From Actinokineospora spheciospongiae (lineage in GTDB: Bacteria > Actinomycetota > Actinomycetes > Mycobacteriales > Pseudonocardiaceae): a DNA stretch of 64,000 nt. Below, one piece after another: positions 1-64,000 of the stretch. The DNA lies in assembly GCF_000564855.1 (NCBI RefSeq), contig NZ_AYXG01000024.1, forward strand, positions 1-64,000. The letters run 5' to 3'. The stretch's first letter is position 1. Every line of letters starts with the position of its first letter. A program made the position numbers and the translations under genes. Under the pieces are notes generated by a model. That model searched no databases, was not told where the DNA came from, and saw nothing but the letters and a program-made list of their open reading frames with translations.

Positions 1-255
1 CCCGGCCAAACACATCCACCCACCCGGGCAGTTCGCTCGCCGGGCCGGCGGTTCGTTGGGTGGTCGGCTGGCCGAGCGCATCCACCCACCCGGGCATTCG
101 GTCGCCAGGCCGGCGGTTCTCGGGGTGGCCAGCTAGGCAAGCGCATCCACCCACCCGGGCAGTCGCTCGCCGGACCGGCGGTTCTCGGGGTGGTCGGCCT
201 GCGTTCAGGACATCCACCCGCCGGGCAGTTGCTCGCCGGGCAGGCGGTTCGATGG
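1..255. repeat. Imperfect ~66-bp tandem repeat array (4 units)
   Basis: No gene is seen here. Four copies of a unit whose anchor CATCCACCC begins at 13, 79, 144 and 211 (spacing 66, 65, 67). Each unit reads anchor, then ACCCGGGCA (CGCCGGGCA in unit 4), then a GCTCGCCGG / CGGCGGTTC block, and in units 1-3 a GGTGG stretch that can pair with the anchor. Copy 1 (4-30) is nearly identical to the arms of the inverted repeat at 22987-23132, so this is a dispersed genomic family. The array is probably cut by the window edge. Confidence 0.8.
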
Positions 256-298
256 GGGGGTTGATCGGCTTGCGGACGGGGTCTGGGCCTGGGCAGAG

Positions 299-357
299 CG
301 ACGACGGCAGCGGCGCCCTCCCGGGTCCGGGAGGGCGCCGCTGCCGTTGTCGTCGTG
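299..357 (-). terminator. Strong hairpin terminator downstream of the DAHP synthase gene
   Basis: A long GC-rich inverted repeat: GGCAGCGGCGCCCTCCCGG pairs with CCGGGAGGGCGCCGCTGCC around a 2-4 nt loop, and the stem extends through GACGAC/GTCGTC with small bulges. It ends just past the stop codon at 364 of the reverse-strand gene. There is no clear U-tract, as is common in high-GC actinobacterial terminators. Confidence 0.75.
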
Positions 358-363
358 CGGGTC

Positions 364-1764
<1,401 letters not shown>

Positions 1765-1894
1765 AGAGGTGCGCGTAACCGGCCCGAAACCGGGACACCT
1801 GTTCCACACTGTGAGCTGTTGCACACCGCGAGCCGGGCGTTCGACCGGGAACACCCGACAACCACATGCACATTGCATAGGGCAGGATGCGCCG

Positions 1895-2908
1895 ATGACC
1901 GAACTGGACGCCCCGACCGCCGACCGATTGCTGGCCACCGCGGTGGCCAACCTGCGGCGCGATTACCCGGTGCACTGGATTCACCTGGTGCACTCCCCGG
2001 CCGACCTGGTGCCGCAGCGCGCCCGCCACCCCGTCTTCGCGGGGTCGTTCGACTGGCACTCCTGCGTGCACCAGACCTGGCTGACCGTCCGCCTGCTGCG
2101 CCTGTTCCCCGACTTACCCGGCGCGGCAGCCGCCCGCGCCACCCTCGACGAGCTGATCACCGCCGACGGGGTGCGCACCGAGGCCGAGTTCTTCACCTCC
2201 CCCGAGGGCGCCTCCTGGGAGCGGCCGTACGGCTGGGCCTGGCTGCTGGTGCTCGACTCCGAGCTGCGCACCTGGCCCGACGGCGCCCGGTGGGCGCGGC
2301 TGCTGCGGCCGCTGGTGTCGGTGGTGCGCGACCGGTGGTCGCGGTGGCTGGCGACGGCCCGGCGCCCGGTGCGGGTGGGCACGCACACCAACACCGCCTT
2401 CGCCCTGGGCCTGACCCTCGACGCCGCCCGCGCGGTCGGCGACACCGCGCTCGCCTCGGCCTGCACCACCGCCGCGCACCGCTTCCACCTGCTCGACAGC
2501 GACTACGGCGGCTTCGAGCCCGACGCCGCCGACTTCCTGTCCCCGTCCCTGGTCGAGGCCGACCTGATGCGCCGGGTGCTGCCCGGCCCGGAGTTCGCCA
2601 CCTGGCTGGACGACTTCTTCACCGACCTCACCCAGGCCCGCTGGGACGGGCTGCGCAACCCGGTGGAGGTGGACGAACCGGCCGACCCGCACGGCTCGCA
2701 CCTGGCGGGTCTGGCGCTGTCGCGGGCCTGGTGCTGGGGCGGCATCGCCTCGGCGCTGCCGCCGGGGCACCGCTACACCGAGCTGGCGCGGGCGGCGGAG
2801 AAGGCGCACCGGGACGTGGGGTGGCAGTACGTCTTCGGCCACGGCTACGCCGCCGAGCACTGGCTGGGCACCTTCGCCGCCTACCTCGACGTCGGCGCGC
2901 TCACCTGA
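1895..2908 (+). CDS. DUF2891-family protein
   Basis: A 337-residue soluble protein matching the DUF2891 family by its layout: an early DWHSCVHQTWL block, GRR-type helices, the HTNTAF motif near residue 167, and a C-terminal WCWGGI...HW segment. The many helices and conserved His/Trp residues suggest an (alpha/alpha) barrel-like fold, but the biochemical role is not established. The ATG at 1895 is the start at which family-like sequence begins; a longer in-frame extension back to 1769 reads as non-coding. It is transcribed away from aroG, and its stop (2906-2908) directly abuts the stop of the convergent NACHT gene. Confidence 0.8.
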   Translation: MTELDAPTADRLLATAVANLRRDYPVHWIHLVHSPADLVPQRARHPVFAGSFDWHSCVHQTWLTVRLLRLFPDLPGAAAARATLDELITADGVRTEAEFFTSPEGASWERPYGWAWLLVLDSELRTWPDGARWARLLRPLVSVVRDRWSRWLATARRPVRVGTHTNTAFALGLTLDAARAVGDTALASACTTAAHRFHLLDSDYGGFEPDAADFLSPSLVEADLMRRVLPGPEFATWLDDFFTDLTQARWDGLRNPVEVDEPADPHGSHLAGLALSRAWCWGGIASALPPGHRYTELARAAEKAHRDVGWQYVFGHGYAAEHWLGTFAAYLDVGALT

Positions 2909-5524
2909 TCAGCCGGGCAGCAGCCCCCGCAGCGGGTTGCCCGGCGCCCGGCGCCGCCGCAGGACCGCGAGCACAGCGGCGACCACCGGGACCAGGGCGC
3001 AGGCACCGAGCGCGAACCACGGCCCCGCGGCGGCCGCCCCCAGCACCAGCGCACCCGTGAAGGCGGCCAGGTACGCGACCGCGCCGCGCTCCCACGCCCA
3101 CACCGCCGCCACCTCGACGAGCGAGGCGGCCACCACCGCCGCGAGCAGCGCGTACCCGGCCGGGGTGGTGCGGCCGCCGAGCAGCGCCACCCCGCCCGCG
3201 GCCTGCCCGAGGGTCAGCACCGCCATGACCGCCAGCAGCACCCGGTGCGCGGCGCTGCCGCGGAACCGGCGCCGCGGCCGGTCGTCCCGCCCGGGCGGCT
3301 CGGCCACGGCGGGCCAGTCCGACTCGGTGACGGGCCGGGGCGCCGCGCGCAGCCTGCGCACCAGGTCGAGCCGCACGGCCCGGTCCAGCGCGAGGTGGAC
3401 CCGCGTCGGCACCGGCCCCAGCCCGCTCGCACCGCGCCGCACGGCGGCGTCGAAGGCCGCGGCGCCCGGTGCGCGCGCCACGGCCGCGCGGACCTCCTCG
3501 CCGAACGGGAAGACCAGCAGGGCCACACCGATCCGGTTGTCGACCCGCCCGTCGGGCACGTCGTCGGCTTCCGCGCACAGCTCCACCACCCGCGCGGCGA
3601 CGGCGGACCCGCCGAACGGCTCCCAGACCCAGCCGTACGGTCGCGCGGGCGCCGACCCGGTGAGCGCCGCCTCGACCTCGGGGTCGGCCAGCAGACCGGC
3701 CAGCCGCCACGCGGCCAGGAACCGGACCGGCCCCTCGGAGTCCAGCAGCGGCACCAGGGCGACCGCCGCGGCCGGGGCGCCGGTGGCGGCGAGGGCGTCG
3801 ACGACCGGGGTCGGGTCGGGGCGGTCGAGCCGGGCCGCGAGGGCGGGCACGGCCACCTCGCCCATGCTCGCCAGCGCCGCCGCCGCCGGTGCGGCGTCGA
3901 GGTGGTTGGCCAGCACCGCCGCGGCCCGCGGCAGGCCGGTGGCGGCGAGGGCGCGGTGCGCGGCGGGCACCCCGGCCTGCACGGCGGAGATGAGGAACGC
4001 CAGCACCACCTGCCCGCGCGGCCGGGGGTCGGCGGCGACCAGCCCGAACGCGCGCACGGTCCCGGGGTCGTCGCCGAGCGCGGCGCGGGCGTGGTCGGTG
4101 ACCCGGTCGGCCACGGCGGTGTCGAGGACCCTGACCTCGGCCAGGCACTCGAAGGCCAGCAGCGGGTCCACCTCGGACACCGCCGCCACCACCGGCCCGG
4201 TCTGGGTGGGGACGAGGCCGCACCACAGCCGCACCACCTCCCGCCAGGTGTCCGGGTCGGCGCGGTAGTGCGCCAGCAGGCCGTCCGGGTCGGTGCGGGC
4301 GGACACCGCCACCAGGTACTCCTGCACGCCGACGTGCGGGAAGGCGAACCCGCCCGGCACCCGCGGCAGCAGCCCGTCGCGGTCGGCGAGCTCGTCGAGC
4401 ACCGCCGCGGGCAGCCCGAGCGCGGTCACCGCGCCGAGCGCCGCGGCGTGGTCGACGGTGCGCCGCTCGGACCGGCCCCCGGCGCGCATGACCTCCAGCG
4501 CGAGTCCGGTGAGGACGGTGCGCTTCGCCGTCGCGGCGGACCGGTCGCCCCCGTCGTCGAGCAGGGCGGTGACGGCGCGCTCGTGGCACTCCACGCGCGA
4601 GCGCGGCGGGGCGGTCTCCACGTCGCCCTTCGCCGCGTGCAGGTACGCGATCATGCCGAGCAGCAGCGGGTTCCTGGCCAGCCGCAGGGCGCCCGGCTGC
4701 TCGCGCAGCGCGGCCAGCAGCCGTCCGGCGGCGGCCGGGTCGTCCTCGGCCAGGTGGCGCCGGACGCGGCGGTCGTCCAGTTCGCCGATGTGGAGGGTCG
4801 TGTCGAACTCCGGGGCCAGCGCGCTGTCGTGGACCGCGGTGCGGCAGGTGACCACGACCCGGCAGCTCGGGTGGCGCACGGCGAACGACCGCAGCGCCAG
4901 GCAGACGCGCCCGCGCTCGGTCGAGGCGACCTCGTCGAGGCCGTCGAACAGGACGGTCAGGCCGCCGGCGGCCAGGGCGCGGCGGACGAACCCGCCCGCC
5001 CCCGGGAACCCGTCCTCGCCGAACCGGTCGACCAGGTGCTCCTCCAGCGGGCGCGCGTCCCCGGCGACCCGGTGCAGCTCCACCAGGACCGGCACCCGCT
5101 CGCGCCGCCACCGCGGGTCGAGCGCCCAGGTCAGCAGGCACTGGCGCAGCAGCGCGGACTTCCCGGTGCCGGGCCCGCCCAGGACCACCGCCCGGTCGAG
5201 GTCACCGAGCCGCACCGGGTGCGCGGCCTCGGTCGGGTCGGCGGGTTCGCGGTGCAGCGGGACGCGGATCGTGGCGGTGTCGGGGCCCGGGCGGCGGCCC
5301 AGGCCGGGCAGGCGGGCGTGGCGCTCGGCGACCCGGTCGCGGTAGGACCGCAGCGACCGGGTCCACACCGGGCGGGTGCCCGCCAGCGCCGCGCCGACCC
5401 GGCGGCCGAGCGCGCCGAGCAGGGCGGGGAGCCACCGCCTGCCGCCCTCCCACAGCACGAGGAGGGCGACGGCGGCCAGCAGGTGCGTCCAGGCGCCGAG
5501 GCGGCCCAGGGTCTCGGGGTTCAT
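2909..5524 (-). CDS. NACHT-type STAND NTPase with N- and C-terminal membrane segments
   Basis: An 871-residue protein. A hydrophobic segment lies at about 14-40. A NACHT ATPase follows, with Walker A GGPGTGKS at 116-123 and Walker B LFDGLDEV around 192-199, then a CRT sensor-like strand. The middle is Ala/Leu-rich and helical (HEAT-like). Three to four transmembrane helices lie in the last ~110 residues. Bacterial NACHT proteins are known anti-phage sensors (bNACHT), while membrane-tethered ones in actinomycetes are mostly uncharacterised. It is a single gene with no obvious effector domain, so the membrane region may be the effector (inference). The ends are convergent with the DUF2891 gene with no gap. 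Confidence 0.85.
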   Translation of the reverse strand: MNPETLGRLGAWTHLLAAVALLVLWEGGRRWLPALLGALGRRVGAALAGTRPVWTRSLRSYRDRVAERHARLPGLGRRPGPDTATIRVPLHREPADPTEAAHPVRLGDLDRAVVLGGPGTGKSALLRQCLLTWALDPRWRRERVPVLVELHRVAGDARPLEEHLVDRFGEDGFPGAGGFVRRALAAGGLTVLFDGLDEVASTERGRVCLALRSFAVRHPSCRVVVTCRTAVHDSALAPEFDTTLHIGELDDRRVRRHLAEDDPAAAGRLLAALREQPGALRLARNPLLLGMIAYLHAAKGDVETAPPRSRVECHERAVTALLDDGGDRSAATAKRTVLTGLALEVMRAGGRSERRTVDHAAALGAVTALGLPAAVLDELADRDGLLPRVPGGFAFPHVGVQEYLVAVSARTDPDGLLAHYRADPDTWREVVRLWCGLVPTQTGPVVAAVSEVDPLLAFECLAEVRVLDTAVADRVTDHARAALGDDPGTVRAFGLVAADPRPRGQVVLAFLISAVQAGVPAAHRALAATGLPRAAAVLANHLDAAPAAAALASMGEVAVPALAARLDRPDPTPVVDALAATGAPAAAVALVPLLDSEGPVRFLAAWRLAGLLADPEVEAALTGSAPARPYGWVWEPFGGSAVAARVVELCAEADDVPDGRVDNRIGVALLVFPFGEEVRAAVARAPGAAAFDAAVRRGASGLGPVPTRVHLALDRAVRLDLVRRLRAAPRPVTESDWPAVAEPPGRDDRPRRRFRGSAAHRVLLAVMAVLTLGQAAGGVALLGGRTTPAGYALLAAVVAASLVEVAAVWAWERGAVAYLAAFTGALVLGAAAAGPWFALGACALVPVVAAVLAVLRRRRAPGNPLRGLLPG

Positions 5525-5558
5525 CGTGCCCCAGTCAAGCGCGCCGGGGCCCGCGCCG

Positions 5559-6380
5559 CTATGCCCCTGTGGCGTACTCCAGCAGAGCGCCGACCGGCAG
5601 CCCGCGGCGCAGTTGCCCGACCGCGACTACCGGGGCCAGCGCCCGCGCCCAGGCGTCGAGGCGCCCGGCGTCGAGGCTGCTCGCCGCGGCGAGGGCGGCC
5701 ACCCTGGCCGGGTGGTCCGGGCCTGCCAGCACGAAGTCGACCGCGTCGAACTCGGGTTCGCCGAGGCAGGCCTTGGGGTCGAGCACGACCGGGCCGCGCG
5801 GACCGGCGTCGAGCAGGTTGTCCACGTGCAGGTCGCCGTGCAGCAGGACGGGCGCACCCTGGGTGGTGACCAGCTCGGCGCAGCGGTCCCGCGCGGTGAC
5901 CAGGTGCGCGGCGGTGACCGGGCCGGTGGGGGTGAACCGGGGCAGGAACTCGCCGGTCCACCCGCCCAGGTCGCGGCGGGCGATCGCGGCCGGGTCGGCG
6001 ACGGCGGCGTGCAGGTCGCGCAGCAGGGCGCCGAACGCGGCGGGCTCCGGCCAGGTGTTGGTGCCGCGGACGTGCTCCAGCAGCACCGCGCCCTCGTCCG
6101 GGTCGGCGGCCAGCACCGCGGGCACCCGGCCGCTGGGGGCGAACGCCCGCAGCACCTCGACCTGCTCGGCGGCGAAGACCAGGTCCGGCGACACCTTCAG
6201 CACCGCGGGTTCACCGGCCCGGGTGACGCGCAGGGTGACCGCGGACGCGCCGTCGGGGAAGACGTCGCCGAGGGTGAGGTCCCAGGCCGCGGCGAGCCGG
6301 GCCAGCCGCGCGGGCAGCGCGGCCGTCCAGGACAGGACTCCCTCGCCGAAGCGCTTGCGCATCCGTTCCGCGACGTCCAC
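5559..6380 (-). CDS. Aminoglycoside/hydroxyurea phosphotransferase-family kinase
   Basis: A 273-residue small-molecule kinase of the APH fold (APH(6)/hydroxyurea kinase-like family). Visible are an N-lobe with the ATP-contacting LKVSP lysine, the catalytic-loop motif HGDLHVDNLL, and a metal-binding VLDPKACLGEPEFD in place of DFG. The substrate cannot be read from sequence; members phosphorylate streptomycin-like antibiotics, and many are of unknown function. I chose the GTG at 6380 because GGGGGAGG sits 4-6 nt upstream; longer forms add a low-complexity leader. Coding follows the NACHT gene's start in the same orientation with a 34-nt gap. Confidence 0.85.
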   Translation of the reverse strand: MDVAERMRKRFGEGVLSWTAALPARLARLAAAWDLTLGDVFPDGASAVTLRVTRAGEPAVLKVSPDLVFAAEQVEVLRAFAPSGRVPAVLAADPDEGAVLLEHVRGTNTWPEPAAFGALLRDLHAAVADPAAIARRDLGGWTGEFLPRFTPTGPVTAAHLVTARDRCAELVTTQGAPVLLHGDLHVDNLLDAGPRGPVVLDPKACLGEPEFDAVDFVLAGPDHPARVAALAAASSLDAGRLDAWARALAPVVAVGQLRRGLPVGALLEYATGA

Positions 6381-6534
6381 CGGGCCTCCCCCGTCCGTCC
6401 ACCGATGCTGACCGGGGCAGTCCACCACACCGCTCCGCTCGGCGCGCGCGCTATTGGGTGTCCTGCTCGAGGCCCCGGTCATTTCGTTGTGGGTGCCCGG
6501 CCGGGGCTGCGGTTCTTGGGTGGCTGGTGGCTGC

Positions 6535-7029
6535 CTAGTTCAGGACGGCCAGCGAGGCGTTGAGGACCGAGGCGAACAGAATCCAGCCGAGGTAGGGGAC
6601 CAGCAGCCACGCCGCGACCGGGCGCACGGCCCTGGCCCGGACGATCGTCCAGACGACGGCGGCGTCGAGCGCGAGGATGGTCGCGAACGCGGGCCAGAGC
6701 AGTTCCAGCCCGAAGAACGCGGGTGTCCAGAGCAGGTTGAGCACGAGCTGCACCGACCAGGCGAGCAGGGCGGGCTTTGCGCGGCGCAGCCAGAGCAGCC
6801 AGCCGGAGACGGCGATCATGCCGTACAGCACCGTCCACACCGGACCGAACAGCCAGTTGGGCGGGTTGAACGGCGGCTTCTCGGCGGTGGCGTACCAGCC
6901 GTCGACGTTGCCCAGGGTCGCCAGCGACCCCAGGCCCGCGACGGCGTAGCAGAGCACGAGGAACCCGAGGAGCACCAGCCAGTCGCGGCCGGTGGTGGTG
7001 CGCGGGGAACCGGAGGAGAACGTGGTCAT
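6535..7029 (-). CDS. tspO: TspO/MBR-family membrane protein
   Basis: A 164-residue, five-helix membrane protein of the tryptophan-rich sensory (TspO/peripheral benzodiazepine receptor) family. The diagnostic WYATAEKPPFNPPNWLFGPVW stretch lies after helix 1, followed by helices rich in Trp. Bacterial homologues bind porphyrins and modulate stress responses; no direct evidence for the ligand here. The ATG at 7029 gives the family's N-terminus (MTTFSSGSP, then a helix). Confidence 0.9.
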   Translation of the reverse strand: MTTFSSGSPRTTTGRDWLVLLGFLVLCYAVAGLGSLATLGNVDGWYATAEKPPFNPPNWLFGPVWTVLYGMIAVSGWLLWLRRAKPALLAWSVQLVLNLLWTPAFFGLELLWPAFATILALDAAVVWTIVRARAVRPVAAWLLVPYLGWILFASVLNASLAVLN

Positions 7030-7122
7030 GCCCCCAGTGCACAGCACCGGGGGCCGACCCGCACCTCGAAACTCAGCACGCTGAACAATTCGGCGGCCCG
7101 GCACCCGGGCGGCCCACCGGGC

Positions 7123-8148
7123 TCAGCCGAAGAACACCTCCGCCTCGGCGTAGCGCTCCACCGGGACCGTCTTCAGCTCGGCGGTGGCCTCGGCCAGCCT
7201 GACCCGGACGATGTCGGTGCCGCGCAGCGCCACCATCACCCCGAAGTCGCGGTCGGCCACCGCGTCGACCGCGTGCAGGCCGAACCGGGTGGCCAACACC
7301 CGGTCGTAGGCGGTGGGCACGCCGCCGCGCTGGGTGTGCCCGAGGACCACCGCGCGCGACTCCTCGCCGGTCCGCTCGGCGATCTCCTCGGCCAGCCAGG
7401 TGCCGATCCCGCCGAGCCGGACGTGCCCGAAGGCGTCCTTCTCCCCGGTCAGCAGCACCTCGTCGCCGCCCTCGGGCAACGCGCCCTCGGCCACCACGAT
7501 GATCGGGGCGTACTCGCGCTCGAACCGGCGCCGCACCCACTCGATCACCTTGTCCACGCTGAAGTGCCGCTCCGGGACCAGGATGACGTTCGCGCCGCCC
7601 GCCAGCCCGGAGTGCAGCGCGATCCAGCCCGCGTGCCTGCCCATCACCTCCACCACCAACGCCCGGTGGTGCGACTCGGCGGTGGTGCGCAGCCGGTCGA
7701 TGGCCTCGGTGGCGATGTGCACGGCGGTGTCGAAGCCGAAGGTGTAGTCGGTGGCGTTGAGGTCGTTGTCGATGGTCTTCGGCACGCCGACCACGCCGAT
7801 TCCGTCGTCGGTGAGCCGCTTGGCCACCCCGAGGGTGTCCTCGCCGCCGATGGCGATGAGCGCGTCCACCCCCTGCTCGGCGAGCACGGCGCGAATCCGG
7901 TCGACCCCGCCCTCGACCTGGTAGGGGTTGGTGCGCGAGGAGCCGAGGATGGTGCCGCCCCTGGTCAGGATGTCCTCGACGTCGTCGAGGGTGATCGGGC
8001 GGGACCGGCCCTCCAGCGGACCCTGCCACCCGTCGCGGAAGCCCACCACCTCCCAGCCCAGGGTCTCCACACCCTTGCGGACCACGGCCCGGATCACCGC
8101 GTTGAGCCCGGGGCAGTCGCCACCGCCGGTGAGTACGCCGACTCGCAT
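7123..8148 (-). CDS. pfkA: 6-phosphofructokinase, PPi-type active-site residues
   Basis: Phosphorylates fructose 6-phosphate in glycolysis. The 341-residue product has the PFK fold: GGGDCPGLN at 8-16, GGEDT at 101-105 and PKTIDND at 123-129, then MGRHAGW and the C-terminal half. Residue 104 is Asp and residue 124 is Lys, the pair that distinguishes pyrophosphate-dependent enzymes (as in Amycolatopsis methanolica) from ATP-dependent ones, which have Gly at both. PPi is therefore the predicted phosphoryl donor and the reaction may be reversible. Divergent from the secreted copper-protein gene. Confidence 0.93.
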   Translation of the reverse strand: MRVGVLTGGGDCPGLNAVIRAVVRKGVETLGWEVVGFRDGWQGPLEGRSRPITLDDVEDILTRGGTILGSSRTNPYQVEGGVDRIRAVLAEQGVDALIAIGGEDTLGVAKRLTDDGIGVVGVPKTIDNDLNATDYTFGFDTAVHIATEAIDRLRTTAESHHRALVVEVMGRHAGWIALHSGLAGGANVILVPERHFSVDKVIEWVRRRFEREYAPIIVVAEGALPEGGDEVLLTGEKDAFGHVRLGGIGTWLAEEIAERTGEESRAVVLGHTQRGGVPTAYDRVLATRFGLHAVDAVADRDFGVMVALRGTDIVRVRLAEATAELKTVPVERYAEAEVFFG

Positions 8149-8351
8149 GGGCAGCCCATCCTTCCGCCGTCGTGGCAGTGATCGGCGTCACCGCCCCTCC
8201 CGGTCACCCTGCCAGGGACTGAATCGGTGTAGCAACCGCTGGGCCACCCGCCCGGCGGCCGCTGAGCCGAACGTGTCCGTGCTCGCAGCGTTATGGAACG
8301 GCTCGGGCAAATACATCCGCAAGTGCGTGAAATAGTTTTCGGACGCACATT

Positions 8352-8386
8352 GGTACATGCCGGTACTCGCGGTACTCGTTCGTACC
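8352..8386. repeat. Four phased GGTAC/GTACC boxes
   Basis: GGTAC occurs at 8352, 8362 and 8371 and its complement GTACC at 8382, i.e. spacings of 10, 9 and 11 nt, about one helical turn each. They lie about 70 nt upstream of the forward promoter. An operator for a multimeric regulator is a reasonable inference. Confidence 0.45.
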
Positions 8387-8453
8387 CCACAACAACCTCG
8401 CACGGCCGTTTTATCAGCCTGACCAGATCTTTGACGAGTTTCCACCGCCCTCC

Positions 8454-8483
8454 TTGTGTGACACGGGGATTACTCTGTAATTT
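8454..8483 (+). promoter_or_regulatory. Candidate promoter of the SURNod19-like gene
   Basis: TTGTGT (8454-8459), an 18-nt spacer, then TAATTT (8478-8483). The palindrome TTTTCGAAAA overlaps the -10/+1 region and could be an operator. The start codon is about 40 nt downstream. Confidence 0.4.
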
Positions 8484-8522
8484 TCGAAAAAGTAAGGGTT
8501 ATTCCGGGGAAAGGAGACTCTG

Positions 8523-9650
8523 GTGCGCCAGAGAAAATTCGGGCGACGGAAGGGCGCGCTGGCGGTGCTGGCCGCCGTCGCGGTCGGCGCGTCACTCATC
8601 GTCGCCTCGGGCAGCGCAGGCGCGGGCCAGGCCGCCCCCGCCGCCGCGCCCAAGGCGTTCACCGCGCTGGGCTCCAACGGCCAGCCGCTGGCCAAGGAGG
8701 TCAACTCGCCCACGAAGGTCCTGGGCGTGAAGACCGCGGCGGACGGCACGAAGACCACCACCGTCAAGATCGGTCCGATCAGCCTGGCACCGATGCCCGA
8801 GGACGGCGACGACCACGAGCACCCCGGCACCGCCGGTGACGTGGGCACCATGCACGGCCCGGACGACCCGATGGGCCACCACGGGGCGATGACCCGCAGC
8901 CTGGCGATCATGCTGCCGCCGTGCAACAACTGCTACATCCGGGGCATCAAGCCGGACATGAAGTTCCCGGACGGCAGCAACGCCAACTACGACTCCGACG
9001 TCATGCTGCACCACACGGTGTTCTTCGACCGCTCCCGGTCGGACGTCACCTGCCCCGGCGGCTGGCCGGGCATGGCCGGTCGGCGCATCTTCGCCTCCGG
9101 CAACGAGCGCACCGGCGGCACCCTGCCCGAGGGCTACGGCGTGAAGCTCGGCTTCCTGCCGCTGACCTACATGATGATCGAGCTGATGAGCATGTCGCAC
9201 CAGCAGAAGGACGTCATCATCACGGTCGACCTCGAGACCGTCCCGGACAACACCCCGGGCATGAAGGAGGCCACCCCGGTCTGGCTGGACGCGGACAACT
9301 GCGGCCTGTCCGAGCACGCGGTCCCCGAGGGTCCCTCCACCACCACCTGGGACTGGAAGTCGACGATCAAGGGCACCTTCGTCGGCGCGGGCGGCCACCA
9401 GCACGACGGCGGTGAAAGCATCACCCTGAGCAACGCCACCACCAACCAGCAGATCTGCACCTCGACCGCGGGCTACGACAACGACCCCTCCTACCTCGGC
9501 CACATCGACACGATGAGCAAGTGCCTGGGGGAGAACCTGGGTCGGGTCGAAAAGGGCGAGACGCTGCACCTCGACAGCATCTACCACACCCACATGGCCG
9601 ACGACCACGCCATGTCGATCATGGTCGCGTTCGTCGACGAGAAGGCCTGA
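8523..9650 (+). CDS. Secreted SURNod19-like copper/monooxygenase-fold protein
   Basis: A 375-residue exported protein. It starts with GTG after AAAGGAG and has a twin-basic N-terminus (RRKGAL), a hydrophobic core and Ala-rich cleavage region near residue 38. It is rich in His and Met: a DDHEH...HH cluster (about 100-120), CNNC near 138-141, LHHTVFF, GGHQHDGG, and HTHMADDHAM near the C-terminus. The order resembles the SURNod19/PHM-like copper monooxygenase fold, in which HH and HxH...M motifs bind two coppers. Enzymatic activity is not established. The PepSY membrane gene follows after a terminator. Confidence 0.7.
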   Translation: MRQRKFGRRKGALAVLAAVAVGASLIVASGSAGAGQAAPAAAPKAFTALGSNGQPLAKEVNSPTKVLGVKTAADGTKTTTVKIGPISLAPMPEDGDDHEHPGTAGDVGTMHGPDDPMGHHGAMTRSLAIMLPPCNNCYIRGIKPDMKFPDGSNANYDSDVMLHHTVFFDRSRSDVTCPGGWPGMAGRRIFASGNERTGGTLPEGYGVKLGFLPLTYMMIELMSMSHQQKDVIITVDLETVPDNTPGMKEATPVWLDADNCGLSEHAVPEGPSTTTWDWKSTIKGTFVGAGGHQHDGGESITLSNATTNQQICTSTAGYDNDPSYLGHIDTMSKCLGENLGRVEKGETLHLDSIYHTHMADDHAMSIMVAFVDEKA

Positions 9651-9719
9651 TCCCCGGTCCGCGAACACTGAGCACCACGCACCGAGCACCACCTGACCGT
9701 CCCTGACGGTCACCGTCCC

Positions 9720-9760
9720 ACGGCCCGGCGGCCCGCCACACCCGCCGCCGGGCCGTCCTT
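9720..9760 (+). terminator. Intrinsic-type hairpin after the SURNod19-like gene
   Basis: ACGGCCCGGCGGC (9720-9732) pairs perfectly with GCCGCCGGGCCGT (9744-9756) over an 11-nt loop and is followed by CCTTT. It separates the secreted-protein gene from the PepSY gene. Confidence 0.75.
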
Positions 9761-9811
9761 TCGGCTCATCAGGGCCCTTCGGCTCAACTCTCCACGAGAA
9801 AGGGTCCGGCG

Positions 9812-11233
9812 ATGACCCGTGCGCGCTCCACGCGGACCGCGGTCCTCCTGCTCTCCCGCAGAGTGCACTACCTCGCGGGTCTGGCCATCGCCCCCTTCCT
9901 GTTCCTCCTGGCGCTCACCGGCCTCTGCTACGCCTGCGCCCCCCAGCTCAGCGACACCCTGTACGCGAACCAACTGTTCGTCCACGACGCCTCCCGCGAA
10001 CCCGTCCCGGTGAGCACCCAGGTGCGCGCGGCGCTGGCCGCGCACCCGCAGGACTCGGTCCGGCAGGTGACCGTCTTCGAGGACCCCGAGCGCACCACGC
10101 AGGTGGTCCTGGCCGACCCCGGCATCCCGGAGCCCCGGGCGCTGGCGGTGCACGTGGACCCGTACACGGCGGTCGTCACCGGCGACTACCCCACCGTCGA
10201 CGGCCGCGCCCCGGTCCAGGCGTGGCTGGGGCAGTTGCACACCAACCTGCACCTGGGCGAACCCGGCAGGCTGTACGCCGAGTTCGCCGTGAGCTGGCTG
10301 CCCGCGGTGATGCTGTTCGGCGTCCTGCTGTGGGCGCTGGGCCCCAAGAAGCGCAGGCAGCGGTTGAAGGCCACCAACCCCAAGATCCGCATCCGCGCCT
10401 GGCACGGGCTGCTGGGCGTGGTGGTCGTGGTCGGCCTGCTGGTCATCAACTTCTCCGGCCTGACCCGGACCATGACCGCGGGCGAGCGCGTCCAGACCGC
10501 CCTGGGCACCAAGCCGGGAGCGGTGGTCCACCAGGACGTCGTCCCCGGCTCCCCGGGCCCCGTGGACCTCGACACCATCGTGCGCGTCGCCCACGACTCC
10601 GGTCTCACCGGCGACCTGACCCTCACCCCGCCGCGCGCCTACGACGAACCGTTCAAAGTGGCCGAATCCTCGCCAGGGCTCCCCATGCGCAAGGGCGTCG
10701 TCCTCATCGACCAGTACCGGGGCGTGGCGGTGGGGGTCCAGCACTTCGCGGACTACTCACTCGCCGGTCAGCTTCGGCTCCTGGCGGTGGCCGCCCACCA
10801 CGGTCTGCTGTTCGGGGTGGCCAACCAGCTGCTGCTGATCTTCCTGGCGCTGGCGATCCTGGCCGTGCTGGCCATGGGCTACCGGATGTGGCGCCAGCGC
10901 AAGCCCGCCCCCGCGCCACCGCGGGCGCTGGCGAAGCTGCCCAGGCACGTCCTGGTGCCGCTGGTGCTGGTGTGCGCCCTGCTGGGGTGGCTGCTGCCGG
11001 TCTTCGGCGTCACCCTGGTCGCGTTCCTCCTGTGGGACGCGCTGCGGGAAGCGGGGCGCAAGAGCCGCACCCACAAGCCCAAGCGCAGGAGAGCGGCCCA
11101 CGCGCTGCCGAAGGGGCAGCGGAGCAGCCCCTCCCTGCCCGTGGTCACCGGAACCCGCCGCCGTACCCCGGCAACGCCGCACCCGGAACGCCAGGACAAG
11201 AAGCAGGACCGCCGGGTGAGCACACCCGCGTGA
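9812..11233 (+). CDS. PepSY-associated transmembrane protein
   Basis: A 473-residue membrane protein of the PepSY-TM family (PiuB-like, linked to iron/siderophore or flavin reductase functions). Helix 1 is at about 20-42 (HYLAGLAIAPFLFLLAL), a large extracytoplasmic PepSY-containing loop follows, and further helices lie near 170-190, 200-220, 335-355 and 375-405. The tail is basic and proline-rich (about 415-473). Start ATG after GAGAAAGG. It probably acts with the upstream secreted metal protein in metal handling or envelope redox, but this is context inference. Confidence 0.85.
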   Translation: MTRARSTRTAVLLLSRRVHYLAGLAIAPFLFLLALTGLCYACAPQLSDTLYANQLFVHDASREPVPVSTQVRAALAAHPQDSVRQVTVFEDPERTTQVVLADPGIPEPRALAVHVDPYTAVVTGDYPTVDGRAPVQAWLGQLHTNLHLGEPGRLYAEFAVSWLPAVMLFGVLLWALGPKKRRQRLKATNPKIRIRAWHGLLGVVVVVGLLVINFSGLTRTMTAGERVQTALGTKPGAVVHQDVVPGSPGPVDLDTIVRVAHDSGLTGDLTLTPPRAYDEPFKVAESSPGLPMRKGVVLIDQYRGVAVGVQHFADYSLAGQLRLLAVAAHHGLLFGVANQLLLIFLALAILAVLAMGYRMWRQRKPAPAPPRALAKLPRHVLVPLVLVCALLGWLLPVFGVTLVAFLLWDALREAGRKSRTHKPKRRRAAHALPKGQRSSPSLPVVTGTRRRTPATPHPERQDKKQDRRVSTPA

Positions 11234-11290
11234 GAGGACGCCGGGGGCTTCGGCACGGGAAGAGCGCTCCCGGGAACGCCCGGCGGGAGA

Positions 11291-11791
11291 TCACGCCAGC
11301 TTCTTGCGCCAGACCTCGTCGATCACGCGCCACCGCGCCAGGTTGTGCCGGGCGTCGGCCAGCGCGTCGTGCGCGTCGGCCGGGGCGGTGGGCAGCGGGG
11401 GCTTGCCCACGTCCTCCCACCGCTGCCGGAGGTCGCGGGTGAACCGCGGCAGCACCCTGGGCAGCGCGGGCATCGCGCCCCACAGTTGCCCCAGCGCCAC
11501 GTGGTCGTAGGCGGCGAACCAGGCCCACAGCTCGACCTTGTCCCGCGCGTGCGGCGGGGTGAGGAACTCCAGCAGCGTCCGCCGGATCTCCTCCCGGCCC
11601 CGCCACGCCTTGTCCGCGGGCGAGGGCAGCTTGTCCAGCACGTTCGCCCGCACCCACGGCCCGGCCTTGGCCGGGTCGAACTCGGTGGACACCGCGTAGT
11701 ACTCGCGGCCGTCCTCGTCCACGACACCGATCGACACCAGGTCGATGGTCAGCCCGTCCTCGATGAACTCGGTGTCGTAGAAGAAACGCAT
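11291..11791 (-). CDS. DEDD-family 3'-5' exoribonuclease (Rv2179c-like)
   Basis: A 166-residue RNase of the polyadenylate-specific exoribonuclease AS family. FYDTEFIEDG at the N-terminus supplies the first catalytic D and E, a later Asp lies near WAWFAAYDHVAL, and DAHDALADAR provides the last acidic residue. The M. tuberculosis orthologue Rv2179c degrades single-stranded RNA overhangs and sits next to aroG and plsC, as here. TAGGCT lies exactly 6 nt before the ATG, suggesting a leaderless mRNA. Confidence 0.9.
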   Translation of the reverse strand: MRFFYDTEFIEDGLTIDLVSIGVVDEDGREYYAVSTEFDPAKAGPWVRANVLDKLPSPADKAWRGREEIRRTLLEFLTPPHARDKVELWAWFAAYDHVALGQLWGAMPALPRVLPRFTRDLRQRWEDVGKPPLPTAPADAHDALADARHNLARWRVIDEVWRKKLA

Positions 11792-11804
11792 CCGCCCAGC
11801 CTAG

Positions 11805-12548
11805 TCAGCCCGCCTCGGTCTCCGGCACGCGGTCGACCGTCCGCGCGGACCCCTGCTCGGGGATCTCCACCGCCGCGGGGCGCTCCTTGGCCTTGGCGGC
11901 GTAGACGTCCACGTACTCCTGCCCGGACAGCTCCATCAGGGCGTACATGACCTCGTCGGTGATCGAGCGCTCGACGAACCGGTCGCCCTCCAGGCCCTCG
12001 TAGCGGGAGAAGTCCAGCGGCTTGCCGACCTTGATCCGGATGGGGGTGGGCTTCCACATCTTCGACCCGATCGGGTTGGCCTTGTCGGTGCCGATCATGA
12101 TGACCGGGATCACCGGCACGCCCGCCTGCAACGCGATCCGGGCGATGCCGGTCTTGCCCTTGTACAGGCGCCCGTCCGGCGACCGGGTGCCCTCGGGGTA
12201 GATCCCCATCAGGTGCCCCTCGCGCAGCAGCCGCACCCCCGTGTCCAGGGCGGCCTGCGCGGCGGAACCGCCGGAGCGGTCGATGGGGATCTGGCCCATG
12301 CCGGTGAAGAACCAGCGCTTGAACCGGCCCTTGAGCCCGCCCTCGGTGAAGTACTCCATCTTCGCCGGGAACGTCACCCGCCGGTCCACCATCAGCGGCA
12401 GGAAGAACGAATCGGACACGGCGAGGTGGTTGCTGGCCAGCAACGCCCCACCCCGGGCGGGGATGTTCTCCGCCCCCTCGATCCTGGGCCGGAAGAACAG
12501 GTGCAGCACCGGTCCCAGAAAGACGTGCTTCATCCACCAGTACAGCAC
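11805..12548 (-). CDS. plsC: 1-acyl-sn-glycerol-3-phosphate acyltransferase (PlsC family)
   Basis: Acylates lysophosphatidic acid (or a related lysolipid) at the inner membrane. The 247-residue protein shows the PlsC/AGPAT blocks in order: NHLAVSDSF (HxxxxD catalytic motif), the GQIPIDR block, and YPEGTRSPDG (substrate phosphate binding). The GTG start is preceded by GGGAGA at good spacing. It lies 13 nt upstream of the exoribonuclease start on the same strand, like Rv2182c near Rv2179c; the exoribonuclease has its own -10 box. Confidence 0.92.
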   Translation of the reverse strand: MLYWWMKHVFLGPVLHLFFRPRIEGAENIPARGGALLASNHLAVSDSFFLPLMVDRRVTFPAKMEYFTEGGLKGRFKRWFFTGMGQIPIDRSGGSAAQAALDTGVRLLREGHLMGIYPEGTRSPDGRLYKGKTGIARIALQAGVPVIPVIMIGTDKANPIGSKMWKPTPIRIKVGKPLDFSRYEGLEGDRFVERSITDEVMYALMELSGQEYVDVYAAKAKERPAAVEIPEQGSARTVDRVPETEAG

Positions 12549-12785
12549 CAGTTCTCCCGTTCTCCGTCAATCCCCGACCGATCGATCCCCCATCACGAGC
12601 GTACGAACGCGCCCTGACGCGCACAACGACACGTGCACCACGTAACGCCGAACACCGCCGACGAGATGCCCAGGTCATCGGAGCACACGACAGCGGGGTA
12701 CCCGACGTGGCCGTGAGCACACCCGCCCGTGTTCGTGCGACGATGGCCACAGCCCATGCTCGCCAGGCTGATCTTAGGAGGCGGG

Positions 12786-13553
12786 GTGCCCGCGATCGCA
12801 GGTGCGGAGAGCTTCACCCACGATGGTTCCACGGACGTCGGCGTGCTGCTCAGCCACGGCTTCACCGGATCACCGTTCAGCATGCGCCCCTGGGCCGACC
12901 ACCTGGTCGCCGAGGGGTACAGCGTGCGGTTGCCGCTGCTGCCCGGCCACGGCACCGACTGGCGCGAGATGAACCGCACCGGGTGGCCGCAGTGGTACGG
13001 GGAGCTGGAGTCCGCGCTGGCGGACCTGCGCGCGCGGTGCGACACCGTGTTCGTGTTCGGCCTGTCCATGGGCGGCGCGCTGGCCCTGCGGCTGGCCCAG
13101 GAGCACCCCGACGTCGCAGGCCTGGCCCTGGTGAACCCGTCGGTGATGACGCTGCGCAAGGAGGTGAGGTTCGTCCCGCTGCTGTCGCGGGTCGTGCGGT
13201 CCGTGGCGCCCATCAGCGACGACATCGCCAAGCCGGGCGTGAGTGAGCACGCCTACGGGCGGACCCCATTGCGCGCGCTCGCCAGCCTCGCCAAGCTATG
13301 GGGGACGGTGCGCCGGGACCTGCCGAAGGTCACCCAACCGGTGCTGGTGCTGCACTCGGCGGTCGACCACGTGGTCGAGCCGGAGAACTCGGCCATCGTG
13401 CTCGCCGAGGTCTCCAGCACCGACGTCACCGAGGTCGTGCTGGACAACAGCCACCACGTGGCCACGCTGGACCACGACGCGCCGGTCATCTTCGCCCGGA
13501 GCGTCGAGTTCATCCGGCGGGTGCGTGCCGAGCGGGCGGGGGATCGGGTGTGA
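12786..13553 (+). CDS. Alpha/beta-hydrolase, carboxylesterase/monoacylglycerol-lipase type
   Basis: A 255-residue serine hydrolase. LLSHGFTGSP forms the oxyanion-hole region, GLSMGGALAL (about residues 95-104) is the nucleophile elbow with Ser, HSAVDHVV carries the acid Asp, and DNSHHVATLDHD supplies His. It resembles bacterial Est/monoacylglycerol lipases. The GTG at 12786 has TAGGAGG 7 nt upstream and begins with an AESFTH sequence typical of the family; the upstream extension back to 12729 is unlikely. It overlaps the next gene by 4 nt (GTGA). Confidence 0.88.
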   Translation: MPAIAGAESFTHDGSTDVGVLLSHGFTGSPFSMRPWADHLVAEGYSVRLPLLPGHGTDWREMNRTGWPQWYGELESALADLRARCDTVFVFGLSMGGALALRLAQEHPDVAGLALVNPSVMTLRKEVRFVPLLSRVVRSVAPISDDIAKPGVSEHAYGRTPLRALASLAKLWGTVRRDLPKVTQPVLVLHSAVDHVVEPENSAIVLAEVSSTDVTEVVLDNSHHVATLDHDAPVIFARSVEFIRRVRAERAGDRV

Positions 13554-14023
13554 AGGGACGGCCCGGCGACGGTCCCGAGGACGTGGACGCCGCCTTCGCG
13601 GAGATCGTCGCCGACCTGCGGCGCGAGGGCGTGGGCCTGTCCCTGCCCTCCGAGGCCGAGGTCAAGCGCGACCGGTCCGACGCGGGCGACGAACCCGCCG
13701 CCGCCCCGCCGCCCGCACCGTCGTCACCACCGGTGGCCTCGACGTGGCGCAACCACGAGACGGACATCGACTGGGCGGACGACAACGCCGACGAGCACTA
13801 CGAACCCCCCGAACCACCGCCGCTGCCCCGGCCGCACGGGCTGACCATCGCGGCGTTCGTGGCGATCGCGGCCGGGGTGGCGCTGCTGGTGCTGGCGGCC
13901 ACCGTGCTGTCGACGGCGTGGACGCCGGTGGGGTTGGCGTGCGTGGCGCTGGGCGTGGGGACGCTGCTGATGCGGGCGCGGAAGACGCCCCGGGACGACG
14001 AGGACAGCGGCGCGCAGGTCTGA
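13550..14023 (+). CDS. Small membrane protein with acidic/proline-rich N-terminus
   Basis: 157 residues, unrecognised family. The N-terminal ~50 residues are charged (DAAFAEIVADLRREG). A Pro/Ala-rich linker and an acidic stretch (ETDIDWADDNADEHYEPPEPPP) come next, then two transmembrane helices at about 100-120 and 125-145 and a short charged tail. The GTG start overlaps the hydrolase stop (GTGA), so translation is probably coupled. Actinobacterial orthologues are usually annotated as DUF308-like or hypothetical. Confidence 0.75.
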   Translation: MKGRPGDGPEDVDAAFAEIVADLRREGVGLSLPSEAEVKRDRSDAGDEPAAAPPPAPSSPPVASTWRNHETDIDWADDNADEHYEPPEPPPLPRPHGLTIAAFVAIAAGVALLVLAATVLSTAWTPVGLACVALGVGTLLMRARKTPRDDEDSGAQV

Positions 14024-14428
14024 GGGGCTGTTGCCCGTTCGTGGCCGGGTTCGGGCATCGGCCCGCTGCGGGGTGCTCGGGCTCGGGCGGGCCGCGGTTC
14101 GTGGCGTGGTGGCGGTGCCCCAGGCCCAGTGCGGCCGTGGGCGCCGGACCTGCTGGGGAGGCTGCCGCTTTCAGGTGGGCCCGGCGTTCCTCGCTCTTCG
14201 GCCCCACCGCACCCAAACCCCACCGCACCCAAACCCCACCGCACCCAAACCCCACCGCACCCAAACCCCACCGCACCCAAACCCCACCGCACCCAAACCC
14301 CACCGCACCCAAACCCCACCGCACCCAGGGGGCCGTGCCCAGGTCCATTCTACCGGCGGAGGGTGTCCGGCGGAGAGATGTGGATCTTGCCTGTGGACAA
14401 CCCGGCGGGCTGTGGATGGCTCAGGGGT
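14024..14428. other. Intergenic region between convergent genes
   Basis: 405 nt without a gene. Its centre is the 16-bp minisatellite described separately. No convincing promoter; a terminator function for either flanking gene is possible but not demonstrable. Confidence 0.6.
14201..14328. repeat. Minisatellite: eight tandem 16-bp units
   Basis: The unit CCCCACCGCACCCAAA repeats with its CACCGCACCCA core at 14205, 14221, 14237, 14253, 14269, 14285, 14301 and 14317. Copies are perfect except the last, which ends CAGGG. The period is not a multiple of 3 and the unit has no stop in any forward frame, so the spurious Pro/His/Thr-rich reading frames across it are not genes. It lies between two convergent gene ends and is a likely length-variable locus. 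Confidence 0.95.
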
Positions 14429-15370
14429 TCACGAATGGGTGGCAGCCAGGGTCGCCGCGCCGATCAGGCCCGCGTCGTCGGCGTGGTGGGCGGTGCGCAG
14501 GCGCAGTGGGGGGCGGTGGCCCGTTCCGGTGATCAGGTGGTGGTAGCGGTCCCGCGCCTCGTCCAGGAAGAGGGGGGCCGATTCGGAGAGGCCGCCGCCC
14601 AGGACGACCAGTTCCGGGTCGTAGACGTCGGCGATCAGGGAGAGGCCGGTGGCCAGCCAGCCAGCCAGGTCGGACATGGCGGCGGTGGCGACCGGGTCGC
14701 CCTCGCGGGCGGCGGCGGCGACCGCGCGGCCGGTGATGGCGCCGGGGTCGCGGGCGGCTTCCCGCGACAGGATGGGCGAGTGGGTGCCCGCCCTGGCCAG
14801 CAGGTCCGTCGCGGTGGCGGCGAGGGCGGTCCCGCTGCAGTAGCGCTCCCAGCAGCCCGACTTGCCGCACTCGCAGGGGCGGCCGCCGGGGACCAGGCAC
14901 AGGTGGCCCAGTTCGGGGGCCACGCCGTGGGCGCCCCGGTACAGCTCGCCGTCCACCAGCAGGGCCGCGCCGATGCCGGTGCCGAGGGCCAGCAGGAGGC
15001 CGACCCCGACGCCGCGCAGGGCGCCGAAGCGGTGCTCGGCCAGGCCCGCCGCGTTGGCGTCGTGTTCGAGGACGACCGGCAGGCCCAGGCGGGCGGCGAT
15101 GCGGTCGGCGACGGGGGCCGAGCGCCAGGCCAGGTGAGGGGCGAACAGCACGGTGCGGCGGTCGTTGGCGATGAAACCCGCCACCGCCAGGCCCACGGCA
15201 CCCACCCGGTGCCTGCCCAGCAGTTCCGACACGACCGCGCAGATGGCGTCCTCCAGCGCCGCCTCACCGGGTGGGGTGGTGCCGCGGGCGGTGTCCAGGA
15301 CCGTCCCGTGCTCGTCGACCACCCCGGCGCGGACGCTGGTGCCGCCGACGTCGACGCCGATGGTCCTCAC
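14429..15370 (-). CDS. glk: ROK-family glucokinase
   Basis: Phosphorylates glucose (and in actinomycetes contributes to glucose repression). The 313-residue protein has the N-terminal phosphate-1 motif IGVDVGGTSVRAG, the sugar-binding HDANAAGLAE, the ROK signature ending GVAPELGHLCL, and the zinc site CECGKSGCWE. The GTG at 15370 overlaps the stop of the upstream small gene (GTGA), which fixes the start. Sugar specificity (glucose versus N-acetylmannosamine) is inferred from similarity only. Confidence 0.9.
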   Translation of the reverse strand: MRTIGVDVGGTSVRAGVVDEHGTVLDTARGTTPPGEAALEDAICAVVSELLGRHRVGAVGLAVAGFIANDRRTVLFAPHLAWRSAPVADRIAARLGLPVVLEHDANAAGLAEHRFGALRGVGVGLLLALGTGIGAALLVDGELYRGAHGVAPELGHLCLVPGGRPCECGKSGCWERYCSGTALAATATDLLARAGTHSPILSREAARDPGAITGRAVAAAAREGDPVATAAMSDLAGWLATGLSLIADVYDPELVVLGGGLSESAPLFLDEARDRYHHLITGTGHRPPLRLRTAHHADDAGLIGAATLAATHS

Positions 15371-15747
15371 CTCGGGGCGGGGGCCTTCCGGCGGACCGGG
15401 ATGTGCTGGACCCTGGTCGAGGTCGGGCGCGGTGGCGGGTCCGGGCGGAAGCCGGGCATGTGCGGGGCGCCGGGTTCCCAGCGGTCGGCGAGGACCGCCC
15501 GGAGCAGGGCGACCACGTCGGCCAGGCGGTCCAGGGTGGCGGCGGCCAGGGCGTTCGGTTCGCCGCGGACCAGGGCCAGGAAGGCGCAGACCGGGCACGA
15601 CGCGCACGCCCCGGTCGGCGGCTCGTGCTCGTCGTGGGTGCTGGTGGACACCCGGTCGAGCCACGGGCCCGCGCGGTCGGCGACGGCGGCGAGCAGCAGG
15701 GTGACCTCGTCGGCCAGTCTGCTGCCGGGGTCCTGGGCGGTGGTCAC
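15367..15747 (-). CDS. Small conserved protein with CASCPVC motif (Rv2183c-position)
   Basis: 126 residues, no assigned function. An N-terminal helix (DEVTLLLAAVADRAGPWLDR) is followed by CASCPVC at about 48-54, a possible metal or redox site, a further helical part and a Pro/Arg-rich tail. It sits between ArsA and ROK kinase with 4-nt overlaps on both sides (GTGA), so the three are translated as an operon. In M. tuberculosis a protein of about this size (Rv2183c) occupies the same place next to the ArsA homologue. Confidence 0.75.
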   Translation of the reverse strand: MTTAQDPGSRLADEVTLLLAAVADRAGPWLDRVSTSTHDEHEPPTGACASCPVCAFLALVRGEPNALAAATLDRLADVVALLRAVLADRWEPGAPHMPGFRPDPPPRPTSTRVQHIPVRRKAPAPR

Positions 15748-16928
15748 GGGTGTTCCTCCCCGGACTCGGTGGTCTGGGCGAACCTCAGGACCAGGCCGGT
15801 GGCACCCGCCTCGGCGTCGACGACCGAGCGGCGGCGCAGCAGCGGCGGGAGGGCGACGAGCCTGCGGGTGCCGTCCACGGTGACGGCGAGGTCGTCGCCG
15901 ACCCGGGCCAGGTCGAGGGCGGCGTGGTCGGTGAGCGGCAGGGCGATCGTCAGCACCAGGTCGTCGCCGTCCGCGGTGATGTCGAGCAGCGGGGTGCCGG
16001 GTGGGGCACCGATCGCGAGCGGGTCACCTTCCCCGTAGAGGTCGTCGGCCAGGGCCAGGAGGGCGGCGGGGCCGACGGGTTCGGCCGCGCGGTGCTCGAC
16101 CCGGTGCACGGTCAGGGTGCAGGACGCCTCCAGTTCGGCGAGCACGCCGTCCTGCTCGCCGCGGCGCACCCGCAGCCAGGACGCCGCCGGGCCGCGCCAG
16201 CGGCTGGCCCGGGGCACCAGGCGGTTGGCGACCAGGGCGTCGACGTGCACGCCGCGCAGGGCCAGGGCGCCGAGGGTGCGCCTGGTCTCGGCCACGACCA
16301 GGCGCTCCGGGGTCAGCACCAGGCGCACGGACGTCGTCGTCGGGTCGGTCAGCAGGGCGCGCAGGCCGGACAGGTGCCGGGCCAGGGCGCGGATGGAGTC
16401 GGTGGCCGCGCGGGCCTCGCCGCCGAGCAGGCCGCCCGCGAGCAGGCCCTTGGCGCCGCCGAAGGCGCGGTCGAGGTACCCGGCGACCGCCTCGGGCAGC
16501 GACAGCAGGCGCAGCGTCTCGGCGGTGGGGCCGCAGTCGACGACCACGACCTCCCACGGGCCCGCCCGGGCGAGGCGGGCGACCTCGGTCAGGGCGAGCA
16601 GTTCGTCGACCCCGGGCAGGACCGTCAGCTCCTCGGCGTCGAGGGCGTCGAGGCCGGTGCGGTCGAGCAGGGTGCGCAGGGCGACGCGCAGTTCGGGCCA
16701 GGAGCGGTCGGCGAGCACCCTGGCGTCGACGTGCGCGGCGAACAGCGCCGCGTCCACTTCGGAGGGTTCCGGGCCCAGCGGGGTGGCGTAGGCGTCCGCC
16801 AGCGAGTGCGCCGGGTCGGTGGACACGACCAGGGTCTTGGTGCCGCGGGCGGCGAGCCTGGCCGCGGTGGCGGCGGCGAGGGTCGTCTTGCCGACGCCGC
16901 CCTTGCCGGTGAACAGGAGTATCCGCAC
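15744..16928 (-). CDS. ArsA/Get3-family ATPase
   Basis: A 394-residue deviant-Walker P-loop ATPase. The N-terminus FTGKGGVGKTT (residues 6-16) is followed by switch I STDPAHSLADAY, and VVVDCGPTAETLRLL is the switch II region. The C-terminal ~80 residues form a beta-rich domain like the HSP20-like ArsA domain found in actinobacterial members. There are no paired arsenite-binding cysteines, so arsenite export is unlikely; a role in protein targeting or redox is possible. Orthologue position: Rv2184c. It heads the ArsA, small Cys protein, ROK kinase operon. Confidence 0.88.
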   Translation of the reverse strand: MRILLFTGKGGVGKTTLAAATAARLAARGTKTLVVSTDPAHSLADAYATPLGPEPSEVDAALFAAHVDARVLADRSWPELRVALRTLLDRTGLDALDAEELTVLPGVDELLALTEVARLARAGPWEVVVVDCGPTAETLRLLSLPEAVAGYLDRAFGGAKGLLAGGLLGGEARAATDSIRALARHLSGLRALLTDPTTTSVRLVLTPERLVVAETRRTLGALALRGVHVDALVANRLVPRASRWRGPAASWLRVRRGEQDGVLAELEASCTLTVHRVEHRAAEPVGPAALLALADDLYGEGDPLAIGAPPGTPLLDITADGDDLVLTIALPLTDHAALDLARVGDDLAVTVDGTRRLVALPPLLRRRSVVDAEAGATGLVLRFAQTTESGEEHP

Positions 16929-16938
16929 TGGCCGCCGC

Positions 16939-17376
16939 TCAGCCCCGCTCGACGCGGCGCTTGAGCTCCTTGAGCGCGGTGTCCATGATCATTTTTTCCG
17001 CCTTGCGCCGGAACAGGCCGATCATCGGCACCGCGAGCTGCACCGACAGGGTGTAGACCACCTCGGTGGACCCGCCGTGCGGGCGGAGCACGTAGCTGCC
17101 CTTCTGCGCGCGCTGCATCTGCCCCTCGACCAGCGACCAGCTCACGCTCAGGCCGTCGTCGGCCCACTCGTAGCCCAGGGTGTACTCGTCCTTGAACGGG
17201 CCCGCGTCGAGGGTGAACGCCACCTCCGCGCCCCGGCCCCGGGCGTCGGTGGACCGGACCTCGGCGCTCTTGACCGCGTTGGCCCACCGCGGGTAAGCCG
17301 CGAAGTCCGCGATCACCGCCATGATCGCCTCCGCGGGCGCGTCGACGGTGATGGACTGGGTGGACTCATCGGCCAT
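16939..17376 (-). CDS. SRPBCC (START-like) protein
   Basis: A 145-residue helix-grip fold protein of the polyketide cyclase/dehydrase type. It starts ITVDAPAEAIMAVIADFAAYPRWANAVKSAEV and ends with the long C-terminal helix FRRKAEKMIMDTALKELKRRVE. It probably binds a hydrophobic ligand; M. tuberculosis Rv2185c (TB16.3) is the positional equivalent beside ArsA. TAGCCT lies 6 nt before the ATG, consistent with a leaderless transcript. It ends 10 nt before the ArsA gene. Confidence 0.85.
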   Translation of the reverse strand: MADESTQSITVDAPAEAIMAVIADFAAYPRWANAVKSAEVRSTDARGRGAEVAFTLDAGPFKDEYTLGYEWADDGLSVSWSLVEGQMQRAQKGSYVLRPHGGSTEVVYTLSVQLAVPMIGLFRRKAEKMIMDTALKELKRRVERG

Positions 17377-17428
17377 GCTGGGAGGCTACCCGGTCAGCCC
17401 GGCCCCGGCCGGGGGCTGTCCACAACAC

Positions 17429-18217
17429 TCACCAGCGCAACACGTACGGGCGACCGGTCCGCTGGAAGTGGCCCACGTTCACACATTCCGTGCGCCCGAA
17501 CCGCAGCCGCGGCGCCAGCGGCTGGTGCACGTGCCCGAACAGCGCCAGCCGCGGCCGCTGCTCGCGGATCAGCCCCACCAGCGCCGCCGACCCCAGCTCC
17601 GCGCGCCGGGCCACCACGTCGTAGGTCAGCTCGGGCAGGTCCGGCGGCACGTGCGTGCACAGCACGTCGACCTCGTCGAGCTTGGCCACCGAGGCGCCGA
17701 AGTCCTCCTGGCTGCGCAGGTACGCCCGGAACGCGCTGCCGCGGCGGGGCTCGACGCCCTCGGGCAGCACGGTCCCGCCGACGAAGCCGAACCGCAGCCC
17801 GCCCAGCTCGGCCACCTCGCCGTCGAGCATCCGCAGGCCGTCGCGGGCGAACTCCGGCCACAGGTCCGGGGTGTCGACGTTGCCGGGGGTGGCGTAGGTG
17901 GGCGCGGTCATCGCCGCGAACAGCTCCGCGTACTGCTCGCGGATCGCCTCGTCGACGCGGGAACCCGGGTCGGCCAGCCCCGCCCACAGCTCCCTGGCGT
18001 AGGCGGAGGCGGCGAGGTGCGAGCGCTCGCGGCGCAGGTCCGCGTAGACGCCGACCTTCTCCGCGCCGAAGACGCGGCCCATGATCCCGCCGCCGTGGTC
18101 GTGGTAGTCGACGAAGTCGATCAGGTCACCGAGCACGACCAGCGCGTCGGCGCCGTCGCAGGCGCGGGCCAGCGCCTCGGCGTTGCCGTGCACGTCGGAC
18201 ACCACATGAACACGCAC
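17429..18217 (-). CDS. Calcineurin-like metallophosphoesterase
   Basis: 262 residues with the dimetal phosphoesterase motifs in order: VVSDVHGN (DxH), VLGDLIDFVDYHDHG (GDxxD), a TPGNVDTP (GNxD in place of GNHD) segment, CTHVPPD and GHVHQP (GHxH). The GNVD variant lacks the usual catalytic His, a deviation worth noting. Substrate unknown. A TAGGGT box is 6 nt before the GTG start. Confidence 0.85.
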   Translation of the reverse strand: MRVHVVSDVHGNAEALARACDGADALVVLGDLIDFVDYHDHGGGIMGRVFGAEKVGVYADLRRERSHLAASAYARELWAGLADPGSRVDEAIREQYAELFAAMTAPTYATPGNVDTPDLWPEFARDGLRMLDGEVAELGGLRFGFVGGTVLPEGVEPRRGSAFRAYLRSQEDFGASVAKLDEVDVLCTHVPPDLPELTYDVVARRAELGSAALVGLIREQRPRLALFGHVHQPLAPRLRFGRTECVNVGHFQRTGRPYVLRW

Positions 18218-18226
18218 AGGCCAACC

Positions 18227-18607
18227 CTACGCGGGGACCGGGGCGGTCCCCGGCGCGCGACCGTCCTCCAGGGCGGCCTTGAGCCCGAGGGCGACCGACT
18301 TGGCGGCCAACTGGCGGGCGTGCCGCTCCTTCTGCTCGGCGCGGGGGGTGGCGGGCTCGGGCAGGTCGGCGCGCAGGAAGTAGTGCACGACGGTGCCGTC
18401 GAGGACCGGCTCCAGCCAGACCTCCATGGTGCCGGTCAGCGCCCCGCGCACGGTCCAGCGCAGGCCCTCGGCGCCGCGGTCGGCGTAGGCGGCCAGCACC
18501 AGGTCGGGCCAGAACCGGCGCCAGGCGGCCGGGTCGGCGAAGGCGGCGGCCACGGTCCGCGGCGGCGCCACGATGAAGGTCTCGTCCACGACGTCGACTT
18601 GGGGCAC
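18227..18607 (-). CDS. SRPBCC-family protein
   Basis: 126-residue polyketide cyclase-like protein: VDVVDETFIVAPPRTVAAAFADPAAWRRFWPDL at the N-terminus, central strands, and a C-terminal helix (AEQKERHARQLAAKSVALGLKAALE). A GTG start at 18607 gives the natural N-terminus (VPQVDVVDE). It may correspond to the Rv2186c-type neighbour of FadD15. It is 9 nt upstream of the phosphoesterase start. Confidence 0.78.
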   Translation of the reverse strand: MPQVDVVDETFIVAPPRTVAAAFADPAAWRRFWPDLVLAAYADRGAEGLRWTVRGALTGTMEVWLEPVLDGTVVHYFLRADLPEPATPRAEQKERHARQLAAKSVALGLKAALEDGRAPGTAPVPA

Positions 18608-18703
18608 CCGGCCAGCTTCGCACGGCCCCGGGTGTGCCCCCACCCGGGGCGGGTCTAGGTTTGGGTGCGCAGTTTCCCAGGCCAGGGCTCAGGGGAGGTC
18701 CGC

Positions 18704-20524
18704 GTGCGGGAGTCGGGTGTTCCCGCGACCGAGGTGGTCGCCGAGCAGGAGAGCCTCACCGACATGGTGTGGGCCAACGCCGAGCGCTTCGCCGACGTGA
18801 TCGGGTTCCGGCGCCGCGTCGACGGTTCCTGGGTCGACGTCACCACCAGGGACTTCGCCGCGCAGGTGCTCGCGCTGGCCAAGGGCCTGGTCGGGGCCGG
18901 GCTGGCCCCCGGCGACCGGGTCGCGCTGCTGTCGCGGGTGCGCTACGAGTGGACGCTGGTCGACCTGGCGGTGTGGGCGGCGGGCTGCGTGGCCGTGCCG
19001 GTGCCGGAGACCTCCTCGGCCGAGCAGGTGGCCTGGCTGCTGCGCGACAGCGGCGCCAGGGCCGTGGTGGTCGAGGACGACGCGCACCGGCGGGTCGTGG
19101 AGGGCGTCGTCGACCGGCTCCCCGAGCTGACCCGGGTGTGGCGGGTCGACCCCGACCCGGACGAGGTGCCCGCGGAGTCGGCGCCCGCGCTGGACGAGCT
19201 GGTCGCGCTCGGGGCCGGGGTGCCGGACGCGGAGGTGCACCGGCGCAGGCTCGCGGTGGGCTCGGCGGACCTGGCGACCGTGGCCTACACGGCGGGCACC
19301 ACCGGTCGCCCCAAGGGTGTGGAGCTGACCCACCGGGCGCTGCTGACGCAGGTGCGCGCCCTGGTCGGCGCCTTCCCCGCGCTGCTGCGCCCGGGCAACT
19401 CGATGCTCCAGTCGCTGTCGCAGGCCGCGGTGCCCGCCCGGGTGGTGACGCTGGCCTGCGTCTACACCCGGACCACGCTCGGGCACCTGCCCGACAGCGG
19501 CGACCACGCCTCGGACCTGGCCACCTTCCGGCCGACGTTCGTCGCGGCCACGCCCAGGGTGTTCGAGCGGGTGCGCGCCACGGCCAGGCGGCGGGCGGCG
19601 GCGCACGACCGGGCGGGCCTGTTCGACCTGGCCGAGGGCGTCGCCGTGCGGTACTCGGTGGCGCTGTCCACGGGCGGGGCGTCCACGGCGCTGCGGGTGC
19701 GGCGGCTGCTGGCGGCGCGGGTGCTGGGCCGGGAGCTGCACGCGGAGCTGGGCGGGCGGTGCGTGGCGGCGCTGTGCCACGGCGGCGCGCTGGACGCCCG
19801 GCTGGCCCACTTCTTCCGCGGCGCGGGCATCCCGGTGCACTCCGGCTACGGGCTGACCGAGTCGGCGGGCCTGGTGTGCGTGAACACGGAGTCCCGGTTC
19901 CGCGCGGGCACGGTGGGCACGCCGCTGCCCGGGGTCGACGTCCGCATCGGGGACCCGGTGGACGGGGTGGGCGAGGTGCTGCTGCGCGGCGACGCCCTGT
20001 TCCGCGGCTACTGGCGCGACGCGGCCGCCACCGCGGAGGCTCTGGTCGACGGCTGGTTGCACACCGGTGACCTGGGCTCGTTGGACGCGGACGGCTACCT
20101 GCGGATCAGCGGCAGGCGCCGGGACACGATCACCACCGCAGACGGCCGCGCGCTGGCCCCGAGCGCCCTGGAGGACCGGGTGCGGCGCGACCCGCTGGTC
20201 TCGCACTGCGTGGTGCTCGGCGACCGGCTGCCGCACGTGGTCGCGTTGATCACCGTCGCCGAGGCCGGGCTGGCCGACTGGGCGGCGCGCGCGGGCCGGG
20301 CGGAGGTCGACGTGGCGACCGACCCGGACCTGCGGGCGGCGCTGCGGCGCACCGTGGAGGCGGCCAACCGGACCGTGTCCCGGGCGGCGTCCATCACCGC
20401 GTTCGCCGTGCTGGCCGGGGACTTCACCGAGGCGGCGGGCGAGCTGACCCCGACGGGCACCCCGCGCCGGGACGTGATCGCCAAGACCCGCGCCGACGAC
20501 CTGGCGGCGCTGCACCGGCACTGA
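18704..20524 (+). CDS. fadD15: AMP-dependent long-chain acyl-CoA synthetase (FadD15-like)
   Basis: Activates fatty acids via an acyl-adenylate to acyl-CoA. The 606-residue adenylate-forming enzyme shows TAGTTGRPKGVELTHR (P-loop, A3), GYGLTESAG (A5), and the LHTGDLGSLDADGYLRISGRRRD block (A7/A8), with the C-terminal lysine region present. The GTG at 18704 is 5 nt after AGGGGAGG and gives the family N-terminus. Position between the SRPBCC/phosphoesterase genes and pimB matches M. tuberculosis Rv2187. Confidence 0.9.
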   Translation: MRESGVPATEVVAEQESLTDMVWANAERFADVIGFRRRVDGSWVDVTTRDFAAQVLALAKGLVGAGLAPGDRVALLSRVRYEWTLVDLAVWAAGCVAVPVPETSSAEQVAWLLRDSGARAVVVEDDAHRRVVEGVVDRLPELTRVWRVDPDPDEVPAESAPALDELVALGAGVPDAEVHRRRLAVGSADLATVAYTAGTTGRPKGVELTHRALLTQVRALVGAFPALLRPGNSMLQSLSQAAVPARVVTLACVYTRTTLGHLPDSGDHASDLATFRPTFVAATPRVFERVRATARRRAAAHDRAGLFDLAEGVAVRYSVALSTGGASTALRVRRLLAARVLGRELHAELGGRCVAALCHGGALDARLAHFFRGAGIPVHSGYGLTESAGLVCVNTESRFRAGTVGTPLPGVDVRIGDPVDGVGEVLLRGDALFRGYWRDAAATAEALVDGWLHTGDLGSLDADGYLRISGRRRDTITTADGRALAPSALEDRVRRDPLVSHCVVLGDRLPHVVALITVAEAGLADWAARAGRAEVDVATDPDLRAALRRTVEAANRTVSRAASITAFAVLAGDFTEAAGELTPTGTPRRDVIAKTRADDLAALHRH

Positions 20525-20645
20525 GGCCGCGGGCCCCCGTCCATCCGTGCAGTGCGTGTGACCGGGCGTGCAACGCCCCTGGTCGCCACCCCGGCGCGGG
20601 CGCGATGGTGTGCCCGGGCCCGGAGGGGCCGGAGCGGAGGCGGGG

Positions 20646-21068
20646 ATGGACGAGCGCGAACTGGCCGAGCTGATCAGCCGGGAGCTGGACAAGGGTGACA
20701 AGAAGCCCCGGGACGAGGGCCGCGACGGCAAGCCCGGCGGCTCCCGCCCGACCGGGGGCTTCGAGGTCGACGCGGTCGCGCTCGACAAGTACGCCCGCGA
20801 CACCGCCGCCCTGGCCGGGGAGCTGCGCAAGGCCGCCCGCGCGGAGGTGGGCTCCATCCGGGGCATCGCCGACGACAGCTTCGGCCGGATCGGCAGGGAC
20901 TCCGGGTTCGCCACCGCGCTCACCGGCTTCGCCGCCGCGCTGCGCGCCCAGGTCGACGGCGTGGCCGACAACGCGGCGGAACTGGGCCGGGCGACCGGCA
21001 GGACCGCGGACGCCTACCAGCACGAGGACGACGGGATCGCGGCCGACTTCACCAGGCTGCTGGGCTGA
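20646..21068 (+). CDS. ESX (type VII) substrate-like helical protein
   Basis: A 140-residue protein with a charged N-terminus (many Lys/Glu/Gly) and a C-terminal helical-hairpin domain (about 45-135) reminiscent of WXG100/EspC-like substrates: FEVDAVALDKYARDTAALAGELRKAA and AEVGSIRGIADDSFGRIGRDSG. The WXG itself is absent. It precedes a CHAP peptidoglycan hydrolase and two YbaB-like genes, the usual company of such proteins in Pseudonocardiaceae. Start ATG follows GGAGGCGGGG. Confidence 0.72.
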   Translation: MDERELAELISRELDKGDKKPRDEGRDGKPGGSRPTGGFEVDAVALDKYARDTAALAGELRKAARAEVGSIRGIADDSFGRIGRDSGFATALTGFAAALRAQVDGVADNAAELGRATGRTADAYQHEDDGIAADFTRLLG

Positions 21069-21096
21069 CCCCACCACCAGGCGCCAGGAGAACACG

Positions 21097-22161
21097 ATGG
21101 ACACCACCAGGATCGCCCGGCAGTTCGCCGAGCAGATGGTCGAGCACCGCAACCGGCTCGCGGGCAAGGCCGAGGACGCCCAGCGCGCCCACGCCGCCCT
21201 CGACGCCACGCACAAGCTGCTGGTCGAGCACCACGGCGGGCACAAGACCGCCGCCGGGACCGCGTCCGCGCAGTGGTCGGGCAAGACCGCCGACGGCTTC
21301 GACAAGCGCGCCCACCGGGTCACCAGGTCCCTCGGCGCCACCGGCTCCGCCGCCGCGGCGGGCGCCACGATCGTCGCCTCCACCGCACAGGCCCTCGACG
21401 GCGGGCACGGCGCGGTGGTGCGGCTGCTCGACGAGTACACGACCAGGGCCGCGCGCACCCTCGACGCCGGGCTCGCGGTCACCGGCGCCGGGCAGCGCGC
21501 GGCGATCATCAAGGCCGTCGGCGAGGTCGCCGACCTGGTCCGCGCCTACACCGGCGAGTCGGCCAAGCAACTCGCCGCCGTGAAGACGCAGATGACCGAC
21601 GCGGCCAAGAAGCTCAAGGCCCTGGAGAAGTCCGTCGAGCACGACGGCTACGCGGACCCGAAGGCCAAGCACAGGACCACCCCCGCCGCGACCGGGAAGC
21701 CCGCGGCGGACAGGAAGCCCGACCGCGGCTCCACCAAGGCCGGCGGCAAGGGCCAGGAGATCACCGGCATCGCCAGGTCGCAGTTGGGCTACCGCGAGGG
21801 CGCGGGCAACGCGAACAAGTACGGCCCCAGCGCGGCCTGGTGCTCCTCCTTCGCCACCTGGGCCTGGCGCAAGGCCGGGGTCGACATCCCCCTGCTGCCC
21901 TTCACCGGCGACGTCTACAGGTGGGGTCAGCAACACGGCACCGCCTACGGCAAGGACTCGCTGGACCAGGCGCGGCCGGGCGACGTGCTGCTGTTCGGCA
22001 CCGGCCCGCAGAGCCCGTCGACCAGCACCCACATCGGCATCGTGGAGAAGGTCGAGGGCAACACCGTCACCACGATCGAGGGCAACTCCGGCGACCAGGT
22101 CGCCCGCCGCACCCACACCCTGTCCTCGTCCACCTTCTACGGCGGGGTGCACCCGAGGTGA
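21097..22161 (+). CDS. CHAP-domain peptidoglycan hydrolase with N-terminal ESX-like helices
   Basis: 354 residues. Residues 1-190 are helical and Ala-rich (WSGKTADGFDKRAHRVTRSLG contains a WxG turn), as in type VII secreted proteins. A basic Lys/Pro-rich linker (about 190-235) leads into a CHAP amidase/endopeptidase domain: RSQLGYREGAGNANKYGPSAAWCSSFATWAW with the catalytic Cys, and STHIGIVEKVEGNTVTTIEGNS with the His. It probably cleaves cell-wall peptide or amide bonds after ESX export. No Sec signal is seen. Ends in a GTGA overlap with the next gene. Confidence 0.88.
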   Translation: MDTTRIARQFAEQMVEHRNRLAGKAEDAQRAHAALDATHKLLVEHHGGHKTAAGTASAQWSGKTADGFDKRAHRVTRSLGATGSAAAAGATIVASTAQALDGGHGAVVRLLDEYTTRAARTLDAGLAVTGAGQRAAIIKAVGEVADLVRAYTGESAKQLAAVKTQMTDAAKKLKALEKSVEHDGYADPKAKHRTTPAATGKPAADRKPDRGSTKAGGKGQEITGIARSQLGYREGAGNANKYGPSAAWCSSFATWAWRKAGVDIPLLPFTGDVYRWGQQHGTAYGKDSLDQARPGDVLLFGTGPQSPSTSTHIGIVEKVEGNTVTTIEGNSGDQVARRTHTLSSSTFYGGVHPR

Positions 22162-22445
22162 CCACCACCGGTTCCGCGCACACGCGCGACGTCGAGGTCA
22201 CGGTCTTCCCCGGCGGCGCGCTGGCCGCATTGAGGATCGACGCCCCCGCCCTGCGCCAGGGCGGCCCCGCCCTCGCCGAAACCCTCCTCGGCCTCGTCCG
22301 CCGCGCCACCGCCGAGGCCGACCAACGGGCCCGGCACGCGTTCGCCTTGGACCCCACCGCCGCGAACGCCCTCGGCCTCACCGGCGACACCGACCTGACC
22401 GAGACCGCCGAGGCCACCACCCCCGACTCGTGGAGGCTGCGGTGA
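22158..22445 (+). CDS. YbaB/EbfC-like small protein
   Basis: 95 residues with the strand-strand-helix pattern of YbaB/EbfC nucleoid-associated proteins (VEVTVFPGGALAALRIDAPALRQGG, then a long amphipathic helix). Such genes are regular partners of ESX-substrate clusters in this family; whether they bind DNA is not known. Four-nt overlaps (GTGA) with genes on both sides imply coupled translation. Confidence 0.75.
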   Translation: MTTTGSAHTRDVEVTVFPGGALAALRIDAPALRQGGPALAETLLGLVRRATAEADQRARHAFALDPTAANALGLTGDTDLTETAEATTPDSWRLR

Positions 22446-22876
22446 ACGACCTGTCGACCGACGACCTGCTCGCCCTGGCCGAAGACCTCGACGCCCGCAC
22501 CCGCGACCTCCCGGCCCGCCTCGCCGCCGTCACCGGTCGGGCCACCGGCAGGCACGGCATCGAGGTGACGGTGACCATGTCCGGCATGCTCACCGCCCTG
22601 GACCTCGGCGAAGCCTGCCGCCACCTGACCGCACCCGAACTGACCCGCGAGCTGGAATCCCTGATACACCAGGCGACCGACACCGCCCTGGCAGCAGGCG
22701 TGGACATCGTCTCCCCCATCGCAGGCCCGGAGCTGACCACGGAACTCCAGCGGCTGACCGCACCACCCCACCGAGAACCGTCCACAGCAGACGATCCCCA
22801 AGAGAACGTTGTGGACAGTCGAGCGGCGGAACCGGAGGAAGACTTCTCCGCACAGACCTTCGCCCTGCGCGACTAG
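22442..22876 (+). CDS. YbaB/EbfC-like protein
   Basis: 144 residues: an N-terminal helix (DLLALAEDLDARTRDLPARLAAVTGRATG), a GIEVTVTMSGMLTALDLG sheet, then a helix (LTRELESLIHQATDTALAAGVDI) as in YbaB/EbfC proteins. An acidic, disordered tail follows. It is the last gene of the 20646-22876 cluster. The GTG at 22442 overlaps the previous stop and is preferred over the ATG 12 nt upstream. Confidence 0.75.
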   Translation: MNDLSTDDLLALAEDLDARTRDLPARLAAVTGRATGRHGIEVTVTMSGMLTALDLGEACRHLTAPELTRELESLIHQATDTALAAGVDIVSPIAGPELTTELQRLTAPPHREPSTADDPQENVVDSRAAEPEEDFSAQTFALRD

Positions 22877-23192
22877 CCTGCCTCAAGTCACACACCCCGA
22901 GAACAACCGTCCCGGCCACCTCGAACCCCACCGGCGCAGCAACACCCAGCCAGCCAACCCCGAAACCGGCGGCCGGCTACGTGAATGCCCGGGTGGGTGG
23001 ATGTGCTTGGCCGGGGGTGGCGATCATGTGACAGCCTCTCTGGGCGGTGGGGCATCCCTTCAGCCCCACCTGACACGCTGGAGCACATGATCGCCGTAGG
23101 GGCCCCGGCCAAGCACATCCACCCAGCCGGGCACACCCACCAAACTCACGGGCTTGAAGACACGGCGCAGAACCCGGGCTTGAAAACAGTGC
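22877..23192. other. Intergenic region between convergent genes
   Basis: 316 nt with no gene. It is dominated by the nested inverted repeat at 22987-23132; the rest shows nothing recognisable. Confidence 0.65.
22987..23132. repeat. Nested long inverted repeat of the dispersed repeat family
   Basis: Left arm 22987-23030 and right arm 23084-23132 are near-perfect complements: GCCCGGGTGGGTGGATGTGC with GCACATCCACCCAGCCGGGC, then TTGGCCGGGG with CCCCGGCCAA, and GGCGATCATGTG with CACATGATCGCC. The 53-nt centre contains a second hairpin, GGTGGGGC (23046-23053) with GCCCCACC (23063-23070). Each arm carries the CACATCCACCC core of the array at 1-255. It could act as a bidirectional terminator or be a MITE/REP-like element. 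Confidence 0.85.
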
Positions 23193-24341
23193 TCAGGCGC
23201 CGAATCGGTAGGTCGTCTCGCCGTCCAGCAGGCGGGTGAGGCGGCGGGTCCTGGTGTCCCAGCTCCACTCCTTCTCCATCCACGCCCGACCCGCCGCGCC
23301 CATGGCGGCGGCGCGGTCCGGGTCGGCGAGCAGTGCGGCGACCCGGTCGGCGAGCCGCTCGACCGCGCGGCCGTCGACGACGTGGCCGGTCTCGCCCTCC
23401 AGGACCGCCTCGGGGGCGCCGCCGGAGTCGCCCGCGACGACGGGGAGCCCGGTGGCGGCGGCCTCCAGGAACACGATGCCCAGCGCCTCCACGTCCAGGC
23501 CGCGGCCGTGGGTGCGGCAGGGCATCGCGAACACGTCGCCCGCGGTGTAGTGCGCGGGCAGCTCCGCCCAGGACACCGACCCGGTGAACACGACGTGCCC
23601 GGACACGCCCACCTGCTCGGCCAGCGCCGCCAGCCGGGCGCGGTACGGGCCGCCGCCGACCAGCAGCAGCACCGCGTCGGGCACCCGGCGGCGGATGGCG
23701 GGCAGGGCGCGGATCAGCGAGTCCTGGCCCTTGCGCGGCATCAGCCGGGACACGCACACCACGGTGGGCCGGTCGCCGAGGCCGTGCCGGGCGCGGATCT
23801 CGGCGCGGGCGGCGGGATCGGGGCGGTACAGGTCGGTGTCGACCCCGGAGGGCAGCAGCTCCAGGGCCGCGGCGCGGCCGAACGCGGCGGCGAACCGGTC
23901 GCGGGTGTAGCGGCTGACGTAGGTGACCACGTCGGTGGTGGACCCGATGCGGCGCAGCGCCTGCCGCGCGGCGGGCAGCATCGACCAGCCCACCTCGTGG
24001 CCGTGGGTGCTGGCCACCACCCGGCGCGCCCCGGCCGCGCGCAGCGCCGGGGCGAGCAGCGCCAGCGGGGCGGCGGCGCCGAACCACACCGTGTCGCAGC
24101 CCTCCGCGCGCAGCACCTGCCGGGCCCGGCGGGCGACGGCGGGGGTGGGCAGCACCAGGCCGCCGGGGTGGCGGACCACGGTGAACGGCTGGGCGGCGTC
24201 GAACTCCTCGTGCCCGCGCCACGCCGGGGCGTAGACCACCAGTTCGCGGCCGGGCAGCCGGGAGGCGAACGAGTGGAGGTAGGTCTGGATGCCGCCCGGC
24301 CTGGGCGGGAAGTCATTGGTCACCAGCAGGGTCCTGCGCAC
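23193..24341 (-). CDS. pimB: GT4 mannosyltransferase, PimB-like
   Basis: Likely adds the second mannose from GDP-mannose to phosphatidylinositol monomannoside in PIM/lipomannan synthesis at the cytosolic membrane face. The 382-residue GT-B fold protein has the N-terminal NDFPPRPGGIQTY loop, a CVSRLMPRKGQDSLIRALP C-domain entry, and the donor-binding GLDVEALGIVFLEAAATGLPVVAGDSGGAPE. Close motif agreement with Rv2188c and the same position (next to FadD15 and NlpC/P60 genes) support the name. TAGATT lies 6 nt before the GTG start. Confidence 0.85.
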   Translation of the reverse strand: MRRTLLVTNDFPPRPGGIQTYLHSFASRLPGRELVVYAPAWRGHEEFDAAQPFTVVRHPGGLVLPTPAVARRARQVLRAEGCDTVWFGAAAPLALLAPALRAAGARRVVASTHGHEVGWSMLPAARQALRRIGSTTDVVTYVSRYTRDRFAAAFGRAAALELLPSGVDTDLYRPDPAARAEIRARHGLGDRPTVVCVSRLMPRKGQDSLIRALPAIRRRVPDAVLLLVGGGPYRARLAALAEQVGVSGHVVFTGSVSWAELPAHYTAGDVFAMPCRTHGRGLDVEALGIVFLEAAATGLPVVAGDSGGAPEAVLEGETGHVVDGRAVERLADRVAALLADPDRAAAMGAAGRAWMEKEWSWDTRTRRLTRLLDGETTYRFGA

Positions 24342-24358
24342 CGACCCAATCTAGGGGT

Positions 24359-25699
24359 TCAGCGCAACGCCTCGCGCAGGTAGTCCTGCCAGGCGCGCAG
24401 CAGCCCGCCCCGGTCCAGCCCGATCGCCCCGCGCAGCAGTTCGTCGGTCTCACCCGCCGACACCGGGCCCGCGCCCGCGAGGCTGCGGTAGAGCTGCACC
24501 AGCTCGCGCTCGCCGAAGCGATCGGCGACGAACCGGGCGATCGACCAGGACCGCTGGTAGGCCAGGTCCAGGTCCCGCTCGCGGAAGTCGCGGTCCTGCG
24601 GCAGCGCGCGCGGCGGCCCGCCCGCGCGCACCGAGCGGGCCAGGTCGGGGGCGCCCTGGGCGAGGCCGAGGCCGCTCTCCCGGTAGCCGACGTAGTCCGC
24701 GAAGCCCTCCAGCAGCCACATCGGCGACCCGTCGACGGTGTCCACCCGGGCCGCGACGTGGGTGATCTCGTGCCGCAGCACCACCCGCAGCGAGGCGATC
24801 GACAGCGCCCGCGACCCGGTGGGGCTCAGCACGACCCGCTGCCCGGTGGCGGTGCGGCGCGCGGTGTCGACCCGGTCGGCGACGGCCACCGCCACCACCG
24901 ATTCCACCGGGAAGTCCGGGCCGACCAGGGCGCGCATCTCCGCGGGGCTGTCCGGCAGCAGCAGCGCCACCCGGCGCGGCCACCGGTCGCCCCAGACCCG
25001 GCCGACCGCCTCGACCGCCGGGTCCAGCTCGCGGACGAGCCGGTCGACCATCGCCTGGTTGCCGGGGTGGGCCAGGACCAGCCCGTTGGCCGCCGGGGCG
25101 ACCACGACCGGGCCGAAGTCCCACGGGCCGCGCCAGGTGCGCCTGCCCAGCTCGCCGAGCGCGGTGTCCGAGCGCAGGAACCACTGCTCGCCGCGGCGGA
25201 CGAACAGGTAGCCCAGGGACCGGTCGGTCGGGGTGGGGTCGATGCCGCGCAGCGCGTAGTGCAGTTCCACGGCGGGCGCCCACTGCTCGGTCGCGGCGGG
25301 GTCGGCGGCGGGCGCGGTCAGGCTGCCCAGGTCCAGCGAGTCCTCGGCGCGCACCGTGTACGACCAGGCGTCCAGCGGCACGGTGGCCAGGTTGGTGAAG
25401 TACTCCTGCTGCGCGGCCAGGAACGCGGGTTCGGCGGCGGGGTCGAGGGTGGCGGTGAAGGCGGCCTGGTCGCGGCGCAGCAGCGCGTCGGCCCGCCTGC
25501 CCAGCAGTTCGGCGACGGCGTCGGCGCGGCGGGCGTCGGCGGCGCCCGCGGCGGGCTGCACGGCCCCCATGGGCCTGCCCTGGCCCGCCTGTCCGCGCTG
25601 GTCGGCGGGGTGTTCGGGCAGTGCGACGACGGCGACGCCGAACAGGGCGGTCGCGGCCACCGCCGCGGCCAGCCAGCCCCGCACCCGCTCCCTGCGCAC
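24359..25699 (-). CDS. Membrane-anchored peptidase-MA-like protein
   Basis: 446 residues. A single N-terminal membrane anchor (WLAAAVAATALFGVAVVAL), then an extracytoplasmic part: an NTF2-like stretch (about 60-190) and a gluzincin-like domain containing RHEITHVAAR (HExxH) and, further on, WLLEGFADYVGYRE with the Glu ligand. It looks like an active zinc metallopeptidase of the MA clan, substrate unknown. The start is uncertain: the GTG at 25699 follows a TACGAT box by 7 nt, while an ATG at 25768 would add 23 residues without a ribosome-binding site. Confidence 0.75.
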   Translation of the reverse strand: MRRERVRGWLAAAVAATALFGVAVVALPEHPADQRGQAGQGRPMGAVQPAAGAADARRADAVAELLGRRADALLRRDQAAFTATLDPAAEPAFLAAQQEYFTNLATVPLDAWSYTVRAEDSLDLGSLTAPAADPAATEQWAPAVELHYALRGIDPTPTDRSLGYLFVRRGEQWFLRSDTALGELGRRTWRGPWDFGPVVVAPAANGLVLAHPGNQAMVDRLVRELDPAVEAVGRVWGDRWPRRVALLLPDSPAEMRALVGPDFPVESVVAVAVADRVDTARRTATGQRVVLSPTGSRALSIASLRVVLRHEITHVAARVDTVDGSPMWLLEGFADYVGYRESGLGLAQGAPDLARSVRAGGPPRALPQDRDFRERDLDLAYQRSWSIARFVADRFGERELVQLYRSLAGAGPVSAGETDELLRGAIGLDRGGLLRAWQDYLREALR

Positions 25700-25808
25700 G
25701 GGGCCGATCGTAGGGGAGAACGGAACCGGGACCGGAGCCAACAGGCTCCGGTCCCGGTCGGTGCTCATCCGGCCGGGTGAAACAGCCGGGGGTCGATCAG
25801 CGGTGGGG

Positions 25809-26873
25809 TCACCCCACGATGCGCTTGGCACCGAGGTAGTCGCGGCCGCCACCGTCGATGCTGTCGGTCTTCACCGGCACCCCGGAGGTGGACGCGTGCA
25901 CGATCTTGCCGCCGCCGATGTACATCGCGACGTGGTGGATCGAGCCGACGCTGCCGCCGTAGAACAGCAGGTCACCGGGCTGCAGCTCGCTGCGCGAGAC
26001 CGACTTGCCGTAGCCGTACTGCGCGCGGCTGGAGTGCGGCAGGCTCACGCCCGCCGCCCGGTAGGCGTAGAGGACCAGGCCGGAGCAGTCGAAGCTGCCC
26101 GGGCCCTCGGCACCCCACACGTACGGCTTGCCGCGCTGCGCGAGCGCCACGTCCATGGCCTTGCCCGCCGAGCCGGAGGGCGCCAGGTACACGCCGTCGT
26201 CGACCGGGCCGACCAGGTCGGACTTGTCCTTGGCCGAGAGCCTGCTGCGGGCCTGGTCCAGCGTGGTGAGCTGGGCCTTGAGGTCCTGCTGGGTCTTGGT
26301 GATGTCCGCGGTGAGCTTCTCCGCGGCGGCCTTGGCCTCCGCGGCGCGGCGCTGGCCGTCCTCGGCGAGCTTGCGCGCGTCGGTGGCGGTGGCGACGGCC
26401 CTGGTGTACTTGTCCAGGGCGTCCTGGTTGTCGCTGGCCAGCACGTTGAGCGCGGAGGCCCGCTCCAGGAAGTCGTCGGCCGAGGAGCCGGTGAGCAGCG
26501 CGGAGATCTTGTTGAACCGGGCGCCCTGGAAGGAGGCGCTGGCCAGCGCGTCGACCTGGCCGCGGAACTGCTCCTCGAGCGCCTTGGCCTGCTTCTCCGT
26601 CTCCGCGGCCATGGCCACGTCGGCGTTGGCCTTGTCGAAGTCGGCGTTGCGGGCCTGCAGGTCCGTCTGGGCCTTGAGCAGGTCCTCGTTAACCTGCTCC
26701 GCGCGCTTGGCGACGTCGTTGTACTGCTGCAGCGCCTCCGAGGCCGTGGTCGGCGGGGCGGGGGGCTGCGCGGGTTGGGCCAGAGCGGGGGTCGGGGAGA
26801 AGGTCACGACGGCTACGACCGCCGCGACGCTCATGGCGCCACGCACTGCACGTTTGAGTCGATGCGACGACAC
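25809..26873 (-). CDS. RipA-like NlpC/P60 peptidoglycan endopeptidase
   Basis: A 354-residue secreted hydrolase that cuts between D-Glu and meso-DAP in peptidoglycan stems. Signal peptide at 1-32, long coiled coil (about 45-215), then a complete NlpC/P60 domain: GKPYVWGAEGPGSFDCSGLVLYAY with catalytic Cys, SIHHVAMYIGGGKIVHA with His, and a third polar residue after. The coiled coil probably self-inhibits or recruits FtsX-like partners, as in RipC/PcsB families. A structured leader (26931-27051) lies about 57 nt upstream. GTG start with GAAGGAG 11 nt before. Confidence 0.92.
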   Translation of the reverse strand: MSSHRLKRAVRGAMSVAAVVAVVTFSPTPALAQPAQPPAPPTTASEALQQYNDVAKRAEQVNEDLLKAQTDLQARNADFDKANADVAMAAETEKQAKALEEQFRGQVDALASASFQGARFNKISALLTGSSADDFLERASALNVLASDNQDALDKYTRAVATATDARKLAEDGQRRAAEAKAAAEKLTADITKTQQDLKAQLTTLDQARSRLSAKDKSDLVGPVDDGVYLAPSGSAGKAMDVALAQRGKPYVWGAEGPGSFDCSGLVLYAYRAAGVSLPHSSRAQYGYGKSVSRSELQPGDLLFYGGSVGSIHHVAMYIGGGKIVHASTSGVPVKTDSIDGGGRDYLGAKRIVG

Positions 26874-26930
26874 GGTCGCGCGTACTCCTTCGTCCGTTTT
26901 ACCGCCGACGGGCCGCCGGTGCCGGGCCTG

Positions 26931-27051
26931 GAGATCGCACCCAGTCCTGTCGGGGGCGAGCGGGATTGCCGCTCACTTCCGAATCACTCGACGACCCCAC
27001 CGTGGGGGAATCCGGTCCGGCCCACGAGCGGGTCGGATCGGCGGCGATCTC
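26931..27051 (-). promoter_or_regulatory. Candidate c-di-AMP (ydaO-type) riboswitch in the ripA-like leader
   Basis: On the reverse strand the element is closed by GAGATCGC (27051-27044) pairing with GCGATCTC (26938-26931). After P1 comes GCCGATCCGA, close to GCCGAATCCGA of known ydaO aptamers; near the 3' end CCCGACAG is identical to the conserved CCCGACAG block. The ~120-nt size and the placement before an NlpC/P60 cell-wall hydrolase fit the known actinobacterial ydaO regulon. The CTAACC-like stretch after CCCGACAG is not conserved, so this is a candidate only. Confidence 0.45.
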
Positions 27052-27317
27052 GCGTGCCACCCTCGGGGTGGGTGGCTTGCCGCCACGAGATCTCGGACAG
27101 GTTACGAAAAGTAGGACCGGCCGTCCACCAGCTCGCCGGAAAAACAGGTGTGGGTGGCCCGAAAACACCAACGGAGCAGTGAGGACTGCACGCTGTGACG
27201 ACGCCTACACCTGCACCACCCGTAAGCGTGGACCGTTCGGCGACAGAACCGACCACTCGGCGCGTGCGCGTTTCCCGCGCGGCGTCCGGGCCCCGGTCCG
27301 AGGTGTACGCGACCGGT
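27052..27317. other. Upstream part of the ripA-like leader/promoter region
   Basis: 266 nt between the candidate riboswitch and the small Cys-protein gene. It must contain the promoter of the ripA-like gene. One imperfect hairpin candidate is GGTGGC/GCCACC (27070-27086). No gene or clear -35/-10 pair recognised. Confidence 0.4.
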
Positions 27318-27506
27318 TCAGGCCGATTTCTCGATCGGGATCAGGCGCAGCCTCGGCACCAGGCCCGCCTCCGCCAGGGCGTCGATCGCGAGCTGTTCCG
27401 CGGCGTCCAACTCCAGCCCGGGCGGCGGCCCCAGCAGCACGCTGACCACACATTCCTTGCACGCGTCGCCGCGGACCTCGCAGCTGTCGCAGTCGATGAG
27501 CATCAT
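27318..27506 (-). CDS. Small four-cysteine protein
   Basis: A 62-residue protein beginning MMLIDCDSCEVRGDACKECVV: four Cys in a CxxC...CxxC pattern that could bind zinc or an Fe-S cluster. The rest is helical and acidic, with a basic C-terminus. The start at 27506 is chosen for GGAAGGGG just upstream; extensions upstream lack family-like sequence. Orthologues of this size beside NlpC/P60 genes are common in Pseudonocardiaceae; function unknown. Confidence 0.75.
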   Translation of the reverse strand: MMLIDCDSCEVRGDACKECVVSVLLGPPPGLELDAAEQLAIDALAEAGLVPRLRLIPIEKSA

Positions 27507-27626
27507 CGCCCCTTCCGGTGCTTTTGATCTCCTGTCGACGACAGTAGGGAAGGGGTACGACACTTTTCGCTCACCCGTTCGAAAAACTCTTCCGACCTGC
27601 GGGCGAACAGGGGGTGACGGCGGCTT

Positions 27627-29420
27627 TCAGGCCCCGGTGAATTCCCAGTGCCAGGGTTCCTCACGGCCCCGGCCCGGTTGCGCCCACTGCGGGTTCGACC
27701 ACCCGAACAGCGGTGCGTTGGCCACCATCCACGCGTACTGCGCCGACCCGAAGGACTGGATGCCGCCGCACAGGTCGACCGCCAGCCCCCAACCGTGGTT
27801 GCTGGTGCCCGGGACCGCCGCCAGGGCGGGTTTCACCTGGTAGAGGCGCACCTGGGCGGCGAAGGAGCGGTAGGAGTCGGTGATGCACACCGGGCCGCCG
27901 AACCTCGCCGCGTAGGCCGAGGACAGCGCCTGGTAGGCCTGCGCGGCGTCGCAGCGCAGCAGGTGCGACGCGGACCCGATCAGGCACAGCGCGGCGGGCG
28001 GGATCAGTCCGTTGGGGTAGCCGCCCCAGGCGCCCGCAGCCTCGCCCGCGCCCCGCGCCGGGACCTGCACGCCACCGCAGCGCCAGGTCAGGCCGCCGTC
28101 GATGGCCTGCGGCACCGGCTGCGCGGGCCGCTGGAGCAGGGTCGGCCTGCCGACGCCGAGCACGGTGTCGCCGCCGGGCAGGTCTTCCACCACCACCCCG
28201 GCGAGCCGGGCGTCGGCGGTGAGCACGGTCCGGTTGTCGAGCACGATCCCCACGCCCTGCACCCCGAGCCGGGCGGGTCCGAGGAACACCACGTCGCCGG
28301 GCTGGGCGTCGGCGGGGGCGACCGGCGCGAGCACGCCCATCTGCTCCCCCGCCGACCCGGGCAGGGTGATCCCGCCCGCGGCGAACGCCGAGCGCACCAG
28401 CCCGTCGCAGGAGTACGCCGTGGGCCCCTCCCCGCCCTTGCCGGGCACGTACGGCTTGCCCAGTGCGGCCACCGCGGCGTCCACCGCGCCGACGGCCTCG
28501 GCGGGCAGCACGAGCAGCCGCTCCCCCGACGGCAGCACCGCCTGGGCGACCCCGGCCTGCGGCGCGCCGGTCGACCCGACCAACGGGGTCAGGCCCGCGG
28601 GCAGCCGCGCCGGGTCGCGCAGGGCCGCGGCCCCGGGGAGCGTGATCCCGGCGGCGGCGAGCCGGTCGGTGTAGGCCTTCCAGTTGGCCGCGGTCTTGTC
28701 GTTGCGCTCCTTCTGCGCCTTCTGCTGGGCGACCACGGCGGCGTTGGTGTCGTCGACCTGCCCGCGCAGCTCCGAGGACACCGCGGCGGCCCGGTTCGAC
28801 GCGTCGTCGCTGCTGCGGTCCAGGTCGGCCTTGCGGTCGGCCGCCGAGCGCTCGGCGCCCACGGCGGACTCCTCCGCGCGCCGCGCCGCCTGCTGCCTGC
28901 GGACCGAGGCCGCCAACCGGGAGTCCTGGTCGGCCCGGACGCGGCCGATCAGGTCGTTGCCGCGCAGGTAGTCCTCCGGGGTGGCGGCGGTGAGCAGCAG
29001 TTGCACCGCGCTGGGCTGCGCCAGCGCGGCGTAGAGCGCCCTGGAGTACTCGTCGACCTCGCCCTGCTGGGCGGCGACGACCCGGTCGGCCTCGGCGCGC
29101 TCGGCGCGGGCCGCGGTCACCCGCTCGGTGGCGGCGGCCAGGTCCCGCTCGGCGCCGTGCAGCCGGTCGGACAGGTCGGCCAGCTCGCGCTGCACGTCGG
29201 TGGCGGTGCGCTGCAACTCCGCGACCCGGGGGTCGGCGAACGCCTCGCCGGGCCTGGGGTCGGGCACCGGCGCGCCGGGGCCGACCCCGGCCTCCACCTG
29301 CGGCGGGTCCGACGGCACCGGCGGCTGCTCGGCCGCGACCGGGCGCACCAGCACCGCCGCCGCCAACAGCACCCCGAGCCCGACCGCTCCGGGACCCCGG
29401 CCGAACACCCTGCTGCGCAC
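27627..29420 (-). CDS. Coiled-coil / degenerate NlpC/P60 / M15 D-Ala-D-Ala carboxypeptidase fusion
   Basis: A 597-residue secreted protein. Signal peptide (about 1-30), coiled coil (about 60-250), an NlpC/P60-like domain (about 310-440) and a C-terminal VanY-like M15B domain (about 460-597). The NlpC part keeps Cys in YSCDGLVRSAF, but the expected His (HVGI in homologues) reads GVGI, so it is probably inactive. The M15 part keeps its zinc and catalytic residues: SNHGWGLAVDL (His 542, Asp 549) and PWHWEF (His near 591). Rv2190c occupies this position but lacks the M15 domain. The GTG at 29420 is the start; longer in-frame sequence upstream overlaps the NYN gene. Confidence 0.85.
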   Translation of the reverse strand: MRSRVFGRGPGAVGLGVLLAAAVLVRPVAAEQPPVPSDPPQVEAGVGPGAPVPDPRPGEAFADPRVAELQRTATDVQRELADLSDRLHGAERDLAAATERVTAARAERAEADRVVAAQQGEVDEYSRALYAALAQPSAVQLLLTAATPEDYLRGNDLIGRVRADQDSRLAASVRRQQAARRAEESAVGAERSAADRKADLDRSSDDASNRAAAVSSELRGQVDDTNAAVVAQQKAQKERNDKTAANWKAYTDRLAAAGITLPGAAALRDPARLPAGLTPLVGSTGAPQAGVAQAVLPSGERLLVLPAEAVGAVDAAVAALGKPYVPGKGGEGPTAYSCDGLVRSAFAAGGITLPGSAGEQMGVLAPVAPADAQPGDVVFLGPARLGVQGVGIVLDNRTVLTADARLAGVVVEDLPGGDTVLGVGRPTLLQRPAQPVPQAIDGGLTWRCGGVQVPARGAGEAAGAWGGYPNGLIPPAALCLIGSASHLLRCDAAQAYQALSSAYAARFGGPVCITDSYRSFAAQVRLYQVKPALAAVPGTSNHGWGLAVDLCGGIQSFGSAQYAWMVANAPLFGWSNPQWAQPGRGREEPWHWEFTGA

Positions 29421-29473
29421 TCCCCCGACCCTCCCTGTCCAGCCGCCCGGCTCCCGCGCGCCCGGCGGCGCTG

Positions 29474-30931
29474 TCAGACCCGGCCGAGCCGCATCAGCAG
29501 CACGGCCGAGGGCACCGTGTAGGCGCCCCGGTCGCGCACCGCGTCCGCGACGGCCTTGTCCGAGGTGGCCACGACCAGCGGTCTGCCCCGCGGCTCGTCG
29601 GCCACCAGCGACCGGATGACGTCGTCGGCGAGGACCCCCGGGTCGCTGAACATGACCCGGACCCCGCGCGGCTTCGCCACCGGGACGACGACGACCCCCG
29701 CCCCGTCGAAAACGAGCGTGACCTCCGCTGAGGTGCGCGCGGCGAGCGCCGAGAGCTGCCGGATGAGCCGTTCGCGCTGGTCGGCGAGGGAGAGGTCGGA
29801 GTAGCCGGTCTTGGTGACGTTGTAGCCGTCGACGATCAGGTGGACCGCGCGCAGCGCCAGCAGCCGCTCCAGGTGCACCGGGTCGTCGACCCGGCGGGCC
29901 CCGCCCGAGGCGGTGGTCGCCCCCGCCACCAGGTCGGCGGGCCGGGGGCCGCGGCCGTCGCCGAGCATCAGCTCGCGGCGCAGCCCGGCGACCGCGTCGT
30001 CGACGGTGTCGACCAGCAGCGCCAGCCGCACCTCGTCGGCCTGGCGGGCCTCGCGGGCGGCCTGGCGGGCCAGCGCGGCGCCCGCCTCGGCGCGGGCGGC
30101 GCGGGCGCGCTCGGACTCGGCGCGCTCCTGCTCGCGCTGCACCCGCTCGGTGAGCGCGGCGACCTCCGCGGCCACGTCCGCCCCCGCCCGCTCGGCGCTG
30201 ACCTGGGCGGCGGCGGCGGCGTCCTTGGCTTCGCGCAGCCGCACACCCTGCTCGCGCAAGCGCTTGCGCAACCGTTCCAGCTCGGCCTCGCCCTCGGCGC
30301 GGGCCCGGTCGGCGGCGCCCTCGGACTCGGCGACCCTGGCCCTGGCCGCGGCCAGTTCGGCCTCCAACCTGCCCACCCTGGCCAGGGCGGCGTCCCGCTC
30401 CGCGCGCAGCGCGCTGTCGTCGGCCCGCTTGGCCACCAGTTCCAGGTGCGCAGGCGCGGCTGGCTCCCCGAGGAGCAGCGCGGCGGTCGCCACCGCCACC
30501 GGGTCGTCCGGCGGGGGTTCGACCGCCTCGACCCGGTGCTCGCGGGCCCACTGCACCACCGCGGTCCGGAAGCCCACGTGGGCGCGCAGCGCGGCGACGA
30601 TCGTGGGGCCGCCCAACCGGGCCCGCTTGGCCGGGGCGAACCGGGCCACCTGCCGCAGCGACGCCGGGACGTCCACCGGCGGCAGGGCGCCCACCGCGTC
30701 CGCGCCCAGCTCGGCCAGGCGCAGCCGGACCGGGTCGGGCAGGGCCTCCGGCCACACCGGCGGCTCGGCCACCGCGCACTCCGCGCCGGACCCGATCTCC
30801 GCGCCCGGCACCGGCTCCACGAGTTCCACAGTGGAACCCCCCTCGGCGGCTCCGGGCGCGACGGGGTCCGGGACGTCCGGTGTGGACGATCCCGGTCCGA
30901 CCGGTCCGACCGGCTCCGACGAAGGTTGCAC
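29474..30931 (-). CDS. NYN (YacP-like) RNase-domain protein with long coiled coil
   Basis: 485 residues. A Pro/Glu-rich N-terminus, a helical region around 75-180 (RFAPAKRARLGG), a long Ala/Arg/Glu coiled coil (about 185-310), and a C-terminal NYN domain (about 345-485) beginning HLIVDGYNVTKTGYSDLSLADQRERLIRQLS. Acidic residues of the PIN-like active site are present (IVDGYN, LVFDGAG, FSDPGVLADD, VATSDKA). It is predicted to act on RNA. TAATCT is 6 nt before the GTG start. It lies upstream of and close to the NlpC/M15 gene, with a 53-nt gap. Confidence 0.85.
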   Translation of the reverse strand: MQPSSEPVGPVGPGSSTPDVPDPVAPGAAEGGSTVELVEPVPGAEIGSGAECAVAEPPVWPEALPDPVRLRLAELGADAVGALPPVDVPASLRQVARFAPAKRARLGGPTIVAALRAHVGFRTAVVQWAREHRVEAVEPPPDDPVAVATAALLLGEPAAPAHLELVAKRADDSALRAERDAALARVGRLEAELAAARARVAESEGAADRARAEGEAELERLRKRLREQGVRLREAKDAAAAAQVSAERAGADVAAEVAALTERVQREQERAESERARAARAEAGAALARQAAREARQADEVRLALLVDTVDDAVAGLRRELMLGDGRGPRPADLVAGATTASGGARRVDDPVHLERLLALRAVHLIVDGYNVTKTGYSDLSLADQRERLIRQLSALAARTSAEVTLVFDGAGVVVVPVAKPRGVRVMFSDPGVLADDVIRSLVADEPRGRPLVVATSDKAVADAVRDRGAYTVPSAVLLMRLGRV

Positions 30932-31140
30932 TCCCTAAGATTAGTCGCGGGCCCCCTGGGCGACGCGCCGAAGCCCCTCCGGGAGGCCCGCGGGGCACCG
31001 GGCAGGCGCGGGGCCCACCCCGCCCCGGCGCGGTGGCGGCCGATCCGCGACCGCCGCGACGCCTCGGCACCCGCCCCGCCGGGGCGGACCGCGCGGGCGG
31101 GCGCGGGAACTGTCGGGGGGCTGTTCTAGCGTCAGCGGCG

Positions 31141-32859
31141 ATGAGCAAGTCAGCCGACCCCCGCCCCCAGCTCGCCTTCGACGAGCTGGGCACCCCGCTG
31201 CGCGACACGACGTTCGTGGTGTTCGACCTGGAGACCACCGGCGGCAGCCACGAGCAGGACGCGATCACCGAGTTCGGCGCGGTCAAGGTGCGCGGCGGTG
31301 AGGTGCTCGGCGAGTTCGCCACCCTGGTCGACCCCGGCCGGGGCATCCCGCCGGAGATCGTGACGCTGACCGGCATCACCGACTTCATGGTCAGCTCCGC
31401 CCCGGGCATCGAGGTGGTGCTGCCCGCGTTCCTGGAGTTCGCCGCCGGGGCGGTGCTGGTCGCGCACAACTCGGGCTTCGACGTGGGTTTCCTCAAGGCC
31501 GCCTGCCGCGAACTCGGCTACGCCTGGCCCAAGCCCGCCGTGGTCTGCACGGTCCGCCTCGGGCGACGGGTGCTGAGCCGGGAGGAGGCGCCGAGCTGCA
31601 AGCTCTCCGCCCTGGCCGCGTTCTTCCGGGCCGAGACCACCCCGGTCCACCGCGCGCTCGACGACGCGAAGGCCACGGTCGACGTGCTGCACGGGCTGCT
31701 GGAGCGGGTCGGCTCGCTGGGCGTGCAGTCGCTGGAGGAACTGCTCGACTACATCCCCGAGGTCACCGCCGAGCAGCGCCGCAAGCGCACGCTCGCCGAG
31801 GACCTGCCGCACGAGCCCGGGGTCTACCTGTTCCGCGGCCCGTCCGAGGAGGTCCTCTACGTCGGCACGGCCTCGGACCTGCGCAGGCGCGTCCGGCAGT
31901 ACTTCACCGCCTCGGAGACCCGCAGCAGGCTGCGCGAGATGGTCGCCCTGGCCATCCGGGTCGACTCGGTGACCTGCTCGCACCCGATGGAGGCGGAGGT
32001 GCGCGAGCTGCGGCTGATCTCCGCGCACAAGCCCGCCTACAACCGCCGCTCCAAGAACCCGCGCGACTCCTGGTGGGTCGTGCTCACCGACGAGCCGTTC
32101 CCCCGGCTGTCGCTGGTCCGCACCGCCCGCGACGGCGCCCTGGGGCCGTTCCGCGGCCGGGCGCGGGCCGAGGAGGCGATGCTGGCGCTGCAGCAGGCCA
32201 CGGGGGTGCGCCCGTGCACGGTCCGCATCCCGGCGAAGTCGCCGAACGCCAGCCCGTGCGCCCTGGCCGAGCTGGAGCGGTGCGCGGCGCCGTGCGCGGG
32301 CAACCAGACCGCCGAGGAGTACGCCCCCGCGCTCCGGGCCGTCGACTCGCTGGTGGCGGGCCACGACACCCACCCGCTGCACCGCCTGGCCCTGCGGCTG
32401 TCGGAGCTGGCCGAGGCCCGCCGGTTCGAGCAGGCCCGCGCCGACCGCGACCGGATGCGCACCCTGGTCCGCGGCCTGGACCGGGGCCAGCGGATGGCCG
32501 CGCTGGCCGGGATCGCCGAGCTGGTCGCCGCCCGCCCGGACTCCCTGGGCGGCTGGGAGTTCGCGGTGGTCCGGCACGGCAGGCTCGCCTCGGCCGGGGT
32601 GGCCCGGCGCGGGGTGCGGCCGATGCCGGTGGTGGAGGCGCTGGTGGTCTCGGCGGAGACGGTGCTGCCCGGCGCGGGCCCGCTGCGCGGCGCGATGGCC
32701 GAGGAGGTGGCGATCGTGCTGCGCTGGCTGGACAAACCGGGCACCAGGATGGTCCGGTGCAGCAGCCCGTGGTCCGAACCCGCGCACTCGGCCGCCACCT
32801 GGCGCGGCTGGCTGGACCGCGCCGACGCCGCCCGCGACAGCGAGTTCGACCGCGACTGA
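31141..32859 (+). CDS. DEDD exonuclease / GIY-YIG (UvrC-like) fusion nuclease
   Basis: A 572-residue repair nuclease. Residues ~20-190 are a DnaQ-type 3'-5' exonuclease: VFDLETTG, HNSGFDVGFL and HRALDDAKAT supply the DEDDh acidic residues and His. Residues ~225-300 are a GIY-YIG endonuclease (PGVYLFRGPSEEVLYVGTASDLRRRV). The rest resembles UvrC's middle part with CALAELERCAAPC and a UVR-like helix (EARRFEQARADRDRM). M. tuberculosis Rv2191 has the same architecture and position. TAGCGT ends 8 nt before the ATG, with no ribosome-binding site. Confidence 0.92.
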   Translation: MSKSADPRPQLAFDELGTPLRDTTFVVFDLETTGGSHEQDAITEFGAVKVRGGEVLGEFATLVDPGRGIPPEIVTLTGITDFMVSSAPGIEVVLPAFLEFAAGAVLVAHNSGFDVGFLKAACRELGYAWPKPAVVCTVRLGRRVLSREEAPSCKLSALAAFFRAETTPVHRALDDAKATVDVLHGLLERVGSLGVQSLEELLDYIPEVTAEQRRKRTLAEDLPHEPGVYLFRGPSEEVLYVGTASDLRRRVRQYFTASETRSRLREMVALAIRVDSVTCSHPMEAEVRELRLISAHKPAYNRRSKNPRDSWWVVLTDEPFPRLSLVRTARDGALGPFRGRARAEEAMLALQQATGVRPCTVRIPAKSPNASPCALAELERCAAPCAGNQTAEEYAPALRAVDSLVAGHDTHPLHRLALRLSELAEARRFEQARADRDRMRTLVRGLDRGQRMAALAGIAELVAARPDSLGGWEFAVVRHGRLASAGVARRGVRPMPVVEALVVSAETVLPGAGPLRGAMAEEVAIVLRWLDKPGTRMVRCSSPWSEPAHSAATWRGWLDRADAARDSEFDRD

Positions 32860-33015
32860 CCGGCCGCCCGCCCGCGAGTCCCGGGCGACACACCGCCCGG
32901 CTGCACGGACGGCCACAGAGTCTGCACGCGCGGTCACACCCGCGCCTTCCGGCCACCACCGGTCTCCGGTAATTCTCAACCGACCTGATCTGTTTCAAGT
33001 CGGAAGGAAACATCG

Positions 33016-33375
33016 ATGGCACTCCCGTCCCGCCGCACCCTGCGGACCGCCGCGGTCGCCTTGGCCGCAGCCACCGCGCTCGGCGGCCTCGCGGCCACCA
33101 CCGCCCAGGCCGACACCGTGGGCGCGCTCAGCGGCAGCGGCACGATCAGCGACCCGTGGAACCCCACGCACGCCGCGCACATCACGTGCAACTCGGCGAC
33201 CCTCTTCGCGAACTACTCCCCGAGCGCGGGCCACCGCGACCCCATCGCGACGCTGTCGCAGGGCAACTACATCGGCGTCCGCTACATCACCTCGAACAAC
33301 TACTCCGCCGACGTCTTCTGGCACGGCACCAGCCAGTGGGGCTTCCTGCTGCGCAGTTGCTTCTCCCTCAACTGA
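33016..33375 (+). CDS. Small secreted protein
   Basis: 119 residues with a clear Sec signal peptide (RRTLRTAAVALAAATALGGLAATTAQA, cleavage about residue 32). The ~87-residue mature domain is beta-rich with two cysteines (ITCNSATL, LRSCFSLN) that probably form a disulfide. The YSPSAGHRDPIATLSQGNYIGVRYITSNN sequence resembles bacterial SH3-like secreted domains. Start ATG after GGAAGGA. An imperfect hairpin (CCGAC 32980-32984 with GTCGG 32999-33003) abuts the ribosome-binding site. It is paired with the similar gene at 33405. Confidence 0.75.
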   Translation: MALPSRRTLRTAAVALAAATALGGLAATTAQADTVGALSGSGTISDPWNPTHAAHITCNSATLFANYSPSAGHRDPIATLSQGNYIGVRYITSNNYSADVFWHGTSQWGFLLRSCFSLN

Positions 33376-33404
33376 CCCCACCCACCCCACGTCGAGGAGT
33401 TCCC

Positions 33405-33680
33405 GTGTCCTTCCGCCGCACCACCACCGCACTCGTCGCGGGCGCGCTGAGCGTCGCCGCCGCGATCACCACCGCCCCCACCGCCTCCGCGGGCACGGTC
33501 CACGAGATCTGCGCCGACTCCCTCTACGTCCGCACCCAGCCCGCCGGGGTCATCATCGGCACCCTGTTCCGCGGCGAGCACTTCGAGCTGTCCCGCTACT
33601 CCGAGAAGGGCTGGGCCGAGGGCTACGCCATGGGCCACGTCAACCAGCGCGGCTGGGTCCAGGGCGGCTGGTTCTGCTAA
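33405..33680 (+). CDS. Small secreted SH3-like protein
   Basis: 91 residues: signal peptide (RRTTTALVAGALSVAAAITTAPTASA), then ICADSLYVRTQPAGVIIGTLFRGEHFELSRYSEKGWAEGYA, which matches the start of bacterial SH3b domains. Two Cys (ICAD and the C-terminal WFC) may pair. The GTG start is preceded by GAGGAG. Same orientation as 33016 with a 29-nt gap; likely a duplicated pair with related architecture. Confidence 0.75.
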   Translation: MSFRRTTTALVAGALSVAAAITTAPTASAGTVHEICADSLYVRTQPAGVIIGTLFRGEHFELSRYSEKGWAEGYAMGHVNQRGWVQGGWFC

Positions 33681-33702
33681 ATCGGTAACACACCGTCACC
33701 TT

Positions 33703-33740
33703 CCCCGATAGACCTGAGGGATCATTCGGGTCTATCGGGG
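33703..33740 (+). promoter_or_regulatory. 12-bp perfect hairpin overlapping a ribosome-binding site
   Basis: CCCCGATAGACC (33703-33714) pairs with GGTCTATCGGGG (33729-33740) over a 14-nt loop. The right arm includes GGGG of the GGGGAGAGGA ribosome-binding site of the gene at 33752. It may terminate the upstream transcript or mask that site. Confidence 0.6.
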
Positions 33741-33751
33741 AGAGGACGCTG

Positions 33752-34195
33752 GTGAAGTCGCTACACCGAGTTCTCATCTTGGCACCCCCAACCGCCACGA
33801 TCGGGTCACCCGGGCCGCCCGCCCACACCTGCCCCATCAAGCCCCCACCGCCCGCCGCGTCCGCCGCCCGGTGCCGCCGCCACCACGCCAGGGCCCTCGC
33901 CACCCGCGACCCCCACCTCGCCCGGCGCCTCGGCATCGGCCGCCCCGACCTGGGCCTCGACTACGACGACGGCGGCCTGGTCGAACTCGGCGGAGCCCCC
34001 GCCGCCACCATCGCCCGCATCTGCGGCCTCACCCGCACCGAGGCCGACCGCATCGTCACCACCCGCGCCACCTCCCGAGACCTGGACGAACTCCTGGTCG
34101 CCGCCGACGTGCCGGTCAGCCAGTGGGGCATGGTCCGCGACCGAGCCCTCCTCCACCCCCAGAACCCACCCCCACCCGACGACCGTCCACTGTGA
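33752..34195 (+). CDS. Hypothetical protein with helix-hairpin-helix-like segment
   Basis: 147 residues, not recognised as a family. The N-terminal 50 residues are Pro/Ala/Arg-rich. The C-terminal half reads LARRLGIGRPDLGLDYDDGGLVELGGAPAATIARICGLTRTEADRIVTTR and ...LDELLVAADVPVSQWGMVRDRALL, the arrangement of ComEA-like helix-hairpin-helix modules. That would suit DNA binding, but this is inference. The GTG start at 33752 follows GGGGAGAGGA. No transmembrane segment. Confidence 0.6.
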   Translation: MKSLHRVLILAPPTATIGSPGPPAHTCPIKPPPPAASAARCRRHHARALATRDPHLARRLGIGRPDLGLDYDDGGLVELGGAPAATIARICGLTRTEADRIVTTRATSRDLDELLVAADVPVSQWGMVRDRALLHPQNPPPPDDRPL

Positions 34196-34470
34196 ACCCC
34201 CGGTGACCACCACCCGGCCCCGACACGACACCCACCGCGAGGCGGGTGGAGATCCCAACACCACCTAGTCCATAAGGGACACTCGGAACCCCTGGGTCTC
34301 GAACGGGGAAACGCAACCGACGAACGGCCTGCGCGGCACCGGACAAGCCCCGGGCCACACCGGACACGATCAGGTAACGCGGTAACACCCTCGCCTTCCC
34401 CGTCGATCTACCCGGCGCGGGCGAGCCAGGGTCCACACAGGGCTCCCGCCGGACGGAAAGGGCGCATGGG

Positions 34471-35583
34471 ATGGACATCGCGGAGCGCGCGCAGGCACTG
34501 GCGCAGCGGATCAAGCAGCACAAGGCGGGCATCGAGACCGAGGAGGCGACCAAGAACGCCTTCGTGATGCCGTTCATCAGCACGGTGCTCGGCTACGACG
34601 TGTTCGACCCGGCCGAGGTCATCCCCGAGTTCACCGCCGACGTCGGGACGAAGAAGGGCGAGAAGATCGACTACGCCATCGCCCACGGCGGCCAGGTGCA
34701 AATCCTCATCGAGGCGAAGAAGGTCAACGACCCGCTGCGCATCGAGCACGCCTCCCAGCTCTACCGGTACTTCGCCGCCACCAACGCCCGCATCGCGATC
34801 CTGACCAACGGCGAGGTCTACCACGTCTACACCGACCTGGACGCGCCGAACCGCATGGACGCGAAACCGTTCCTCGTGCTCGACTTCGCCGACATCGACG
34901 CCACCCTGCTGCCGGAGCTGGCGAAGCTCACCAAGGAGACCTTCGACCTCGACTCGGTGCTCAGCGCCGCGGGCGAGCTCAAGTACATCGGGCAGATCAA
35001 GCGCATCCTGGCCACCCAGTTCAAGGAGCCGGAGGACGAGTGGGTGCGCTTCCTGACCACCCGCGTCTACGAGGGCGCGTTCACCCAGCGGGTGCGCGAG
35101 CAGTTCCTGCCGCTGGTGGAGAAGGCCACCCGGCAGTTCCTCAACGAGCAGGTCAACGACCGGCTCAAGAACGCGCTGGGAAGCCCGGACATCATCCTCC
35201 CCGTTCCCACGACCCCGGTCGCGCCGGTGGTCGAGGACGGGCAGGCGAACGAGGTGGGCGGGGACGTCGTCACCACCGAGGAGGAACTGGAGGGCTTCCG
35301 GGTGGTGCGGGCCATCGTGTGCAGCGAGGTGCCGAGCGACCGGGTGGTCGCGCGGGACACCAAGACCTACTTCGGGGTGCTGTTCGACGACAACAACCGC
35401 AAGCCCATCGCCCGCTTGTGGTTCAACCGCAGTCAGAAGTACCTGGGCGTCTTCGACGAGAACAAGAACGAGACCCGCGTGCCCATCACCACGGTGGAGG
35501 ACATCTACGGGCACGCCGCGCACCTGCGCGCCACCGCTGCCCGCTACGCCGGTGTGCGCGAGCCAATCGCACCGGTGGCGTAG
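34471..35583 (+). CDS. Solitary HsdR-N-type (type I restriction nuclease-like) protein
   Basis: 370 residues. The first ~180 match the HSDR_N domain: helices with KNAFVMPFISTVLGYDVFDPAEVIPEFTADVG, then a PD-(D/E)xK core KIDYAIAHGGQVQILIEAKK (Asp, then ExK) and YFAATNARIAILTNGEVYHVYTDLD. The C-terminal part (about 250-350) is a small domain of unknown type. There is no helicase motor and no HsdM/HsdS neighbour, so it is not a full type I system. Such stand-alone proteins are common in bacteria and of unknown function. ATG start after GGACGGAAAGG. Confidence 0.82.
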   Translation: MDIAERAQALAQRIKQHKAGIETEEATKNAFVMPFISTVLGYDVFDPAEVIPEFTADVGTKKGEKIDYAIAHGGQVQILIEAKKVNDPLRIEHASQLYRYFAATNARIAILTNGEVYHVYTDLDAPNRMDAKPFLVLDFADIDATLLPELAKLTKETFDLDSVLSAAGELKYIGQIKRILATQFKEPEDEWVRFLTTRVYEGAFTQRVREQFLPLVEKATRQFLNEQVNDRLKNALGSPDIILPVPTTPVAPVVEDGQANEVGGDVVTTEEELEGFRVVRAIVCSEVPSDRVVARDTKTYFGVLFDDNNRKPIARLWFNRSQKYLGVFDENKNETRVPITTVEDIYGHAAHLRATAARYAGVREPIAPVA

Positions 35584-35598
35584 GCGGGTCGCGGCGCC

Positions 35599-36846
35599 TC
35601 AGGGCAGCCGGTCGAGCACCCACCGGACCAGCGGTTCGGTCAGCAGGCCGTGCGGCAGGTTCTCCTCCGCGCACCGGAACTCGTGGAACGGCCCGGGGAG
35701 CCCGTCGACCGGGGTTTGGGGGTTGTCCAGGGAGAGGGCGGCCGCGCTGGTCGTGGGGACGAAGCAGCCGGAGCGGTGTTCCCGGGGGATCGTCGCGCCC
35801 AGGGCGTCCGCGACCTGGCCGAAGAACTCGGCCGTTCCGCCCGGTGCGCCGTCCAGGGCCGGGACGTCGGTCGTGGTCGGGTGGCGGACTTCCAGCAGGG
35901 CGCTCATCGTCCCGATCGCCGCGTCGGTTCCCCGGTCGGGTTGGAAGCGGGCGGTCGCGGCGGCCAGGGCGCCGAGGTTCCAGTCGAAGGCGGTGGCGCC
36001 CGCGGGCAGGGGTGGGCCCACCCCGGTGCCGGTGCCGCAGGACAGCCCGACCATGCGCACCCGCCGGGGGAAGTCCCCGATGCGGCGCAGGTCGTCGAGG
36101 AACTGCTTGCGCAGCGGGGATTGCACCGGCCCCGAGTACTTCGCGTCCCGGACCCAGGCCCCGAGCAGTTGTTGCGCGGCCGGGGCGCGGAGGAGTTCCG
36201 CCCTGTCCCCCGCGCCGGGGAACCGGCCGAAGAAGTGGGCCAGTTGCTGGAGGATCAGGGGAATCCAGGCGCCGTCGTGCGGGGTGTCGCAGGACAGGTA
36301 GACGTCGGTTTCGTGGTCGTGGCCGTCGGTTTCGAGGAGGGCGAGGGCGTAGCGGGCGATCAGGCCGCCGGAGCCGATGCCGCCGACGGTGAGCGGGGCG
36401 GTCCCGGTGCGCTCGGCGGCGGCCCGGCGCACGCACTCGGCGAGGGCGCCCGCGTTGGCCTGCAGGTAGGTCTGCCGCTCGGCGAAGCCCACCAGGACCA
36501 CGTCGTACCCGGAGGCCAGCAGGTCGTCGACGAGCGCGTCGCCGGTCAGGCGGGTCACCGGGTCCGCGCTGGGGCCGTGGCCGTGCGCGTCGGCCAGGAT
36601 GACGGGTTTGCGCGGGGTCCGGTTGCCCCGGCCGAGGTGCACCAGGGCGCGCCCGCGGGCGTGGACGCCGTTGTAGCCGCGCCCGTCGACCAGTTCCCAC
36701 ACCGCGTCCGGGGTGCGCGGGCGCGGGCGGGCCGCTCCGACGTCGAACCAGGCACCGGGTGCGACCGCCCGGCCGACCACCGCGATGTCGCCCGCGCCGG
36801 GCTCGGCCGGGGCGACGAGTTCCACGTCGACCCGGGCACCCGTCAT
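35599..36846 (-). CDS. Alpha/beta-hydrolase-like protein with altered nucleophile elbow
   Basis: 415 residues with an N-terminal strand-rich part and a lipase/PGAP1-like core: KPVILADAHGHGPSADPVTRLTGDALVDDLLASGYDVVLVGFAERQ and TVGGIGSGGLIARYAL, then DVYLSCDTPHDGAWIP and a C-terminal FHEFRCAEENLPHGL. Aligned to GHSMGGLVARYAL of true lipases, the Ser position is Gly (GIGSGG). Either the adjacent Ser serves, or the protein has lost hydrolase activity. The ATG at 36846 gives a plausible start; alternatives exist upstream (36885). Convergent with the HsdR-N gene. Confidence 0.7.
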   Translation of the reverse strand: MTGARVDVELVAPAEPGAGDIAVVGRAVAPGAWFDVGAARPRPRTPDAVWELVDGRGYNGVHARGRALVHLGRGNRTPRKPVILADAHGHGPSADPVTRLTGDALVDDLLASGYDVVLVGFAERQTYLQANAGALAECVRRAAAERTGTAPLTVGGIGSGGLIARYALALLETDGHDHETDVYLSCDTPHDGAWIPLILQQLAHFFGRFPGAGDRAELLRAPAAQQLLGAWVRDAKYSGPVQSPLRKQFLDDLRRIGDFPRRVRMVGLSCGTGTGVGPPLPAGATAFDWNLGALAAATARFQPDRGTDAAIGTMSALLEVRHPTTTDVPALDGAPGGTAEFFGQVADALGATIPREHRSGCFVPTTSAAALSLDNPQTPVDGLPGPFHEFRCAEENLPHGLLTEPLVRWVLDRLP

Positions 36847-37227
36847 CGCCACCCTGTTCCCCCCACCGGTTCCGGGCGTCGACATTAGCGACGCGGGCAG
36901 CCGGGCGCATGGAGGTCTTCGGGTGACAGCGGAACACCAATGGTCGTACCACTCGCAGCGCAGCGTCACCACGGCGAGCGGATCACCCCGCTCGGGCAGT
37001 CGACCCCACCACGTGCCGACACCCCTTGCCGCAACCCCTTCCGATGGCGGGCAAGTCCCACCGGCTCAGCACAACACCTGGAGTTTCAGCGACTCGTCGC
37101 CACCACATGTTGTGTTTGCGTCATCTTGTCCCGAAGCGCCGCGCACCCGTGTCATCAATTCCTCATACATCCCGCGCCAAGGTGGACGTGGAGCGGCACC
37201 CGGCCGCACCGGGACGGGAGGGACACG
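36847..37227. other. Divergent intergenic region
   Basis: 381 nt without a convincing gene, between the hydrolase and the LuxR-type gene. The 37080-37180 part is AT-richer and probably holds the forward promoter (TCATACAT near 37160 is a weak -10). Nothing else recognisable. Confidence 0.45.
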
Positions 37228-38031
37228 ATGTCACCGGCACCGATGTCGCAGACCGACGCTACCGCCGCACGGGCGGTGGGCGGGCGCTCGGCGTGGATTC
37301 GGCCGGAACCGGCCACGCGGCCCGACCTGGCGCGGGCCGCCACCGCCCCGCTCGGAGGGGCCGCCCCGATGACCGCCGTCTTCCCCGAGGCGCCGGTGGA
37401 CCCGGCGCCCCGGTTGACCGCCGTGAGCACCGGGGTGGACGGGCTCCTCGCCTGCGCCGCCCACGAGGTGCTGGTGCTCAGCGACCAGGCCACCGCGGCG
37501 GGCCCGTTCGGGCCGGTGCGCCGGATCGACCACTGGAACCTGCGGCGCGGCGTGCGCTACCGGGTCGTGGCCCCGGACAGCGCGCGCACCGCGCCGGGCC
37601 TGGACCCCCGGCTGGGCGCGCTGGTCGCGGCGGGCGCCGACACCCGCACGGTGGCCGAGGTGCCCGCGGTGGCGCTGGTCGTCGACGGGTCGGTGGTGGT
37701 CGTGCCCGCCGAGGGCGGCGCGGGTGCGGCCGTGGTCCGGCTGCCGGGTGTGGTCACGGCGCTGACCGCGTTGTTCGAGCGGGTGTGGGCCGGGGCGGCG
37801 CCGCTGCCGGGTCCGCCGCTGTCCGGCCCGGCGAAGCCGGGTGCGCGGGAGCGCGAACTGCTGACCATGCTGACCGACGGGTGCACCGACGAGGTGGCCG
37901 CGGTCCGGCTGGGCGTGTCGGTGCGGACGGTGCGCCGGATGGTCTCGGACCTCATGCGGCGGCTGGGCGCGCGCAGCCGGTTCCAGGCGGGCGCCAAGGC
38001 CGCCGAGCGGGGCTGGCTGCCCGGGGACTGA
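37228..38031 (+). CDS. LuxR-type HTH transcriptional regulator
   Basis: 267 residues. Disordered N-terminus (1-50), then a TrmB/PLD-like sensor domain (ACAAHEVLVLSDQ..., HWNLRRGVRYRVVAPDSA, and VVDGSVVVVPAEG, the usual pattern of these regulators), and a C-terminal LuxR helix-turn-helix: ERELLTMLTDGCTDEVAAVRLGVSVRTVRRMVSDLMRRLGARSRFQAG. It probably responds to an unknown signal. ATG at 37228 after GGGACGGGAGGG. No response-regulator receiver domain. Target genes not evident. Confidence 0.8.
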   Translation: MSPAPMSQTDATAARAVGGRSAWIRPEPATRPDLARAATAPLGGAAPMTAVFPEAPVDPAPRLTAVSTGVDGLLACAAHEVLVLSDQATAAGPFGPVRRIDHWNLRRGVRYRVVAPDSARTAPGLDPRLGALVAAGADTRTVAEVPAVALVVDGSVVVVPAEGGAGAAVVRLPGVVTALTALFERVWAGAAPLPGPPLSGPAKPGARERELLTMLTDGCTDEVAAVRLGVSVRTVRRMVSDLMRRLGARSRFQAGAKAAERGWLPGD

Positions 38032-38047
38032 TCCCCCGGTGCCGGGT

Positions 38048-38692
38048 TCAGCAGTGGACGGCGGCCAGGTCGTCGAAAACGGCGCGGTTGAGCCGGAAAG
38101 CCAGGTCCGCCTCGGCGATCAGGGCGTCGCGCTCCCCCGGCCGCCACGGCGTCTCGTCGAGCAGGGCGCGGTAGCGGTCGCGGAACGGCTTGGGCTTGCC
38201 GATGCCGTCGAAGAGGCAGTGGCGGACGCCGTCGACCTCCAGGCCGTAGGTGTCGCGCAGCCTGTGCCGGATGATCTGCCCGCCGAAGAGGTCACCGAGG
38301 TAGCGGGTGTAGTGGTGCGCCACGAAAGCGGCTCGGTCGGTGGGGCAGACCGCGCGCAACCGCTCCACATAGGACGATGTGGCGTCCAGCGGGCGCAGGT
38401 GCCCGCGCCAGCCCGGGCCGAGCAGCCAGGCCAGGTCGGCCTCCAGCGCCGGGCTGCGCCGCAGCGGGTCCAGCACGAACCGGCCGACCACCGGGTCGCC
38501 GCGCCAGACCTCGCCCGCCTCCTCCAGCGCGGAGTGGAACAGGTGGCTCTGCGCGAGCAGTGCCGCGTACGCCTCGCGCCCCAGGTCGCCGCCGAGCAGC
38601 GCCTCGACGAACGGCGACCGCTCGGCCCGCTCGTGCGCGTCCCGGGTCGCCGCCCGCAGCCGCGCCGCGAAGCCGCCGCCCACCACCGTCAC
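38048..38692 (-). CDS. hmuO: Biliverdin-producing heme oxygenase
   Basis: Cleaves heme to biliverdin, CO and Fe2+, for iron acquisition or heme detoxification. 214 residues with the canonical HO fold: LRAATRDAHERAERSPF carries the proximal His (residue 17), the distal helix is YTRYLGDLFGGQIIRHRL, and a KPKPFRDRYRALLDE helix follows. The GTG start at 38692 overlaps the TetR stop by 4 nt (GTGA), so it is co-translated with its likely repressor. Confidence 0.92.
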   Translation of the reverse strand: MTVVGGGFAARLRAATRDAHERAERSPFVEALLGGDLGREAYAALLAQSHLFHSALEEAGEVWRGDPVVGRFVLDPLRRSPALEADLAWLLGPGWRGHLRPLDATSSYVERLRAVCPTDRAAFVAHHYTRYLGDLFGGQIIRHRLRDTYGLEVDGVRHCLFDGIGKPKPFRDRYRALLDETPWRPGERDALIAEADLAFRLNRAVFDDLAAVHC

Positions 38693-39261
38693 CGGACGAG
38701 TGCCTCGACCAGCCGGACCGCCGCCGCACCGGCCCGCGCGACGTCGCCGTCGAGCCGGTTCCGGTAGGCCGCCTGGGAGTAGAGGCCGTCGACGAGCAGC
38801 CACACCCGCTCGGCCAGTTCGCCGGACGGGTCCACCTCCCCCGCCGCGGCATCGATCGCGGCCCGGCTCGCCCCCAGGTAGTCCCGGGCGACCCGGGTGG
38901 GTGCGGCGTCGGCGTCGTCGGGGAACTCGGCGAGGTAGTTGCGGAAGGCGCAGCCGCGGAACCCCGGCTCGGCCACCTTCGCGGCGACCTCGGCCACCAG
39001 CGCCACCAGCGTGTCCGCGGGGGTGCGCGCGTCCACCAGGGCCAGCCGGGCGGCGCTGTCGCGCACGTCGCGGGCCACGGCCAGGTAGGCGGCGACCAGG
39101 TCCGCCTTCTCCGGGAAGTGCTGGTACAGCAGGTTCTTCCCGGTGCCCGCCTCCTGGATGATCCGGTTCATCCCGACCGCGCGCACACCGTGCTCGTAGA
39201 AGAGCCTGGCGGCGGCACCGAGGATGCGGTCCCGGGTGTCCGGCGCGGGGGTGCGAGCCAT
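38689..39261 (-). CDS. TetR-family regulator
   Basis: 190 residues. N-terminal HTH (RDRILGAAARLFYEHGVRAVGMNRIIQEAGTGKNLLYQHFPEKADLVAAYL) and a helical ligand domain with one Cys (FRGCAFRNYLAEFPD). It probably represses itself and the heme oxygenase gene through the palindrome at 39273-39292; heme or iron as ligand would be an attractive guess. The promoter TAGGGT is 6 nt before the ATG, so the mRNA is likely leaderless. Confidence 0.85.
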   Translation of the reverse strand: MARTPAPDTRDRILGAAARLFYEHGVRAVGMNRIIQEAGTGKNLLYQHFPEKADLVAAYLAVARDVRDSAARLALVDARTPADTLVALVAEVAAKVAEPGFRGCAFRNYLAEFPDDADAAPTRVARDYLGASRAAIDAAAGEVDPSGELAERVWLLVDGLYSQAAYRNRLDGDVARAGAAAVRLVEALVR

Positions 39262-39272
39262 GCCCCCACCCT

Positions 39273-39292
39273 AGCGGACCGCCCGGTCCGCT
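39273..39292. promoter_or_regulatory. Palindromic operator at the TetR/heme-oxygenase promoter
   Basis: AGCGGACCG (39273-39281) and CGGTCCGCT (39284-39292) form a perfect 20-bp palindrome with a 2-bp centre. It lies immediately upstream of, and touching, the TAGGGT -10 box (39268-39273 on the reverse strand), where a bound TetR dimer would block RNA polymerase. Confidence 0.65.
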
Positions 39293-39319
39293 TGCCCCGG
39301 CCACCGTCGACCGGCTGTC

Positions 39320-40657
39320 CTAAGCGGACTTGCGCACCAGGTTCGTGTACCCGGCGAGCGCCAAGGTGGCCAGCCCCCACAGCGCAGCCTGGATGACCCA
39401 GATCGCCACTGTGAACGCCTGCCCCCACCGGGTCCCGGTGTCCAGGTCGCACCGGCTGCGCAGCCCGGTCGGCCCCAGCGGCAGCCCCCGGTCGAGCCCC
39501 AACCCGACCAGCTCCACCGACGAGCACGCCACCCCCACCGCGGGCGAGGGCGACCCGGGCTGCACGGTCCGCTCGGCGGCGTGGTGCCCCGGCCGGGTGT
39601 CGACCTGTCCGGCGGCGTAGCCGAGCAGCCCGGCCGCGGTCACCGCCAGCAGCAGCGCCGCCGCCGTGCGCCGGGTCCGGTACCCGTACCCGGCGAGGGC
39701 GCCCCAGAGCCGGTGGGAGAACCGGGTCACCGGACCGCCCACGGCCGCGGGCGAGCGCCGCAGCAGGTCGCCCTGCTGGGCGATGAGGATGCGCCGGGCG
39801 TTGCCGTCGTGCCCCGCCGCCCGCTCCACCGCCGCCAGCCGCTGGTACGGCGAAGCGTGGTAGGCCGTGGTGTGGCAGCGGATCAGGTGCAGCCACTGCC
39901 GCCAGTCGAGGTAGCCGATCGAGCTGAAGCCGAAGTCGTCCAGCTCGACCCGGGCCGGGTGGTCGCAGTGGTCCTCGCGCGAACCGTCCGGGCAGACCAC
40001 CTCCGCGGGCAGGAAGACCGTCCCGTCCACCGTGCTCTCGTGCAGGTCGAGCACCGGTCCCGTCGGGTTCTCCAGGCGGGCGCCCGCGAACACCACCTGC
40101 CCGCCGAACCGCGACCCCACGAACCGCGCCGCCCCGCGCTCCCCCACGCCGCGGATGCGGGCCCGCCGCAGGAAGAAGCCGCCGTCCAGCCGCATCCGGG
40201 TGGCGTACAGCGCGGTGCCGGAGGTGCTGGTGAACTCCGCGTCGTCGGCGTCGAACTGCCCCCCGACGTGCGCGTCGAGCAGCCGCACCTCCCCCTCGGC
40301 GCGGACGCGGCGCAGGAACAGCCCACCCTCGACCCTGGCGCCGTCGGCGACCAGCCCGGCGATCCGGCTGCCGTCGAGGGTCAGGTACGGCAGCACCGCG
40401 CGGGTGGCGCGGATGGGTTCCTCGACCACGCAGTCCGCCAGGTGCAGGCCGACGACCGCCCGGACCTGGTCGAGGTCGAGCACCCCGACGACCCGCGCGC
40501 CGCGCACCCGCACCCCGCGCGGGTCGAGTTCGCCGTGCCTGCCGAGCAGCAGCTCCCGGATCAGGCCCGCGCGCACCACCACCGGGTCGTCGGCCGAACC
40601 CTCGAACCACTCACCGTCGGACATGGCCTGCACGAGGTCGTTCTCACCGTGGGTCAC
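39320..40657 (-). CDS. Beta-helix-like protein with two C-terminal membrane helices
   Basis: 445 residues. Residues ~30-260 are irregular repeats of the pentapeptide/right-handed beta-helix kind (GVRVRGARVVGVLDLDQV, GSRIAGLVADGARVEGGLFLRRV, GGQFDADDAEF). A helical Trp/His part follows (about 265-335), then two transmembrane helices (about 345-365 and 415-440) joined by an extracytoplasmic loop. Streptomyces homologues are labelled 'membrane-associated oxidoreductase' without evidence. A 12-bp palindrome CGACAATTGTCG lies at 40662-40673 just upstream of the start. Confidence 0.7.
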   Translation of the reverse strand: MTHGENDLVQAMSDGEWFEGSADDPVVVRAGLIRELLLGRHGELDPRGVRVRGARVVGVLDLDQVRAVVGLHLADCVVEEPIRATRAVLPYLTLDGSRIAGLVADGARVEGGLFLRRVRAEGEVRLLDAHVGGQFDADDAEFTSTSGTALYATRMRLDGGFFLRRARIRGVGERGAARFVGSRFGGQVVFAGARLENPTGPVLDLHESTVDGTVFLPAEVVCPDGSREDHCDHPARVELDDFGFSSIGYLDWRQWLHLIRCHTTAYHASPYQRLAAVERAAGHDGNARRILIAQQGDLLRRSPAAVGGPVTRFSHRLWGALAGYGYRTRRTAAALLLAVTAAGLLGYAAGQVDTRPGHHAAERTVQPGSPSPAVGVACSSVELVGLGLDRGLPLGPTGLRSRCDLDTGTRWGQAFTVAIWVIQAALWGLATLALAGYTNLVRKSA

Positions 40658-40672
40658 ACCGACAATTGTCGA

Positions 40673-41182
40673 TCACGCGGCGTACCGGGCATAGCGCGCC
40701 ACGGACTCGCGCCCGTCGGGGGTGAACGGCCACGCCGGGTCCGCCAACCGCGCCAGCAGCTCCGCCCACGGCACCCACCAGCCCGCGGCCACCTCCGACG
40801 CCTGGTGCCGGATCTCCCCGCCGGGGTGGTCCGCCTCGTAGACGCACGCCAGGTAGTTCGCGGAGTCGTCGGCGTACCAGTACCGGAAGCACGGGCGGAC
40901 AACGGTTCGCACGCCCAGTTCCTCCGCCAGCTCCCGCGCGGCGGCCACGTCGGGCGCCTCCCCCGCGGTCACCACCCCACCGGCCCACACGTCGTGCATC
41001 CCCGGGTACACGTCCTTCGTCAGCGTCCGCCGGTGCACGTACACCCGCCCCGCCCGGTCCCGCAGCAGCACCTGCGTCGCCGCGTGCGGCAGGTTCTCCG
41101 CCCGGACGCGGCTGCGCGGCGCCGTCCCGACCACCCGCCCGCCCAGGTCCCCCCGCGCGTACAGGTCGACCAGCTCATCCAC
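40673..41182 (-). CDS. Nudix hydrolase
   Basis: 169 residues with an intact Nudix box GGVVTAGEAPDVAAARELAEELGV (Gx5Ex7REUxEExGU; Glu residues for Mg2+). Around it lie AATQVLLRDRAGRVYVHRR and WWVPWAELLARL. The arrangement resembles IPP-isomerase-like or general (d)NDP/coenzyme hydrolases, substrate not predictable. The GTG start at 41182 has GGAGG upstream and overlaps the LysR gene by 8 nt, so the two are co-transcribed. Confidence 0.87.
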   Translation of the reverse strand: MDELVDLYARGDLGGRVVGTAPRSRVRAENLPHAATQVLLRDRAGRVYVHRRTLTKDVYPGMHDVWAGGVVTAGEAPDVAAARELAEELGVRTVVRPCFRYWYADDSANYLACVYEADHPGGEIRHQASEVAAGWWVPWAELLARLADPAWPFTPDGRESVARYARYAA

Positions 41183-42062
41183 CGACGACCTCCAGCGCCC
41201 GCCGCGCCAGCGCCAGCAGCGCCCGACCCGCCGGGCTGCCCGGCCCGGTCGCCCGCCACGCGAACGCCAGCCGCCCGCCCAGCGCGGGCGAGGTGATCGC
41301 CAGCGGGTGCAGGTCCGGCCGCGACCGGGCCAGCGAGTCCGGCAGGATCGCCACGCCCAGCCCCCGCGCGGCCAGTTGCGCCAGCAGCACCGGGTCGCCC
41401 GCCTCGAAGGCCACCGCGGGGGTGAACCCCGCCGCCGCGCACGCCGCGTCGAGGTGCGAGCGGATGCCCGTGCCCGGCGGGAGGCTGATCAGCGGCAGCC
41501 CGCCCAACTCGGCCAGCCGCACCGACGACCGCGCCGCCAGCGGGTGCCCGTGGCCCACCGCGGCGGCGATCGCCTCGTCGGCGACGACGAGGGTGTCCAG
41601 GTCGGCGGGCGGGTTCGGGCCGAGCGAGACGATCGCCGCGTCCAGGGTGCCCGCCCGCAGCCGCTCGACCAGCACGTCCGAGGAACCCTCCACCAGGGTC
41701 ATCTCCACGCCGGGGTGCGCGTCGTGGAAGGCGGCGAGCAGCGACGGCAGGTCCACCGCGTGCGAGGTCACCGCGCCCACCGCCACGTGCCCGCGCACCA
41801 GCCCGACCAGCTCGTCGACCGCCAGCCGCGCGTCCTCGACCGCGCCCAGGGCGGCCCGCGCGTGCGGCAGCACCGCCTCCCCCGCCTCGGTCAGCCGCAC
41901 CACGCGGGCCGACCGGTCCAGCAGCGGTTGGCCGAACTCCCGCTCCAGCTTGCGGATCTGCGCGCTGATCCCCGGCTGCGCCACGCGCACGCGCTCGGCG
42001 GCCCGGGTGAAACCACCCGCCTCCACCACCGCGACGAAGTACTCAAGCTGCCGAAGCTCCAT
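41175..42062 (-). CDS. LysR-family transcriptional regulator
   Basis: 295 residues. N-terminal winged HTH (MELRQLEYFVAVVEAGGFTRAAERVRVAQPGISAQIRKLEREFGQPLLDR) and a periplasmic-binding-like effector domain (HVAVGAVTSHAVDLPSLLAAFHDAHPGVEMTL). Probably regulates itself and the divergent SnoaL-like gene via the dyad at 42070-42091. The second in-frame ATG (42062) begins the usual LysR N-terminus; one at 42068 adds two residues. Confidence 0.9.
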   Translation of the reverse strand: MELRQLEYFVAVVEAGGFTRAAERVRVAQPGISAQIRKLEREFGQPLLDRSARVVRLTEAGEAVLPHARAALGAVEDARLAVDELVGLVRGHVAVGAVTSHAVDLPSLLAAFHDAHPGVEMTLVEGSSDVLVERLRAGTLDAAIVSLGPNPPADLDTLVVADEAIAAAVGHGHPLAARSSVRLAELGGLPLISLPPGTGIRSHLDAACAAAGFTPAVAFEAGDPVLLAQLAARGLGVAILPDSLARSRPDLHPLAITSPALGGRLAFAWRATGPGSPAGRALLALARRALEVVGG

Positions 42063-42069
42063 AAGCACT

Positions 42070-42091
42070 GATTATAGAACCCAGAATAATC
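42070..42091. promoter_or_regulatory. LysR-type operator dyad
   Basis: GATTAT (42070-42075), 10 nt, ATAATC (42086-42091): a 22-bp dyad that contains ATTAT-N12-ATAAT, the T-N11-A type recognition pattern of LysR proteins. It is AT-rich in an otherwise GC-rich window and sits in the divergent LysR/SnoaL-like promoter region. Confidence 0.6.
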
Positions 42092-42132
42092 ATCTCTTGG
42101 ACTTCTGGGCAGATTCGCCGCAGGGTGGAGGC

Positions 42133-42510
42133 ATGACACAGAACAACGCCGAGACCCGCGTCATCGCCACCGAGCCGGAGCAGGTGGCCCGCCTCTTCGT
42201 CGAGCGGTTCAACGCCGGTGACGCCGAGGGCCTGGCCGAGCTTTACGAGCCCGACGCGGTGATGGCCTACCCGCCCGGCGCCCGCACCGAGGGCCGCGCC
42301 GCGATCCGGGCCGTCTGCGCCGAGATGATGGCCCACATCCCGGAGCTGACCCTGCTCGACGGCCTGCCCGCGGTCCGCAACGGCGACCTCGCGCTCACCT
42401 CCACCCGCTCCGCCGACGACACCCCCGGCCGCGTCCAGCTCGTCCGCCGCCAGCCCGACGGCCGCTGGCTGCGCGTCCTCGACCGCCCCGAGGCGCCGCA
42501 CGACATCTGA
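42133..42510 (+). CDS. SnoaL/NTF2-like small protein
   Basis: 125 residues of the NTF2-like fold: VARLFVERFNAGDAEGLAELYEPDAVMAYPPGARTEGRAAIRAV, then strand-rich LTLLDGLPAVRNGDLALTSTR and RVQLVRRQPDGRWLRVLDRPEAP. Close to YybH/SnoaL-like domains. No catalytic residues evident. Divergent from LysR, so probably its regulatory target. ATG preceded by GGTGGAGG. Confidence 0.78.
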   Translation: MTQNNAETRVIATEPEQVARLFVERFNAGDAEGLAELYEPDAVMAYPPGARTEGRAAIRAVCAEMMAHIPELTLLDGLPAVRNGDLALTSTRSADDTPGRVQLVRRQPDGRWLRVLDRPEAPHDI

Positions 42511-42593
42511 CCGCCGGGACGCGCCCCGACACGGAACCACCGCCGCGGACGATGCGTCGGACGGGGGGGAGACCGGACGAGGCAGGAGCAGTC

Positions 42594-43061
42594 GTGGCAG
42601 AACCGACCTTCGGGTTCGACGGGGCGCGGACCGAGCAGGAGCTGGAGCGCTGGGCGGCGGGCGTGACCGCCAAGGCCGAGCGCTACCAGGAGATGCAGCG
42701 CCAGGTCACCGGCGTCACCGGGACGGCGGTCTCGCGCGACGGCGTGGTCACCGTCGTGGTCGACTCCGGGGGCGCGGTGACCGACATCCGCTTCACCGAC
42801 GGCATCCGCAACCACACCGGCGACGCGCTGTCGCGCCTGGTGTCGGAGACCATGCGCACCGCCCAGTCCCGCATCACCGACCAGGTCGCGGAGATCATGC
42901 GCACCACCGTCGGCGACGACCCGGCGACGGTGGAGGCGGTGGTCTCCAACTACCGCCAGCGCTTCCCCGAACCTGAGCCGGACCAGCGCGACCCGCGACG
43001 GCGGTCTCGCGAGGATCTAAACGACGACGACGACTTCGGCGACAACCCGTTCCGGCGCTGA
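42594..43061 (+). CDS. YbaB/EbfC-like protein (ESX cluster 2)
   Basis: 155 residues. A typical YbaB/EbfC pattern: a helix (EQELERWAAGVTAKAERYQEMQRQVTGVTGTA), the sheet VSRDGVVTVVVDSGGAVTDIRFTDG, then a helix to about residue 120. The tail is acidic/basic and disordered. It begins the second ESX cluster, as YbaB genes do in cluster 1. GTG start after CAGGAG. Confidence 0.78.
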   Translation: MAEPTFGFDGARTEQELERWAAGVTAKAERYQEMQRQVTGVTGTAVSRDGVVTVVVDSGGAVTDIRFTDGIRNHTGDALSRLVSETMRTAQSRITDQVAEIMRTTVGDDPATVEAVVSNYRQRFPEPEPDQRDPRRRSREDLNDDDDFGDNPFRR

Positions 43062-43074
43062 GAGGACCCTCGAC

Positions 43075-43380
43075 ATGCCAGACGGCTACGACGTCCTGCC
43101 GGACGAACTGCGCAACCACGCGGGCAAGCTCGCCGCCCTCGGCGAACGGCTCGGCACCGCGGTGGACGCGGCGAACCAGGTCACCCTGGGCACCCAGGCC
43201 TACGGGGTGATCTGCCAGTTCTTCGTGCCCGTCGTGCAGGCGGTCAGCCAACCCGGGGTCGACGCGCTCGCCGAGGCCGCGGGGTCGATGGACAGCACCG
43301 CGAACGGCGTCCGCGCCAACGCGGCCTCCTACGACACCACCGAGCAGGCCAACACGCAGCCGTTCACCGGGGGCCGGTGA
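43075..43380 (+). CDS. EspC-like ESX substrate
   Basis: 101 residues forming an antiparallel helical hairpin of the T7SS EspC/WXG100 class: YDVLPDELRNHAGKLAALGERLGTAVDAANQV, then a central QAYGVICQFFVPVVQAVSQPGVDALAEAAGSMDSTANGVRANAASYD. It probably pairs with or helps export the deaminase toxin encoded immediately downstream (stop codon overlaps GTGATG of that gene). Confidence 0.8.
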   Translation: MPDGYDVLPDELRNHAGKLAALGERLGTAVDAANQVTLGTQAYGVICQFFVPVVQAVSQPGVDALAEAAGSMDSTANGVRANAASYDTTEQANTQPFTGGR

Positions 43381-45317
43381 TGACGAACCCGCTGATCGCC
43401 GAGCGCCAGGACTCCACCACCGCCTACAGCGGCATCGGCCTCGCCGAATCCGCGATGGACATCTACCACGGCGTGGAGGGCGGCTCCTGGGTCGAGGGCG
43501 GCCTCGGGGTCGTCGGCACCGGCCTGGAGATGCTGTCGCTGGCGCTGGACCCGGTCGGCACGCTGCTGCAGTACGCGGTGTCCTGGCTGATGGAGCACGT
43601 CAAACCGCTCTCGGACGCGTTGGACTGGCTGGCCGGTGACGGCGACCAGATCGCGGCGTACGCGGCCACCTGGAAGAACGTCGGCACCGAGACCGCCGCC
43701 ATCGCCGCCGACTTCGCCACCGAGGTGGTCAACGGCACCGCGGGCTGGGAGGGCCCGGCCGCCGACGCCTACCGGGCGTTCGCCAAGGACAAGCAGGACA
43801 AGATCGCCGCAGCGGGCACCGGCGCAGGCACCATCGGCACCGTCGTCGAGGTCGTCGGGATGCTGGTCGGCGCGGTCCGCGAGATCGTGCGCGACCTGGT
43901 CGCCGAGTGCGTGGCCACGCTGATCGCCCGCATCCCGCAGTGGATGGCCGAGATCGGCGGCACGCTGGGCGTCGCCACCCCGCACGTGGTGGCCTCGGCG
44001 GTGGCGCTGATCAGCAAGTGGGTCAACCGGATCAAGGACTTCATCACCAAGCTGACCCGCTCCCTGGACAAGCTGCGCCCCCTCATGGGCAGGCTCGGCG
44101 AACTCTGGGACTCCCTGCGCGACGCCCTGCGCAAGACCCCCGGCACCCCCGACACCACCCCGAACACCCCCGACGCGGTCCGCACCCCCACCTCGGTCTC
44201 CGACGTCCTCGACGGCGCCCCCGACGCCACCCGCTCCACCCCCGCCACCCCGGACGCCCCGTCGACCACCACCGACGCCCCGGGTTCGAGCGCCCCCACG
44301 ACCACGACCCCCTCCGGCGCGAGCACCCCGTCGAGCACCACGGACCCCACCGGCGGCACCCCCAGGACCCCCTCCCCGACCCCGTCGGGCACCACCACCC
44401 CGTCCCACGTCGACACCCCCACCGGCAGCGCCCCACCGACCTCGCACACCCCCTCGGGCAGCACGGTCCCCTCCGGCGTCACCACCCCGTCAGCCGCCAC
44501 CCCGACCGCGCCTCCCAGCGCTCCGGGCACCCACGCCCCCGGCGGCACCACCCCGTCGAGCGCCCCCACCACCCAGACCGGTGGCGGCTCCGGCGGCAAC
44601 AGCGGTGGCGGCCAACCCCCGCCCGGCGCGCCCACCGACCCACCGCCCCCACCCAGGCCCATCCCGCCGAACCGCACCGGCTCGCAGAGCCTCGGCCACC
44701 TCCAGGGCGACCTCACCCGCAACTCCGACGGCCTGATCACCCACGTCAACGGCAAGCCCCTCGACGAGCACCTGCGCGACCTGGCGACCCAGCGCACCGA
44801 CGAGATCCGCCGGATGCGCGACAACGGCGAGATCTCCGCCAAGGAGGCGGGCCCGGTCAACTCCGTCGCCGTCGACACCCGCACCGGCGAGGTCTTCGAG
44901 GGCGTCAACGGCCGCCCGCGCGACGTCATCCCCGAGGCGGACCTGCACCCGGTGCTGCGCGAACGGCTGGAGGAGATGCGCCAGAACGGCCCCTACCAGC
45001 AGTACGACCGCGACACCGGTCAGCCGCTGATGCGCGACGGCCAACCGGTGATGACCGAGTTTCCGCACGGTGACAACCCGCTGCGGCACGCCGAGGTCAA
45101 GGCGGTCAACGACATGCTGTGGAAGCGCGGCGAGGACGTCGACGCGAGCGTCATGTCGGAGTTCCGGGTGGACAACCGCTTCCCGTTCGGCAAGGAGGGC
45201 CCGGGCACCGCCCCGTGCTGCGCCAACTGCAATAGGATGCTGGCAGGCACACCCAGCAACGCGGGCCGCCTCACCTTCGACCGCGGCCACCCCAACAGCG
45301 AGTTCCTCCCGGAGTGA
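43377..45317 (+). CDS. ESX-exported polymorphic toxin with YwqJ-type deaminase domain
   Basis: 646 residues (GTG at 43377, or ATG at 43380). N-terminus (1-240) is helical with WXG-like segments and a membrane-active-looking stretch; 240-440 is a Thr/Pro/Ser-rich linker; the C-terminal ~200 residues are a YwqJ-family nucleic-acid deaminase. Zinc-site motifs are HAEVKAVND (His 571, Glu 573) and PCCANC (Cys 615/618). It is expected to deaminate nucleic acids in competing cells. The stop overlaps the immunity gene by 4 nt. Codon use is similar to the genome. Confidence 0.87.
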   Translation: MMTNPLIAERQDSTTAYSGIGLAESAMDIYHGVEGGSWVEGGLGVVGTGLEMLSLALDPVGTLLQYAVSWLMEHVKPLSDALDWLAGDGDQIAAYAATWKNVGTETAAIAADFATEVVNGTAGWEGPAADAYRAFAKDKQDKIAAAGTGAGTIGTVVEVVGMLVGAVREIVRDLVAECVATLIARIPQWMAEIGGTLGVATPHVVASAVALISKWVNRIKDFITKLTRSLDKLRPLMGRLGELWDSLRDALRKTPGTPDTTPNTPDAVRTPTSVSDVLDGAPDATRSTPATPDAPSTTTDAPGSSAPTTTTPSGASTPSSTTDPTGGTPRTPSPTPSGTTTPSHVDTPTGSAPPTSHTPSGSTVPSGVTTPSAATPTAPPSAPGTHAPGGTTPSSAPTTQTGGGSGGNSGGGQPPPGAPTDPPPPPRPIPPNRTGSQSLGHLQGDLTRNSDGLITHVNGKPLDEHLRDLATQRTDEIRRMRDNGEISAKEAGPVNSVAVDTRTGEVFEGVNGRPRDVIPEADLHPVLRERLEEMRQNGPYQQYDRDTGQPLMRDGQPVMTEFPHGDNPLRHAEVKAVNDMLWKRGEDVDASVMSEFRVDNRFPFGKEGPGTAPCCANCNRMLAGTPSNAGRLTFDRGHPNSEFLPE

Positions 45318-45673
45318 CCACCATGCGAGTCGAGTACGACGACGTCGAGACCGAGGACGACCTCCGGGTCACCCACCAGGGCAAGCCCTTCACCGGCGAG
45401 GTCGTCGAACGCGCCCCCGGCGGCCAGGTCGTCGCCCTCACCACGTACTTCGAGGGCATGGAGGACGGCCCGGCCGCGGAGTGGTACCCCACCGGCGAGC
45501 GCAAGGCGGAGGGCGCGGTCAGCTACGGGACCGCGATCGGCGTCCACCAGACCTGGCACCGCAACGGCACCCTGGCCACCCACGACGAGTTCGACCCCAA
45601 GGGCAAACTCCTCGTCCGCCGCCGCTGGGACGAGAACGGGGCCGTGCTCGAGGACAGGACCCACCACGGATAA
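45314..45673 (+). CDS. YwqK-type immunity/antitoxin protein
   Basis: 119 residues containing MORN-like repeats: GKPFTGEVVERAPGGQVVALTTYFEGMEDGPAAEWYPTGERKAEGAVSYGTAIGVHQTWHRNGTLATHDEF. This is the YwqK family found next to YwqJ toxins in Bacillus. The GTG start overlaps the toxin stop (GTGA), strongly supporting cognate immunity. An ATG 9 nt downstream is an alternative start. Confidence 0.85.
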   Translation: MTTMRVEYDDVETEDDLRVTHQGKPFTGEVVERAPGGQVVALTTYFEGMEDGPAAEWYPTGERKAEGAVSYGTAIGVHQTWHRNGTLATHDEFDPKGKLLVRRRWDENGAVLEDRTHHG

Positions 45674-45695
45674 CCGGCTCACCCCCGAGGAAGCG

Positions 45696-46322
45696 GTGGC
45701 CCAGCAGCTCGCGCTGGCCCCCCGCGTGATCGGCCACGCCCCACCCGGCTTCGCCCCCACCACCGCCGCGGGCCTCGACGTCGCCTACGAGGGCAACACC
45801 GGCCGCCTCGCCGCCGCCGCGGTCTGCGTCGACATCGCCACCGGCGAGGTGGTCGACCAGGCCGTCATCCTCGACCAGACGGATTTCCCCTACATCCCAG
45901 GCCTTTTCGCCTACCGGGAACTGCCCTCGCTCCTCAAGGCCCTGGCAGCGCTCACCACCACACCGGACCTCCTCGTCTGCGACGGGCAGGGCCGGGCCCA
46001 CCCCCGCCGCTTCGGCCTCGCCTCCCACGCGGGCCTGGAAACCGGCATCCCCTCCATCGGCGTGGGCAAGAACGCCCTGGGCGAGTTCACCACCCCCGCC
46101 CCCGAACGCGGCTCCTGGACCCCCCTCACCGACGACGGCGAGGTCATCGGCCGCACCCTGCGTACGCAGGACGGCGTGAAGCCCCTCTTCGTCTCCGTCG
46201 GCCACAGGATCGACCTGGACACGGCGACGAACCTGGTGCTCACCCTGTGCCGGAAGTACCGTCAGCCGGAAACCACCAGGGCCGCCGACCACCTGTGCCG
46301 CGAAGCCCTCAAGGGCGGCTGA
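45696..46322 (+). CDS. nfi: Endonuclease V (deoxyinosine 3' endonuclease)
   Basis: Nicks DNA near deoxyinosine in deamination repair. 208 residues with family motifs: AAGLDVAYEG (catalytic Asp), FPYIPGLFAYRELPSLL, VCDGQGRAHPRRFGLASHAGLETGIPSIGVGKNALG. Sequence upstream of the GTG at 45696 reads in frame NRLTPEEAVAQQ, like the N-terminus of homologues, but has no ordinary start codon. Sitting next to a deaminase toxin, it could matter for repair of self-inflicted inosine, though this is probably coincidence. 22 nt after the YwqK stop. Confidence 0.88.
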   Translation: MAQQLALAPRVIGHAPPGFAPTTAAGLDVAYEGNTGRLAAAAVCVDIATGEVVDQAVILDQTDFPYIPGLFAYRELPSLLKALAALTTTPDLLVCDGQGRAHPRRFGLASHAGLETGIPSIGVGKNALGEFTTPAPERGSWTPLTDDGEVIGRTLRTQDGVKPLFVSVGHRIDLDTATNLVLTLCRKYRQPETTRAADHLCREALKGG

Positions 46323-46325
46323 GGC

Positions 46326-46682
46326 TCACAGGTCGCTGCTCGTGGCGAACGGGTCGAAGGACTCGTCCTCCTCCACGGCGGTGGCGATGGCTTCCCGGTT
46401 CTCCTCGGCCATCCGCTCCAGGTGCCCCCGCAGCAGAGCCGCGTTGGGCGAGTCACCCGCGAAGACCGCCTGCCAACTGTCCCTCCCGGACTCGATGCGG
46501 CGGGCCAACTCGCGCATGTCCTCCCCCAGGTCACCGCGGGCGGCCGCCTCCTGGAGCGCCCGGAGGGCCTCGGGCGAAGGCTCGTTGCGGCGTTGGAACC
46601 GGTAGAGGTCCTGCTGGGCGCGGTCGATCACGCTGTCCAACTCGGCCTTGGCGGCGCGGATGCGGTCCTCGGGGGTGGTCAC
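46326..46682 (-). CDS. Small helical protein of reverse-strand ESX-like operon
   Basis: 118 residues, unrecognised. Helical: TTPEDRIRAAKAELDSVIDRAQQDLYRFQRRNEPSPEALRALQEAAARG, then an ARRIESGRDSWQAVFAGD segment and an acidic C-terminus (EEDESFDPFATSSDL). The GTG start overlaps the previous gene's stop by 4 nt, so it is part of the 48092-46326 operon. Confidence 0.7.
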   Translation of the reverse strand: MTTPEDRIRAAKAELDSVIDRAQQDLYRFQRRNEPSPEALRALQEAAARGDLGEDMRELARRIESGRDSWQAVFAGDSPNAALLRGHLERMAEENREAIATAVEEDESFDPFATSSDL

Positions 46683-47701
46683 CGGCCCGCCCCGGCCGGG
46701 ACGGGCGCGCCCGCGGGGGCGGGCGGCAGGGACTCGGCGGTGAAGGTGGCGGCGCAGAGCTTGATCGAGTCGATGACGAGGGTGAGGAAGTTCCAGAACA
46801 CGGTGATCACCTTGCGGGCGTTGTTCACCATCGTGATGGCCTCCTTGACCGACTCGATCAGCTTCCACTGCCCGTAGAGGGGGATGGAGGCGTTGCTCAG
46901 GCCCGCGGACACCACGGAGATCACGGTCTTGATGATGTCGACGACGCACTGGGCCATCTTCACGGCCTGGTCGACCATGTCGGTGAGGTGGTCCGACATC
47001 ACCCGCATCTTGGCGGCCTGGTCGGCCAGCGCGGTGCCCCACTTGCCCATCTGCCCCGCGGACGCCGAGGCCGCCGCCCCGGTCCAGGTGGCGGCGATCG
47101 CCGCCGCCCCGGAGCGCAGGTTCGCCTCGACGGCCTCCACGCACGCCGCGACGCAGTCCCAGGCGGCGGCCTGCATCGAGGCCTTCCGCACGTCACCGGC
47201 GATCCACTTGGTGACGTACTCGCGCGGGTCCGGCCCGCCGACCCAGACGATCAGGTCGCACACCTTGTCCAGAATCCACCCGAAGGACACCTCGGGCAGG
47301 GTGGCACCCGAAGCGCTGGGCGCGGTCAGCTTCCCCTGCGCCGAACCGACGTCGTCGAACCCGTTCGCCACGCCGTCGTCGGAGGAGTGCAGGACCCCCG
47401 TGCCACCGAGCTCGACGAACCGGTCCCGCCCCTGCGCGTCGGCGTCGCGGTAGGCCTCGGCGCAGGAGGTGAGCGCACCCTGCTCCAGGCCGAGACCGCT
47501 GCCGTCCTCACCGAGGATGTCGTGCACCTTCGTCAGCAGGCCCGCGTAGTCGCCGGTGATCAGCTCCAGGATGGCACCGAAGTCGGCGTCGGCGATGTTG
47601 CCCGTCGCGTACGCCTGAGCGGCCCCGCAGTCGGCCGACGCCCGCCCGGTCTGGGCGGCCCACCCGCCCAGGTCGGCCAGTTCCACGGTCACATCGGTCA
47701 C
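46679..47701 (-). CDS. ESX-secretion-associated large helical protein
   Basis: 340 residues, mostly helices. DVTVELADLGGWAAQTGRASADCG at the N-terminus, GWILDKVCDLIVWVGGPDPREYVTKWIAGDV in the middle, then WTGAAASASAGQMGKWGTALADQAAKM (WxG motif) and a hydrophobic C-terminal part (SVVSAGLSNASIPLYGQWKLIES, FWNFLTLVIDSIKLCAATF) and a short Pro/Ala tail. It resembles the WXG-containing proteins of actinobacterial ESX toxin clusters but has no recognisable toxin domain. GTG start at 47701 after GGGGGAACC. Confidence 0.72.
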   Translation of the reverse strand: MTDVTVELADLGGWAAQTGRASADCGAAQAYATGNIADADFGAILELITGDYAGLLTKVHDILGEDGSGLGLEQGALTSCAEAYRDADAQGRDRFVELGGTGVLHSSDDGVANGFDDVGSAQGKLTAPSASGATLPEVSFGWILDKVCDLIVWVGGPDPREYVTKWIAGDVRKASMQAAAWDCVAACVEAVEANLRSGAAAIAATWTGAAASASAGQMGKWGTALADQAAKMRVMSDHLTDMVDQAVKMAQCVVDIIKTVISVVSAGLSNASIPLYGQWKLIESVKEAITMVNNARKVITVFWNFLTLVIDSIKLCAATFTAESLPPAPAGAPVPAGAGR

Positions 47702-47714
47702 GCCGGTTCCCCCG

Positions 47715-48092
47715 TCATCGTGTTTTCCAGAAGAGCACCAGGTAAGCCGCCTGCGCCACGACCACCCCGAGGATGACCGCCCACTGCGCCCCGAACGACC
47801 ACTTCCGCCGCACCGCCACACCCACCAGCACCACCCCCACAACCCCGGCCACCACCCCCGCAACCGCCCACCCCACCACACCGGACGTACCCCCCACAAC
47901 GGCAACGACCAGCGAGAACAACACGGCGCCGATCACCAGCCAGTCACGCAGGACCCCCTCGACCAGCGCAACCGCGAACCGCGGCACCGCCCGCCACCAC
48001 GCCCGCCGCCGCTCCTCCCCCACGGAGTCGTCCACCTCACCGGCCGCCCGGTACGCAGCCTCGAAGAACGGCCCGTCCTCCCGCTCAACCAC
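47715..48092 (-). CDS. Small membrane protein
   Basis: 125 residues with an acidic/basic N-terminus (EREDGPFFEAAYRAAGEVDDSVGEERRRAWWRAVPRF) and three or four hydrophobic helices. No family recognised. The GTG at 48092 has GAGAGGAG 5 nt upstream. First gene of a three-gene reverse-strand operon (membrane protein, helical ESX protein, small protein). A transport or immunity role is possible but unsupported. Confidence 0.7.
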   Translation of the reverse strand: MVEREDGPFFEAAYRAAGEVDDSVGEERRRAWWRAVPRFAVALVEGVLRDWLVIGAVLFSLVVAVVGGTSGVVGWAVAGVVAGVVGVVLVGVAVRRKWSFGAQWAVILGVVVAQAAYLVLFWKTR

Positions 48093-48187
48093 CCCGACTC
48101 CTCTCCCCACCGACACCTCCGACGCCCACCGCCACCACCGGGTTCCCCACCACCGGTATTTTCCTCCCGCAACCGGAGGAGGCCCCC

Positions 48188-48643
48188 ATGCGCATCATCG
48201 TCGACGACCTGAGCGGCCCGGAAATCGCCCACCTGCTCACCGAACACCTCGACGACATGCGCGCGATCACCCCACTGGAGAGCAAGCACGCCCTGGACCT
48301 AGACGGTCTCCGCACCCCCGACATCACCTTCTGGTCAGTCCTCGACGCCAACACCCCGGTCGCCTGCGGCGCAATCAAACGCCTGGACGACACCCACGCC
48401 GAACTCAAGTCGATGCGCACCGCGGCAACCCACCGCGGCCGCGGCATCGCCGCCCGACTGCTCAACCACATCCTCACCGAATCCCGACGAATGGGCTTCA
48501 CCCGCCTGAGCCTGGAAACCGGCTCAGCCGACTTCTTCACCCCGGCAAGAACCCTCTATGAACGCGCAGGCTTCACCTACTGCGAACCCTTCGCCGACTA
48601 CCGCCCTGACCCGCACAGCGTCTTCCTGACCAAAACCCTCTGA
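48188..48643 (+). CDS. GNAT-family N-acetyltransferase
   Basis: 151 residues with the GNAT fold: strands around PVACGAIKRLDDTHAELKSMRTAATHRGRGIAARLLNHIL, the acetyl-CoA pyrophosphate loop RGRGIA at 81-86 (Q/RxxGxG/A motif), and FYERAGF-like TLYERAGFTYCEPF near the end. Substrate unknown. ATG after CCGGAGGAGG. A stand-alone gene ahead of the decayed ESX cassette. Confidence 0.88.
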   Translation: MRIIVDDLSGPEIAHLLTEHLDDMRAITPLESKHALDLDGLRTPDITFWSVLDANTPVACGAIKRLDDTHAELKSMRTAATHRGRGIAARLLNHILTESRRMGFTRLSLETGSADFFTPARTLYERAGFTYCEPFADYRPDPHSVFLTKTL

Positions 48644-48662
48644 CGACGCGTTCGCGCCCCGG

Positions 48663-49059
48663 TCAGGACTCGATGTCGATCAGCGCCGGATAACCGCCTG
48701 CCCGCAACCGAACCGGCGCGGCATAAGTGCCGTCGCGCAGCAGGTTCGGAGTTGTGAACGTCGCCCGCTGGACGGCACCGTCTTCAGGAAGACCAACACG
48801 TGACCGCGCTGGGTGAACTCGTCCTCCATGGGAACGGGAACACCGACCTGCTTCTAGCTGACCGGCTCCGGGGAGACGTAGACGGTGTCCCAGTCGCCGC
48901 CTGCGAGATCACTCAGCAGCACCTCCCCACCGTTCTGCCGCAACTCGCACAGGCGGCGGAGAGCTGTTCGTCCTCAGTCAACCGATGACCTCCATTCGAG
49001 CACCCCGTCAGCAGGACGGCGAAAGCGACGAGCAGGGCAACGAGCCTTCTAGTTGTCAC
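48663..49059 (-). pseudogene. Decayed lipoprotein gene (probable immunity partner)
   Basis: The GTG at 49059 opens TTRRLVALLVAFAVLLTGCSNGG, a lipoprotein signal with an LLTGC lipobox. It then continues only by changing frame: LTEDEQLSAA, then CELRQNGGEVLLSDLAGGDWDTVYVSPEPVS, an in-frame TAG, then KQVGVPVPMEDEFTQRGHVLVFLK, another frame change, then RATFTTPNLLRDGTYAAPVRLRAGGYPALIDIES and a stop at 48663. That is at least two frameshifts and one nonsense codon. Its GTG overlapped the end of the adjacent toxin gene, so it was probably the immunity lipoprotein. Confidence 0.75.
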
Positions 49060-50250
49060 AGGTGCCGTAGCTGTCGCGCCGCCACCGGGGTTGCAGCCCC
49101 CTGATGTGTCATTCTCGTATTCGTCCTGCGCCCCGGGTTCATTCCCACCGGTCGCCGGATCATCCTGGGCACGCCCGGTCTCACCGATGGCCACCTCGTT
49201 GCTCGGCACCAACCTGCCGTCCGAGCCGACAACGACCATCTCACCGTCATGGACCGCCTTGTCGATGTACCCCTTTAGCTTCTCGGGCCCCGCGTCCGGG
49301 TGCTCCGCCGCAATCCTCCGTCCGACTTCCTTGTTGTGCAGGTCCATCGCCTCCGCGGTGACGCTGTTGGTGTCCACGCGTTCGTGGGCGGTGGTGTACT
49401 GCGCCGCCCACTACGGCCCGAACCGATTCGCCAACATCGCGTTCCAGTAGACGTGACGAAGGGCACCAGAGCGCCCGTCGGTGAGCCCCGCACCCCCAAA
49501 CACGTTCTCGGCGTCGTGGATGGCGGTCTTGTAGATATCGTAGGCGTCCTTGGCTCCCGCCAGCCCGATGTCATTGAGCATCACGGCCTCTCCCGCGGTC
49601 ATGTTCTGGGGTTTGACCCCCATCTGCTCCAGCGCCCACCCCAGAACCCCGTCCGGATACCTGACCATCCCACCAGGGTCGACGGTGACGTTGTACTTCC
49701 TCAACAACTTGTCGTGAAGGCCGCCCTGCCGCTCCCCGTCGAGGCGGCGTCGGCGAGCGAGGTGGCACCCCGTCGGTCACACCGTCCGCAGCCACCTTGT
49801 CCAGCACATCGGACAGGAACCCCTCAATCTCATCGGCCAACCGCAGGACCACCCGGACCCGCTCGCGAAGATCGGCCACCACCGCTTCCTCGTCGGTGCC
49901 TCCGGCACCGACCCCGCAGCCCGCACAACCTGGCCATCGTCGTTGACGACCAACCCGTGGGCGCCGGCGACCCCATCGACCTCCCGCACCAACTTCTCGA
50001 TCACCACCACCGAATCCGCCGCATCCCCACAGCCCGCCGAGCCGCCGCGATCTCGGCGACGATGCGCTCCAACCGATCGCGCTCCGCATGCGTGGCCCGC
50101 GCGGCTTCCCCTGCCACGCGTCGGGCGCCCCCGCGGCTGCCCGTTCGTCACCGGTCCCGACGAACAACGCCCATCGCTGTTGAGCGCCCCAACAGCTGCG
50201 TCCAGCGGAGCTGCCCGCCACTGCCGAACATCCCCGAAACCGACCATCAC
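49049..50250 (-). pseudogene. Decayed ESX toxin gene, DUF6973-like C-terminus
   Basis: Starts MVGFGDVRQWRAAPLDAAVGALN (ATG 50247 or GTG 50250), like other Pseudonocardiaceae ESX toxins. Homologous-looking segments then occupy changing frames: WALFVGTGDERAAAGAPDAWQG, ERDRLERIVAEIAAARRAV, SVVVIEKLVREVDGVAGAHG, DEEAVVADLRERVRVVLRLADEIEG, and KLLRKYNVTVDPGG. The C-terminus (ALRHVYWNAMLANRFGP, stop, WAAQYTTAHERV, AEAMDLHNKEVGRRIAAEHPD) is DUF6973-like and interrupted by TAG at 49411-49413. A final frameshift lies near 49080; in the restored frame it ended ...DSYGTCDN then TAG (49049-49051). Confidence 0.8.
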
Positions 50251-50553
50251 CCCACCGCGGAACGCGGCGGTGGCCTCGGCCTCGTACGACTCGGCTGATG
50301 CCGTGAGCTTTCGCGCATACCCCGGCGTCTCCACCACCTACGCGGCCAGCCGCGTCCGCCAGGGGTCCCCCGCGCCGACCGCACCCCGTGCGGTCCGAGA
50401 ACCCGGCAGCGCCGCGCCCACACCCCGGATCGCCGTGTCGGGACTGACTCCACCCGCGACATCGGCCGCATCCGCTGCGGCCCCGGCAGCACGCCGGATC
50501 TCCCCAGTGATGACGTCATAACCGTTCGGCCCCCTTCTCAGCGTCGGGACCAT
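50247..50553 (-). pseudogene. Decayed EspC-like gene
   Basis: GYDVITGEIRRAAGAAADAADVAGGVSPDTAIRGVGAALPGSRTARGAVGAGDPWRTRLAA, then an in-frame TAG (50338-50340), then VVETPGYARKLTASAESYEAEATAAFRGG. Together these form one ~100-residue ESX EspC-like helical hairpin. Near the end the frame must shift to reach the TGA inside GTGATG (50250-50245), the same junction seen between the intact pair at 43377. Confidence 0.7.
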
Positions 50554-51004
50554 TCAAAAGCACGACATCCTCAACCTGAGGTCGGATCAGCGCGTACCAC
50601 CCGAACAGGCTGATCCGCTCAGCCAAGACAGCACGACATCGGGAGCGGCGGAGCCGCCCCGCCCGAATCGCCCCTCCACCTGAACCGTCACCGATGTCGT
50701 CGCTCCGCAGCCCCGTCCGCGAGCAGGCGCGAAGACCGTGTCGACACGCCGACTCCAGCGCGGTTGAAGCCCAACCCGGGCAGACATCAATAATTTCCCG
50801 TTCTTTCCTCGCAGGAATTTGACCTCCACCGCAGCTGATCGAATCGCCTCCGAGCAGCCACTCCGCAGTCGATGGAAGATTCCAAGGTTTTCCATGCGAT
50901 CAGAAATCAGGAAATAGAAAAATTCGACTTGAAATAACGCCGACCAGCGTTCAGGGTATGACCGCGAGCACCGCCCCACCGAATGGACAAGTGAGGTCGC
51001 ACCC
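50554..51004. other. Intergenic region before the SEFIR/caspase locus
   Basis: 451 nt with no supported gene; the 50780-50940 part is clearly AT-richer than the window (AAATAGAAAAATTCGAC). It presumably carries the promoter of the operon at 51005. No dyad or attachment site recognised. Confidence 0.5.
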
Positions 51005-51730
51005 ATGCCTGCAATCTCGAAATCCCCGTTGGCGATCGTCGAACGCGCATTCGCCGAGTTGGCCGCGGCCAACCGAACGCCCGTGATCGACTGCTGGGAG
51101 GTGGGGATCGACATCGCCGACCGGAACCTGACGGCCGGTGAGGTGGTGGCCATGCTGCGCGACCGGGCAACAGGGCAATCGGCCCACTCCCAGTTGTGGA
51201 CCGAGACCATTCGGCGTGCCAAGGCGGACGCCCAGCCATGGCTGCTGTTCGCGGTCGCGGGAAGCCTGCCGAAGCTCAAGTGGGCCACCCAGCGCGCGTT
51301 GACTCTCCACGGCGGCGAGCGCGAGGACGTCGAGAGCACCGTGCTGGTCGGCTTTATCGAAGCAGTGATGTGCTGCGATAACACCATGCCGAGGCTGGTG
51401 CGCCACCTGGCCGAGGTTGCCTTCCAGCGAGCCCGGTACGGCGGCAGGCCGGAAACCGGCGGCTGGGAAGGTTCACCCGCGGACTCGGGGTCCAAGGTCC
51501 GACTCCTGCCCTTCACAAGCCCGGCGGGGCATCCGGATCTGCTGCTGGCGAGATTGGTGCGAGATGGCGCGGTGACCCAACTGGAGGCCGACATTATCGC
51601 CGCCACCAGGTTCGACGGAATGCACCCCAGGCTGGTGGCCGATCTCCTCGGTATCTCCCTCGCAGAGTGCCACCAGCAGCGCAAGTGCGGCGAGCGGGCG
51701 ATCGTCGACGTCCTTCGCTCAGCCGCCTGA
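51005..51730 (+). CDS. Sigma-factor-like protein, first gene of the SEFIR/caspase locus
   Basis: 241 residues. The middle (QPWLLFAVAGSLPKLKWATQRALTLHGGEREDVESTVLVGFIEAVMCCD) resembles sigma-70 region-2-like helices. The end (LLLARLVRDGAVTQLEADIIAATRFDGMHPRLVADLLGISLAECHQQRKCGERAIVDVLRSAA) resembles a region-4 helix-turn-helix. It probably binds DNA; whether it acts as a true sigma factor is unknown. 82 nt separate it from the SEFIR gene in the same direction. Comparable proteins precede other actinobacterial conflict operons. Confidence 0.6.
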   Translation: MPAISKSPLAIVERAFAELAAANRTPVIDCWEVGIDIADRNLTAGEVVAMLRDRATGQSAHSQLWTETIRRAKADAQPWLLFAVAGSLPKLKWATQRALTLHGGEREDVESTVLVGFIEAVMCCDNTMPRLVRHLAEVAFQRARYGGRPETGGWEGSPADSGSKVRLLPFTSPAGHPDLLLARLVRDGAVTQLEADIIAATRFDGMHPRLVADLLGISLAECHQQRKCGERAIVDVLRSAA

Positions 51731-51812
51731 GCACCCACCACAGCCAGACCCGCGGAATACCCCCACCGGGAGTGATCCGCATCCACACATCCGAAAGAAG
51801 GAGAACCGTCCG

Positions 51813-52982
51813 ATGAAGACAGAGATCCGCGAACAGCACCTGGCTGTTCCCCTGCGCCTGCGGGATCAGGGCTCCCGACTGCTGACTCGCCCGCCCGGAC
51901 CGCTCGACCTGGGCGTGCTGCGCTTGGCAGGCTGCCAGGCGCAGCGGGTCGCACTGTCGGACGACGCTTCCACGGGCCACGACCACCACCTGGTCCGGTT
52001 CAACCTCGAACTGGACGTGAACAGCTCGGCCCCGCCATTCGACTGGTACGAGGTGACCCTGTCATTCCCGGAGACCAGCACCGTGGTGGACGCTGCCCCA
52101 CACACCGCACCCCACCCCGTAGGCGCCCACTCATACGTGGTCAACCACTACGCGAACCTGGTGCCATGTGGAGACCACCCCGGCGACGCGTACCTGCCCG
52201 TACGGGACGCGGCCGTGAGCACCTTGGGGGTGGGCACCTCGGTAGTGCGCTGGCAATATCGGCGGGTAACCGGCTTCACCTCGGGTAGCCAGGTGGCCTG
52301 GGTCGTCCTGGCAGCACCCGCCGGGACAACGACCCTGCCGGTCAAACTGTCGGTGCGGTTCGACCATGCCGGAGAAGATGTGGATCTGCTCCCGGTCGAC
52401 CTGCCCATGCACCTCGCGGTCGCCCTCGCTGGATCGGGAGCAGCGTCGGCGCAGACGCCGCTTTTCCCGACCGCAGGCACCCGCCGAACCGCTGAGCCGC
52501 AGCCACCCCGCATCTTCATCTGCTATGCCCACGACACCCCCCATCACATCCAGCAGTGTCGAGCCCTCGCCCGGTTCCTGCAGCGGCAGGGCTTCGACGT
52601 GCACATCGACCACCTCTACGACAGCACGCGCCAGGACTGGTACGTGTGGGCCCACGAACAGATCACCACTGCCGACTTCACGCTAATCATCGCGTCACCG
52701 GCCTGCTGCGTCGTGGGGGATGGGCAAATGCCCGCCAAGCTGCACCGCGGTCTGCAGTCGGAAATGGGCATACTGCGCGAACTGCTGCACACTGATCGAG
52801 CACAGTGGACAAAGCGATTGCTCCCGGTGGTCCTCCCGGGCGGGACTCCGGATGAAATCCCCCTGTTCCTGCAGCCCAGGACGGTGGACCACTACCCGGT
52901 CCACGCCTTCACCAAGGCCGGTGCGGCTGACCTGCTCGCGGCCCTGCGGCACGATCCGCGCGTCCAGGGTGTCGCGGCGTGA
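51813..52982 (+). CDS. SEFIR-domain protein with novel N-terminal domain
   Basis: 389 residues. Residues 1-200 form an unrecognised beta-rich module (FNLELDVNSSAPPFDWYEVTLSFPE, VVRWQYRRVTGFTSGSQVAWVVLAAP). Residues ~232-385 are a SEFIR (TIR-like) domain: RIFICYAHDTPHHIQQCRALARFLQRQGFDVHIDHLYD, WYVWAHEQITTADFTLIIASPACC. SEFIR/TIR proteins in bacteria act as NAD-degrading or signalling components of anti-phage systems. The stop overlaps the caspase-helicase start by 4 nt (GTGA), so the two are made together. Confidence 0.85.
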   Translation: MKTEIREQHLAVPLRLRDQGSRLLTRPPGPLDLGVLRLAGCQAQRVALSDDASTGHDHHLVRFNLELDVNSSAPPFDWYEVTLSFPETSTVVDAAPHTAPHPVGAHSYVVNHYANLVPCGDHPGDAYLPVRDAAVSTLGVGTSVVRWQYRRVTGFTSGSQVAWVVLAAPAGTTTLPVKLSVRFDHAGEDVDLLPVDLPMHLAVALAGSGAASAQTPLFPTAGTRRTAEPQPPRIFICYAHDTPHHIQQCRALARFLQRQGFDVHIDHLYDSTRQDWYVWAHEQITTADFTLIIASPACCVVGDGQMPAKLHRGLQSEMGILRELLHTDRAQWTKRLLPVVLPGGTPDEIPLFLQPRTVDHYPVHAFTKAGAADLLAALRHDPRVQGVAA

Positions 52983-55900
52983 CGGGGAACCCCGGTGTCC
53001 ACGGCCTGTTCATCGGTGCCGGCGAGGTTTGCGTGCCCGGTGCGCCACCGGCGCGCCACGCCGCGGCCGACGCCATCGCTTTGCACGCACTGTTCGCGGA
53101 CACCATCGGTGACCAGGCGGCTCTGCTGTGCGACCGGGATGCCACCTCGGAAGCGGTCACCGAGCACCTGGCACGGTTGACCAGGATCAGTGGCCCCGAT
53201 GACACAGTCGTGTTCACCTTCTCCGGGCACGGCACGCGAGATCGGCGGTTGGTCACGCATGACACCGGCGAGGCGTACGCCGGGCTGCCGATCGACGACG
53301 TGGTGGAAGCGCTCAGAGCAGTACCCGCCCGCGTGCTGCTGGTCGCGCTCGACTGCTGCTTCTCCGGCATGCCATCCGCGCGGGACCTCAGCGTGCCTGC
53401 CCCCTCAAGACGCGGAACCCAGCCGGACAAGAGCGGTCGCGGGTGGGTCGTGTTGACGGCTGCTACCGCGGAGCAGGAAGCGCGGGCACCGGTCGAGCAC
53501 GGCCACGGTCTGCTCACCTACCACCTGCTTGCCGGCCTCAGCGGGGCACCAGAGGTGCTGGATGGTGACCGGATCGGCCTGACGCGCCTGGTGGACTACG
53601 TCCGACGGCAGGTGGGCGGAACGCGGTCGGCAACCGACGCCCGCAGGCAGGACACCACCGCGCGGACCGGCATCGAGGGCAACCCCACCTTACCGGTTCT
53701 GAGACCCGGCGCCCGATACCGCGCCGCACACGGAGCGCATCAACCGATCGCGGCGACCGCAGCGCCGTCGAGCCTGGTGCGCCACGGCGTTCCCGAACCG
53801 GTGGCAGCGATGTGGGCCAGAGAGGTCGGACACCTCAACAGGCTGCAACTACGAGCGATCAACGAAGCACAGGTGTTGGCGGGCGGAAGTGCGGCAGTGT
53901 CGGCACCAACAGCCTCGGGCAAGACCGCCATCGGGAGAATCGTCGCGGACCGAGTGGTCGCCGACGGCGGGCGGGCCGTGTTCCTGCTTCCCACGCGCGC
54001 ACTGGTGGCGGAGTTGTACGAGCACCTCACCCGCACCCGGACGCCACTGGGCACCCGGATCATCCGGGTGACCGGTGAGCACACCGACCAACTCGCCGAC
54101 CTGGTGACCGGCGAACACGACATCGCGGTGCTCACCTACGAGATGTTCACCGGCCTGCTGCTCAAGCACCCGCGACTGCTCACTGCGACCCGACTTCTGG
54201 TGGTGGATGAGATCCACAACATCGCCTCCGCAACCCGCGGACCGGGGCTCGAGTTGGCGCTGATGCTGGTCCGGCTGCACCAGATCGACCACGGCGGACC
54301 GCAGGTCATCGGGCTGTCGGCGGCACCGGGCGGCTTCGGCGACCTGGAAACCTGGCTGCGCGCGACACCGGTGGTGTCGGATCTTCGGCCCGTTCCGCTG
54401 CTGGAGGGCGTGTTGACGCCGGACGGGGAGTTCCGCCACCTTGGTCCGGATCGCATCGAGACCGTCGACCACCTGCCCGGGGCGGCGGGACAGGACACCC
54501 GCATGGTCGCACTGCTTCGACATCTGATTGCGGACGCAGGCCAGATCCTGGTCTTCTGCTCGACCAAGCGGGCGACGCGGTCGTGCGCGGCAACGGTCGG
54601 AGCCGCGCTCGACCTGCCGCCCGCCAACCGGACTCTCGCCGACCTCCCCGACGACGACCTGGGATACGTGGGCGAGCAGCTTCGCGCCCGCCTGCGTCAA
54701 GGCGTTGCGTTCCACACAGCCGAACTGTCCCAGGATGAACGCCGCGCGGTGGAGATCGGGTTTCGGGACCACCGCGATGTCCGGGTGCTGGTCACCACGA
54801 CGACCCTGGCCCAGGGGGTCAACCTGCCTGCGGGCACCGTCGTGGTCGATGGACTGGAACACCCGGACGGGACGCCGTACTCGGTCATCGAGTACAAGAA
54901 CATCGCGGGCCGAGCGGGCCGCACAGGTCTCGCCGAGCGCGGCCGGTCCGTGATTCTCGCGCGCAGTGCGGCGGACGCGCGGATGAAGTGGGCCACCTAC
55001 GTACGAGGCACCGGACCGCCGCTGCGCTCCGCGCTCCGCTTGCCGGGGGCCGACATCCGGCGGTGGGTGCTGCACGCCTGCGCAGGCAGGCTGGTCAGCG
55101 GGCACAGGCCCACGGGCGCGGACGTGACCGGCTTCCTCCGGTGGAGCTTTGCGGCGCACCAATGCCGGATGACCGACGAACCGGACCCGTTCCCACCAGA
55201 AGTGGTGGAGCAGGCGCTCACCGACTTGACGGCCTACGACATGGTGCGTCCGGTCGCATCGGGCCACACCCTGACACCACTGGGTGAAGTCGCGGTCGAA
55301 CACCACCTCGATCCCGAATCTGTGGCCATGATCGCAGATGTGCTGGCGGAGATGGGCAACGACGACATCAACGGGGCGACCCTCATCGGTGTGGCTCAGT
55401 TGACGGCAGAACTGGACCAGGTGCGGTTCGTCGCGGACGCGACTGAGGACGTCGCGTTGTCCCAGGCCCTGAAGCGGCAGCGGCTCGCGCCCGTCGTGCT
55501 GGACCGGTTTGGAAGCGGTAGAGCACGCGCGGGGCGAGCCAAACGGGTGGTGGCCTGCCTGGCCTGGTCGCGTGGAGCCCCACTCAGTACCGTCGAACAG
55601 GCGCTCGGGGGATCAGTCCGGCACGATCCCGTTCCGGTGCGCCGCGCTGCGGACCGCACAGCCGACGTACTGCCTGCTGTGGTCGGCGTCGCCCGACTGC
55701 TGCACCCGGTACCGAAGTTGGCGGCGCTCGGCGCACTCCTGCCCCGGCAACTGCGACTGGGCGTGGTGGACGGTTTGGTCGCTGTGGCGAGCCGTACCTC
55801 TGCCGAGGTGGGACGCGGCACGTTCTGCGCGCTCACTGCGGCGGGTGTGAACTCGCCTGCGGCGATCGTGGCCGCATCGGATGCTCTGCTCCTGAGTTGC

Positions 55901-56014
55901 ACGGGCGGCGATCAGGGGCAACTCGGGGAACTGCGGGCCGCAGCGGTTCGAGAAAAGCAGGAACAGCCCGACCTCGCGGCGCTGCTGGCAGAGCCATCGA
56001 ACGACCATCCCTGA
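52979..56014 (+). CDS. Caspase (C14) - Ski2-like DExH helicase fusion
   Basis: 1011 residues. N-terminal caspase fold (1-245): VVFTFSGHGTRD with His 84 and VALDCCFSG with Cys 127, the catalytic dyad. Then a superfamily-2 helicase: Walker A APTASGKT (309-316), DEIH (410-413), and the Ski2/Hel308-like TTTLAQGVNLPAGTVVVDG and NIAGRAGRTG (641-650). C-terminal ~340 residues are helical (winged-helix/ratchet-like). A helicase that recognises an aberrant nucleic acid and unleashes a protease is the natural model. No close named family is known to me. Confidence 0.88.
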   Translation: MTGNPGVHGLFIGAGEVCVPGAPPARHAAADAIALHALFADTIGDQAALLCDRDATSEAVTEHLARLTRISGPDDTVVFTFSGHGTRDRRLVTHDTGEAYAGLPIDDVVEALRAVPARVLLVALDCCFSGMPSARDLSVPAPSRRGTQPDKSGRGWVVLTAATAEQEARAPVEHGHGLLTYHLLAGLSGAPEVLDGDRIGLTRLVDYVRRQVGGTRSATDARRQDTTARTGIEGNPTLPVLRPGARYRAAHGAHQPIAATAAPSSLVRHGVPEPVAAMWAREVGHLNRLQLRAINEAQVLAGGSAAVSAPTASGKTAIGRIVADRVVADGGRAVFLLPTRALVAELYEHLTRTRTPLGTRIIRVTGEHTDQLADLVTGEHDIAVLTYEMFTGLLLKHPRLLTATRLLVVDEIHNIASATRGPGLELALMLVRLHQIDHGGPQVIGLSAAPGGFGDLETWLRATPVVSDLRPVPLLEGVLTPDGEFRHLGPDRIETVDHLPGAAGQDTRMVALLRHLIADAGQILVFCSTKRATRSCAATVGAALDLPPANRTLADLPDDDLGYVGEQLRARLRQGVAFHTAELSQDERRAVEIGFRDHRDVRVLVTTTTLAQGVNLPAGTVVVDGLEHPDGTPYSVIEYKNIAGRAGRTGLAERGRSVILARSAADARMKWATYVRGTGPPLRSALRLPGADIRRWVLHACAGRLVSGHRPTGADVTGFLRWSFAAHQCRMTDEPDPFPPEVVEQALTDLTAYDMVRPVASGHTLTPLGEVAVEHHLDPESVAMIADVLAEMGNDDINGATLIGVAQLTAELDQVRFVADATEDVALSQALKRQRLAPVVLDRFGSGRARAGRAKRVVACLAWSRGAPLSTVEQALGGSVRHDPVPVRRAADRTADVLPAVVGVARLLHPVPKLAALGALLPRQLRLGVVDGLVAVASRTSAEVGRGTFCALTAAGVNSPAAIVAASDALLLSCTGGDQGQLGELRAAAVREKQEQPDLAALLAEPSNDHP

Positions 56015-56030
56015 TCGGAGGAAGCACGCG

Positions 56031-58187
56031 GTGACGGCATTCGGCGACGAACTGAGAGCACTTCGACGAAACCGGGAAATCCAACAGAAGGACGCTGCCC
56101 GAGCGCTGGCCATGAGTCCGAGTCAGCTGTCCAAGCTGGAGACCGGGAAGAAACTCCCCAGCGAAGCGGCGGTGCGGCGTGCCGAGGCCTACTACGAGAC
56201 GAAAAGCGGCCATTTGCGCAATCTGCTCGGCCCCGTGGGCCTGCCCGGGCACGGTCTGGTCCCGCAGGGCCTGCTCTCCGGTCCTCAGCACTTCGTGGGG
56301 CGGGACGAGATCCGCACACGGTTGGTCAACCGACTCCGGAGCGGCAGACCCGGTGTGATCTCGGTCGGTGGCCTTGGTGGGATCGGGAAGTCCGCGCTCG
56401 TCAACACGGTGTGGACCGACGTGGCGAAGGACTACCCGCATGGGGCCGTGGTACTCGACCTGCACGGACACGCGGAGAACAATTCCGAGTGGACGACGGG
56501 TGGCGCGCTGGCCAGCCTGCTCGCCCTCTTGGTCGGCGCAGAGCGCCTGCCCATCGACCGGGATGGTCAGGTCAACCTCCTGCGCACACTGCTGTCGGAT
56601 CGACGAATGTTCTTGGTGATCGACAATGTGCGTCACGTGGACCAAGTCCGCGATCTGCTGCCCGGTGACTCGGGCAGTGCCGTCGTGGTTATCAGCCGCA
56701 CCCGACTGACCGCGCTGACCGACGCCGAACACATCGACCTCAAACCCCTGGAGCCCGGGGCCGCCCAGGAACTGTTCGGCCGGATCACCCGGGTGAACCA
56801 GGAAGACGAGCGGTACGTGAACGAGATCCTGGAGCACTGCGGTGGGCTGCCGCTGGTCATCCAGGCGGTCGCGGCTTCGCACCACACCGGAAGTTGGGAC
56901 CTGGCCGAACTCCTCGACCTGCTCCGCAAGGCTCAACTGGCCGCCCTGGACGATGACCGCTGGATCAGCGCCCTGACCGTCTCGTTGGACCTGTTGAAGC
57001 CCGATGAGCGGGAGTTCCTCACCCTGCTCAGTCTGCACCCCAGCAGCCGGATGGACCGAAACACGGTGGTGGCCCTGTCCGGAGCCGCCCCGAACGACGC
57101 GAACCGACTCACCACCAGGCTCTTCAACTCCTACCTGGTCGACCGCTATCCGGGCGGAGCGGTGGAACTGCACGACGTGGTCCGCGCGCACCTGGTCGAG
57201 CAATGGAAGCCGCAACTGGACGCGACCGTCCGCGACAAAGCCATCGCCCGACTGCTCGACCACGTCGCGGGGACCGTGGCCCGGGCGGACGCCCTGCTGG
57301 AGCCGGACCGTTGCCGTCCGGAAGTTCCGGAGTCAACGATCGACTTCACCGACGCGGCAGGGGCGCTGCGCTGGCTACGGGACTCCTGGTCGACCGTCAC
57401 CGCCTTGGCCGAATTGGCTGCGGACTCGGGGCACCCGCAGCGCTGTGTGGACCTCGCGCGGTTGATGCGCGGCTTCTTCGGCCGCGACAAGATGATCGAA
57501 CAGTGGATCGCGCTGCACCGGCGCGCCCTGGCGGCGGCCCAGGGAGCGGCCGACGACCGCGCCACCGCCTCCACGTTGACCAACCTGGGCATGGCGCTGC
57601 TGGAAGGGGGAAGACCAGAGGAAGCAGCTGAATGTCACGCGCGAGCAGCAGAGTTGTTCACCGCACTGGACGACCGCCTGGGCGCGACCGATGCGCGCTC
57701 AAGCCTCGCGTGGGTACGCATCTACCAGGGTGAATCCGAGGCGGCGCTGGCAGGCTTGGCCGAGGCGGCGGCCAGTTACCTGGCGAATGGCCGCACCCGG
57801 AACCTGATGATCAGTCTACGTGGGATGTCCTTGGCGGCAGCCGCGCTCAACCGCACCGCTGAGGCCCTTGACCACGCCACCAGAGCGGTGGAGTTGAGCA
57901 CCACGCCGCGCGACGAGGTCCTCGCGGTCAACGGCCTGGCCTGGGTTCACTTCCGTGCCGCCCACCACGCGGAGTCGGAACGCCTGTACCGATGGGCCGC
58001 CGCCTTGGCCGCTCGGGAAGAAGAACATGCCGAACGCGCCCGCGCCCTCAATGGCTTGGGCAACGTGGCCGCTGCCCAGGGCAAACACGCCGAGGCTCAG
58101 CACTGGTGGTCCGAAGCGGACAATGGACCGGTAGCGCTCAACATTCGAGTGGTCGGTGAACTATCCTACCGCAGAACCGCTGCCTGA
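56031..58187 (+). CDS. HTH - NB-ARC - TPR STAND regulator
   Basis: 718 residues. N-terminal XRE-type HTH (FGDELRALRRNREIQQKDAARALAMSPSQLSKLETGKKLPSEAAV), NB-ARC ATPase (VGRDEIRTRLVNRLR; Walker A GGLGGIGKS at 113-121; FLVIDNV; VVISRTR; CGGLPLVI), then TPR-like repeats to the end. The GTG start follows CGGAGGA, 16 nt after the helicase stop, so same transcript. Could be a transcriptional switch or a sensor of the locus. Confidence 0.88.
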   Translation: MTAFGDELRALRRNREIQQKDAARALAMSPSQLSKLETGKKLPSEAAVRRAEAYYETKSGHLRNLLGPVGLPGHGLVPQGLLSGPQHFVGRDEIRTRLVNRLRSGRPGVISVGGLGGIGKSALVNTVWTDVAKDYPHGAVVLDLHGHAENNSEWTTGGALASLLALLVGAERLPIDRDGQVNLLRTLLSDRRMFLVIDNVRHVDQVRDLLPGDSGSAVVVISRTRLTALTDAEHIDLKPLEPGAAQELFGRITRVNQEDERYVNEILEHCGGLPLVIQAVAASHHTGSWDLAELLDLLRKAQLAALDDDRWISALTVSLDLLKPDEREFLTLLSLHPSSRMDRNTVVALSGAAPNDANRLTTRLFNSYLVDRYPGGAVELHDVVRAHLVEQWKPQLDATVRDKAIARLLDHVAGTVARADALLEPDRCRPEVPESTIDFTDAAGALRWLRDSWSTVTALAELAADSGHPQRCVDLARLMRGFFGRDKMIEQWIALHRRALAAAQGAADDRATASTLTNLGMALLEGGRPEEAAECHARAAELFTALDDRLGATDARSSLAWVRIYQGESEAALAGLAEAAASYLANGRTRNLMISLRGMSLAAAALNRTAEALDHATRAVELSTTPRDEVLAVNGLAWVHFRAAHHAESERLYRWAAALAAREEEHAERARALNGLGNVAAAQGKHAEAQHWWSEADNGPVALNIRVVGELSYRRTAA

Positions 58188-58504
58188 CGACTGGGGAAAC
58201 AAACGGGTGATGCCCTGTGTACACCGCACCCGCTCCACAAGGCGGAGAACACATGCCTGTTCGCGACTGCACCAGAGGAACCGCGCCGCACACGGCCCGC
58301 TTGGCAAATACAGGCCAAGATGCAGGCGGACTACCGCAAGAAACCAAGGAGGAATCCAGGAGAGCAGACAGCATTCGGCTCGGATTGATTTGAGCGCGGC
58401 GGAACTGCTCGAAGCGGAAAGCAGTGCCTGTCGGGTCAAGCCATAGCGCCTCCAGTGCCTGTGGAACTCCGGAAGAATAACACCATACACGATAGGATTG
58501 AATT
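58188..58504. other. Intergenic region with lower GC
   Basis: 317 nt between the STAND gene and the Mrr-like gene. Composition drops markedly from about 58200 on. No open reading frame looks real and no clear promoter was recognised. The border probably marks an acquired segment. Confidence 0.5.
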
Positions 58505-59569
58505 ATGCCCGTATTCGACCCCGGTGTCGAGCATCCTGTTCAACTTGCGCTATGGGGTCGACCTGATTTGAGAGTCGAAGGTGATGCGCCGCCCGGGATG
58601 TCTTTCGATGTTGCAAAAATTTCCATTGCCGATTCGACCGAATACAACCGGCCCCGCATATCCAACAGACTCACCATCAACGGCAAGCCTCAGCCTTCAA
58701 CAAGATACCCTGTATTCAAAAAATTTAGGAATAATACCGTTGTCGACGACTTGCCTGGTTTCGAAAATCTGCCAACTCGCGTAAAAAATTGTCCTTACTG
58801 CCACACAAGCATGGGTGCGACAGAAATTCACAACCATGGGCCCGAAGACGGAGATCGGACTGCGGGCCAACTTTTGGAATACTGTCCCAATTGTACTTTC
58901 TGGCAGGCCCATGGACTTCGAATGCAAGGGTATGAAGCAAGGTGCTCCCTATTCTATAATTTTGATGTCGCAGTATTGTCTTCCAAGGTTAAAGAGTTCG
59001 AAACAGATTTCCCCGAAGGGAGTCTATCTGAAATATCGCAGTGGTTGCGAAGGCATCCCGAGAAGTACCAGACCATGCCTCCGCGATATCTTGAAGTTCT
59101 GGTGACAAAACTTTTCCGCAACATCGGTACCTACGTAGAGGCACGCCACGTTGGACGGCCGGGCGACGGCGGCGTCGACGTATTGCTGGTTGACGCCGAA
59201 GGGTGTTCGTGGCTTGTCCAAGTCAAACGCCGCGAGGATGTCGACTCCGCAGAACCCGTGTCCACCATCCGCAATGTATTGGGATCAATGGTCTTGGAAG
59301 GCTTCAAACACTCCATCATCGTGTCGACAGCCGACCGCTTCACTCTTCAAGCGCAACAAGCCACAGGCCGCGCAGAAGGAAAGGGATACGAAATACAATT
59401 GGTAGACAGAGGCGTTCTGGATCGCATCATCGGACGTTCACTTCCTGTCGCACCATGGCATCGCATCCAAGAGGAGATACGGAAGGGTGACGCCAAATGG
59501 GTCGCCGAAGAATGGTGCTTCTGTGGCTGCACCTGGACAAGGAAGGTCGAGCCGTACAATGATATCTAG
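58505..59569 (+). CDS. Zinc-ribbon / Mrr-like restriction endonuclease
   Basis: 354 residues. N-terminal treble-clef or zinc-ribbon region CPYCHTS ... YCPNC (about 97-130) and CFCGC near the C-terminus. The Mrr_cat nuclease domain (about 195-300) has EVLVTKLFRNIG (Glu), GRPGDGGVDVLLVDAEG (Asp) and WLVQVKRRE (QxK variant of PD-(D/E)xK). It should cleave DNA, perhaps modified DNA as Mrr does. Base composition is AT-richer than everything around, with codons unlike neighbours, suggesting recent acquisition. Confidence 0.82.
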   Translation: MPVFDPGVEHPVQLALWGRPDLRVEGDAPPGMSFDVAKISIADSTEYNRPRISNRLTINGKPQPSTRYPVFKKFRNNTVVDDLPGFENLPTRVKNCPYCHTSMGATEIHNHGPEDGDRTAGQLLEYCPNCTFWQAHGLRMQGYEARCSLFYNFDVAVLSSKVKEFETDFPEGSLSEISQWLRRHPEKYQTMPPRYLEVLVTKLFRNIGTYVEARHVGRPGDGGVDVLLVDAEGCSWLVQVKRREDVDSAEPVSTIRNVLGSMVLEGFKHSIIVSTADRFTLQAQQATGRAEGKGYEIQLVDRGVLDRIIGRSLPVAPWHRIQEEIRKGDAKWVAEEWCFCGCTWTRKVEPYNDI

Positions 59570-59651
59570 CAGGACAATTTAATCGACAATCCGCATCCAG
59601 GAAGGTTTCGAACTACAAGGCTGTCTACGCCCCCGGGACCGAGTCCGGTCA

Positions 59652-61805
59652 TCAGCGCTGGTTTGCCCCCACATCGCCTTCGGCCAGACTCCGCTCAATT
59701 GCTTGGATGAACGAACTGACGCCACGGCCTTGCGGCAAGATCTGCTTCGACTTCGGCCTTCGGCTGTCGATGACGACCGTGGCTGCGTGTGCGGCGTGCC
59801 TCACGTCGACGATCAGGTGGTCCGCACGGTCGACCAAGGCAATCAACGCCTCGGTCGAGACCGTGTCCGCGTTGCCCACGACCTCGGCAGGTCTGCACAA
59901 CTTCAGCAGGCGGTTCTCCAGAAGTCGAGCGGCGTGGGGAAGCAGTGAGTACAATCCGATCACCGTGCCATTGAGCCTGCCCCAGACTACGTCAGCGCTC
60001 ATAACCGGGGCAGCGATCTTTCTCGCTGGGAGGCCGACTTCTTCAGCCAGAGCTTCGATCTCGACGCTCTGGCGATGGGAGAGCCTCTGGCCGCTGAGAT
60101 TGCGGAGTTTTCCGATGAGGCCGTGGATGGCGTTCAACCGCATGCCGGGCTGCGGGGTTGGCTCTTCCAGCATCATGTCCATGATGGCGATGGCCCAGTC
60201 TGCCGCCGTCGGCGCACTGATCGTGTCCCACAATTTCAATGCGTGTTCGAGTGACTTTTCGTACTGCTCGGCGGACGGGCCGCTGCTGAGGATGACCCCA
60301 AAGAGTTCGAGGTAAGCATTGCGCACCGGAAGGCTCAGATTGCCCTGTTCAGCAAGGATCTGCAGGACGACGTCTCGGAACTCGGCGATGTTCGCGATCG
60401 GTGTGGCCGCCTCTTGGCACAGGAGGTCCAAAGACGCTGTGACCTGGTCCGAGTTGGAACCTGCCCAGGCGTCCAGCAAGGCGTAGGCGACTGCGCTCGC
60501 CTGGCCAGGAGATAGGCTTTTCAGCTCAGACCAGCCGCTGTGGGCCGATCGCAGGGTGTACTCGGCTTCAGGCCAACGTCTGGGCTGAGCAACCCTGGTG
60601 CACCAATCCAACCAACTGGCGCAGGTCTCGTCCGCAAGTCGTTTGAGATCATCTAGATCCTTCTTGAGCCTGCGGCCGAGTACGAGACCTCCGGTGTCAG
60701 CGAGGCCGCGAACGGCCTCGAACACCGCGAGCGCACGACTTGTGTCTTCGCAGTCGAGGACCGCCTGGACGGCCAGATCCGCCGTGGAAGCGTCCACGTG
60801 CTCCAGGAAGGCGGCGATCACAGCGTGGTACTGACCCTGTTCGAACAGTGTGGACATGTCCGTGACAGGCTGGGTGAAGTCGTCGAGCAGTGGGGCCATG
60901 AGTTGCGTGAGCCGTTCACGCTCCACATCGTCTTCTGCCGCGGAGAGCAACCGATCAGCCCGTCGGGCATCGTCCTGGAGAACCGCGGCGACTGCCGCGA
61001 CGCAGCGACCTGCCCAACTTACGGGGACATCGACCGCACCGACGACGCTGCCGTAGCGAGCAACGAGATTCGACTCGTCGAAGGCTTCTGGCGTGATCGG
61101 CCCCACCGAGAAGGTGGTGGCGAGATCGGAGCGCCAGATCATCTCCAGCAGTACTTCGTTGATGGCTCGAGGACGCCGAGTCCGGAGCAGTTCGCCCAGG
61201 TAGGGGAGAGCTTGCAACTCGGCCCACCGTCCAAGGTTGCCCAGCATCTGGATCACGAGGAACCGGATGTTCTCGGCGCTCATGGTGCCGGTCAACTCGA
61301 GGGCCTCAAGTGCCCGCTCGGCGGCCTTCGCGTCGTTTTGGCGCAGCCCGAGGCGGAAGTCTCTGAGAAGGTGGATGTATGACGGGTTCAGCGACCTGGT
61401 GCTGACATCCCTTCCTTTGACAGTGGCCACGATGTCCTCGATGACACGGATGAATTGATCCTGATCGCCGCGGACCCGCTTGATCGTCGATAGATACTGC
61501 AAACCTGCGGTGGAGAGATCTAGATCGGTTTGCTGAACTCCCGGGGCGAGCGATGCGGAGTCGATCTCCGCCGCAGCGCCGAAGAACGCCTTGAGCACTT
61601 CCTTGCCCCGCCTGTGGCCTTCTCGGCTGCGTGAGAGCAGGTAGAACCCATCTGGCACGCGGTGCAATGGCACGATCAACCAACCAGTTTGGTCGAATTC
61701 GTCTTGCTGCAACTGCTCGTCGAGCAAAATTTGCACCTGTCGTCGATACACGCGGAATCGGTCGAGGTCTCCCCCGCACTTGACGATGGTGTCACCGAAG
61801 TCCAT
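59652..61805 (-). CDS. dpdD: DpdD-like protein
   Basis: 717 residues, mostly alpha-helical, no enzymatic motif I can name. The C-terminal HAATVVIDSRRPKSKQILPQGRGVSSFIQAIE matches a conserved tail I associate with DpdD of the 7-deazaguanine DNA-modification (Dpd) gene clusters. Its downstream position after a PLD-like gene (overlap of 14 nt) supports this. The function of DpdD is not known. ATG start; codon use is normal. Confidence 0.55.
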   Translation of the reverse strand: MDFGDTIVKCGGDLDRFRVYRRQVQILLDEQLQQDEFDQTGWLIVPLHRVPDGFYLLSRSREGHRRGKEVLKAFFGAAAEIDSASLAPGVQQTDLDLSTAGLQYLSTIKRVRGDQDQFIRVIEDIVATVKGRDVSTRSLNPSYIHLLRDFRLGLRQNDAKAAERALEALELTGTMSAENIRFLVIQMLGNLGRWAELQALPYLGELLRTRRPRAINEVLLEMIWRSDLATTFSVGPITPEAFDESNLVARYGSVVGAVDVPVSWAGRCVAAVAAVLQDDARRADRLLSAAEDDVERERLTQLMAPLLDDFTQPVTDMSTLFEQGQYHAVIAAFLEHVDASTADLAVQAVLDCEDTSRALAVFEAVRGLADTGGLVLGRRLKKDLDDLKRLADETCASWLDWCTRVAQPRRWPEAEYTLRSAHSGWSELKSLSPGQASAVAYALLDAWAGSNSDQVTASLDLLCQEAATPIANIAEFRDVVLQILAEQGNLSLPVRNAYLELFGVILSSGPSAEQYEKSLEHALKLWDTISAPTAADWAIAIMDMMLEEPTPQPGMRLNAIHGLIGKLRNLSGQRLSHRQSVEIEALAEEVGLPARKIAAPVMSADVVWGRLNGTVIGLYSLLPHAARLLENRLLKLCRPAEVVGNADTVSTEALIALVDRADHLIVDVRHAAHAATVVIDSRRPKSKQILPQGRGVSSFIQAIERSLAEGDVGANQR

Positions 61806-62334
61806 TGATCGACCCTCCGAATCTGTCGTACGCGTCCATCCTGGCCCGCGACACGTACTCCTCGTCGATCCTCAGTTCGACCTGTTCTTCCCTGACGTTG
61901 ATGCCGTTGTAGGTGATGTTCATGCTGCCCGACACCGCGAACCCATCGCCGGTCAGAGCCTTGGAATGCAGCCGTCCGCTCACGTCGACGACGATGGAGA
62001 CCCTGTCGGTGACTCCGAGGTCGCGAGCCAGAGACCGAACTCGGTGGAGGAAGGTGGAGTTGTGGCTGTCGGATGTCGTGCCGATGACGACCGTCGAGCC
62101 TGCGGCAGCCAGGGTCACCAGGATCTCGGCCAGGCGGATGTGGCGGCGACCGAAGCGGTTCAGGTCGGGAAAGGTCCCGGCGGTGTTGTTGAGGATGTCG
62201 ACGTCGGTGATCCAAGGGGACACCAACCACAGGCACGTGCTGGGCATCGCGATCTCCGCGGCGAACAGCGAACTGAGCAGGTCGTGCGCTTCGCCTGCGC
62301 TCTGCGCCTTCGATTTTCGGATTACGCGGTTCAC
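61792..62334 (-). CDS. dpdK: Phospholipase D-like protein, DpdK-like
   Basis: 180 residues. PLD-superfamily core: CLWLVSPWITDVDIL, then RLHSKALTGDGFAVSGSMNITYNGI, i.e. one HxK...(D)...S/N motif (RLHSKAL with SGSMN), as in single-motif dimeric PLD nucleases. Probably cleaves nucleic acid. The GTG start overlaps the stop of the upstream large gene by 4 nt. The order large gene, PLD, DpdD-like matches dpdJ-dpdK-dpdD. A DISARM DrmC assignment is less likely because no DrmA/B are visible and the partner differs. Confidence 0.65.
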   Translation of the reverse strand: MNRVIRKSKAQSAGEAHDLLSSLFAAEIAMPSTCLWLVSPWITDVDILNNTAGTFPDLNRFGRRHIRLAEILVTLAAAGSTVVIGTTSDSHNSTFLHRVRSLARDLGVTDRVSIVVDVSGRLHSKALTGDGFAVSGSMNITYNGINVREEQVELRIDEEYVSRARMDAYDRFGGSINGLR

Positions 62335-64000
62335 GGCGCCTCCCGGAGGAGGAGTCGTGCTTCAGCCATACCCGTGGCGCGGCGGACGCCGACCACGATG
62401 GGGTGACACAGCAATGCCCCAACCTCTACCGGCTGGGTCTGCAGGTCCAACAGGACTGTTCTCAGGTTGGCGGTGTGCTGCAGTGGCGTTCGCAGCACGA
62501 CTTCCCCGTGCTCGACCAGGGCCTCGTGCACTCGGATGCGACATGCATCGTCCCAGGAGTCGACATCCACTGTCTTGGGCCCGAGGTGGATGTGCGCGCG
62601 GATCGCGGGCATGAACACCTGCAGTCCGTCTCCAGCGCTGCTGGAACTCCGCGCGTGCCCCCACGGCCAGAGCACATTGGCAACCGCCCGCGCCCGCTTC
62701 TCCGGAGTCCCGGCGTCGCCGAGGTGCAGTATCGCGTCGAGTTCACCACATCCGGCAAGCAGGCCGCCCAGCGTTCGCGGGTCGACCTGGAGTCCGGTGC
62801 GCGCGGTCACGCCGTCGCGCAAGGCCAGCCAATGCGCCACCTCGTCGATGAGACCCCCGTGAGCGCCAGGCCCGGCTATCCGGGTGCTGACCGCTGATCT
62901 GGCGGGGCCGCCGAGGATGATGCCGTGGAGTCGAGCAGCGTCGTCCACAGAGCGAACGGCCGCAGCGACGGTGTCATGTCCTGCATGCCACGCGTCGCGG
63001 AGGCCCTCCAACGCCTCACGCACCTCAGGGGCTGTGCTGCGGATGAGCGCAGTCAGTTCGTCATCGAGCGTCTCCACAGCCGATGGGGCCAGGCTGTCTT
63101 CGACCGCCCGGGCGAATCCGTCGGGATCGTCGTTCAGGGCGCGCGTGAACGCCTCGATCTGGCCGGTCCCGCCAGGGGATTGCTCCGAGAACCAGAAGCG
63201 CAGGTCGTCGTCGGGGCTCAGATCAACCGCGATGTCCTCGGCGTCGACTCCCGGGCACAGCGCCGACAGCGCTGACAGGACGATCGCCGCGGCAGAATAG
63301 GTATAGGTGCGCTGCCACCACGTGGTCCACGCGTCGGAGCGGCTCTCCGCGCGAACGTCGTCGACTGCGGCGTGGAGTGTCGACACGACGTCGGTGTCGG
63401 AGAACCACTCCCTCCACTGGGTTTTGCCCTGGGCGTGCTCGTGCTGTTCGTCGAGCACACCCAGGACGGCGGCGGCCTCCGTGAGCGCGTGCGGCGTCAA
63501 CATCTCCGCCGGTACGTCCTCCGCGCGGTCGGCTGAAGCAGCCACGGCGAGCAGCAGGACTTGGAAGAGACGGTCGCGGTCGAAGTAGGACATGTCTTCG
63601 GGCAGGTCCGCTTCGAATGTGATCAAGTGGCGCAAGCGCGCTGTGCGTTCGGTCGGCGTCGGCGGACCGATGGCATCGGGTCGGCGAACGACGAATTCCA
63701 TGGCGTCGCACTGGACCTCGACACCGATGGCGGCGGGGACCCAGTCACGTCCTCCACCGGTGCCGTATTCCAGGCGGACGTTGCGACGCGCGCGGTCCCA
63801 CAACGTGCCGCGTGCGGCCTGGGCGAATCTGATGATTCTTGCTCCGCCTCCGTGGAGGTGCAGATGCGTGTCCGCACGGGCGACGACACCGAGCACGGCT
63901 CGGGGCAATCCGACCAGACTGCCCTCGCCCAGGGGCAGGGCGTGGAACTGCCATTCCGGCCGCATCGAGGAAGCGTCCCGGATGTCGTCGGGGACATCAG
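62331..64000 (-). CDS. C-terminal part of a large protein, possibly DpdJ-like helicase (partial)
   Basis: The frame is open to the window edge (before the ATG at 63965 it reads ...DVPDDIRDASS), so the start lies outside. At least 556 residues: an N-terminal stretch IGVEVQCDAMEFVV resembles the C-terminal DUF1998-like region of large DNA helicases; the rest is helical with WPWGHARSSSSAGDGLQVFMPAIRAHI near the end. By gene order it is probably the end of a DpdJ-like helicase. No helicase motif lies within the visible part. Confidence 0.45.
   Translation of the reverse strand, partial: DVPDDIRDASSMRPEWQFHALPLGEGSLVGLPRAVLGVVARADTHLHLHGGGARIIRFAQAARGTLWDRARRNVRLEYGTGGGRDWVPAAIGVEVQCDAMEFVVRRPDAIGPPTPTERTARLRHLITFEADLPEDMSYFDRDRLFQVLLLAVAASADRAEDVPAEMLTPHALTEAAAVLGVLDEQHEHAQGKTQWREWFSDTDVVSTLHAAVDDVRAESRSDAWTTWWQRTYTYSAAAIVLSALSALCPGVDAEDIAVDLSPDDDLRFWFSEQSPGGTGQIEAFTRALNDDPDGFARAVEDSLAPSAVETLDDELTALIRSTAPEVREALEGLRDAWHAGHDTVAAAVRSVDDAARLHGIILGGPARSAVSTRIAGPGAHGGLIDEVAHWLALRDGVTARTGLQVDPRTLGGLLAGCGELDAILHLGDAGTPEKRARAVANVLWPWGHARSSSSAGDGLQVFMPAIRAHIHLGPKTVDVDSWDDACRIRVHEALVEHGEVVLRTPLQHTANLRTVLLDLQTQPVEVGALLCHPIVVGVRRATGMAEARLLLREAP

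Follow-up and report, generated by a model that had tools for sequence, protein, structure and literature searches.

The window, by which we mean the whole 64,000-nucleotide stretch analyzed here, carries two adjoining genes, one for a SEFIR-domain protein and one for a caspase fused to a helicase, that form a conserved, co-inherited pair. The two genes occur together at 18 loci in 17 genomes (the window plus 17 further loci), frequently accompanied by a STAND protein and as a rule by a cassette that targets nucleic acids, which in most relatives is pPIWI_RE; the latter was found at 16 of these loci and a STAND gene at 12, window included. The association of SEFIR with a caspase-superfamily protease is what repeats most faithfully, and the other parts vary.

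The gene cluster and its products

Four open reading frames lie in a single cluster of the window, at positions 51,005–58,187, all on the + strand. The gaps between them are 82 bp, then a 4-nt stop/start overlap, then 16 bp, in agreement with the first-pass annotation, which had described four co-directional, tightly spaced genes. A promoter scan returned no site within the cluster, and terminator-like sites were fewer than expected by chance (3 observed vs 5.4 expected). Pfam also bore out the identities proposed earlier for three of the products, namely SEFIR, caspase–helicase and HTH-NB-ARC-TPR.

The first gene (P0001, 51,005–51,730, + strand, 241 aa) had been called sigma-like, a label that found no backing in Pfam (E up to 10), PADLOC or NCBIfam, none of which gave a match. 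No relative turned up among 93 caspase–helicase loci (a best-scoring sample, defined below) or 18 SEFIR regions, which led us to reject P0001 as a component of the system; its only relative among the compared loci was in a control region. P0001 is probably a neighbor and not part of the system.

The second gene (P0002, 51,813–52,982, + strand) encodes a 389-aa protein whose SEFIR domain is C-terminal (residues 233–354; Pfam E 3e-10, with a partial match to PADLOC bSEFIR). Residues ~1–220, hereafter the N-domain, match no Pfam family, and the PDB matches of a profile built from 14 proteins of this kind were all SEFIR structures. The same two-part protein, N-domain plus SEFIR, occurs in the loci of 13 other genomes (alignment A2). 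P0002 has a Glu at position 317 of the SEFIR domain, and this residue is kept in 24 of 25 SEFIR domains; we take it to occupy the position of the catalytic Glu of TIR NADases. Searched against 394 genomes from the class, P0002 gave no other N-domain protein; here, as in the family-wide search with A2 described below, four candidates were scored per genome, so that the counts are lower bounds.

The third gene (P0003, 52,979–56,014, + strand, 1011 aa) encodes the caspase–helicase, as judged from Pfam, solved relatives, alignment A1 and residue counts. It comprises a caspase domain (~10–212), a Hel308/Ski2-type SF2 helicase (~273–816) and a C-terminal region up to residue 1011, with Peptidase_C14 (9.1e-9), DEAD (2.7e-21) and Helicase_C (1.1e-10) all matching the one protein. 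The best solved relative of the helicase is Hel308 (6e-51, vs 8e-22 for HamB). Pfam recognized no messenger-binding domain in P0003. The caspase residues His84 and Cys126, the helicase Walker A and the DE motif are present. Among 98 proteins (those of the 93 loci, the window and four found later, with near-copies counted), 97 have the caspase His and 93 the Cys, and five tested helicase residues are kept in all 98. The Cys is replaced at loci L056, L110, L111 and L174, the last being the only SEFIR locus of the four, and at L092 the caspase–helicase is cut short.

The genome that contains the window has one full-length copy of P0003, and matches at E 1e-40 occurred in 5 of 298 genomes of the order, its own included. 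Upon single-sequence scanning of genome contigs, 0 of 34 candidates were confirmed; a search of genome contigs with the 14-sequence alignment A1 gave 487 relatives. Plasmids yielded matches in 143 records, nine of them with a query coverage of 80% or more. The sample of 93 loci, best-scoring and not random, consists of the best 80 of the 487, nine plasmid loci out of 15 listed (H1–H6, H9, H10 and H12, seven of which cover at least 80% of the query) and four from the genome search; two pairs of loci (L035/L052 and L037/L109) share a genome. The relatives range over actinomycetes, proteobacteria, planctomycetes, cyanobacteria, Bacteroidota, Chloroflexota, Acidobacteriota and others.

The fourth gene (P0004, 56,031–58,187, + strand, 718 aa) encodes a STAND protein, with HTH_31, NB-ARC and TPR matches in Pfam and the P-loop GLGGIGKS. 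Past it lie the gene for an Mrr-type nuclease (58,505–59,569, + strand, 354 aa; Pfam Mrr_cat 1.5e-14) and then Dpd genes, flanking genes that had been correctly recognized from the start; DpdD and DpdJ are inside the window, and DpdH, DpdF and DpdE are just past its end. The Mrr nuclease, an island neighbor, has no relative in the compared loci. Of the decayed toxin genes that the first-pass annotation placed at the flanks, the analysis covered one, a toxin-like ORF of the deaminase type that scores slightly below the curated Pfam cut-off.

Recurrence and shared history of the pair

In the best-scoring sample, an N-domain SEFIR gene was found at 14 of the 93 caspase–helicase loci (13 genomes) and a pPIWI_RE cassette at 17 (15 genomes). 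All 14 SEFIR loci carried the cassette, which either flanks the pair or is enclosed by it. The cassette was sought by tblastn with the proteins of locus L044; N-domain SEFIR was absent from all 76 loci scored as lacking it, a group in which divergent cassettes may have been missed, because at six pPIWI_RE loci found through Pfam the L044 queries gave weak DinG, RE or PDDEXK matches and no PIWI match. Checks with Pfam and PADLOC identified PprPIWI, PprDinG and PprRE in L044 and L083, and PprPDDEXK in L044.

Two arrangements were observed. In one (L039, L041, L043, L044, L046, L057, L060, L070 and L095), the SEFIR and caspase–helicase genes, ~8.7 kb apart, bracket reversed pPIWI_RE genes; in the other (L035/L052, L047, L048 and L083), SEFIR adjoins the caspase–helicase as in the window, and the pPIWI_RE genes are reversed and upstream. 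Start and stop codons overlap in the window and in four other adjacent pairs, and a 3-nt gap separates the genes at L176. Loci L034 and L037/L109 have pPIWI_RE and caspase–helicase genes without SEFIR, and none was present in the 10 kb further upstream either (flanks were 10 kb, so genes further out may be hidden, and a wider look was taken for L034, L037, G696 and G771). An annotated Piwi gene near the caspase–helicase of L028 codes for a classical Piwi domain, not pPIWI_RE.

The pair loci without pPIWI_RE are the window, where tblastn found no such genes, and L176, from the same genus. The genome of L176 also holds the pPIWI_RE-type locus L047 (an Actinokineospora enzanensis record). Upstream of the L176 SEFIR gene are genes for a MinD-like/CATASP protein, a 205-aa protein and a HerA-like (DUF87) protein; at L182, a HerA/MinD-like cassette of this type accompanies a SEFIR gene and an HTH-NB-ARC-TPR gene. 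In the genome of the window, a single PIWI-RE match lies on a different contig, without relatives of the three L044 genes around it. A search of 396 genomes of the phylum gave six further pPIWI_RE loci, in six genomes; in 6 of 6 cases, the stretches examined, two of them short, had neither caspase–helicase nor SEFIR, which ties the link to one pPIWI_RE subtype.

The association was also surveyed from the SEFIR side. In 390 genomes of the family, the A2 profile matched at least 20 places spanning both N-domain and SEFIR, in 19 genomes, window included, and added the pair loci L173, L174, L175 (with L186) and L176. The same search gave many SEFIR-only matches. Near 20 N-domain SEFIR genes we found a caspase–helicase in 11 cases, a caspase-like CHAT gene in seven and neither in two (L179 and L182). 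All seven CHAT genes were confirmed by Pfam, and six adjoin the SEFIR gene, the one at L180 being ~3 kb away. By comparison, 18 control regions of 20 kb from seven genomes of the family, at positions that were round numbers picked by hand rather than randomly generated, contained at the same cut-off no caspase, CHAT, caspase–helicase, pPIWI_RE, STAND or SEFIR gene; the CHAT queries came from four of the loci and were used unchanged for the control regions, in which CHAT or caspase genes of greater divergence could escape them.

Relatives of P0004 (tblastn, E 1e-10) were present at 10 of the 93 loci (nine genomes), all of them SEFIR loci, and at 0 of the 79 others. In eight of the nine genomes the STAND gene lies behind the caspase–helicase gene on the opposite strand, while at L048 it is at the far end of pPIWI_RE. 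This positional link to SEFIR loci is real. P0004-like proteins are common (23 matches in its own genome, itself included); the nine locus-linked proteins scored 243–297 bits against P0004, vs at most 161 for the 12 own-genome paralogues compared. When five locus proteins were used for the reverse comparison, P0004 came first for L057 and L060 and tied for L039 and L043, and a paralogue was preferred for L035. The locus-linked STAND proteins are likely orthologous to P0004. Looser clustering also pulled in the cyanobacterial loci L072, L084 and L089, with a TPR-rich gene directly upstream of the caspase–helicase; that of L084 codes for a TPR-CHAT protein, not a STAND protein. The first-pass annotation had expected all four genes to co-occur, and this stood for SEFIR, caspase–helicase and, at 12 of the 18 pair loci, STAND, leaving out the sigma-like gene, which has no relative there.

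Across the 18 pair loci, pairwise distances between SEFIR proteins and between caspase–helicases were strongly correlated (Mantel r 0.959), a value reached in 0 of 5000 permutations. Correlation of distances is also produced by common descent within a genome. The two trees share groups, such as one that unites L176, L044 and L095 and one made up of the four Streptomyces (the SEFIR tree was drawn with L047 in the wrong frame; the distance correlation used the corrected L047). The window forms a long branch, placed within the pPIWI_RE-linked clade in an 82-row tree and outside it in a 24-row tree, so that the trees do not separate loss of pPIWI_RE from its original absence. The nesting of L176 with two pPIWI_RE loci suggests that the cassette was lost or replaced there.

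Comparison with known systems

For the combination of SEFIR and caspase–helicase, PADLOC-DB 2.0.0 gave partial matches and no named system, as had been anticipated, and we found no description of it in the open-access literature. In term searches, SEFIR did not occur in PMC7159879, PMC8195603 or PMC12799240; PMC7641849 names Piwi-related proteins, and SEFIR did not occur there either.

The three-gene pPIWI_RE system (Ppr in PADLOC; PprPIWI, PprDinG and PprRE) is carried by most relatives of the pair, and its defining combination of PIWI-RE, REase and DinG-type helicase was not found in the window. In the available text of PMC3702460, it was predicted in 2013 to be an RNA-dependent restriction system, with no death effector named and no mention of caspase or SEFIR; a PIWI-RE protein is reported to be a guided nuclease in the part of PMC10991935 at hand. 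Of the 18 pair loci, 16 have this cassette, which is a described candidate system in its own right, and the earlier proposal of the four genes as a complete system is not supported.

Hachiman (protease–HamA, HamMAB) is alike in coupling an SF2 helicase to a protease, and the PADLOC HamB models match the P0003 helicase. In HamMAB, according to the accessible text of PMC12799240, a DNA-sensing helicase complex leads the protease to activate a pro-nuclease. In P0003, however, helicase and protease are parts of one protein, the protease being a caspase, and the partner is a SEFIR protein. No HamA-type match was found in the eight proteins scanned, by Pfam or PADLOC, and a HamB-type match without HamA rules out membership. 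Type IV Thoeris also joins a TIR-superfamily protein with a caspase-like protease, which is activated by the TIR product N7-cADPR (PMC12847820, accessible text). Here, in contrast, there is SEFIR instead of TIR, the caspase is helicase-fused and no messenger-binding domain was recognized; in the PADLOC copy of 2023, the only Thoeris match was a weak one of ThsB1 to the SEFIR domain (E 0.037).

The SEFIR domain resembles that of bSEFIR (PADLOC E 8.6e-14), but in P0002 it sits C-terminal to the N-domain and is tied to a protease gene; membership was ruled out, the match being confined to 37–103 of 412 model positions. For the P0003 caspase, NCBIfam ranks the EACC1-associated subfamily first, and the locus shares a two-gene logic with EACC1-caspase systems and canu. 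At 80 bits against a cut-off of 140, however, P0003 falls outside this subfamily, and no EACC1 gene was recognized in the window locus among the Pfam, PADLOC and NCBIfam matches. Canu, which couples a caspase with an Ig-like domain to a gated MBL-fold nuclease (PMC12799240, available part), was ruled out as well, because Pfam found neither MBL-fold nor Ig-like domains in the four genes. An N-domain SEFIR gene that adjoins a caspase–helicase gene, or brackets pPIWI_RE together with it, is found in the window and 17 further loci. What appears to be new, judging from sequence, is a set of parts that we did not find reported, pointing to a putative protease-coupled, TIR-like, nucleic-acid-sensing immunity.

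A possible mechanism and its alternatives

Our preferred explanation, held with somewhat less than even confidence and drawn from sequence comparisons, is that SEFIR and caspase–helicase make up one translation-coupled immune unit acting in the order helicase, caspase, SEFIR. The Hel308-like helicase would engage foreign or abnormal nucleic acid, and its ATP-driven movement or oligomerization would turn on the fused caspase, which would cleave a target; the partner SEFIR protein is the likeliest candidate. The N-domain may restrain SEFIR until cleavage; once freed, SEFIR would oligomerize, consume NAD+ and stop the infected cell. The STAND protein could be a second sensor or a scaffold, and the window copy, devoid of pPIWI_RE, would depend for sensing on its helicase (and STAND). 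Within the defense role that we infer, the helicase sensor, SEFIR NADase and caspase effector proposed in the first-pass annotation are plausible assignments, and the analysis gave no support for its suggestion that the HTH and sigma-like proteins control expression. The order is preferred because the fused helicase offers an input, by analogy with HamMAB as described in the accessible text of PMC12799240. Several observations run against this explanation: 79 of the 93 loci lack N-domain SEFIR, meaning that the caspase–helicase is able to function in its absence; at L034 and L037/L109, pPIWI_RE accompanies the caspase–helicase and SEFIR is missing; neither a caspase nor a CHAT gene was found near the SEFIR gene of L179 or L182; and the caspase Cys is replaced at L174.

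The order might also be reversed, with SEFIR acting upstream and an NAD+-derived messenger activating the caspase or CHAT protease, which would then destroy cell proteins. Type IV Thoeris, in the available text of PMC12847820, offers a precedent, and the constant pair is indeed SEFIR plus a caspase-family protease; yet the caspase, being fused to a helicase, has an input of its own, and P0003 has no recognized messenger-binding domain; we deem this order rather unlikely. Alternatively, the caspase–helicase could be a self-contained defense protein, with SEFIR, STAND and pPIWI_RE as systems of their own that occupy the same island as one of its subtypes. The occurrence of the caspase–helicase without SEFIR at most sampled loci, in many phyla and often beside recombinases or on plasmids, agrees with such sharing, as do the six other pPIWI_RE loci of the phylum, which lack both partners in the stretches examined (two short). 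Nevertheless, the start/stop overlap, the repeated arrangement and the matched trees, even where pPIWI_RE genes separate the pair, argue for a closer bond, and in view of the trees, the overlap and the controls we hold plain island sharing to be quite unlikely.

As for the window itself, its genes might be a non-working remnant of a pPIWI_RE–SEFIR–caspase–helicase system that has lost its core. This would fit the prevalence of pPIWI_RE at the other pair loci, the 82-row tree, where the window falls within the pPIWI_RE-linked clade, and the nesting of L176, also without the cassette, with two pPIWI_RE loci. However, three window genes are open with intact motifs, and the 24-row tree, which puts the window outside that clade, allows that pPIWI_RE was never present; we regard a remnant as quite unlikely. 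A broader and possible, if doubtful, reading is that N-domain SEFIR, together with a caspase-family protease, is a portable effector cassette able to serve several sensing cores, which would be pPIWI_RE in its two arrangements, the HerA/MinD-like cassette and TPR-CHAT proteins, the window being a stripped form with the helicase as sensor. If this were true, pPIWI_RE loci of this kind would represent an immune system built on an Argonaute relative, in which two death effectors are coupled.

With the conserved pair placed around one subtype of pPIWI_RE, a single bacterial locus would appear to link recognition of nucleic acid to both a caspase and a TIR-like enzyme, which count among the hallmarks of immunity in animals and plants. 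The finding of one SEFIR family with either a caspase or a CHAT partner raises the question of whether the protease acts on SEFIR or the reverse. Kept together in related bacteria, usually around Argonaute-like genes, the pair looks like a portable infection-response unit.

The Dpd cluster and the flanks of the locus

The SEFIR/caspase-helicase locus is adjoined by a Dpd (7-deazapurine DNA) cluster, which covers window positions 59652-64000 and extends past the window into L038. DpdD and DpdJ lie inside the window, within 59652-64000, while DpdH, DpdF and DpdE lie past its end, in L038; DpdJ is short in appearance only, because the window end falls within it. Around the Mrr gene (window 58001-60000), the G+C content goes down to 56%, the remaining 2-kb steps of the window having values of 61.5 to 79%. 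At 43377-45317 there is an ORF whose N-terminus resembles WXG100 proteins and whose C-terminus resembles YwqJ deaminases, both Pfam scores being slightly below the cut-offs.

HerA/MinD-like cassette and PIWI genes

One cassette recurs in SEFIR loci; its products are a MinD-like protein, a protein of 205-210 aa and a HerA-like ATPase. It is found in two N-domain SEFIR loci (L176:3201-9280, where the MinD-like protein carries CATASP, and L182:1-5125), and also near the pPIWI_RE loci L083 and L109.

One PIWI-RE match above the Pfam cut-off was present in the window's own genome, on a separate contig (L120, G000:C209:22410-23150). No relatives of the pPIWI_RE cassette of locus L044 were found around this match, and the gene therefore looks, as judged from its sequence surroundings, like a standalone type. 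On a Bacteroidota plasmid (L028:13210-19533), the caspase-helicase is closely followed downstream by a classical Piwi-domain gene, which is accompanied by genes for a helicase and a nuclease of the DpnII/MboI type.

Other settings of the caspase-helicase

The caspase-helicases of L174, L056, L110 and L111 have Ala or Ser in place of the caspase Cys, with the helicase motifs intact. In three cyanobacterial loci (L084, L072 and L089), a TPR-rich gene lies immediately upstream of the caspase-helicase on the opposite strand; in L084 this gene encodes a TPR-CHAT protein, so that two caspase-family proteases are adjacent. TIR and caspase-family genes adjoin the caspase-helicase on two plasmids (L025 and L026), both of which have an unannotated gene of ~200 aa immediately upstream; a Pfam search with the L025 protein gave no match.

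Possible links to mobile DNA

In L036 (6407-12899), the caspase-helicase has a 4-nt overlap with the upstream gene, a putative tyrosine integrase, and is followed by a putative serine recombinase, both as read by eye. Nine alphaproteobacterial records (L064-L069, L078, L085 and L093) have one and the same caspase-helicase neighbourhood, matching at every position; in the related L032, the annotation of the neighbours names multiubiquitin, ThiF and DUF6527 proteins. The position-for-position match of the nine neighbourhoods suggests a mobile island that has spread recently.
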